Part shown: positions 1-38,329 of the stretch, one piece after another
How the letters are laid out: the number at the start of each line of letters is the position of its first letter
How positions within the stretch are numbered: the first letter of the stretch is position 1
Assembly (NCBI GenBank): GCA_020161015.1
Contig: JAIUOT010000001.1
Coordinates: forward strand, 1 to 38,329
Reading direction: 5' to 3'
From: Actinomycetota bacterium
GTDB taxonomy: Bacteria > Actinomycetota > Actinomycetes > Propionibacteriales > Propionibacteriaceae
DNA length: 38,329 bases
Notes under the pieces: generated by a model
Databases searched by the model: none
Told to the model about the DNA's origin: nothing
The model's input: only the letters and a program-made list of their open reading frames with translations
Made by a program: the position numbers and the translations under genes

Positions 1-3000
1 GCGACCGTGCCGACGCCGACCTCGCTGACGAGCTTGACGTGCACGCGTGCCCGCGGGTTGGCGTTCTTGAGGTCGTGGATGAGCTGGGCGAGGTCCTCGA
101 TGGAGTAGATGTCGTGGTGCGGCGGCGGCGAGATCAGGCCCACGCCGGGCGTCGAGTGCCGGGTCTTGGCGACCCACGGGTAGACCTTCTGGCCGGGCAG
201 CTGGCCGCCTTCGCCGGGCTTGGCGCCCTGCGCCATCTTGATCTGGATGTCGGTGGCGTTGGTCAGGTAGTCGCTGGTCACCCCGAAGCGGCCGGACGCC
301 ACCTGCTTGATCGCGCTGCGGCGCTCGGGATCGTAGAGACGGTCGACGTCCTCGCCGCCCTCACCGGTGTTGGACTTGCCGCCCAGCCGGTTCATGGCGA
401 TCGCCAGCGTCTCGTGCGCCTCCTTGCTGATCGAGCCGTAGCTCATGGCGCCGGTGGAGAACCGCTTCACGATCGCGCTGACCGGCTCCACCTCGTCGAT
501 CGGCACGCTCTCCCGCCCGGAGTCGAACTCCAGCAGGCCGCGAAGGGTCATCAGCCGCTCGGACTGGTCGTCCACGCGGGCGGTGTAGGCCTTGAACACG
601 TCGTAGCGCTTCTGCCGCGTGGAGTGCTGGAGCCGGAAGACGGTCTCGGGGTCGAACAGGTGCGGCGGCCCCTCCCGGCGCCACTTGTACTCCCCACCCC
701 CCGACAGGGTGCGGTGCGGCAACGGGATGCCGTCCGGCGGGTACGCGCGGGCGTGTCGCCGCGCCACCTCCTCCGCGATCTCGTCCAGGCCGATGCCCTC
801 GATCCGGCTGGTGGTGCCGGTGAAGTACCGCTCGACGAGCTCGCTCGACAGCCCGAGCGCCTCGAAGATCTGCGCGCCGGTGTAGGACGCGATGGTGGAG
901 ACGCCCATCTTGGACATCACCTTGAGCACGCCCTTGCCGAGTGCCTTCCGGACGTTGTAGACGGCCTTCTCCGGCTCGACGTTCACCAGCCACTCGCGAC
1001 GAGCGAGGTCCTCTGCGCTCTCGAAGGCGAGGTACGGGTTCACCGCTGCCGCGCCGTAGCCGATCAGCAGCGCCACGTGGTGCACCTCGCGGACGTCGCC
1101 GGCCTCGACGATCAGGCCGACCTGGGTGCGCGTCTTCTCGCGCACGAGGTGGTGGTGGATCGCCGCGGTGAGCAGCAGGGACGGGATCGGCGCCAGCTCG
1201 GCGTTGGAGTGCCGGTCGGAAAGGATGATCGTCCGCGCACCGCCGGCGATGGCCTCGCTGACCGCAGCGCACAGCTCGTCCAGGCGGGCCCGCAGCGCGG
1301 CGCCGCCGCCCTCCACGGGGTACAGGCCGCGCACGACGTGGGTGTCGTAGGCGGGCATGGAGCCGTCCCGGTTGATCCGCACCAGCTTGGCCAGCTGGTC
1401 GGAGTCGAGGATCGGGTAGCCGATCACGATCTGGCGACAGGACTCCGGGCCGGGCTCGAGCAGGTTGCCTTCGGGGCCGAACGTGGCCGACAGCGAGGTG
1501 ACCAGCTCCTCGCGGATCGCGTCCAGCGGCGGGTTGGTCACCTGGGCGAACAGCTGCGCGAAGTAGTCGAAGAGCAGCCGCGGGCGGTCGCTCAGCACGG
1601 CGACGGGGGTGTCGGAGCCCATCGACCCGATCGGCTCGGCGCCGGTGTTGGCCATCGGTGCGATGATCATCCGCTGCTCTTCGTGCGTGAAGCCGAAGAC
1701 CTGCTGGCGCCGGGTGACGGAGGCATGGCTGTGCACGACGTGCTGCTGCTCCGGCAGGTCGTCGAGGTCGACCCGCCCCTCCTCCAGCCACTGCGCGTAC
1801 GGGTGCTCCGCCGCGAGGGCTGCCTTGATCTCGTCGTCGTTGATCAGGCGGTGCTGCTCCAGGTCCACCAGCAGCATCCGGCCGGGCTTCATGCGGCCCT
1901 TCTCGATCACCCTGGTCGGCTCGACCTCGAGCACGCCCGCCTCGGAGGCGAAGATCACCAGGCCCTCGTCGGTGACCCAGTACCGGCCCGGACGCAGGCC
2001 GTTGCGGTCGAGCACCGCGCCGATCAGCGTGCCGTCGGTGAAGGTGACCGACGCCGGCCCGTCCCACGGCTCCATCATCGAGGCGTGGAAGGAGTAGAAC
2101 GCGCGTCGGGCGTCGTCCATCTCGGTGTGGTTCTCCCACGCCTCGGGGATCATCATCAGCACCGCGTGCGGCAGCGAGCGTCCCCCCAGGTGGAGCAGTT
2201 CGAGCACCTCGTCGAAGGACGCGGAGTCCGACCCGCCCGGGGTGCAGATCGGGAAGGTGCGGGACAGGTCGCCGGCGATGGTGTCGGTGGCCAGCAGCGC
2301 CTCGCGGGCCCGCATCCAGTTGCGGTTGCCCTTCACGGTGTTGATCTCGCCGTTGTGCGCCATCAGCCGGTAGGGGTGAGCGAGCTCCCAGGCGGGGAAG
2401 GTGTTGGTCGAGAACCGGGAGTGCACCAGCGACAGTGCGCTCTCCACCCGCTCGTCGAGCAGGTCGGGGAACACCTCGGCCAGCTGCTGCGTGGTGAGCA
2501 TGCCCTTGTAGACCGTCGTGCGCCCCGACAGCGAGGCGAAGTAGACGCCAGCCTCGTTGCGGGCGCGCTGCCGCAGCGGGTAGACCGCGCGGTCGAGCTC
2601 GAGACCGCCGGCCAGGCCCGCCGTCGACACGAAGAACTGCTCGAAGTGCGGCATGTTGCGCGCCGAGATCGGGCTGAGCGTCGAGGAGTCGGTCGGCACC
2701 GGCCGCCAGCCGTGGATGACCAGTCCCTCCTCGGTGGCGAGGAACTCGATGGTCCGCTTGGCGGACGCGCGCGCGACCGGCTCGGTGGGCAGGAACGCCA
2801 TGCCCATCGCGTAGTGGCCGGGCTCGGGGAGGTCGAAGTCGACGACCTGGCGCAGGAAGCGGTCCGGCACCTGGAGGAGCATCCCCGCGCCGTCGCCCGC
2901 GGCGGGGTCCGCGCCGGTGGCGCCACGGTGGTCGAGGTTCTCCAGGGCGATCAGGCCCTTGCTGACGATGTCGTGGCTGGCCACGCCGGAGAGCTGGGCG

Positions 3001-3086
3001 ATGAAGGCGACGCCGCAGGCGTCATGCTCGTACGCGGGGTCGTAGAGGCCCTCGCCGGGCCGCCCTGGCATCGTCATCAACGCCAT
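1..3086 (-). CDS. gltB: Glutamate synthase (GOGAT) large subunit, 3' end beyond the window
   Basis: Large subunit of NADPH-dependent glutamate synthase, which transfers the amide of glutamine to 2-oxoglutarate in the cytoplasm. I translated 1028 codons; the family is about 1500 residues, so the last third lies past the window edge. The start is ATG at 3086, with GGGAG about 8 nt upstream. The N-terminus has a short propeptide followed by Cys24 in the context EHDACGVAF; in this family the propeptide is removed and the cysteine becomes the glutaminase nucleophile. Further on come the glutaminase motifs [10 protein letters not shown] and [12 protein letters not shown], the central domain, and the start of the FMN-binding synthase domain ([24 protein letters not shown]). 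The last visible residues, [12 protein letters not shown], belong to the synthase barrel. gltD is expected next, outside the window. Identity is very secure. Confidence 0.97.
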
Positions 3087-3276
3087 CTGATCACTCCCAT
3101 CTGCGCGAGCGCGCGGGGCGGGTGCGGCCGGTCGGCCAGCACGCCGACACTGCACGCTAGAGGCCGGAGCCTACCTGAAGCCAGGTGGGCTCCCCTTGCG
3201 TCCGATTGCATTCTGGACGGCCCCTGAGCGGGCGGCGTCCCGGATGCTGATCGTTGCGTCCAGTATACGGAACAGC
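3087..3276 (-). promoter_or_regulatory. gltB upstream region: -10 box, inverted CTGGACG sites and a leader hairpin
   Basis: This 190-nt gap lies between the lgt stop and the gltB start. On the minus strand, TATACT at 3267-3262 is a near-consensus -10 box; it would give a leader of about 170 nt. Two inverted arms flank it: TTCTGGACG at 3211-3219 (plus strand) and CGTCCAGTA at 3257-3265, the second overlapping the -10 box. In the leader there is a hairpin, GGAGCC/GGCTCC plus ACCTG/CAGGT with a GCTT loop on the transcript, at 3166-3193 with one internal mismatch. The promoter and the operator role of the arms are inferences from position and pattern. Confidence 0.45.
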
Positions 3277-4230
3277 TCAGTCCTTGGCCGCCACCGGCGG
3301 CTCCGGCGTGGACGGCGGCGCGTCCGACCCCTGCTCCGCAGTCCCGATCACCGGTGCCTCCGCACCGGGCTCCGGCGCGTCGCCCTCCGCCGTCGGGGAC
3401 GGGGCGCCGGCCCCGAACTCCACCACGTCCTCGCGCCCCGGACGGAACTTCGACAGCCACGCGAACAGGGCGACGCCGCTGAGGCAGATGAGGATGGCCA
3501 CCGCCTCGTTGAAGCGGATCGGACCGAAGGTGTCGTAGGAGTAGTCGAGCCGGATGTGCTCGGTGAACGTGCGGCCGAAGCCGTACAGTGCGATGTACAG
3601 GGCGAACACCTTGCCCCTGCCCAGGCGGAAGCGCCGGTCGGCCCACAGCAGCGTGCCGGCCACGAACAGGTTCCACACCGACTCGTAGAGGAAGGTCGGG
3701 TGGAAGGTGGCGTACTCCTCGAACCCGGGCGCGCGGTGGGCCGGGTCGATCTCCAGCCCCCAGGGCAGGTCGGTGGGCTGGCCGTAGAGCTCCTGGTTGA
3801 ACCAGTTGCCGAACCGTCCGAACGCCTGGCCGACAGCGATGCCGGGAGCCAGCGCGTCGGCGAGGGCGGCGAAGGCCACCTTCTGGCGGCGGGCGGCGAT
3901 CCAGGCGGCGAGCGCCCCGGCGCCGATCGCGCCGTAGATCGCGATCCCGCCCTCCCAGATCGCCCACCAGTGCTGGGTGGCGGTCGGCCCGACGTAGTCG
4001 CCGAGGTGGGTGAGCACGTGGTAGATGCGGGCACCGACGATGCCGATCGGGATCGCCCACAACAGGATGGTCTCGAAGCTCTCGGTGCGGCCACCCCGGG
4101 CCCGCCACCGGCGCACGCCGATCATCCAGGCGAAGACGATGCCGGTGATCAGGCACAGCGCGTAGATGTGGATCGTCAGCGGGCCGACCTGGAAGGAGCT
4201 GATCGACGGGCTCGGGATGAACAGGATCAC
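3277..4230 (-). CDS. lgt: Prolipoprotein diacylglyceryl transferase
   Basis: An integral membrane enzyme that moves diacylglycerol from phosphatidylglycerol to the lipobox cysteine of prolipoproteins, the first step of lipoprotein maturation. The 317-residue protein has about seven hydrophobic segments and the family signature GRFGNWFNQELYG beginning near residue 138, including the essential Arg and Asn. HIYALCLITGI near residue 21 matches the first conserved helix. The last 50 or so residues (from about 266) are a soluble tail rich in Ala, Pro, Glu and Asp, as often seen in actinobacterial Lgt. The start is GTG at 4230, with AAGGA about 8 nt upstream. It is 21 nt downstream of a SCO1-like gene whose product is itself a predicted Lgt substrate. 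The trpCBA-lgt order is common in Actinobacteria. Confidence 0.96.
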   Translation of the reverse strand: MILFIPSPSISSFQVGPLTIHIYALCLITGIVFAWMIGVRRWRARGGRTESFETILLWAIPIGIVGARIYHVLTHLGDYVGPTATQHWWAIWEGGIAIYGAIGAGALAAWIAARRQKVAFAALADALAPGIAVGQAFGRFGNWFNQELYGQPTDLPWGLEIDPAHRAPGFEEYATFHPTFLYESVWNLFVAGTLLWADRRFRLGRGKVFALYIALYGFGRTFTEHIRLDYSYDTFGPIRFNEAVAILICLSGVALFAWLSKFRPGREDVVEFGAGAPSPTAEGDAPEPGAEAPVIGTAEQGSDAPPSTPEPPVAAKD

Positions 4231-4251
4231 GGGGCCATCCTTACCGTCCGG

Positions 4252-4884
4252 TCAACCCTGTTGTCGAACGAGCCGCTCGATGTCGGCCCGGTAGGTGCCG
4301 ATCGGGGTCCCCTGCGTCCACACGACCACGCCGCGCCGGGCGGCGTCGACGCCGATCACCTGCGCGGTGTGGTTGACGTCGTAGCCCCCGTCGGGCCGCT
4401 TCTCCACGCCCTCGATCGCCACCCCCACCGCCGCGGCGACGCTCGCGATCGTCTCGGGCCGGCCGGTGAGCCCGATGAAGTCCGGGTCGATCCGGGCGAG
4501 GTAGGTGGCGAGCACGTCCGGGGTGTCCCGCTCGGGGTCCACCGTCACCAGGAGCACCTGCACCTTCGCCCGCACGTCTGCCGGGAGCCGGTTCAGGGCG
4601 GAGGCAAGGTCGGTCATCACCCCCAGGCAGATGTCGGGGCAGTTGGTGTAGCCGAAGTAGAGCACGAGGACCGGCCGGTCGCTGCCGGTGCGCAGGTCGA
4701 AGGCGGCACCGGTGGACGCCTCGAGCGTCACGTCCGGCAGCACGTACGGCTCGGTGAGTTCCGCGCCCAGGAACCCCGGCGTGGGCGCCGTCGGGGACGG
4801 GCCGGTCACGGTCGCCGCGGGCGTGCACCCGGCCAGCAGCGCGAGCGCCAGCGCGGTCGCAGCCACCAGCCGTCCCCGTCGCAC
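4252..4884 (-). CDS. SCO1/SenC-type thioredoxin-fold lipoprotein
   Basis: Predicted membrane-anchored SCO family protein; SCO proteins deliver copper to, or reduce, the CuA site of cytochrome c oxidase. From the GTG at 4884 the protein is 210 residues: a short basic start, a hydrophobic segment and the lipobox LLAGC with Cys20 as lipidation site. The thioredoxin fold carries the copper motif C82-PDI-C86 in YTNCPDICLG, followed by VDPERDTP and His172 in DVNHTAQVIG, completing the CxxxC plus His set. An in-frame ATG at 4950 would put 22 extra residues before the signal peptide, so I prefer GTG 4884. A CATCAT hexamer lies 6 nt before this GTG and no good ribosome binding site is seen, which hints at a leaderless transcript. 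It sits between trpA and lgt. Confidence 0.87.
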   Translation of the reverse strand: MRRGRLVAATALALALLAGCTPAATVTGPSPTAPTPGFLGAELTEPYVLPDVTLEASTGAAFDLRTGSDRPVLVLYFGYTNCPDICLGVMTDLASALNRLPADVRAKVQVLLVTVDPERDTPDVLATYLARIDPDFIGLTGRPETIASVAAAVGVAIEGVEKRPDGGYDVNHTAQVIGVDAARRGVVVWTQGTPIGTYRADIERLVRQQG

Positions 4885-4960
4885 CCACCCATGATGCCCG
4901 GTGCCCCTGGAGACCGTGGCGCGCTGAGGGAGCGCTCGGCGCTGCGGCACCGTCCCGGCC

Positions 4961-5800
4961 TCAGCGACGGACGCCGGCGGTCAGGTCGGCGAGCACGGCC
5001 CGCAGGCCCGACAGGTCGTCGGGGGTCCCGGCCTCCTCGGCCGCGAGCAGGGGCTTGATGAACGCGGAGCCGACGATCACGGCGTCCGCGTAGGCGCACA
5101 CGTCGGCCGCCTGGTCGCCGTTCGACACCCCCAGACCGACGCCGACCGGCATCCCCGGCGCCAGCGCGCGGATCCGGGCGACGAGCTCCGGAGCGGCCGT
5201 CGGGCTGGCCGAGCGGGTGCCCGTGACCCCCATCACCGCGGTCGCGTACATCCAGCCGCGACAGGCTGCGGCGGTGGCCACGATGCGCTCGTCGGTCGAG
5301 GACGGCGAGACGAGGAAGATCCGGTCGAGCCCGTGGGCCTGTGAGGCGGCGATCCACTCGCCCGCCTCGTCCGGGATCAGGTCGGGCGTGATCAGCCCAG
5401 AGCCCCCGGCGGCCGCGAGGTCGCGGGCGAAGGCCTCGACGCCGTAGCGGTCGACGAGGTTCCAGTAGGTCATCACCACGGCCGGCGTGCCCGTGCTGCG
5501 GACGGCCTCCACCGCGGCGAACACGTCCCGGGTGCGGACGCCGCGCGCGAGCGCGGCCGTCCCGGCCCGCTGGATCACGGGACCGTCCATCATCGGGTCG
5601 GAGTACGGCAGGCCGATCTCGACGAGGTCGACCCCCGGCCCCTCTCCCCCCTCGCCGCACAGCGCCCTCAGCGCGGCCAGCGAGCCGGGCACCGTCGGGT
5701 AGCCGACCGGGAGGTAGCCGACGAGGGCCCCCCTGCCCTGCTGCTTCGCCGCAGCGAACGCGGCCGCGGAACCGGCCGCCGGGCCCGCCGTGACGCTCAT
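4961..5800 (-). CDS. trpA: Tryptophan synthase alpha chain
   Basis: Alpha subunit of tryptophan synthase: cleaves indole-3-glycerol phosphate to indole and glyceraldehyde-3-phosphate, and passes indole through a tunnel to TrpB. The 279-residue barrel has the family signature with the catalytic acids Glu61 ([12 protein letters not shown]) and Asp72 ([11 protein letters not shown]), equivalent to Glu49 and Asp60 of the enteric enzyme. [12 protein letters not shown] and the phosphate-binding [11 protein letters not shown] region match conserved barrel loops. Its ATG overlaps the trpB stop by 4 nt (ATGA), so the two are almost certainly translationally coupled. Length and motifs are normal. Confidence 0.97.
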
Positions 5801-7053
5801 GCCGCACCCCCGGTCGCGGAGTCGGGCTTGCCGGTGAGGCCGAAGTAGCGGATGGCGGTGTCCACGTCCTTGTCACCGCGCCCGGACAGGCAGATGACGA
5901 TCGTTGGGGAGGCGTCCGGCTGTTCGACGGCCAGGCGCCGGCCCAGGCGCATGACGCCGGCCAGGGCGTGGGCGGACTCGATCGCCGGCATGATGCCCTC
6001 GGTGCGCGTGAGCACCTCGAAGGCGTCCATGGCCTCCGCGTCGGTCACCGCCTCGTAGGTCGCGCGTCCGGTGGCCGCGAGCCAGGAGTGCTCAGGCCCG
6101 ACGCCCGGGTAGTCCAGCCCCGCAGAGATGGAGTGCGACTCCATCGTCTGGCCGTCGGCGTCCTGGAGGATGTAGGTCCGCATGCCGTGCAGGACGCCCA
6201 CCGAGCCGCCCTCGATGGCCGCGGCGTGGCGACCCGTCTCCACGCCGTCACCGCCGGCCTCGAACCCGTACAGCGCCACCTCCGGGGTGTCGATGAACTC
6301 CGCGAAGGTGCCCATGGCGTTGGACCCGCCGCCGACGCACGCCGCGACCCCGTCGGGGAGGCGACCGTAGCGGTCGAGCATCTGCGCGCGGATCTCGGCG
6401 CTGATCACGCGGTGGAACTCCTTGACCATCTTCGGGAACGGGTGCGGCCCGGCCACCGTGCCGATCAGGTAGTGGGTGTTGTCGACGCTGGCCACCCAGT
6501 CGCGCATGGCCTCGTTCATCGCGTCCTTGAGCGTCTGGCTGCCGGACTCGACCGCGATCACCTCGGCGCCGAGCAACTGCATCCGGGCGACGTTGAGCGC
6601 CTGCCGGTCGGTGTCCACCCGGCCCATGTAGACCCGGCACTCCATGCCCAGCAGGGCCGCAGCTGTCGCCGTGGCGACGCCGTGCTGGCCGGCGCCGGTC
6701 TCCGCGATCACTCGCGTCTTGCCCATACGGCGGGTCAGGAGCGCCTGCCCGAGGACGTTGTTGATCTTGTGGGAGCCGGTGTGGTTGAGGTCCTCACGCT
6801 TGAGGAGCACCCGGACGTTGCCGCAGTGCCGGCTGAACCGCGGCGCGTCGGTGAGCGGCGTCGGGCGTCCGGAGTAGTTGCGCCGCAGGTCGTCGAGCTC
6901 GCGCCAGAACCCCGGGTCCCCCATCGCGGCGTCGAACTCGGCCTCGAGCTGGTTGAGCGCAGCGACGAGGGCCTCGGGAACGTAGCGGCCACCGAAGATG
7001 TCGTAGTGACCGGCGGCGTCGGGCAGCGATGTAGGGGTCACCGCCCTATTCAC
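5797..7053 (-). CDS. trpB: Tryptophan synthase beta chain
   Basis: PLP-dependent beta subunit: joins indole and serine to make tryptophan. The 418 residues include the PLP lysine Lys96 in [13 protein letters not shown], the segment [12 protein letters not shown], and the phosphate-binding glycine loop [12 protein letters not shown]. This is the TrpB1 type that works with TrpA. The start is GTG at 7053, preceded by CCGGAG 5-6 nt upstream. It lies 19 nt after the trpC stop and overlaps trpA by 4 nt. Its co-substrate serine is made by serC-serA a few kilobases away in the same window. Confidence 0.98.
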
Positions 7054-7072
7054 TCACACTCCGGCCGCAGAG

Positions 7073-7852
7073 TCATGCCAGCGACCGGAGGGCGGCCACC
7101 GCGGACGCCGGGTCTCCCGAGCGCACCAGCAGTTCGCCCACCAGGACGGCGTCCGCGCCTGCGGAGCGCATCCGGGCCGCGTCCTCGACGCTGAGGATCC
7201 CGGACTCGGCGACCTTGACCGCCTCGTCGCCGATCAGCTCAGCAAGTTCTTGGAAATGGTTCAAGTCGACCTCGAGGGTCTTGAGGTCGCGGTTGTTCAC
7301 GCCGATCAGCGTGGCCCCGGCGGCGAGCGCGCGCCGCACCTCTTCTGCGGTGTGGGTCTCGACGAGGCAGGTCACGCCGAGGCGGCCGGCGAGATTGAGG
7401 AAGGCGGTGAGGTCGTCCTGGTCGAGCGCCGCGACGATCAGGAGGGCGAGGTCGGCGCCGGCGGCCCGCCCCTCCCACAACTGGTACTCGGTGACGACGA
7501 AGTCCTTGCGCAGCAGCGGCGTCTCCACGGCGGAGCGGACGGCCACCAGGTCGTCGAGGCTGCCCCCGAAGCGGCGTCCCTCGGTGAGCACGGAGATCGC
7601 GGACGCCCCGCCCGCGGCGTAGGCGGACGCCAGGGCCGCGGGGTCGTCGATGCGGGCCAGGGCCCCCTTGCTGGGGCTGGACCGCTTGACCTCCGCGATC
7701 ACGCCGAGCCCTGGCGCGCGCAGCGCGGGCAGCGGGTCGAGCGCCGGCGGCATCGTGGCCACCTGCGCGATGAGCTCTTCCAGCGGGCGGTGCGCGCGAC
7801 GGACCTCGAGATCCTCGACAACACCGGCGATGATCTCGTCCAGCACCGTCAT
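7073..7852 (-). CDS. trpC: Indole-3-glycerol phosphate synthase
   Basis: Closes the indole ring: converts 1-(2-carboxyphenylamino)-1-deoxyribulose-5-phosphate to indole-3-glycerol phosphate. It is a single-domain barrel of 259 residues, not fused to TrpF. Visible motifs are [13 protein letters not shown] (catalytic Lys56), [21 protein letters not shown] and [14 protein letters not shown]. The ATG at 7852 is separated by one nucleotide from the stop codon of the upstream HGxxPAAW gene (TGA-C-ATG), which implies tight co-translation. The next gene, trpB, follows after 19 nt. Confidence 0.97.
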
Positions 7853-7853
7853 G

Positions 7854-8084
7854 TCAGGACTGTCCGTACCCCATCCGACGAAGCACGCCGCCGGCGACCA
7901 GCGACAGCACGAGCAGAACGGAGGCCACCCACATCAGTGTCCAGTTCGGACCGGTCACCATGGCCACGGCCCCCAGGATGAAGGCGACGGCAGCGATGAT
8001 GCTGCCGGTCCAGGCCGCGGGGGTCCGGCCGTGGTGATACTCCCGGGCGGCAGTGCTGGTGGCCCGTTCAGCGCTTTCGATCAT
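7854..8084 (-). CDS. Small HGxxPAAW-family membrane protein of the trp cluster
   Basis: A 76-residue protein with the sequence [11 protein letters not shown] near residue 17, then two hydrophobic helices (roughly 27-46 and 50-68) ending in a basic RRMGYGQ tail. The HGxxPAAW motif defines a family known from actinobacterial genomes, commonly beside trpC or trpE; its function is not established to my knowledge. The start is ATG at 8084 with a strong GAAGGAG site 7 nt upstream. Its stop is 1 nt from the trpC start, so its translation is tied to that of trpC. In mycobacteria a different membrane protein (TIGR02234 type) fills the same position. I infer a membrane role linked to tryptophan biosynthesis, but the sequence does not show which. 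Confidence 0.85.
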
Positions 8085-8143
8085 TCGATCGCTCCTTCGA
8101 GTCAGGCAGGGACTGCTCTGGTAAACCAAGCAAGGCTCCATAC

Positions 8144-8204
8144 TGGCGTGTTGGCGCAAACACCGCCACCCTCTCGCCGAAGGATTGCCTGAGGGACTCT
8201 CAGG
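8144..8204 (-). other. Two hairpins between trpE and the HGxxPAAW gene
   Basis: In the 115-nt gap after trpE, read on the transcript: hairpin A (8204-8188) has arms CCTGAG/CTCAGG around a 5-nt loop and contains the trpE stop codon. Hairpin B (8168-8144) has arms TGGC/GCCA and GTGTT/AACAC with one bulged G and a 6-nt loop. Neither is followed by a U tract. They could be a partial terminator, an RNA-processing site or an attenuator-like element that lowers expression of trpC, trpB and trpA relative to trpE. Function is inferred only from position. Confidence 0.4.
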
Positions 8205-9720
8205 AATCGTCCCGGGCGAGCCGGGTGAGGGCGGACGCCTCCGCCACGGCACCCAGCACGGCGGCGGCCTTGTTGCGGCTCTCCTCGTCCTCCCGGGCGG
8301 GCACCGAGTCGGCGACGACCCCGGCCCCGGCCTGGACGTAGGCGACGTGGTCGCGGATGACCGCCGTGCGGATCGCGATCGCCGTGTCGGAGTCGCCCGC
8401 GAAGTCGAAGTACCCGACCACCCCGCCGTACAGGCCCCTCCGGGACACCTCGAGCCGGTCGATGATCTCCATCGCCCGCACCTTCGGGGCACCGGAGAGG
8501 GTGCCGGCCGGGAAGCAGCTCAGCGTGGCGTCCAGCGCCGTCCGGCCCGCGGCGAGAGTCCCGGAGACCGCGGCCTCCAGGTGCATCACGTGGCTGTAGC
8601 GGCGCACCTTCATGAACTCGACCACCTCGACAGTGCCCGGCACGCACACCCGTCCCAGGTCGTTGCGCCCGAGGTCGACGAGCATCAGGTGCTCGGCCGC
8701 CTCCTTGGCGTCGGCCAGCAGCTCCGCCTCGAGCCCGGCGTCGGCGGCGGCCGTGCTCCCCCGCGGCCGGGTGCCCGCGATCGGGTGGGTCGTCGCCCGC
8801 CCGCCGGTCACCTGCACCAGCGCCTCCGGGCTGGACCCGACGATGGCGAAGCCGTCCAGCCGCAACAGGTAGAGGTAGGGGCTGGGGTTGGTGCGGCGCA
8901 GCATGCGGTAGACGTCCAGCGGGTCGGCCGGGCAGTCGGCCTCGAACCGCTGGCTGGGCACGATCTGGAAGGCCTCGCCGGCCCTGATCTCCTCGATCGC
9001 CGCGGCCACCGCCGCCTCGTACTCCGCGCTGGTGCGCTGCCGCCGGATCTCCGCGGACGGGGCCGTGTCGCCCCGCACGGCCACCAGGGGTTCCGCCGGA
9101 CGCAGCAGCGCTGCCGCCATGGCCTCCACGCGGGCGCAAGCGCCGGCCCAGGCGTCCTCGATGCGTTCTGCGGAGTCGTCGAAGTTGATCGCGTTGGCGA
9201 CCAGCCAGACTTCGCCGGTGTGGTGGTCGAGCACGGCCATGTCCGAGACCAGCATCATCGCCAGCTCCGGGATGCCCAGGTCGTCGGGGTTCGCGTCCGG
9301 CAGCCGTTCGAGCCGGCGCACCACGTCGTAGCCCAGGTAGCCGACCATCCCCGAGACCAGCGGCGGCAGGCCTTCGGCGCGCGGCGTGTGCAGCAGGTCG
9401 AGGGTGCGGGCCAGCACGTCCAGCGGGTTCCCGCCCGTGGGCAGCCCGGCGATCGGGCGTCCGGAGAACTCCCAGCGCGCGGCGCCGTCGGCCTCGGTCA
9501 GGTTGGCCACGGCGTTCACCCCGACGAAGGAGTAGCGCGACCACACCCCTCCCTCGGCGGACTCGAGCAGGAAGGTGTTCGGGCGGTCCCCACACAGCTG
9601 GTGGTACAGCCCGACGGGGGTGAAGTCGTCGGCGAGCAGCCGGGCGTGGACGCTGACCACGCGGCGCTCGGCGCCGGCGGCAAGGAAGCCCTCCAGATCG
9701 GGTTCGATGCGCAGGCTCAT
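8200..9720 (-). CDS. trpE: Anthranilate synthase component I
   Basis: Chorismate-using subunit of anthranilate synthase, the committed step of tryptophan synthesis; it uses ammonia delivered by TrpG, which is not in this window. The 506-residue protein begins MSLRIEPDL at ATG 9720. LLES at residues 51-54 matches the N-terminal tryptophan-binding (feedback) motif. The C-terminal chorismate-binding domain shows [48 protein letters not shown] and [22 protein letters not shown]-type signatures. It overlaps hisI by 4 nt (ATGA). The upstream reading frame continues well past 9720, but that part antisenses or overlaps hisI and has no family similarity, so I reject the longer start. Confidence 0.97.
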
Positions 9721-10067
9721 GCGCTCTCCCCCAGCACCAGGCGGCCGTCGAAGCACGTCGTGGTGCCCGTGTGGCAGGCGGGGCCGGTCTGGTCGACCCT
9801 CAGCAGCAGGGTGTCGCCGTCGCAGTCGAGGCGCACCTCGCGGACGGCCTGGACGTGCCCGCTGGTCTCGCCCTTGACCCAGTACTGCCCCCGGCTGCGG
9901 GACCAGTAGGTGCCGCGGCGGGTGGCCAGCGTCCGGCGCAGGGCCTCGTCGTCCATCCAGGCCAGCATCAAGACCTGGCCCGACGACGCGTCCTGCACGA
10001 TCGCGGGCACCAGTCCGTCCGGGTTGCGCTTGAGCAGCGCGGCCAGTCCAGGGTCCAGTTCGCTCAC
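9717..10067 (-). CDS. hisI: Phosphoribosyl-AMP cyclohydrolase
   Basis: Zinc enzyme that opens the purine ring of phosphoribosyl-AMP, the third step of histidine synthesis. From the GTG at 10067 it is 116 residues, the usual length for the stand-alone enzyme without the HisE domain. Motifs are [26 protein letters not shown], the metal ligands in RLDCDGD (Cys82), and [12 protein letters not shown] (Cys98 and Cys105). A CACAAT hexamer ends 6 nt before the GTG and no ribosome binding site is visible, so a leaderless mRNA is likely. It heads the trp block; hisI next to trpE is usual in Actinobacteria. Confidence 0.94.
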
Positions 10068-10176
10068 CCCGACATTGTGGCAGGCGGCACCGCCGCCGCC
10101 CGCCCCCGGCGTCCACGGTGGCGCGGTCCGCGGCCCGGGCGGGTCGGCGTCCGCCGCGCTGGGTAGTGTGCGGGAC
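10068..10176. promoter_or_regulatory. Divergent promoter region for hisI-trp and the TIGR03085-type gene
   Basis: This 109-nt gap separates two divergent genes. On the minus strand CACAAT (10079-10074) ends exactly 6 nt before the hisI GTG. On the plus strand TAGTGT (10164-10169) ends 7 nt before the ATG at 10177. Neither start has a purine-rich ribosome binding site. Both fit the actinobacterial pattern in which transcription begins at the first base of the start codon. No convincing -35 boxes are seen. The -10 calls rest on sequence and spacing only. Confidence 0.5.
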
Positions 10177-10824
10177 ATGAGCCACAGCGCCCGCCCCGCA
10201 GACCAGCGCTCCGCCCTGTGCGATGCCCTCGACGCCGTCGTCCCCACCGCCCCGACCCTGTGCGAGGGATGGACGGCGCACCACCTCGCCGCGCACGTCT
10301 GGCTGCGCGAGAACGAGGCCTGGACGGTGGCCCCGGCGATCGCCCTGCGACAGTCCGGACGGGTCGAGCGGCGCCTCGAACACGTCCGGCGCCACCACTC
10401 CTACGCCGACCTTGTCGCGGCGATCCGGCGCGGCCCCGCAGGGCTCTCGCCGTTCCGGCTCCCGGGCGCGGAGTCGCTGGCGAACACCATCGAGTTCTTC
10501 ATCCACTGCGAGGACGTCCGCCGCGGCTCCGGCGTGATCACCCCGCGCCCACTCGACCTCGCACTGGAGAACCTCGCCTGGAAGCGGTCGGCCGTGATCG
10601 GCCGGCTGTTCCTGCGCGGGTGCCCGGTGGCCGTGTGGCTCCAGCGGGACACCCCGGGCAGCGAGCCGGTGCGGATCGGCCGCGGACCGGACATCGTCAC
10701 GCTCGCCGGCCGGCCGAGCGAGATCCTGCTGTACCTGTACGGACGGCGCGCCGCGGCGGATGTGGACGTCATCGGCGAACCGGCGGCCGTCTCGGTGGTC
10801 GAGCGCGCCCGGCTCGGATTCTGA
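10177..10824 (+). CDS. TIGR03085-type, DinB/mycothiol-dependent-fold protein
   Basis: A 215-residue protein related to the actinobacterial TIGR03085 family, which has the N-terminal metal-binding four-helix fold shared with mycothiol-dependent maleylpyruvate isomerase and DinB proteins. Support comes from [18 protein letters not shown] near residue 28 and [12 protein letters not shown] near residue 106; the histidines there are at positions that bind metal in relatives. No precise reaction is known, and a mycothiol-linked or metal-dependent role is inference. A TAGTGT hexamer 7 nt before the ATG suggests leaderless expression. It is divergent from hisI and 57 nt before serC. Confidence 0.8.
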
Positions 10825-10869
10825 GCGTCCACAGCCGGGGACACGAGGGTCCGGCCGTAATCAAGCTGA

Positions 10870-10875
10870 CACAAT
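10870..10875 (+). promoter_or_regulatory. Probable leaderless -10 box of serC
   Basis: CACAAT ends exactly 6 nt before the serC ATG at 10882. The same hexamer at the same distance precedes hisI. No ribosome binding site lies between. A transcript starting at or next to the ATG is the simplest reading; there is no clear -35 box. Confidence 0.5.
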
Positions 10876-10881
10876 GACGCC

Positions 10882-11964
10882 ATGCGCGTCTACAACTTCT
10901 CCGCAGGTCCCGCCATGCTCCCGTTGGCCGCTCTCGAGGCGGCCCGGTCGGAACTCACCGACTGGCAGGGTTCGGGGAGCTCGGTGATGGAGGTCTCGCA
11001 CCGGGGCAAGGCCTTCGTCGCCTGCGCGGCCGAGACCGAGGCGCTGCTGCGCGAGCTCATGGGCGTGCCCGAGAACTACAAGGTCCTCTTCCTCCAGGGC
11101 GGCGCGTCCGGCCAGTTCGACGCGATCCCGCTGAACCTCGCCGCTCCCGGCGACCCTGCGGACTTCCTCAACACCGGCCAGTGGTCGGCGAAGGCGATCA
11201 AGGCGGCCAAGGCCCAGGGGCTGGCCGTCAGCGTGCTCGCCGACGAGGCCGCGTCCCACTACACCACCACCCCGGCGGAGGGCAGCTTCAGCGTCAACCC
11301 GGCGGCCACGTACCTGCACTACACGCCCAACGAGACGATCGGTGGCGTCGAGTTCGGCTACGTCCCCGACGCCGGCGGCGTGCCGCTGGTGGCCGACATG
11401 AGCTCGACCATCCTGTCCCGGCCGGTCGATGTGTCGCGCTACGGCCTGATCTACGCCGGCGCCCAGAAGAACATGGGGCCCTCCGGCCTGTGCGTGGTGA
11501 TCGTCCGCGACGACCTGATCGGCAACGCGCGTCCCGGAACGCCCTCGATCTGGGACTACAAGGCGATGGCCGATGCCGACTCGATGCTGAACACCCCGCC
11601 GACCTTCGGCATCTACCTGCTCGGCAAGATCCTCGCCTGGGTGAAGGAGAGCGGAGGCCTGGCCGGGATGGCCGAGCGCAACCGGGCCAAGGCGGACGCC
11701 CTGTACGGGTTCATCGACGCCAGCGACTACTACTCCAACCCGGTGGCGAAGGACTCGCGGTCGTGGATGAACGTGCCGTTCCTCCAGGCCCGTCCGGAGC
11801 TCGACAAGGCCTTCGTGACCGAGGCCGAGGCCGCCGGCCTGACCGCGTTGGCCGGCCACCGCTCGGTGGGCGGCATGCGGGCCAGCATCTACAACGCGAT
11901 GCCGCTGGAGGGCGTGCAGGCGCTGATCGACTTCATGACCGACTTCGAACGCCGCAACGGGTGA
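10882..11964 (+). CDS. serC: Phosphoserine aminotransferase, E. coli/Firmicutes type
   Basis: PLP-dependent transaminase that makes phosphoserine from 3-phosphohydroxypyruvate and glutamate. The 360-residue protein begins MRVYNFSAGPAMLP and has SSVMEVSHRGK, the PLP lysine Lys196 in YAGAQKNMGPSGL, MNTPPTF-like LNTPPTFGIY, and the C-terminal GHRSVGGMRASIYNAMP motif. These match the SerC subgroup of E. coli and Bacillus rather than the divergent mycobacterial SerC, which lacks the NFSAGPAMLP start. The serA gene follows after 7 nt, so the pair is an operon for serine synthesis. The start has a CACAAT box 6 nt upstream rather than a ribosome binding site. Confidence 0.97.
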   Translation: MRVYNFSAGPAMLPLAALEAARSELTDWQGSGSSVMEVSHRGKAFVACAAETEALLRELMGVPENYKVLFLQGGASGQFDAIPLNLAAPGDPADFLNTGQWSAKAIKAAKAQGLAVSVLADEAASHYTTTPAEGSFSVNPAATYLHYTPNETIGGVEFGYVPDAGGVPLVADMSSTILSRPVDVSRYGLIYAGAQKNMGPSGLCVVIVRDDLIGNARPGTPSIWDYKAMADADSMLNTPPTFGIYLLGKILAWVKESGGLAGMAERNRAKADALYGFIDASDYYSNPVAKDSRSWMNVPFLQARPELDKAFVTEAEAAGLTALAGHRSVGGMRASIYNAMPLEGVQALIDFMTDFERRNG

Positions 11965-11971
11965 GGACCAG

Positions 11972-13141
11972 ATGACCTTCACGATCAAGACGCTCAACGC
12001 GATCAGCCACACCGGACTCTCCCGGCTCCCGAAGGACGAGTTCGAGGTGTCCTCGGAGGTCGAGCACCCGGATGCGATCATGCTGCGCTCGGCGAACCTC
12101 CACGGGGTGGAGATCCCGGCGTCCGTGCTGGCGGTGGCCCGCGCGGGTGCCGGCACCAACAACATCCCGATCGCCGACTACAGCGCCCGCGGCATCCCCG
12201 TCTTCAACACCCCCGGCGCCAACGCCAACGCGGTGAAGGAACTCGTCGTCGCCGCGCTGTTCCTCGCCGCGCGCAACATCGTCCCCGCCGCGGCGTTCGC
12301 GCACCGCCTCGAGGGTGACGCCGCCTCGATGGACAAGGCCGTCGAGGCGGGCAAGAAGGCCTTCGTCGGCTGGGAGCTCCCCGGGCGCACCCTGGGAGTC
12401 ATCGGCCTGGGCGCCATCGGCGTCGAGGTGGCCAACGCCGCCACGGCGCTCGGCATGAAGGTGCTGGGCTACGACCCCGGGATCACGGTCGAGCACGCCT
12501 GGAACCTCAGCTCGTTCGTCGAGCACGTGACGAACCTCGACCAGCTGCTCAAGCGCGCCGACATCATCACGATCCACGTGCCGCTGGTCGACGCGACCCG
12601 CGGGCTGATCGGGGCGGAGGCGCTGGGACGCATGCGCAAGTCGGCCGTGGTGATCAACTTCGCCCGCGGCCCGATCGTCGACGAGGACGCCGTCGTGGAG
12701 GCGCTCGAGAGCGGCCAGCTGCGCGCCTACATCTGCGACTTCCCCTCCCCCGCGCTGAACAAGCGCGACAAGGTGGTCACGCTGCCCCACCTGGGCGCGT
12801 CGACCAACGAGGCCGAGGAGAACTGCGCGCGGATGGCCGCCGACCAGCTGCGGGACTTCCTCACCGAGGGCACCATCGTGAACTCGGTGAACTTCCCCAA
12901 CGCGTCGCTCGCCCGGGCCGAGGGCACCAGCCGGATCGCCATCGCGAACAGCAACGTGCCCAACATGGTGGGCCAGATCTCCACGCTGCTGGCGTCGGCG
13001 GGCCTGAACATCGCCGACCTGCTCAACAAGTCGCGCGGTGAGCTCGCCTACACCCTCGTCGACGTGGACGGCGACGTGCCGGACTCGGTGATGGCCCAGA
13101 TCCGCGGCATCGCCGGCGTCCTCTCGGCCCGGCTGATCTGA
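11972..13141 (+). CDS. serA: D-3-phosphoglycerate dehydrogenase, short form
   Basis: Oxidises 3-phosphoglycerate with NAD, the entry step of serine synthesis. At 389 residues it is the short type: substrate and NAD domains (AGAGTNNIPI, NTPGANANAVKE, VIGLGAIGVEVA, VINFARGPIVDE, LPHLGAST with the catalytic histidine) followed directly by a C-terminal ACT domain of about 70 residues (MVGQISTLLASAGLNIADL). The long actinobacterial form, with an extra intervening domain and about 530 residues, is different. The ACT domain suggests control by serine. The start has GAGGA about 4 nt before the ATG and lies 7 nt after serC. Three hairpins follow the stop codon. Confidence 0.96.
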   Translation: MTFTIKTLNAISHTGLSRLPKDEFEVSSEVEHPDAIMLRSANLHGVEIPASVLAVARAGAGTNNIPIADYSARGIPVFNTPGANANAVKELVVAALFLAARNIVPAAAFAHRLEGDAASMDKAVEAGKKAFVGWELPGRTLGVIGLGAIGVEVANAATALGMKVLGYDPGITVEHAWNLSSFVEHVTNLDQLLKRADIITIHVPLVDATRGLIGAEALGRMRKSAVVINFARGPIVDEDAVVEALESGQLRAYICDFPSPALNKRDKVVTLPHLGASTNEAEENCARMAADQLRDFLTEGTIVNSVNFPNASLARAEGTSRIAIANSNVPNMVGQISTLLASAGLNIADLLNKSRGELAYTLVDVDGDVPDSVMAQIRGIAGVLSARLI

Positions 13142-13151
13142 GGGTCTCGCC

Positions 13152-13253
13152 GCGGCACCGCGGGGGCCGGCCCGTACGGCCGTCCGGGTGCCGCACGCAC
13201 CCCGGTGAGCACGCACCGGCGTGCGTGATACCGCCGGGCACCCAATTGCCCGG
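13152..13253 (+). terminator. Cluster of three hairpins downstream of serA
   Basis: The gap after serA contains three stem-loops in a row. Hairpin 1: GCGGCACC (13152-13159) pairs with GGTGCCGC (13187-13194), with an inner GGCCG/CGGCC stem. Hairpin 2: GCACGC (13209-13214) pairs with GCGTGC (13219-13224) around ACCG. Hairpin 3: CCGGGCA (13234-13240) pairs with TGCCCGG (13247-13253). No U tract follows, as is usual in high-GC actinobacteria. They most likely end serC-serA transcription; a regulatory RNA role is possible but unsupported. Confidence 0.5.
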
Positions 13254-13291
13254 TGCCACTTGTGCACCTGTGAACCGGCGCTGACGAGGCC

Positions 13292-13297
13292 TAACGT
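13292..13297 (+). promoter_or_regulatory. Possible -10 box before the 62-residue membrane protein gene
   Basis: TAACGT fits the TANNNT -10 pattern and lies 32 nt before the ATG at 13330. This leaves room for a leader of about 26 nt carrying the strong GGAAGGAG site. No good -35 match is seen. Confidence 0.35.
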
Positions 13298-13329
13298 GGT
13301 CGGCATCGGGCGTTCGGAAGGAGCACGCG

Positions 13330-13518
13330 ATGTCTCTCACCCAGACCCAGAAGAACTACTGGACCGGCTCGGCGGTCGCGGGGGCCGTGCTCGCGATCCT
13401 GTTCGGGATCCTCGCGGCGACCTCCTCGGGAGGCAACCAGGGGGCCTACATCGCCGCCTGCGTGGCCTGCGCGCTGGTGATGGTGGTCTGCGTCGTCGTC
13501 CTGTTGGTCAAGAAGTAG
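13330..13518 (+). CDS. Small two-helix membrane protein, function unknown
   Basis: A 62-residue protein with a short polar N-terminus (MSLTQTQKNYWTG), one hydrophobic helix at about 13-31, a glycine/serine-rich turn (SSGGNQGA) and a second helix at about 39-59 ending in KK. The start is supported by GGAAGGAG 7 nt before the ATG. It stands alone: hairpins precede it and a strong terminator follows 1 nt after the stop. I do not recognise a family. The clear ribosome binding site, own terminator and membrane-like composition argue that it is a real gene. Confidence 0.7.
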   Translation: MSLTQTQKNYWTGSAVAGAVLAILFGILAATSSGGNQGAYIAACVACALVMVVCVVVLLVKK

Positions 13519-13519
13519 C

Positions 13520-13549
13520 GGCGCGGGCCCTGGCGGTAGGGCCCGCGCC
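13520..13549 (+). terminator. Strong 12-bp terminator hairpin
   Basis: GGCGCGGGCCCT (13520-13531) pairs perfectly with AGGGCCCGCGCC (13538-13549) around a 6-nt loop. It begins 2 nt after the stop of the 62-residue membrane protein gene. No U tract follows, typical of actinobacterial terminators. Confidence 0.75.
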
Positions 13550-13652
13550 GGTGCTCCGGTACCCCGGACGGGTTCGGACGGCACGCGGGACCCGCTCAGC
13601 AACCCTGCGCAGGCCACCGGGCGCGCGGCGCCGGCCGGCTTGGGCGGTTCGC

Positions 13653-13658
13653 TAAGGT
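13653..13658 (+). promoter_or_regulatory. Probable leaderless -10 box for the 119-residue membrane protein
   Basis: TAAGGT fits TANNNT and ends 7 nt before the ATG at 13666, with no ribosome binding site between. This matches the leaderless spacing seen at several other genes here. Confidence 0.5.
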
Positions 13659-13665
13659 CACGGCC

Positions 13666-14025
13666 ATGGGTCCAGTCATCGGTATCTTCGTCGTCCTCCA
13701 CTTCCTCGGCATGGCCGCCATTCTCGGCGGCTGGCTCGCCATCCGGCTCGGCGCCCCCCGGGGCCTCTCGGTTCTGGTGTGGGGAGCGCGGGCGCAGCTG
13801 GTGATCGGCGTGGTCCTGGTCGGGCTACTCGAGATGGCACAGGCCGACCTGAACATGGCCAAGATCGGCGTCAAGCTCGCCGTCGCGCTCGGCGCGGTCG
13901 CCTGCGCGGAGATCGCCGGCGCTCGCGACCGTAAGGGCAATCCCGCCCCGGTCCTGGTGGACGTCGCGGCGGGCCTCGCGGTGATCAACGTGCTGGTCGC
14001 CGTGCTCTGGCGCACCGGGTCGTAG
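13666..14025 (+). CDS. Membrane protein of 119 residues, function unknown
   Basis: A small integral membrane protein with four hydrophobic segments, roughly at residues 3-24, 31-53, 65-83 and 94-114. Small polar loops include a basic RDRKGNP before the last helix. Helix 1 contains HFLGMAAILGGW and helix 2 is followed by EMAQADLNMAKIGVKL. Similar small proteins are common in Actinobacteria, but I cannot assign a function. It follows a strong terminator and is followed by another hairpin, so it appears to be a single-gene unit with a leaderless promoter. Confidence 0.75.
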   Translation: MGPVIGIFVVLHFLGMAAILGGWLAIRLGAPRGLSVLVWGARAQLVIGVVLVGLLEMAQADLNMAKIGVKLAVALGAVACAEIAGARDRKGNPAPVLVDVAAGLAVINVLVAVLWRTGS

Positions 14026-14039
14026 CCGGCGGGTGACGC

Positions 14040-14072
14040 TCACCGTGCCGGTCGCCGGACCGGTGACGGTGA
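14040..14072 (+). terminator. Hairpin after the 119-residue membrane protein gene
   Basis: CACCGT (14041-14046) and CCGGTC (14048-14053) pair with ACGGTG (14066-14071) and GACCGG (14058-14063) around a GCCG loop, with a small internal loop. A T-A pair closes the base. A second, shorter hairpin, CGGGGC/GCCCCG, follows at 14087-14103. Both lie between one gene's stop and the next gene's promoter, which suits termination. Confidence 0.5.
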
Positions 14073-14177
14073 CGTCACGCACCGCCCGGGGCTTCCGGCC
14101 CCGTCCGCGCGCCGTCGTGCATCCGACCCGCCGACAGTCGTACGACGTCGGTGCTCGCCCACCGGCACCGCGGCGGC

Positions 14178-14183
14178 TATGGT
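14178..14183 (+). promoter_or_regulatory. Probable leaderless -10 box for the spermidine-synthase-like gene
   Basis: TATGGT ends 6 nt before the ATG at 14190. No ribosome binding site precedes the ATG. The position predicts transcription starting at the start codon. Confidence 0.5.
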
Positions 14184-14189
14184 CTCGCC

Positions 14190-16253
14190 ATGCACCCCGT
14201 GAGCGGCGCGTCCACCGCCACCCCGACCCGCCGATCCTGGCGACTGTCCGCCGACGCGGAGCCCGACCGGCCCGATCGGGCGGTGGTGCTCCGGCTGGTG
14301 CTCGGCAGCACGCTGATGCTCTTCCTCGAGCTCGCCCTGATCCGGTGGCTCGGCTCGAACGTCGTGCACCTGAGCTACTTCTCCAACTTCGTGCTGCTGG
14401 GCTCGTTCCTCGGCATCGGCCTGGGCTTCCTGATCGCCCGGCGGTCCTGGTCGGTCCTGCCCGGCGTGCCGGTGGTCCTCGCCGTCCTCGTGATCGCCAC
14501 CTACGCCGCACCGGTCACCATCGACCGTGCCGGCGACCAGATCATCTACTTCACCTCCCTCAACACCACGGGCCCACCCGCCTGGGTGGTGCTGCCACTG
14601 ATCTTCGTGCTCGTCGCCGCCGTGCTCGCGGGCCCGGCCGAGGTCGTCGGACGCTGCTTCGCCCAGCTCCGCCCGCTGACCGCCTACCGCTGGGACCTCG
14701 TCGGATCGCTGATCGGCATCGTCTCCTTCACGCTCCTGTCGTTCCTCGGTGCGCCGTCGGTGGTGTGGGGCGTCCTCGTGGCTGCCGCCTTCACCGTGCT
14801 CGCCGTCCCGCGCCACCGGCTGCTCACGGTGGTCGCCGGCGCCGCCATAAACACCGTCCTGCTGCTGGAGACCATCACGCCGGGCAACTCCTGGTCGCCC
14901 TACTACAAGGTGCACACCCGTGACCTGGTGGTGGACGGGGTCCCCCTGGTCGACATCTCCGTCAACGGAGTGCCTCACCAGGTGATGCGGTCGGCGCAGC
15001 AGCGCCTCAAGGAGGAGCCGCAGTACTCGAAGCCGTACCTCCGGACGCCGGGCAACCCCCTGCGCAACGTGTTGATCATCGGGGCGGGCTCGGGTTCGGA
15101 CGTGGCGATCGCGCTGAGCAAGGGTGCCGGGCACGTCGACGCCGTCGACATCGACCCCCGGATCATGGAGATCGGCGTCCAGCGCAATCCCGACCGCCCC
15201 TACGACGACCCCCGGGTGACCCGCCACGTGAACGACGGCCGGGCCTTCCTGGAAACCACCGACACCCGCTACGACCTGATCCTCTTCGCCCTGCCCGACT
15301 CGCTCGCCCTGGTCACGGGCGCCTCCCAGATCCGGCTGGAGAGCTTCCTGTTCACCGAGCAGGCGATCGCCGCGGCGAGGGCGCACCTGACGCCCGACGG
15401 GGCCTTCGCGATGTACAACTACTACCGCGAGGACTGGCTGATCGACCGGCTCGCGGGCACCGCGGAGGCCGCCTTCGGCCACGTCCCGTGCGTCGACAAG
15501 GTCGGCGGCGGCCAGGCCGTGGTCACCGCAGCGCTGGACGAGTCGAAGCAGTCCTGCGACGGCGTGCACGTGGCCTCCTCGACGGTGATCGCTCCCGCCA
15601 CGGACGACCGTCCGTTCCTGTACTACCAGGGCGGCCCGATCCCGATGCTCTACCTCGGCGCCCTCGGCGGCATCCTGCTGATCTCCTTCATCGCCGTGCG
15701 TGCGCTGGGCGGCCCGCTGCGGGAGATGCGTCCCTATGCCGACCTGTTCTTCATGGGCGCGGCCTTCATGCTGCTGGAGACGAAGAACATCACGACGTTC
15801 GCGCTGCTGTTCGGCACCACCTGGCTGGTCAACGCGCTGGTGTTCGCCGGGGTGCTGCTCATCGTGCTGGCCGCGGTCGAGACGACACGGCGGTTCCGGA
15901 CGCCGCCGCTGCCCGTCGTCTTCGGCGGCATCGCCGCCTCGCTGGCCGTCTGCTACCTCGTCGATCCCGCCTGGCTCCTGGCGCTGCCGGTGCTGCCCCG
16001 GCTCGTCGTGGCGGTGCTGCTGGCGTTCGTCCCGATCTACCTTGCCAACGTGGCGTTCTCGAAACGCTTCGCAGCCTCCGACGACTCCCGCGCGGCGTTC
16101 GGCCTCAACCTGCTCGGTGCGATGCTGGGTGGCTGCCTGGAGTACTTCGCCCTGCTCACCGGCTACGCGAACCTGCTGGTGATGGTGGCCGTGCTGTACC
16201 TGCTGGCCTTCCTCCTGACGCCACGGAAAAAGGGCTCGCTCGTCGCGGTGTAG
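14190..16253 (+). CDS. Polytopic membrane protein with a spermidine-synthase-like domain
   Basis: A 687-residue protein in three parts: an N-terminal membrane region of about six or seven helices (roughly residues 33-235), a soluble Rossmann-type domain (about 240-480), and a C-terminal membrane region of about seven helices (about 488-680). The middle part has the nucleotide-binding motif IIGAGSGSD (297-304), an acidic strand end DAVDID near 318 and YDLILFALPD near 361, as in spermidine synthase and related methyltransferases. The usual aminopropyltransferase active-site pattern (an Asp-rich DxxDP-type loop) is not conserved; the loop reads ALPDSLALVTGAS. Aminopropyl transfer is therefore doubtful, and a methyltransferase or other membrane-coupled activity is possible. 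The start was chosen at ATG 14190 because of the -10 box 6 nt upstream. The DUF1697-like gene follows after 2 nt. Confidence 0.8.
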   Translation: MHPVSGASTATPTRRSWRLSADAEPDRPDRAVVLRLVLGSTLMLFLELALIRWLGSNVVHLSYFSNFVLLGSFLGIGLGFLIARRSWSVLPGVPVVLAVLVIATYAAPVTIDRAGDQIIYFTSLNTTGPPAWVVLPLIFVLVAAVLAGPAEVVGRCFAQLRPLTAYRWDLVGSLIGIVSFTLLSFLGAPSVVWGVLVAAAFTVLAVPRHRLLTVVAGAAINTVLLLETITPGNSWSPYYKVHTRDLVVDGVPLVDISVNGVPHQVMRSAQQRLKEEPQYSKPYLRTPGNPLRNVLIIGAGSGSDVAIALSKGAGHVDAVDIDPRIMEIGVQRNPDRPYDDPRVTRHVNDGRAFLETTDTRYDLILFALPDSLALVTGASQIRLESFLFTEQAIAAARAHLTPDGAFAMYNYYREDWLIDRLAGTAEAAFGHVPCVDKVGGGQAVVTAALDESKQSCDGVHVASSTVIAPATDDRPFLYYQGGPIPMLYLGALGGILLISFIAVRALGGPLREMRPYADLFFMGAAFMLLETKNITTFALLFGTTWLVNALVFAGVLLIVLAAVETTRRFRTPPLPVVFGGIAASLAVCYLVDPAWLLALPVLPRLVVAVLLAFVPIYLANVAFSKRFAASDDSRAAFGLNLLGAMLGGCLEYFALLTGYANLLVMVAVLYLLAFLLTPRKKGSLVAV

Positions 16254-16255
16254 CC

Positions 16256-16777
16256 ATGCTCCACGTCGCGTTCTTCCGGAACATGAACCTGGGCCAGGCC
16301 CGGAGCGCCTCGCCGACGTCCGCCCAGCTGCTCGCAGCGTTCGCAGCGGCCGGGGCGCAGCACGCCGCCAATTTCCAGGTCAACGGCACCGTGGTCTTCG
16401 AGGCCGGGGACCCGCGCGCGGTGGTGGACGGCGTGCGGCAGGTGCTCGCCGGCGCCACCGGGTACTCCGACGCCGCCGTGGTTCGGGGTGCCGACTGGCT
16501 CGTCGACCTGGCCGGACGCCTGGACGCCGACCTGCCGGGCGCCGAGGTGGCCCTGTTCGACGCGTCGTCCGTCCCTGCGCTGGGGCTGCCCTGGGTCGAC
16601 GCCGGGGGGAACCTCACGGTGGTCGAACTGGACCGGCTCCACGCGGTCACGTCCTGGGCTGCGGGGAACACGGGCAGCGGCGCCAATCCGGTCCTGACCC
16701 GCCTGCTGGGCGTGCCCGTCACCTGTCGCGGCGTCCGCACGATGATCCGCCTGGCCGCGCGGCTGTCCGCGTCCTGA
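16256..16777 (+). CDS. DUF1697-like protein
   Basis: A 173-residue protein whose N-terminus (MLHVAFFRNMNLGQ) and the later segment NFQVNGTVVFEAGDP resemble the DUF1697 family, in which the start reads LLRGINVGG and a SGNVVF strand follows. The C-terminal part (WAAGNTGSGANPVLTRLLGVPVTCRGVRTM) fits the conserved end of that family, where an asparagine/arginine-rich loop precedes TxRNWxT. Here the last motif is CRGVRTMIRL, a divergent version. The function of the family is unknown. The ATG lies 2 nt after the stop of the large membrane protein gene, so they are probably co-transcribed. Confidence 0.7.
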   Translation: MLHVAFFRNMNLGQARSASPTSAQLLAAFAAAGAQHAANFQVNGTVVFEAGDPRAVVDGVRQVLAGATGYSDAAVVRGADWLVDLAGRLDADLPGAEVALFDASSVPALGLPWVDAGGNLTVVELDRLHAVTSWAAGNTGSGANPVLTRLLGVPVTCRGVRTMIRLAARLSAS

Positions 16778-16796
16778 CCCCCACCCCGCACCGCCG

Positions 16797-16838
16797 AAGT
16801 GGACCCAAACCGCCGTTGTCGGCGGTTTGGGTCCACTT
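16797..16838. terminator. Perfect 42-nt palindrome at a convergent gene border
   Basis: Arms of 19 nt, 16797-16815 and 16820-16838, are perfect reverse complements around a TTGT loop. The left arm begins AAGTGGACCCAAACC and the right arm ends GGTTTGGGTCCACTT. The element sits in the 80-nt gap between the DUF1697-like gene (plus) and the helicase gene (minus), so it could end transcription from both sides. The arms are less GC-rich than flanking DNA. It may also be a copy of a dispersed palindromic repeat. Confidence 0.7.
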
Positions 16839-16857
16839 TGCGGGAGAGGGGGGCGGG

Positions 16858-18600
16858 TCAGGCGCTGGCCAGCCACCGGCGCGCGAGCTGGATGCGCGCC
16901 TCGACCTGCTCCGTGGTGGCCTGCGCCAGCGGCGGGCCACCCGCCTCCCGGCGCAGGCCGGCGTGGACGTGGCTGTGGGGCACGCCCCTCACCCTCGCCA
17001 CCTGCGAGACCAGGCTGTTCAGCTCCCTGCGCCGACCTTCCAGCGCCCGGAAGAGGCTGACCTCCGCGGGCACCTTCTCCCGGCGATCCCTCCGGGACGC
17101 CCGGGCGAGTTGTCGGCGCTGGCGGTCGGCGAGCAGCACCGCCACCTGATCGGACTCCAGCAGCCCGGGCAACCCGAGGTAGTCCGCCTCGTCCGCGCTC
17201 GTCGGCTCGGCCTGGAGCCCGTAGGCGCGGGCGTCGAAGAGCACGTGGTCGAAGACCGCATTCGCCTCGAGGGTCTCCTGCTCGCCCTCGAGGTCGGCGG
17301 TCCGGCGGGTGCGGTTGGCCTCGGCGAGGAGCGCCTCCTCCTCGGCCCACAGCTCGTCGGCCTGCCGCGGACGGCCGAGGACGTGGTCGCGCTGGCGCTC
17401 GAGCGCGCCCGCGTGGGCGAGCAGGATCGGGACGGTGGGCAGGAAGACGCTCGCCAGCTCACCACGGCGACGGCTGCGGACGAAGCGGCCGACCGCCTGA
17501 GCGAAGAAGAGCGGGGTCGAGGTCGCCGTGGCGTACACGCCCACGGCGAGGCGCGGCACGTCCACACCCTCCGACACCATGCGCACAGCCACCATCCAGC
17601 GCTGGGTCGAGTCGGAGAACTCCTCGATGCGCCGGCTCGCACCGGGGTCGTCGGACAGGACGGTGGTCGGCGTCTCGCCGGTGATCGCTGCCAGGGCCCG
17701 CGCATACGCGCGGGCCTGTCTTTGGTCGCTGGCGATCACCAGTCCCCCCGCGTCCGGCACGTGCCGGCGCACCTCCTCCAGCCTCCGGTCCGCGGCCCGC
17801 AACACCGCGGGCATCCACTCCCCCGCCGGGTCGAGGGCGGTGCGCCACGCCTGGGCCGTGACGTCCTTGGTCAGCGGCTCCCCCAGCGTGGCCGCCAGTT
17901 CGTCGCCTGCCCGGGTCCGCCAGCGCATGCCGCCGCCGTAGGCGAGGAAGACCACCGGACGCACCACGTGGTCGCGCAGCGCGTCCGCGTAGCCGTAGGT
18001 GTAGTCCGGGACCGAGCGACGGGTGCCGTCGGGCTCCTCTGCGTACCGGACGAACGGGATCGGGGTCGCGTCCGACCGGAACGGCGTACCGGTCAGCGAC
18101 AGCCGCCGGGTGGCGAGGGCGAAGGCCTGCGCGACGGCTTCTCCCCAGCTCAGCGCGTCGCCGGCGTGGTGGATCTCGTCGAAGATCACCAGCGTCCGGG
18201 CACCCACCGTGCGGGTCTCGTAGGCATGCGTGGCGGCGGCCACCCCGGCGTAGGTCACCGCCTGGCCCTGGAACTGGCGCGAACGGCCGCGCAGCGTACC
18301 ACCCAGCCCGGGGTCCAGGCGCAGGCCAACCTTCGCCGCGGCATCGGCCCACTGCACCTTCAGGTGCTCGGTCGGGGTGACCACGATCACCTGCTCGATC
18401 GTGCGGGCCTCCAGCAGGTCGGTCGCCACACGCAACGCGAACGTGGTCTTGCCCGCGCCGGGGGTGGCGACGGCAAGGAAGTCGCGGGCTGCGAGCTCCC
18501 GGTAGCGGGCCAGCGCCTCCACCTGCCAGGCGCGCAGGCGGGCCGCCGTGCCCCAGGCGGCCCGTCCCGGGAACGCCGGGGACAGGTCGTCAATCGGCAC
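16858..18600 (-). CDS. DEAD/DEAH-box (SF2, XPB/RadD-like) helicase
   Basis: A 580-residue superfamily 2 ATPase. Motif I is ATPGAGKTT (Lys51), motif Ia VVTPTEHL, motif II DEIHH (from 141), motif III SLTGTPF, motif V-like MVSEGVDVPRLAVGV and motif VI QAVGRFVRSRRR. This pattern fits the XPB/type III restriction-like helicases of Actinobacteria that work on DNA. The last 170 or so residues form a charged region without an enzyme motif I recognise. The start is GTG at 18600, with GGGAGGTGAG just upstream, and it follows the VanZ-like gene by 3 nt. Its substrate and partner are unknown. It is likely read with gatB and the VanZ-like gene. Confidence 0.88.
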   Translation of the reverse strand: MPIDDLSPAFPGRAAWGTAARLRAWQVEALARYRELAARDFLAVATPGAGKTTFALRVATDLLEARTIEQVIVVTPTEHLKVQWADAAAKVGLRLDPGLGGTLRGRSRQFQGQAVTYAGVAAATHAYETRTVGARTLVIFDEIHHAGDALSWGEAVAQAFALATRRLSLTGTPFRSDATPIPFVRYAEEPDGTRRSVPDYTYGYADALRDHVVRPVVFLAYGGGMRWRTRAGDELAATLGEPLTKDVTAQAWRTALDPAGEWMPAVLRAADRRLEEVRRHVPDAGGLVIASDQRQARAYARALAAITGETPTTVLSDDPGASRRIEEFSDSTQRWMVAVRMVSEGVDVPRLAVGVYATATSTPLFFAQAVGRFVRSRRRGELASVFLPTVPILLAHAGALERQRDHVLGRPRQADELWAEEEALLAEANRTRRTADLEGEQETLEANAVFDHVLFDARAYGLQAEPTSADEADYLGLPGLLESDQVAVLLADRQRRQLARASRRDRREKVPAEVSLFRALEGRRRELNSLVSQVARVRGVPHSHVHAGLRREAGGPPLAQATTEQVEARIQLARRWLASA

Positions 18601-18603
18601 GGC

Positions 18604-19008
18604 TCACCTCCCGGATCGGCGCCACCGCAGCAGCAGCAGGACGGCGAGCCCGATCCCGGCCAGGTCGGCCAGGGCGTCGAAGGCGTCCCCGTCCCGGTAC
18701 GGGACGAACCGCCACTGGACCAGCTCGCTCACGACAGCGTGGACGGCGAACACCCCCGCCACCAACCCGACACGCCGGGTCAGCCGCCCGAGGAGGTACA
18801 CCGGCACCGCGAACAGAAGAACATGTACCACCTTGTCAGCGCCCGGTAGCCAGGGGAGCTCGAGGGTGCCCTGCGGGTCGCCGGGCAGGTACAGCGCCAC
18901 CAGGTGGACGGCGACCGCCAGGACGGCCAGCCACGGCAGCCAGCGCACCCACCGCGGGCCGCGATGGTCTGCCGACGGCCCGACGGGGGGCGGCGGTGCC
19001 TCAGCCAA
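18604..19008 (-). CDS. VanZ-like membrane protein
   Basis: A 134-residue membrane protein with about four helices. The segments [22 protein letters not shown] and [26 protein letters not shown] match the VanZ-like family, in which an acidic helix (here E-L-V-Q-W) and a D-x-x-D-x-x-x-N/D-x-x-G motif are conserved. The start is a TTG at 19008 that overlaps the end of gatB by 8 nt. An internal GTG before VRWLPWLAV would shorten it by about 19 residues and is an alternative. VanZ of the vancomycin clusters gives low-level teicoplanin resistance; most family members are uncharacterised. This is one of three VanZ-like genes in the window. Confidence 0.75.
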
Positions 19009-20491
19009 GCTTCTGCAGGATGAGTTCGCGGACGCGGCCGGCGTCGGCCTGGCCGCGCATGTCCTTCATCACGGCGCCGATGAGCGCACCGGCGGCCTGG
19101 AGCTTGCCGTCCCGGATCCGGGCGGCCACGTCGGGATTCGCGGCGATGGCGGCGTCGACGGCCGCGGACAGCGCCCCGTCGTCGGACACCACGGCCAGCC
19201 CGCGGGCGGCCACGACGTCGGCCGGCGAGCCCTCACCGGCGAGGACACCGTCGATCACCTGGCGCGCGAGCTTGTCGTTCACCGTCCCGGCGTCCACCAG
19301 CGCCTGCACCTCGGCCACCTGCGCGGGCGTGATCGCCAGTGCCGCCAGGTCGACACCCGCCTCGTTCGCACGCCGGGCGAGCTCGGTCAACCACCACTTC
19401 CGCGCCGACTGCGGGGTCGCGCCGGCGGACACGGTGGCCTCGATGACGTCGAGGGCCCCGGCGTTGACCGCGTCCTGCATCTCCAGGTCGGTGTAGCCCC
19501 ACGCTGCCTGGAGCCGCTCGCGACGCACGTTCGGCAGCTCGGGGAGGGTCCCGCGCAGCTGCTCGACCCACTCGCGAGGGGGCGCGACGGGGACGAGGTC
19601 CGGCTCGGGGAAGTACCGGTAGTCCTCGGCCTGCTCCTTGGAGCGTCCCGGGGTGGTGTAGCCCTCCTCGTGCCAGTGGCGGGTCTCCTGGTGCACCCTG
19701 CCCCCGGAGGAAAGGAGGGCCGCCTGCCGCTGGATCTCGTAGGTGAGCGCGCGCTCGACACTGCGCAGCGAGTTGACGTTCTTCGTCTCGGTGCGCAGCC
19801 CGAACTGCGTGGCGCCCTTCGGCATCAGCGACACGTTCGCGTCGCAGCGCAGCGAGCCCTGCTCCATGCGGACGTCGGACACGCCGAGGCTGAGCATCAG
19901 GTCGCGCAGGAACGACACGTAGGCCTTCGCCACCTGCGGCGCCTTGGCGCCCGTGCCGGTGATCGGCCGGGTGACGATCTCGACCAGTGGGGTCCCGGCG
20001 CGGTTGTAGTCGACGAGGGAGTACTCGGCGTCGCCGATGCGGCCGCTGCTGCCGCCGGCGTGGACGAGCTTCCCCGCGTCCTCCTCCATGTGCGCGCGTT
20101 CGATCTCGATCCGGTACGTCTCCCCGTCCACCTCGAGGTCGATCCAGCCGTCGTGGGCGATCGGCTCGTCGTACTGCGAGGTCTGGAAGTCCTTGGTCAT
20201 GTCCGGGTAGAAGTAGTTCTTCCGGGCGAAGCGGCACCACGACGCGATCGAGCAGTTCAGCGCCAGCCCGATGCGGATCGCGGACTCGATGGCCTTGCCG
20301 TTGACCACCGGCAGCGACCCGGGCAGCCCCAGGCACACCGGACAGGTCTGGGTGTTGGGCTCCCCGCCGAAGGCGTTCGCGCAGCCGCAGAACATCTTGG
20401 ACGCGGTGTTGAGCTCCACGTGCACCTCGAGCCCGAGCACCGGGTCGTACGCGGCGAGGGCCTCATCGAAGTCCAGCAGGTCAGCGCTCAT
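19001..20491 (-). CDS. gatB: Asp/Glu-tRNA amidotransferase subunit B
   Basis: Subunit of the GatCAB complex, which amidates misacylated Glu-tRNA(Gln) and Asp-tRNA(Asn); GatB binds the tRNA and activates the acyl group. The 496 residues show [18 protein letters not shown] and [15 protein letters not shown] (the zinc cysteine pairs), [35 protein letters not shown] and the C-terminal tRNA-binding YqeY-like domain (about 345-496). The ATG overlaps the gatA stop (ATGA). The order gatC-gatA-gatB is standard. Confidence 0.98.
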
Positions 20492-22014
20492 CGTCCGTCC
20501 CCCACCTTCAGGTACGCCCCGGCCGGCGAGGTCGCGAGCTGGTCGAGCAGGCCGCCTCCCCAGCGGCTGGCGAGTTCACGTTCCAGCGCCGCACCGACCC
20601 GGTAGAGCCGGTCGTCCGCCAGCGGCGGGGCCATCACCTGGAAGCCGACCGGCAGGCCGTCGTCGAGGCTCAGCCCGCACGGGATGGACGCCGCGCAGTT
20701 GCCCGCGAGGTTGGACGGGATCGTGCACAGGTCGGCCTTGTACATCGCCAGCGGGTCGTCGACCCGCTCGCCGATCGTGAAGGCCGTGGTCGGGGTGGTC
20801 GGCGAGACGAGGACGTCCACCTGCGCGAACGCGGCGTCGAAGTCCCTGGAGATCAGCGTGCGCACCTTCTGCGCCGACCCGTAGTAGGCGTCGTAGTAGC
20901 CCGACGACAGCGCATAGGTGCCGATGATGATGCGTCGCTTGGCCTCGGCGCCGAAGCCGGCGCCGCGCGTGAGGTTCATCACCTCTTCGACCCCGTTCAC
21001 ACCATCGTCGCCGACGCGCAGGCCGTACCGCATCGCGTCGAACCGGGCGAGGTTGCTCGACACCTCGCTGGGCATGATCAGGTAGTAGGCGGGCAGCGCG
21101 TACTCGAAGTTCGGGCACGAGACCTCGACGATCTCCGCGCCGAGTCCTTCCAGCACCGCCAGTGCCTCCGCGAACCGCTGTTCGACGCCCGGCTGGTAGC
21201 CCTCGCCACCGAATTCACGCACGACGCCGATCCGCATGCCCGCCACGTCGCCGCTGCGGGCGGCCCCGATCACGTCCGGGACGGGGGCGTTGATCGAGGT
21301 GGAGTCGCGCGGGTCCCAGCCGGCGATGACGCTGTGCAGCAGGGCCGCGTCCAGCACGGTACGCGCACAGGGCCCGGGGGTGTCGAGCGAGGACGCCATG
21401 GCCACCACCCCGTAGCGGGACGTGGCGCCGTAGGTGGGCTTCACGCCGACGGTGCCGGTGACCGAGGCGGGCTGGCGGATCGAGCCGCCGGTGTCCGTGC
21501 CGATCGCAAGGGGTGCCTCGAACGCCGCGAGCGCCGCGGCGGAGCCGCCGCCCGAGCCTCCGGGGATCTTCGTGGTGTCCCACGGGTTGTGGGTGGTGAA
21601 GTAGCCCGAGTTCTCCGTGGAGGAACCCATCGCGAACTCGTCCATGTTGGTCTTGCCCAGCACCACGACCCCGGCGTCGAGCAGGCGCTCGGTGATCGTG
21701 GAGTTGTACGGCGGGATCCACCCCTCGAGGATGCGCGAGCCGCAGGTGGTGGGCGCCCCGGTCATCGTGAAGATGTCCTTCATCGCGAGCGGGATGCCGG
21801 CGAGCGGGCCGAGTTCCTCGCCGGCCGCACGCCGTGCGTCCACGGCGTCGGCCGCGGCGAGGGCGCGCTCGCCGTCCACGTGCAGGAAGGCGCGGACGCT
21901 GCCGTCCACGGCGTCGATCTGGTCGAGGTGGGCCTGGGCCACCTCACGGGCGCTCACCTCGCCGGAGGCGAGCAGGTCGGACAGGCCGGCAGCCGTCGCG
22001 CGCAGGATGCTCAT
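20488..22014 (-). CDS. gatA: Asp/Glu-tRNA amidotransferase subunit A (amidase)
   Basis: Amidase-signature subunit that releases ammonia from glutamine for GatB. The catalytic triad is visible: Lys79 in LAMKDIF, cis-Ser154 in [11 protein letters not shown] and the nucleophile Ser178 in [12 protein letters not shown]. The 508-residue length is normal. It overlaps gatC by 4 nt and gatB by 4 nt, giving a tightly coupled operon. Together with gatB, it implies that the organism lacks a glutaminyl-tRNA or asparaginyl-tRNA synthetase, or both; the window itself does not show this. Confidence 0.98.
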
Positions 22015-22307
22015 GCGTCCTCCGCCAGGATGCGCGGGACGCGGAAGCGCCCGTCCTCGACGGCGGGAGCGGCGGCCAGCACGGCGTCGCGGGCCAGCGA
22101 CGGCGTGACGACGTCCTCGCGGAACACGTTCGTCAACGGGAGTGCGTGGGAGGTCGGGGGGACGTCGGCCCCGGCCACCTCGGTCACCCGAGCGACCGAC
22201 TGGAGGATGACGTCCAGTTGCGGGGCCAGGCGGGCGAGTTCTTCATCGGTGAGCCGGATCCGGGCGAGTTCGCCGAGCCGGGCCACGTCGGCAGCGGTCA
22301 AAGCCAA
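22011..22307 (-). CDS. gatC: Asp/Glu-tRNA amidotransferase subunit C
   Basis: Small stabilising subunit of GatCAB, 98 residues. It has the family pattern [25 protein letters not shown] near the N-terminus and the C-terminal [12 protein letters not shown], which matches the conserved xxGxFxVPRVL ending. The start is TTG at 22307, preceded by AGGAG at a 6-7 nt distance. It heads the gatCAB operon; the upstream 316 nt hold a structured repeat array. Confidence 0.95.
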
Positions 22308-22368
22308 GGTGCACTCCTGTAGCGGGCACGGGGTTCCCCCCGCGGCGTCTCACTCTAGACGAGGAGTC

Positions 22369-22521
22369 AGTTCAGGCGCGCCAGCGCCTGAACTGCGACG
22401 AGTCTTGACGAGCGGTGAGGCACGAACCGCGAGGAACAGATGACGACGTCCCGTGGTCGCGTCAGCGACCGCGGGCGGAGGCATCTTGACGAGCGGTGAG
22501 GCACGAACCGCGCGGAACAGA
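22369..22521. repeat. Two tandem 72-nt structured repeat units
   Basis: Within the 316-nt gap 22308-22623 lie two units of identical layout. Each has an 11-bp perfect or near-perfect stem with a 4-nt loop, an 8-nt spacer and a 38-nt core. Unit 1 is 22369-22440: arms AGTTCAGGCGC and GCGCCTGAACT, loop GCCA, core 22403-22440. Unit 2 is 22450-22521: arms CCCGTGGTCGC and GCGACCGCGGG (one G-T pair), loop GTCA, core 22484-22521. The cores differ at one of 38 bases; each begins TCTTGACGAGCGG and contains its own small GCGGT/ACCGC stem. The stems differ in sequence yet both pair. A 13-nt direct repeat, AGACGAGGAGTCA, lies at 22357-22369 and 22519-22531. No other copy occurs in the window and no gene fits here. 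Confidence 0.85.
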
Positions 22522-22585
22522 CGAGGAGTCACGTCGTGAAGCCGGTGCCCCTGCGCGAAAATGCCCCCGCGATCCCCGGACCGGT

Positions 22586-22617
22586 TTGACACCCCTGTAA
22601 CACCGATAGGCCAGACT
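22586..22617 (+). promoter_or_regulatory. Weak promoter candidate for the ACT-domain gene
   Basis: TTGACA at 22586-22591 is a consensus -35 box. CAGACT at 22612-22617 ends 6 nt before the GTG at 22624 and resembles the leaderless -10 boxes seen elsewhere. The spacer between them is 20 nt, longer than the usual 16-18, so the pair may not act together. Confidence 0.3.
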
Positions 22618-22623
22618 GACCGC

Positions 22624-23244
22624 GTGTTCCTGATGCGTGTGGTCCTCCCCGACCGGCCCGGTTCCCTGGGTGCGGTCGCGACAGCCATGGGCACCGTGGG
22701 TGCCGACATCAACGCCGTGGAGATCGTGGAGAAGTACGAGGGCTACGCGATCGACGACTTCATGCTGGAGCTCCCGGCGGGGGCGGCTCCCGACTCGCTG
22801 ATCACGGCCTGCACGTCGGTGCAGGGGGTGGAGGTCGTCTGGCTGTCCCACTATCCCGAGGCGTGGGGCCTCCAGGCCGATGTCGACGTGCTGAACGCGA
22901 TGACCGAGGAGCCGGAGAAGGCAGAGGCGATCCTCACCCTCGAGGCGCCGGAGGTCTTCCGTGTCACCTGGGCGGTCCTGGTCGACCGGGTGAACCACCG
23001 CGTCCTGGCCCAGACCACGCTCGCCCCGGACCTGGACGACACCGGCATCCGGGCGCTGGGCGATCTCGACGCGGTGCGGGACGGCGAACTGCCCGACGGT
23101 TGGCTGCCCGGCTGGGGCGAGACCCTCATCGCCGTGGCGCCGTTCCGGAGCGATGCGAGCATCGTGCTCGCGCGGCGCGGGGGCCCGGAGTTCCTGAAGT
23201 CAGAGCTCGCCCGCCTGCGGCATCTCGCCGCGCTCGCCTTCTGA
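22624..23244 (+). CDS. ACT-domain amino-acid-binding protein
   Basis: A 206-residue protein with an N-terminal ACT domain (VFLMRVVLPDRPGSLGAVATAMGTVGADINAVEIV in the first 35 residues), the small-molecule-binding fold that senses amino acids in metabolic enzymes. The C-terminal half (about 95-206) has no enzyme signature that I recognise and may be a sensor or regulatory domain. Such proteins are found next to gatC and ligA in several actinobacterial genomes. The start is uncertain: GTG at 22624 keeps VFLM, and an ATG 9 nt later is possible. It is divergent from gatC across the repeat array and convergent with the small gene that follows, with 9 nt between stops. Confidence 0.82.
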   Translation: MFLMRVVLPDRPGSLGAVATAMGTVGADINAVEIVEKYEGYAIDDFMLELPAGAAPDSLITACTSVQGVEVVWLSHYPEAWGLQADVDVLNAMTEEPEKAEAILTLEAPEVFRVTWAVLVDRVNHRVLAQTTLAPDLDDTGIRALGDLDAVRDGELPDGWLPGWGETLIAVAPFRSDASIVLARRGGPEFLKSELARLRHLAALAF

Positions 23245-23253
23245 CGGGGTCGC

Positions 23254-23457
23254 TCAGCGGATCAGCGTGTAGATCCAGTAGCCGTACCCGCAGACGGCCG
23301 CGATGGCGAGGACGAACGCGAGGATCGCCCACCACCGGGCACGCTTCTTCTTGCGCGTCGGCGGCACGTCCAGCGGACCCCACTCGCCCATCTGCGGGCG
23401 GACCCGCGGCGGGGCACCCACGTTCAGGTTGAGATCGGAGTTCAGGCCTTCGGGCAC
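23254..23457 (-). CDS. Small single-helix membrane protein, function unknown
   Basis: A 67-residue protein with a polar, proline-containing N-terminal half, a basic patch KKKRARWW and one hydrophobic helix (about 42-64) ending in YTLIR. The topology is probably N-terminus inside. The GTG at 23457 is preceded by TAGGAT ending exactly 6 nt upstream and no ribosome binding site, which suggests a leaderless transcript with its promoter in the 21-nt gap after ligA. I do not recognise a characterised family. Small proteins of this kind are frequent beside ligA in Actinobacteria. Confidence 0.7.
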   Translation of the reverse strand: MPEGLNSDLNLNVGAPPRVRPQMGEWGPLDVPPTRKKKRARWWAILAFVLAIAAVCGYGYWIYTLIR

Positions 23458-23463
23458 GGCTTC

Positions 23464-23469
23464 ATCCTA
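23464..23469 (-). promoter_or_regulatory. Probable leaderless -10 box for the 67-residue protein
   Basis: On the minus strand TAGGAT (from 23469 to 23464) ends 6 nt before the GTG at 23457. It lies between the ligA stop and this gene, which argues that the small gene has its own promoter rather than only reading through from ligA. Confidence 0.5.
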
Positions 23470-23478
23470 GGGGCCGCC

Positions 23479-26183
<2,705 letters not shown>

Positions 26184-26184
26184 G

Positions 26185-27204
26185 CTACGCGAGTTCGGCC
26201 TCGACCTGGGCAGCGGCACGGGCGAGCACGTCGAACCCGCGAGCGGCCTCCGCCGGCGTCCACCCGGCCAGCCCGCATGCGGGGGTGAGCACCAGCGCGC
26301 CGGACACCGCGTCCGTGGCCCCGATCCGGTCCAGCGCCTCCAGTGCCCGCCTGCGGACGGCGTCGACGCCGGCCGGACGCGGGTCTCCGCCGGTCGGCAG
26401 GCACCCGAGGTAGAGGGTGGCACCGGCGTCGGCGGCGCCGGCGAGCGCGTCCCAGTCGGGTGCGACGAGTTGGTCGAGGTCGACGGAGATGCCGTCGAAG
26501 CCGGCGGCGGTCGAATGTCCGTACAGCAGCGACGGCAGCGGCCAGCCGCCGTCCCACCGCGCGCAGCTGTGCAGGACGGTCGGCACGGTCAGGCCTCGAC
26601 GCGCCGGCTCGGCGGTGACCCAGGACAGTGCCCGGCAGAGCTCGGGCAGGTCGATCGAGCGGTGCCGGAAGAACCCGCCCGGCGTGGGGACCGCGCCCGC
26701 GGCGACGGCCGGCAGCGACGGCTCGTCCACCTGGAGCACCAGGTCGACGCCGGGCAGGCGACGGCGGAGGTCGGCCAGCAGGTCGCCGACCCCTTCGGCC
26801 ACGGACTGCGCGAGGTCGCGGCGGGCGCCCGGATCGGCCAGGACGCGGCCGGCGTGGGCGACGCCGACCGCAGCGGCGAGCGTCCAGGGGCCGGTCACGG
26901 CCACCTTGAACCGTCCGGTGTAGCCGTGCGCCGCCTCCTCGAGCTGGTCGAGGTCGTCGCGCCACGTGGCGCGGCTGCGACGCTGGTCGACCCCCGGCGC
27001 GTCGGCCAGGCGCCACTCCCCTGCCGAGAGCTCCGCGGGCAGCCCAGCGGGGAGCCCGAGCCCGCGCCCGATCATGGACGCCCAGGGCCCGCGCGCGGGC
27101 AGTTCGGGGAGGTAGGGCAGGTCGGGGACCTTGTCGAAGGTCATCCGCGCGGCAGCGGCGAGGTCGGTTCCGGGAAGGGAGCCGAGCCCGGTGAAGGTCA
27201 CCAT
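26185..27204 (-). CDS. MetE-like (UROD/MetE superfamily) protein
   Basis: A 339-residue protein similar to the C-terminal catalytic barrel of cobalamin-independent methionine synthase, without the N-terminal half (full MetE is about 750 residues). Seen: the start TFTGLGSLPGTD, LQVDEPSLP (Asp160-Glu161), LHSC with His212 and Cys214 as in the zinc-binding H-x-C motif of MetE, and Cys310 in LTPACGLAGW as in its last zinc ligand. The glutamate ligand of MetE appears as an aspartate-rich ISVDLDQL. Zinc binding and a methyl transfer or thiol-related role are therefore plausible; the substrate is not known. It overlaps the mnmA stop by 1 nt (TGATG), so the two are translationally coupled, a neighbourhood conserved in many actinobacteria. 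Confidence 0.85.
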   Translation of the reverse strand: MVTFTGLGSLPGTDLAAAARMTFDKVPDLPYLPELPARGPWASMIGRGLGLPAGLPAELSAGEWRLADAPGVDQRRSRATWRDDLDQLEEAAHGYTGRFKVAVTGPWTLAAAVGVAHAGRVLADPGARRDLAQSVAEGVGDLLADLRRRLPGVDLVLQVDEPSLPAVAAGAVPTPGGFFRHRSIDLPELCRALSWVTAEPARRGLTVPTVLHSCARWDGGWPLPSLLYGHSTAAGFDGISVDLDQLVAPDWDALAGAADAGATLYLGCLPTGGDPRPAGVDAVRRRALEALDRIGATDAVSGALVLTPACGLAGWTPAEAARGFDVLARAAAQVEAELA

Positions 27205-28280
27205 CAGGCGGCCGTCCCCGCGATGGTGCACGCTCCCACCACGCGGTCGCCGTCGTAGGCCACCGCGGCCTGTCCGGGCGCGATCCCGTAGGCCGGTTGG
27301 TCGAGGGAGATCCGGAGACCGCCGTCCGTCGCGGTGACGAGCGCGGGCAGGGCCTCGCCGTGGGCGCGCACCTGCACGAGCCCGCGCCAGGAGCCGTCCA
27401 CCGGGGACTCCGTCCAGGTGGGCCGGATCCCCTCGATGACCCGGACGGCCAGCGCGGTCCGGGGCCCGACGGTGACAGTGTTCGCGGCCGGATCCACGCC
27501 CACCACGTACCGGGGTCTCCCGTCCTCGGCGGGGACGGACAGGTGGAGTCCGTGCCGCTGGCCGACCGTGAACTGGTGCGTGCCGCTGTGGGCGCCCACG
27601 ACCTGCCCCTCGAGGTCGACGACGTCTCCGGCGCGTCGCCCGAGCCGGGAGTGCAGGAACCCTGCCGTGTCGCCGGTGGGGATGAAACAGATGTCGTGGC
27701 TGTCCGGCTTCTTCGCCAGGCTGAGCCCGCGGGCCGCGGCCTCGGCACGCACCCCGGCCTTGGCGGTGTCCCCGCCGAGCGGGAACAGCGAGTGGCGCAA
27801 CTGGTCGGCGTCCAGCACCCCCAGCACGTAGGACTGGTCCTTGGCCGGCTCGGCGGCCCGGTACAGCGACATCCGATCGCCGTCGCGCTCCAGTCGCGCG
27901 TAGTGCCCGGTGGCGACGGCGTCGAAGCCGAGGGCTCGTCCGCGCTCGAGCACCGCGGCGAACTTGATCTTCTCGTTGCAGCGCAGGCACGGGTTGGGCG
28001 TGCGCCCGGCCGCGTACTCGCTGACGAAGTCCGCGACCACGTCGGCGGCGAAGCGCTCGGCGAAGTCCCACACGTAGAACGGGATGCCGAGGACGTCGGC
28101 GGCGCGCCGGGCATCGTGGGAGTCCTCCAGCGAGCAGCACCCCCGCGCCCCGCTGCGGTAGGCCTCGGGGTTCTTCGACAGGGCGAGGTGCACGCCGACG
28201 ACGTCGTGTCCCGCGTCCACCAGGCGCGCCGCGGCCACGGCCGAGTCGACGCCGCCGGACATCGCCGCCAGCACCCGCAT
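27204..28280 (-). CDS. mnmA: tRNA 2-thiouridylase
   Basis: Adds sulfur at U34 of Lys, Glu and Gln tRNAs, using ATP and persulfide from a cysteine desulfurase. The 358-residue protein has the PP-loop SGGVDS (8-13), the catalytic Cys98 in [12 protein letters not shown] and its partner Cys198 in [11 protein letters not shown], plus TGHYARL and [11 protein letters not shown] strong ribosome binding site, GGAGGAGG, lies about 7 nt before the ATG at 28280. The sulfur donor is probably made by the cysteine desulfurase three genes upstream in the same operon direction. Confidence 0.97.
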
Positions 28281-28336
28281 GCGCGCACCTCCTCCGACGT
28301 CGGGCCCCCAGGACCCGATGAGTCTACGTCCGGGCC

Positions 28337-29437
28337 TCAGCCCGACAGCACCCGGGTGCCCGCGAGCAGGTCCGGCAGCGACCGGCGGTCACGGCGCAGC
28401 AGCGCCACCACCCCGAGGAGGACCAGCCAGCCGGCCGGCGGGAGGACGGCGGCGGCCAGCGTCCAGCCGAGGCGGTCGGGGAAGGCGTCGTGCGTCCACC
28501 CCGCCAGCCAGGGCACCACCGCCAGCGGCCACAGCAGGAGGGCTTCGCGCGCGAGAAGGCGCCACCAGCCGACCTCGCCGCCACCGGCCGCGTCCCGGAC
28601 CGCGATGCCGACCAGCGCCCGGCCGGGGGTGGCACCGGCCGCCAGCGAGGGCACGAGCACGAAGACGAGGCAGAACGTCAGCGCCCACACCAGGGTCGTG
28701 GCCACCAGGGGGTCGTAGGTGGCCTGCGCCCCCAGCGTGACGACGGCGAACAGCACCGCGAGGTAGGCCAGTGCCCAGCAGACCCCGTCCACGACGAGCG
28801 CGGTGAGCCGTCGGGCGGGCGAGGCCGGGCCGGCCACGGGCAGGTCGTCCGCGTGGTGGCGCGTGGGCAACAGGACGACCAGCGGGGCGAGCGCCCAGCC
28901 CAGGGAGGCGCCCGCCGTGTTCGCGATCAGGTCGTCGACGTCGAATTGCCGGTAGGGCATCCTGTAGAGGCCCCACAGCGCGGTCACCTGCGTGAACTCG
29001 AACGCCAGGGAGAGGACGAGGCCGGCGACGGTGGTGAACACCAGGCCGCGCCGGTACCAGCGGCGCAGGTAGACGCCGAACGGGACGGTCAGTGCGACGT
29101 TGAACACCCGCACCAGGAGCGGTGGGTTCAGCAGCCAGGCCCGCCAGCCGCCGTCGCCGGCCTCCACAGCGGCGAGCATGTCGAACCACCACTGGAACGG
29201 GACGAGGTTCACCGGCGCGGGATGGCGGAGGCTGCCCGGATCGGGCAGCGGCAGGAGCACGACCGCCCACGCGCAGATCAGGTAGAGCACGAAGGTGCTG
29301 TTCACCAGGGCGCGCCGGGGGCCGACCCGGCCGAACCGCCGGTACTGCCAGATGACATAGGGCAGCAGGAGTGCTGCGGCCACGACCATGAAGATGCCGA
29401 GCCCTTGGCTGATCGGGCCCACGAAGTGGCGGAGCAT
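28337..29437 (-). CDS. VanZ-RDD fusion membrane protein
   Basis: A 366-residue membrane protein with two domains. Residues about 1-185 are VanZ-like, with [26 protein letters not shown], and [13 protein letters not shown] followed by [17 protein letters not shown]. Residues about 205-366 are RDD-like: [20 protein letters not shown], an A-T-P-G-R motif ([13 protein letters not shown]) and several helices. Both families are mostly uncharacterised, and the fusion occurs in Actinobacteria. The start has AGGAAGGA 9 nt before the ATG. It is paralogous to the next gene upstream: both share the order PVNLVPF, LRR and [12 protein letters not shown]. It lies between cysteine desulfurase and mnmA. Confidence 0.85.
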
Positions 29438-29473
29438 CCGGGCGCGTCCTTCCTCGAGTGGCCGCCCAGAAGT

Positions 29474-30337
29474 CTAGGGACGTGGACCCGGCGGGCGTCG
29501 TCCCCACCCCGGCAGGTCGAGCAGGAGTGCGCCCGGCGTCGCCCCGCCGGCCAGCAGCGGGCACCCGGCGAGGACCGCCACACCCGTCGCGGCCCACAGG
29601 GCCAAGGCCACCGGCTGTCCCGCCGTGCCGCCGGCGGCGGAGACCACCGTCCACACCACGAGCCAGGCCACCAGGTAGCCGACCTGCCAGGCCACCACGT
29701 CCAGGAGGAGGGCCAGTGCCCTGCGCAGGGGCGTCGGGCGCCCGGCACCCCCCTGTCCTGCGCGGCGCTGCGGCCACGCCCGGAGCAGCGGGACGAAGAG
29801 CCACCCCAGCAGCGCTCCAGCTGTGTTGGCGATCAGGTCGTCGACGTCGAAGGTCCGGTAGCGGGTGCCCGCGATCCCCCACACCGCGGTCAGTTGCGTC
29901 AACTCGAAGGCCAGCGACAGCCCGAGCGCTGCGAGGGCCACCCGGGACGCCCCCCAGCCGTGGGCCCGCCGCAGGTACGCCCCGAACGGGATCGTGAGCA
30001 GGACGTTGGAGAACACGTACACGACCGTGCGGTTCGTCAGCCAGGCGCCGAGCCCCCCGCCCACGTAGCGCACGCCGGCGCTGGCGTCCGCCAGCCAGGC
30101 GAACGGGACGAGGTTCACCGGCGCCGGGTCGCGGGGCACCGACTCGTCCGGGAAGGGCATCAGGACCAGCAGCCACGCGAGCACCAGGTACAGCGCGAAA
30201 CCGCTGCGGGCCAGCACGTGTCGGCCAGCACCCCCGCGCCGCCACAGCCAGGCGGTCCAGCCGGCCCAGGCCAGCAGCGCGACCCCGCAGAAGACGAAGA
30301 GCCGGTAGCCGGCACCGACGCTGAACTGGCCGGGCAT
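29474..30337 (-). CDS. VanZ-like membrane protein with a shortened RDD-like tail
   Basis: A 287-residue membrane protein, paralogue of the VanZ-RDD gene that follows. It has PVNLVPFAWLAD, VFSNVLLTIPFGAYLRR, LAFELTQLTAVWGIAG and [17 protein letters not shown]. After about residue 195 comes RRALALLLDVVAWQVGYLVAW and the motif GGATPGALLLDLPGW, which resembles an RDD domain whose end is missing. The ATG at 30337 overlaps the stop of the cysteine desulfurase gene by 1 nt. A tandem duplication followed by decay of the RDD end in one copy is the likely history. Function unknown. Confidence 0.83.
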   Translation of the reverse strand: MPGQFSVGAGYRLFVFCGVALLAWAGWTAWLWRRGGAGRHVLARSGFALYLVLAWLLVLMPFPDESVPRDPAPVNLVPFAWLADASAGVRYVGGGLGAWLTNRTVVYVFSNVLLTIPFGAYLRRAHGWGASRVALAALGLSLAFELTQLTAVWGIAGTRYRTFDVDDLIANTAGALLGWLFVPLLRAWPQRRAGQGGAGRPTPLRRALALLLDVVAWQVGYLVAWLVVWTVVSAAGGTAGQPVALALWAATGVAVLAGCPLLAGGATPGALLLDLPGWGRRPPGPRP

Positions 30338-31458
30338 CAGGCCGCCGAGCGGGCCCGCGCCACCACGCCGGGCAGGACGGCGAGGAGGGCGTCGATCGCC
30401 GCGTCCGCGGTGTCCGGACCGAAGGAGAAGCGCAGGCTCGAACCGGCGTCGTCCACGCTGCGGCCCATCGCGACCAGCACCTCGCTGGGTTGGTGCACCC
30501 CCGCGGAGCAGGCCGAGCCCGTGGACGCGTCGAAGCCCTGCGCGTCCAGCAGAAGCAGGACGTCGTCGGCCCGGGCGCCGGTGAAGGTGAGGTTGGCGAT
30601 CGCGGGACTGCACGGCCCGACGGTGTTCACCCGCACGTCGGGCACCGCGGCGACGGCGCCGGCGATCAGCCGGTCGCGGAGGCGGCCGAGCCGGACCGCC
30701 TCGGTCTCCCGCCTCACCGCGGCCAGCCGGCTCGCCGCGGCGAAGCCCGCAGCGAGCGCCACCGGGACCGTGCCCGAGCGCAGGCGTGCCTCCTGCCCCC
30801 CACCGAAGCCCTGGGGCGACAGCGGCGTCCCCCGGCGGACCACCAGCGCGCCGATGCCGACCGGACCGCCGAGCTTGTGGGCCGACACGCTCGCCAGGTC
30901 CAGGCCGGACGCCGCGATGTCGACCGGCAGGTGGCCGAACGCCTGCACGGCGTCGGAGTGCGCCAGGGCACCGGTGGCGTGCGCGAGGACGGCTGCCTCG
31001 GCCACCGGCTGGATCGCGCCGGTCTCGTTGTTGACCCACATGACCGAGACCAGGCCCGTGCGGGCGTCGAGCAGCGCGGCGACCGCGTCCAGGTCGAGGT
31101 GGCCTGTGGTGGTCACCGGCAGGACCGCCACGCCCGGCAGCCGCTCCCGCACCGCAGACACCGACGGGTGCTCGACGGCCGACACGGCGAGGCCGGGACG
31201 CCAGGGCGGGCGCGCGCCCAGCAGCGCGAGGTTGTTCGCCTCCGTCCCGCCGGAGGTGAACACCACCTCGCCGGGCAGTACCCCGAGGTCGGCGGCGAGG
31301 GAGTCCCTCGCGTCCTCGAGGACGCGACGCGCCCTGCGTCCGGACGCGTGGAGCGAACTGGGGTTGCCGGCCACGGCGAAGGCCTCGGCCATGGCCTCGA
31401 CCACCCCGGGCTCGCAGGGCGAGGACGCCGCATGGTCCAGGTAGGTCCGGGCCGTCAT
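30337..31458 (-). CDS. Cysteine desulfurase (NifS/IscS-like)
   Basis: PLP enzyme that converts cysteine to alanine and a protein-bound persulfide, supplying sulfur for tRNA thiolation and iron-sulfur clusters. From ATG at 31458 it is 373 residues. It begins TYLDHAASSP and has TSGGTEANNLAL, WVNNETGAIQP, the PLP lysine Lys195 in SAHKLGGPVG and the catalytic Cys317 in STGSACSAGVHQPS. GGGAGG lies 5-6 nt before this ATG; a start 18 nt further up is less likely. The mnmA gene in the same operon is the obvious receiver of its sulfur. Whether it is the only cysteine desulfurase of the cell cannot be seen here. Confidence 0.95.
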   Translation of the reverse strand: MTARTYLDHAASSPCEPGVVEAMAEAFAVAGNPSSLHASGRRARRVLEDARDSLAADLGVLPGEVVFTSGGTEANNLALLGARPPWRPGLAVSAVEHPSVSAVRERLPGVAVLPVTTTGHLDLDAVAALLDARTGLVSVMWVNNETGAIQPVAEAAVLAHATGALAHSDAVQAFGHLPVDIAASGLDLASVSAHKLGGPVGIGALVVRRGTPLSPQGFGGGQEARLRSGTVPVALAAGFAAASRLAAVRRETEAVRLGRLRDRLIAGAVAAVPDVRVNTVGPCSPAIANLTFTGARADDVLLLLDAQGFDASTGSACSAGVHQPSEVLVAMGRSVDDAGSSLRFSFGPDTADAAIDALLAVLPGVVARARSAA

Positions 31459-31572
31459 CGCGCGCCTCCCGTCCATCTGGTCAAACGATTCCCCGGTTTT
31501 CCGAGGGTCGGTGGTGGTTCCCGTTGAAGATTAGGTGACACTATGAGGGTCCGCGTTCCAGGAGGGGGAAGC
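31459..31572. promoter_or_regulatory. Divergent promoter region between cysteine desulfurase and glgX
   Basis: This 114-nt gap is less GC-rich than its surroundings. For the minus strand, TAATCT (31533 to 31528) fits a TANNNT -10 box and would give a leader of about 63 nt. For the plus strand, CACTAT (31539-31544) is a -10 candidate giving a leader of about 20 nt with AGGAGGGGG just before the glgX start. The bases 31531-31544 (TTAGGTGACACTAT) match 14 consecutive bases of the phage SP6 promoter, most likely by chance. The promoter calls are inferences. Confidence 0.45.
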
Positions 31573-33786
<2,214 letters not shown>

Positions 33787-33868
33787 GCCCGGCGGAGCGC
33801 GTCCCACCGCCTCCTGAAGGGCCGCCCATCGCCGCCGTCATTCCCTCCCGCTGGCTCTGGTCAGACGC

Positions 33869-33874
33869 TAGGTT
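33869..33874 (+). promoter_or_regulatory. Probable leaderless -10 box of glgE
   Basis: TAGGTT ends 7 nt before the GTG at 33882. No ribosome binding site precedes the GTG. It implies that glgE has its own promoter apart from glgX. Confidence 0.5.
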
Positions 33875-33881
33875 GGCACTT

Positions 33882-35999
33882 GTGAGTGCAACCGCGAACC
33901 CGTCCCGCAAGCGCCAGCAGCGTCCGCAGGCCCGTCCGGCCGGCACGAAGGCTGCGACGGAGCCGACCGCCGCCGCGACCACGGCCGTGACCGGGGACGC
34001 CCCCCACGAGCCCCTCGACCTGAGCCCTGCGATCTCGCTGCCACGGGGCTTCGGGCGCATCCCGGTGAGTGGCGTCAGCCCCGTCATCGAGGGTGGCGCC
34101 TACCCCGCGAAGGCGACCGTGGGCGAGCTGATCCCGATCCGCGCGAAGGTCTTCCGCGAGGGCCACGACGCGGTCAACGCCTCGGTGATCCTCACCGCGC
34201 CGGACGGACGCGAGGTGCGGGTCGACATGACCCCGATGGAGCCGCGCGGCCTCGACCCGTGGGAGGCGTGGGTGCGCCCCGACACCGAGGGCGACTGGAC
34301 GTTCCGCGTCGAGGGGTGGTCCGACCCCTGGGCGACCTGGCTGCACAACGCGGAGGCGAAGCTGCCGGCCGGGGTGGACATCGAACTGGTCTGCCTCGAG
34401 GGCCGCGACCTGCTCGACCGCACGGCGGCGATCGCCGAACGCGCGGGTGACCCGGTGCAGGCCTCCATCCTGAAGGCCACCGCGATGCTGCTCATCCCGG
34501 AGCGTCCCGCGACCGACCTGATCGAGGTGGCGACCGCCAAGGGCATCTCCCGGGCGATGACCCAGTACGGCCCGCGCGAGCTCCTCAGCCCGACCGCCGA
34601 CTTCCCGCTGTTCGTGGACCGCAAGCGGGCGCTTTTCGGCAGCTGGTACGAGTTCTTCCCGCGCTCGATCGGCGCGACCTACGACGCCGCGACGAAGAAG
34701 TGGACCTCCGGAACCTTCGACAGCTGCCATGAGCGCCTCGAGCAGGTGGCCGGCATGGGCTTCGACGTGGTGTACCTGCCGCCGATCCACCCCATCGGCA
34801 CCGCGTTCCGCAAGGGCCGGAACAACACCCTCATCCCGGCCCCGGGCGACCCGGGCTCGCCGTGGGCGATCGGTTCGGCCGAGGGCGGCCACGACGCCAT
34901 CCATCCCGACCTCGGCGACTGGGACTCCTTCGACCGGTTCGTCGCCAAGGCCAGGGAGGTGGGCCTGGAGATCGCTCTGGACTTCGCGCTGCAGGCGTCC
35001 CCCGACCATCCCTGGGTGACCGCGCACCCCGAGTGGTTCACGACCCGGCTGGACGGGACGATCGCCTACGCCGAGAACCCGCCGAAGAAGTACCAGGACA
35101 TCTACCCGATCAACTTCGACAACGACCCCGACGGCATCTACCACGAGGTGCTGCGCACGCTGAAGCTGTGGATGTCGCACGGCGTGCGGATCTTCCGGGT
35201 GGACAACCCGCACACGAAGCCCGTCCAGTTCTGGGCGTGGGTGATGCGCAAGGTGCGCGAGACCGACCCCGACGTGCTCTTCCTCGCCGAGGCGTTCACC
35301 AAGCCGGAGATGATGCACGCGCTCGGCAAGGTCGGCTTCCACCAGAGCTACACCTACTACACCTGGCGCACCGCGAAGTGGGAGCTGGAGGAGTACGTCG
35401 GCGAGCTCGCGACGCAGACCGACGCCTTCTACCGGCCGAACTTCTTCGTCAACACCCCGGACATCAACCCGTTCTTCCTCCAGTCGGGCAACGCGGCGGC
35501 CTTTGCCATCCGGGCCATCCTCGCGGCGACCCTGTCGCCGACCTGGGGCGTCTACTCCGGCTTCGAGCTGTTCGAGCACGAGCCGCTGAAGCCCGGCGGC
35601 GAGGAGTACAAGAACTCCGAGAAGTTCGAGTACCGCCCGCGCGACTACCACGCCCAGCCGAACCTGAACGTCCTGCTCGGCTCGCTCAACCAGATCCGCC
35701 GCAACCACCCCGCGCTCCAGCAGTTGCGGCAGGTGCGGTTCCTCGACGCCCCGCACGACGGCGTGATCGCGTACGCGAAGCGGGACGGCGACGACGCGGT
35801 CATCGTGATCTGCAGCCTCGACCCCAACCAGGGCGTGGAGAGCGACGTCCGGCTCGACCTCGGCTGGCTGGGGATCGACGGGCCGACCCTCGACCTGCGG
35901 GACGAGCTGACCGGTGCGACGTTCACCTGGGGGGAGCGGAACTTCGTCCGGCTCAGCCCGGCGGCACCCGCCCACATCCTGCACGTCCTCCGGGGCTGA
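33882..35999 (+). CDS. glgE: Alpha-1,4-glucan:maltose-1-phosphate maltosyltransferase
   Basis: GH13_3 enzyme that elongates alpha-1,4-glucan with maltose-1-phosphate. The 705 residues contain the nucleophile Asp441 in FRVDNPHTKP and the acid/base Glu470 in LFLAEAFTKPEMM, with QSYTYYTWRTAKWEL and FFVNTPDINPFFLQSGN further on. These are GlgE hallmarks and separate it from amylases. The first 45 or so residues are a basic, Ala/Pro/Thr-rich tail before the conserved domain and are probably disordered. The start is GTG at 33882 with a TAGGTT box 7 nt upstream. The maltokinase gene follows after 10 nt. Confidence 0.97.
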   Translation: MSATANPSRKRQQRPQARPAGTKAATEPTAAATTAVTGDAPHEPLDLSPAISLPRGFGRIPVSGVSPVIEGGAYPAKATVGELIPIRAKVFREGHDAVNASVILTAPDGREVRVDMTPMEPRGLDPWEAWVRPDTEGDWTFRVEGWSDPWATWLHNAEAKLPAGVDIELVCLEGRDLLDRTAAIAERAGDPVQASILKATAMLLIPERPATDLIEVATAKGISRAMTQYGPRELLSPTADFPLFVDRKRALFGSWYEFFPRSIGATYDAATKKWTSGTFDSCHERLEQVAGMGFDVVYLPPIHPIGTAFRKGRNNTLIPAPGDPGSPWAIGSAEGGHDAIHPDLGDWDSFDRFVAKAREVGLEIALDFALQASPDHPWVTAHPEWFTTRLDGTIAYAENPPKKYQDIYPINFDNDPDGIYHEVLRTLKLWMSHGVRIFRVDNPHTKPVQFWAWVMRKVRETDPDVLFLAEAFTKPEMMHALGKVGFHQSYTYYTWRTAKWELEEYVGELATQTDAFYRPNFFVNTPDINPFFLQSGNAAAFAIRAILAATLSPTWGVYSGFELFEHEPLKPGGEEYKNSEKFEYRPRDYHAQPNLNVLLGSLNQIRRNHPALQQLRQVRFLDAPHDGVIAYAKRDGDDAVIVICSLDPNQGVESDVRLDLGWLGIDGPTLDLRDELTGATFTWGERNFVRLSPAAPAHILHVLRG

Positions 36000-36009
36000 G
36001 GGACGCGGC

Positions 36010-37317
36010 ATGAGCACCGCCACCGCCTGGGAGGACTACCTGCGCCAGGCGCGCTGGTTCGGCGGCAAGGGGCTGGGCGCGAGGATCGCGTCCCTCTCCC
36101 CACTGCCGTGGTACACCGCGGACGGCGCCTGGCCGGCCGTCCGCTCGGAGATCGCCGAGATCGCCTACACCGACGGGCGCACCGAGTACTACCAGCTCCT
36201 GGTCGCCTACCTCCCCGCCGGCACCGCTCCGGCCGGGCTGCCGGTGACCACGACCGTGCTGCCGGGCCTCGGCGAGGTGGACGTCGTCGACGCACCGCGC
36301 CACGCGCCCGCGATCGCGGCCATGGTCGCGGCCCTGCGGACCTCACCGCCCGACGGCATGGCGTGGAGCGAGGCGGACGAGGTGGACCCCGCCGCGCCCA
36401 TGCGGCTGTTCACCGGCGAGCAGAGCAACACCACGGTGATGATCGGCGACCACACCCTGCTCAAGCTCTTCCGCAAGCTCGAGGCCGGGCGCAACCTGGA
36501 CGCCGAGGTGCTGGGTGCGCTGAGCGGATCCGGGATCACCCCCGACCTGTACGGCGTCCTCGCCGCGGGCGGCTACGACCTCGCCATGTTCTGCCAGCGC
36601 ATCCTCGGGGTGACCGACGGGTGGGTCTTCGCCACCGAGGCCTGCGCGACCGGACGCGACATCAGCACAGAGTGCCGGCAGCTGGGGACGGAGCTGCGCG
36701 AGCTGCACGCCCGCCTCGCGGACGCCTTCGGCACCGCGACGCGACCCGGCGCCGACCTGTCGGCGGACATGACCCGGCGCTTCGCCGAGGCCGCGGAGCA
36801 GGTGCACGAGCTCGACGGGTACCGGCACGCGGCGCAGCTGCTGTTCGCCGCCCCAGGCACCACCCAGCTGCCCACCCAGCGCGTGCACGGGGACTTCCAC
36901 CTCGGACAGGTGCTGCACCGCGACGGCGGGGACGGGCCCGCGTGGGTGATCATCGACTTCGAGGGAGAACCGCTGAAGTCGCTGGCCGAGCGCCGGGCCT
37001 TCGACTCCGTCTGGCGGGACGTCGCCGGCCTCCTGCGCAGCCTCGACTACGCCCGCAGCGCCCACCCCGACCCCGAGGGCCACGCGGCCCGGCAGTGGTG
37101 CGCGGCGGCCCGCGAGGCCTTCCTGGACGGCTACAGCGGCACGCACCGCGCCGAGCCGGCCCTGCTGCGCGCCTACGAGCTCGACAAGGCCGTCTACGAG
37201 GTGGTCTACGAAGTACGCAATCGTCCCAATTGGGCACACATCCCGTGGGGAGCAGTCCAAGATGAGGCCAGGAGGGTATCTCTCGATCCCCCGGCACCTA
37301 CTGACAAGGAGCAGTGA
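36010..37317 (+). CDS. mak: Maltokinase
   Basis: Phosphorylates maltose with ATP to maltose-1-phosphate, the donor for GlgE. The 435 residues have an N-terminal cap domain ([20 protein letters not shown]), [17 protein letters not shown] in the kinase N-lobe, the catalytic [10 protein letters not shown] (Asp295) and the metal-binding IIDFEGEP (Asp316), then [11 protein letters not shown] near the C-terminus, as in Pep2/Mak proteins. It stands alone; in many streptomycetes and others the kinase is fused or adjacent to trehalose synthase TreS, which is absent here. The ATG has GAGGGACG about 6 nt upstream. It overlaps glgB by 1 nt (TGATG). Confidence 0.95.
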
Positions 37318-38329
37318 TGGCACACGACGTGGCGGGCGGGTTGACCGGGTGGGATCTCGAGGGTTTCCACAACGGCGGTGACACCGAGTGCTGGCGGCGG
37401 CTCGGCTCTCACGAGGTGACCATCTTCGACGACGAGCGGGGCGAGATCCACGGGACGCGCTTCGCGGTGTGGGCGCCGAACGCGCACGACGTGCGTCTCA
37501 ACGCCGACTTCAACTGGTGGACCGGTGACCAGATGCACCGCGTCCCCGGCTCGGGGATCTGGGCCCTCTTCGTCGAGGGCGTCGGCACCGGCGCGCTCTA
37601 CAAGTACAACATCCTCTGCGCGGACGGCACCTGGCGGGAGAAGGTCGACCCGATGGCCTTCTTCGCAGAACAGGCGCCCGCGAACTCCTCGATCGTCTAC
37701 ACCAGCAAGTACCTGTGGGCGGACGACGAGTGGATGTCCCGGCGCTCCGCGGCGCAGCCCCACAAGGAACCGATGAGCATCTACGAGGTGCACCTCGGCT
37801 CCTGGCGCAAGGGCAAGACCTACCTCGAACTCGCCGACGAGCTCGTCGAGTACGTGACCTGGCAGGGCTACACGCACGTCGAGCTGATGCCGGTCACCGA
37901 GCACCCGTTCGAGCCGTCCTGGGGCTACCAGGTGACGAACTACTTCGCGCCGCAGTCGCGCCTGGGGCGTCCCGACGAGTTCCGGCACCTCGTCGACCGC
38001 CTCCACCAGGCCGGCATCGGCGTCATCCTCGACTGGGTGCCCGGCCACTTCCCCAAGGACGAGTGGGCGCTGGGCCGCTTCGACGGCACCGCCCTCTACG
38101 AGCACGAGGACCCGCGCCAGGGCGAGCACAAGGACTGGGGCACCTACATCTTCAACTACGGCCGCAACGAGGTGAAGTCGTTCCTGGTCTCGAACGCCCT
38201 GTACTGGGTGACCGAGTTCCACATCGACGCCCTGCGCGTGGACGCGGTCGCGTCCATGCTCTACCTCAACTACTCGCGCAACGACGGCGAGTGGGTGTCT
38301 AACATCTACGGCGGCAACGAGAACCTCGA
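37317..38329 (+). CDS. glgB: 1,4-alpha-glucan branching enzyme, cut by the window end
   Basis: Branching enzyme of the GlgE pathway. I translated 337 codons to the window edge; the family is about 640-730 residues. The start [24 protein letters not shown] is followed by the CBM48-type domain ([21 protein letters not shown]), then [52 protein letters not shown] and the nucleophile Asp309 in [19 protein letters not shown], all typical of GlgB. AAGGAG lies 6-7 nt before the ATG, which overlaps the maltokinase stop by 1 nt. There is no extra N-terminal domain before the CBM48 module beyond about 30 residues. Confidence 0.96.

Follow-up and report, generated by a model that had tools for sequence, protein, structure and literature searches.

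The two structured repeats lying between gatC and an ACT-like gene in the window, i.e., the whole stretch of 38,329 nucleotides analysed from an Actinomycetota bacterium of the family Propionibacteriaceae, are members of what appears to be an undescribed family of small, folding DNA elements which, judged from sequence, seems restricted to a single genus. The explanation we consider moderately probable is that they are copies of a non-autonomous, REP-like mobile element, built of modular hairpins and moved by an enzyme that is not among the genes identified; the element is probably recognised as a single strand. Comparison with orthologous sites that lack the element shows it to be an insertion. 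Two suggestions of the preliminary description of this DNA are thereby strengthened, since empty orthologous sites and dispersal support a mobile or dispersed element, and stem covariation together with the strand asymmetry of GA loops supports selection on a hairpin in RNA or single-stranded DNA.

The locus (22357-22522) comprises two head-to-tail units with a start-to-start distance of 81 nt, each folding into hairpins A and B, with GA/GA internal loops (GA-C-GA ... GA-G-GA) at the base of both. The preliminary description had placed two repeats of 72 nt at 22369-22521; both are indeed there, but the unit starts at 22357 and measures about 81-85 nt. The 37/38 identity of the cores (22403-22440 and 22484-22521) was reproduced, as were the diverged 5' arms, AGTTCAGGCGC (from 22369) and CCCGTGGTCGC (from 22450), which match at just 4 of 11 positions while each pairs with its own partner, perfectly over 12 bp in unit 1 and with one G-T in unit 2. 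The single hairpin of the former layout corresponds to hairpin A; hairpin B (GCGGT/ACCGC), which lies within the core, and the GA ladder had been overlooked. Unit 1 (22357..22441, + strand) scored 95.3 bits (E 1.9e-19) with a first covariance model, made from 20 units, and 85.4 bits with a second model made from 99 matches, and unit 2 (22438..22522, + strand) scored 87.7 bits (E 1.3e-17) with the first model, both units being part of its seed alignment. Hairpin A of unit 1 (22357..22405, + strand), delimited by its 12-bp arms, the fold and the family pair counts, reads AGAC-GA-G-GA-stem-GCCA-stem-GA-C-GA-GTCT, the single pair between its GA steps being G-C and not C-G, and hairpin B (22407..22435, + strand), assigned by helix covariation in 122 distinct matches, reads GA-C-GA-GCGGT-GA-GGCAC-GA-ACCGC-GA-G-GA. 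In unit 2, hairpin A (22438..22486, + strand) is an AGAT/ATCT variant that also occurs in the orthologous element of congener G001 and whose U-A pair was found in 2 of the 20 seed units, and hairpin B (22488..22516, + strand) carries a single change relative to unit 1. A probable third module, eroded, would occupy 22519..22582 (+ strand) together with the array edge, the right boundary being approximate; it opens with AGACGAGGAGTCA as unit 1 does, after which the pattern is lost, and 22357-22369 and 22519-22531 form a 13-nt direct repeat; the assignment also draws on the empty sites of congeners.

The region 22350-22540 folds with a z score of -6.75 on the + strand and -3.23 on the - strand, and for neither strand was any of 200 shuffles as good. 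In the minimum-energy fold of this region the cores of units 1 and 2 are paired to one another in place of two copies of hairpin B, whose assignment rests on covariation. The neighbours of the element are divergent: gatC on the - strand (22020..22307; PF02686, E 3.4e-21; putative TTG start at 22307, 3' end coordinate provisional) and the ACT-like gene on the + strand (22624..23244, putative start codon), whose match to PF01842 (E 3.1e-4) reaches 20.9 bits, under the curated cut-off of 27. On the gatC side, the hexamer TAGAGT (22352..22357, - strand), the putative -10-like element of gatC, has its T (the A at 22357 of the + strand) as the 5' edge of the insertion. On the other side, the -35-like TTGACA of the ACT-like gene (22586..22591, + strand), which is found in many empty sites, marks the right side of the insertion; a consensus scan called no promoter pair at this motif, nor any sigma-70-type pair in 22280-22660, and such scans miss other promoter types. 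Rho-independent terminators (a GC hairpin with a T-run) were not found in 22280-22660, and tRNA or tmRNA genes were not found in the window.

To describe the family, the 20 seed units, including the window's two, were taken from the loci of a DNA search and aligned by MAFFT, and the structure was set by hand. In the seed alignment 94.6% of cells were paired and 14 of 22 pairs showed two-sided changes, and none of 500 shuffles reached the observed value for one or the other; the covariation score was 0.316 in comparison to 0.126. The alignment of the 122 distinct matches, which unlike the seed alignment was fitted to the model and has a few weak matches inside, showed 91.7% of cells paired, two-sided changes at 21 of 22 pairs, and a covariation score of 0.408, in comparison to 0.121 when shuffled and no more than 0.064 when slid. 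The family form is AGAC-GA-C-GA-stem-GNNA-stem-GA-G-GA-GTCT for hairpin A and GA-C-GA-GCGGT-GA-GGNAC-GA-ACCGC-GA-G-GA for hairpin B, the latter also occurring as GNGGT-GA-GGNAC-GA-ACCNC and with plain stems. Both stems vary freely while the GA positions stay conserved, with per-position values of 0.84-0.97 (foot of hairpin B) and 0.62-0.91 (hairpin A); in hairpin A, 11 copies have G-C for C-G between the GA steps, and 34 have the next pair inward inverted. Among the 103 copies longer than 70 nt out of the best 118, the more stable strand was the + strand in 89 with RNA parameters and in 97 with DNA parameters, and GA/GA 2x2 loops numbered 141 in these 103 copies in comparison to 16 in 309 shuffles, an asymmetry between the strands that supports recognition of one folded strand.

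The preliminary description had proposed to search for the core and for the layout, many copies with covarying stems being the sign of a structured family. The core as such was found just twice in its own genome at up to 3 mismatches, an outcome that the preliminary description had named as speaking against such a family; structure-based searches revealed that this is due to the sequence divergence of the further copies: the first model gave 9 copies at E<=0.01 and the second 10 at E<=1, eight of them strong. Across the genus, 16 of 30 genomes, the own genome included, had matches to the first model at E<=0.01, up to 31 per genome and one weak match apiece in several of the 16, and the stems of this dispersed family covary strongly; all copy counts are lower bounds, as scoring took only part of the candidates. 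A search of the family matched 15 of 198 genomes (14 in the genus and one weak match in another genus). Searches of the order (13 of 391 genomes, every one in the same genus) and of the phylum (1 of 396, the window's own) scored 11 candidates per genome under stricter filters, by which weak or single copies could be missed. A DNA search of 96 genomes of relatives had matches in 13, of which 10 belong to the genus; matches of 30-35 nt in three genomes of other families (G064, G075 and G092; E 3e-6 to 8.5e-4) were taken as chance. Exact-pattern matches in named genomes came from 14 stretches, all titled Propionibacteriaceae metagenome-assembled genomes. A viral origin was discarded: no exact pattern match was found in viral_contigs, and searches of phages and plasmids brought up nothing beyond matches of about 20-56 bases (best E 0.2 and 2). 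Rfam gave no match in the window at the gathering thresholds and none in 22300-22640 at E<=5. In the open-licence literature, no description of this repeat was among the matches listed, and the passages of a paper on a REP predictor (PMC12306157) contain one Propionibacteriaceae species in a table row and nothing on this repeat.

The gatC site was compared in 29 of the 30 genus genomes, those with a match to the ACT-like gene. By eye, the spacer between the two genes was occupied in 3 of the 29 loci (the own genome, G001 and G025); several others were compact and empty, reading TCTCACTCTACCGGTG..TTTGAC, and further genomes had longer or diverged spacers. CTCTA, the complement of part of the -10-like hexamer of gatC, is retained in several of the empty sites, which indicates that the window copy was inserted directly after it. 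At a second site, X, upstream of a gene for a metallo-beta-lactamase-fold protein (PF00753), 5 of the 24 loci compared were occupied, and the junction reads CCTA^TCGGAGACC (CCTA^TCGGAG) in the empty genome G002 and CCTA-[GAC...GAGTC]-TCGGAGACC in G001. The 5' junctions are exact at both sites, and right edges are often eroded. In a tree of the two flanking genes, occupied genomes had empty sisters at both sites, some of the support being low (0.50, 0.75). This patchy occupancy and the AGAT/ATCT variant shared by the own genome and G001 would require several precise losses or transfer, or else repeated insertion at the same spot. The gatC-site elements of these two genomes look old and vertically kept, which would be as compatible with a host function as with a selfish one. 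Separately, an old, degraded element was noticed in three species (L038, L067 and L166), flanked in each by one and the same pair of genes, and the reading frame adjoining the copy in the own genome seems to run through it.

For edges and gene context, the 129 matches were reduced to 98 arrays by merging tandem units and removing doubly fetched places, weak matches and some doubtful ones (L137, L046, L175, L176 and one of L178); one array (L074) belongs to another genus. We read 97 left and 84 right edges, 95 arrays for docking and 78 right ends for reading frames. The left edge reads NC[T/C]A followed across the junction by GAC. In 37 of 95 arrays the opposite strand carries a TANNNT hexamer aligned exactly with the 5' edge; an ORF starts no more than 60 nt away in 32 of these 37, and 17 have the ORF start 12-13 nt from the first base of the hexamer, a leaderless-like spacing; these counts include orthologous sites (at least 5 groups) and hence do not represent independent events. 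At the other end, GAGGA was followed by TCA in 15 of the 84 right ends read, and in 13 of these 15 the TCA is complementary to a TGA that ends an antisense frame of 100 open codons, in comparison to 6 of 44 ACA/GCA ends and 12 of 19 other ends open in the same register, and to 6 and 2 of the 15 TCA ends open in the other two frames. Where both neighbours were co-directional, the GA-bearing strand was antisense to both in 26 of the 98 arrays and sense to both in 7; of the other arrays, 20 lay between divergent and 15 between convergent genes, 20 fell within a called ORF, and 10 had no class. Genes were called by a simple GC3 rule, and the last two groups are unreliable. CTA and TCA should be scarce in such GC-rich DNA save in -10 hexamers and stop codons, and target choice alone may thus explain the orientation bias. 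Neighbouring genes include gatC, topA, hrcA, NAD kinase and undecaprenyl diphosphate synthase. At the hrcA promoter (L173 at ~1215-1240, L163 at ~8000 and L178 at ~5490) the element lies just upstream of a -10-like hexamer, which is followed by an inverted repeat, TGGCACTC...GAGTGCCA, that we take to be CIRCE-like. In two groups of related genes (L131, L044, L163:3688 and L178:1182; L128:1359 and L162:1220) the frame apparently ends about 20 nt inside the element, and the insertion may have replaced their C terminus.

Other palindromes serve as sites in the copy-rich genome G009, where 8 of the 23 arrays examined by eye were flanked, left and right, by the two halves of GATCCC-T-GAGCYTGTCGAAGGGTC or of a close variant. 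The intact palindrome, GATCCCNGAGCYTGTCGAAGGGTC, has 132 exact copies in this draft genome (e.g., L233-L235), and its variable base is T in 98 of 100 copies listed, in comparison to occupied palindromes, in which the base before GAC is A in 7 of 8 and G in 1 of 8; one target base thus appears to be replaced. Together with the eroded and variable right edges, this apparent replacement means that the moving unit is not fixed. A few other copies in G009 split GTCATCCCGGACTTGATCCGGGATC-like palindromes, and the genome also carries GTCATCCCGG...CCGGGATC repeats.

At some sites the A stem appears to have been replaced as a block. At orthologous sites, where flanks are mostly about 75-90% identical, A-stem identity was 0.51 in comparison to 0.43 for random pairs (24 pairs, not independent; for gatC the G001 unit was compared with unit 1 of the own genome and not with the closer unit 2, which lowers its identity), while ladder and linkers gave 0.90 in comparison to 0.76 and the B stem 0.76 in comparison to 0.46. 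Among eight neighbouring tandem pairs, the A stem was identical in 4 and 0.06-0.78 identical in 4.

In the mobile-element explanation, each module is a hairpin with a foot of GA/GA steps, presumably sheared G-A pairs; one A and one B module together give a unit of about 84 nt, several of which may follow one another head to tail. One strand would be recognised in its folded, single-stranded state, single-stranded DNA being likelier than RNA, and a putative nuclease or transposase would insert the element at short targets, namely -10 hexamers on their antisense side, stop codons and the palindromes of other REPs. The A stem would pass from copy to copy as one block, the GA ladder, which the enzyme would read, being retained. 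A more specific proposal, to which we give little credence, is that transcription guides the element: it would insert template-side where the RNA-polymerase bubble forks upstream, directly against the -10 hexamer, and into those stretches of extruded palindromes that are single-stranded, with the enzyme reading the GA ladder and not the stem sequence, so that the stems could be swapped.

A structured RNA family, cis-regulatory or small RNA, made from the GA-bearing + strand and binding a protein by its GA ladders like kink-turn cores, seems rather unlikely to us. Strong covariation with GA/GA loops is typical of RNA motifs, the + strand of the window copy folds well as RNA (z -6.75), and orthologous sites are occupied despite diverged stems; on the other hand, the + strand is antisense to both neighbours far more often than sense (26 arrays versus 7), the window copy lies between divergent genes, with no sigma-70-type promoter pair in 22280-22660 and no Rfam match at E<=5, and presence and absence at exact -10 edges would be odd for an RNA gene. 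The same bias of 26 to 7, the many arrays with a -10-like hexamer or an antisense stop codon right at their edge, and the housekeeping neighbours (gatC, topA, hrcA, NAD kinase, undecaprenyl diphosphate synthase) could instead speak for a host-domesticated spacer, acting on either strand as a terminator, insulator or mRNA stabiliser between the upstream stop codon and the downstream promoter. We assign this a low probability, since the window region has no T-run terminator, it is the strand not transcribed by these genes that retains the GA loops, most congeners lack the element at the gatC site (26 of 29) and at site X (19 of 24), and the target sequence alone could produce the orientation bias.

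The Y1 (RAYT/TIRYT) transposases of the genus were also considered as movers, as RAYTs are thought to move REPs. The Y1_Tnp domain (PF01797) was detected in 14 of 30 genus genomes, including 10 of the 12 with at least 4 element matches, a pattern that genome size and clade may confound, and according to passages of PMC8266576, TnpA-REP cleaves at CT or CA by a hairpin, which the edges of the element (CT/CC and CA) resemble; this would be a likeness only. It is nevertheless very doubtful that these enzymes move the element, since no Y1_Tnp was found in the own genome (9 matches) or in G009 (28 matches), draft assemblies being liable to miss multi-copy genes, four genomes with Y1 (G007, G008, G015 and G023) had no element match, and 21 Y1 loci, covered for about 1.5 kb on each side where the contig allowed, had no convincing element (best E 0.036) and were flanked by GGGGAC-type repeats unrelated to it. 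The transposases at these loci (L179-L199) are RAYT/TIRYT-like, mostly of about 255-280 amino acids, with GGGGAC-type inverted repeats adjoining, and several are multi-copy. Least credible of all, template switching in replication that copies arm onto arm (quasi-palindrome correction), with no selection on structure, could explain the fast concerted change of both arms and an A-stem identity at orthologous sites (0.51) near the random value (0.43), but such copying would erase the GA/GA mismatches, which are kept (0.84-0.97 in hairpin B, 0.62-0.91 in hairpin A) beside the G-C for C-G inversion in 11 copies and that of the pair just inside in 34, and this argues for selection on the fold.

Repeats of REP type are common; how transposase-less REP families arise and move is stated as an open question for CGTC REPs in passages of PMC3733652. 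The anatomy of the present family is clear, with a conserved non-canonical GA ladder, replaceable stems, empty orthologous sites and defined docking points, so that the recognised form and the missing enzyme are directly testable, and the family places an insertion immediately beside the -10-like hexamer in promoters of housekeeping genes.

Compared with the GTAG REPs, BIMEs and REPINs, in so far as passages on them describe these, the mobile element proposed here is alike in consisting of short, dispersed intergenic hairpins that are often clustered, have stop-codon termini and carry stem mismatches. A short palindromic hairpin repeated between genes, which is one mark of a GTAG REP, was found; GTAG termini often provide stop codons to flanking ORFs (passages of PMC3733652), and E. 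coli REPs require an unpaired bulge and have conserved mismatches in the stem (passages of PMC8266576). The element differs in its two unlike hairpins per unit, head-to-tail arrays, GA ladders and -10-like docking; GTAG is absent from the hairpin foot, the place of its first G being C in 64 of 97 left flanks and G in 5, and no RAYT gene flanked by the element was seen in the 21 Y1 loci. CGTC REPs, as passages of PMC3733652 describe them, are dispersed palindromes without a dedicated transposase, as is the element here, and the GTCATCCCGGACTTGATCCGGGATC-like palindromes that are its targets in G009 resemble them. The columns of the 122 matches do not fit the CGTC REP layout given there (5' CGTC, an AT-starting stem of 8-9 bp, a loop of 4-5 nt and a CCA tail): the folded strand lacks the 5' CGTC, the AT-starting stem and the CCA tail, the other strand of the element having a TCGTC at the 3' foot, and adjacent units stand head to tail and not as head-to-head dimers. 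The ends of IS200/IS605 and their non-autonomous derivatives (passages of PMC6006769) may share with the element the two hairpins, insertion at a short sequence, no target-site duplication seen and a single-strand logic; for a precise empty site, the 5' junctions of the element are exact, one target base seems replaced in G009, and right edges are often eroded. The target of the element is not a fixed tetranucleotide, no guide sequences were identified, and no hairpin-bracketed transposase gene was seen in the Y1 loci. The GGGGWSAS-type repeats described for TIRYTs (passages of PMC3733652 and PMC6006769) have look-alikes that share genomes with the element, are unrelated to it in sequence and flank Y1 genes. 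In general, the element works like one of REP type, yet departs from GTAG REPs in two defining features and from CGTC REPs in two others.
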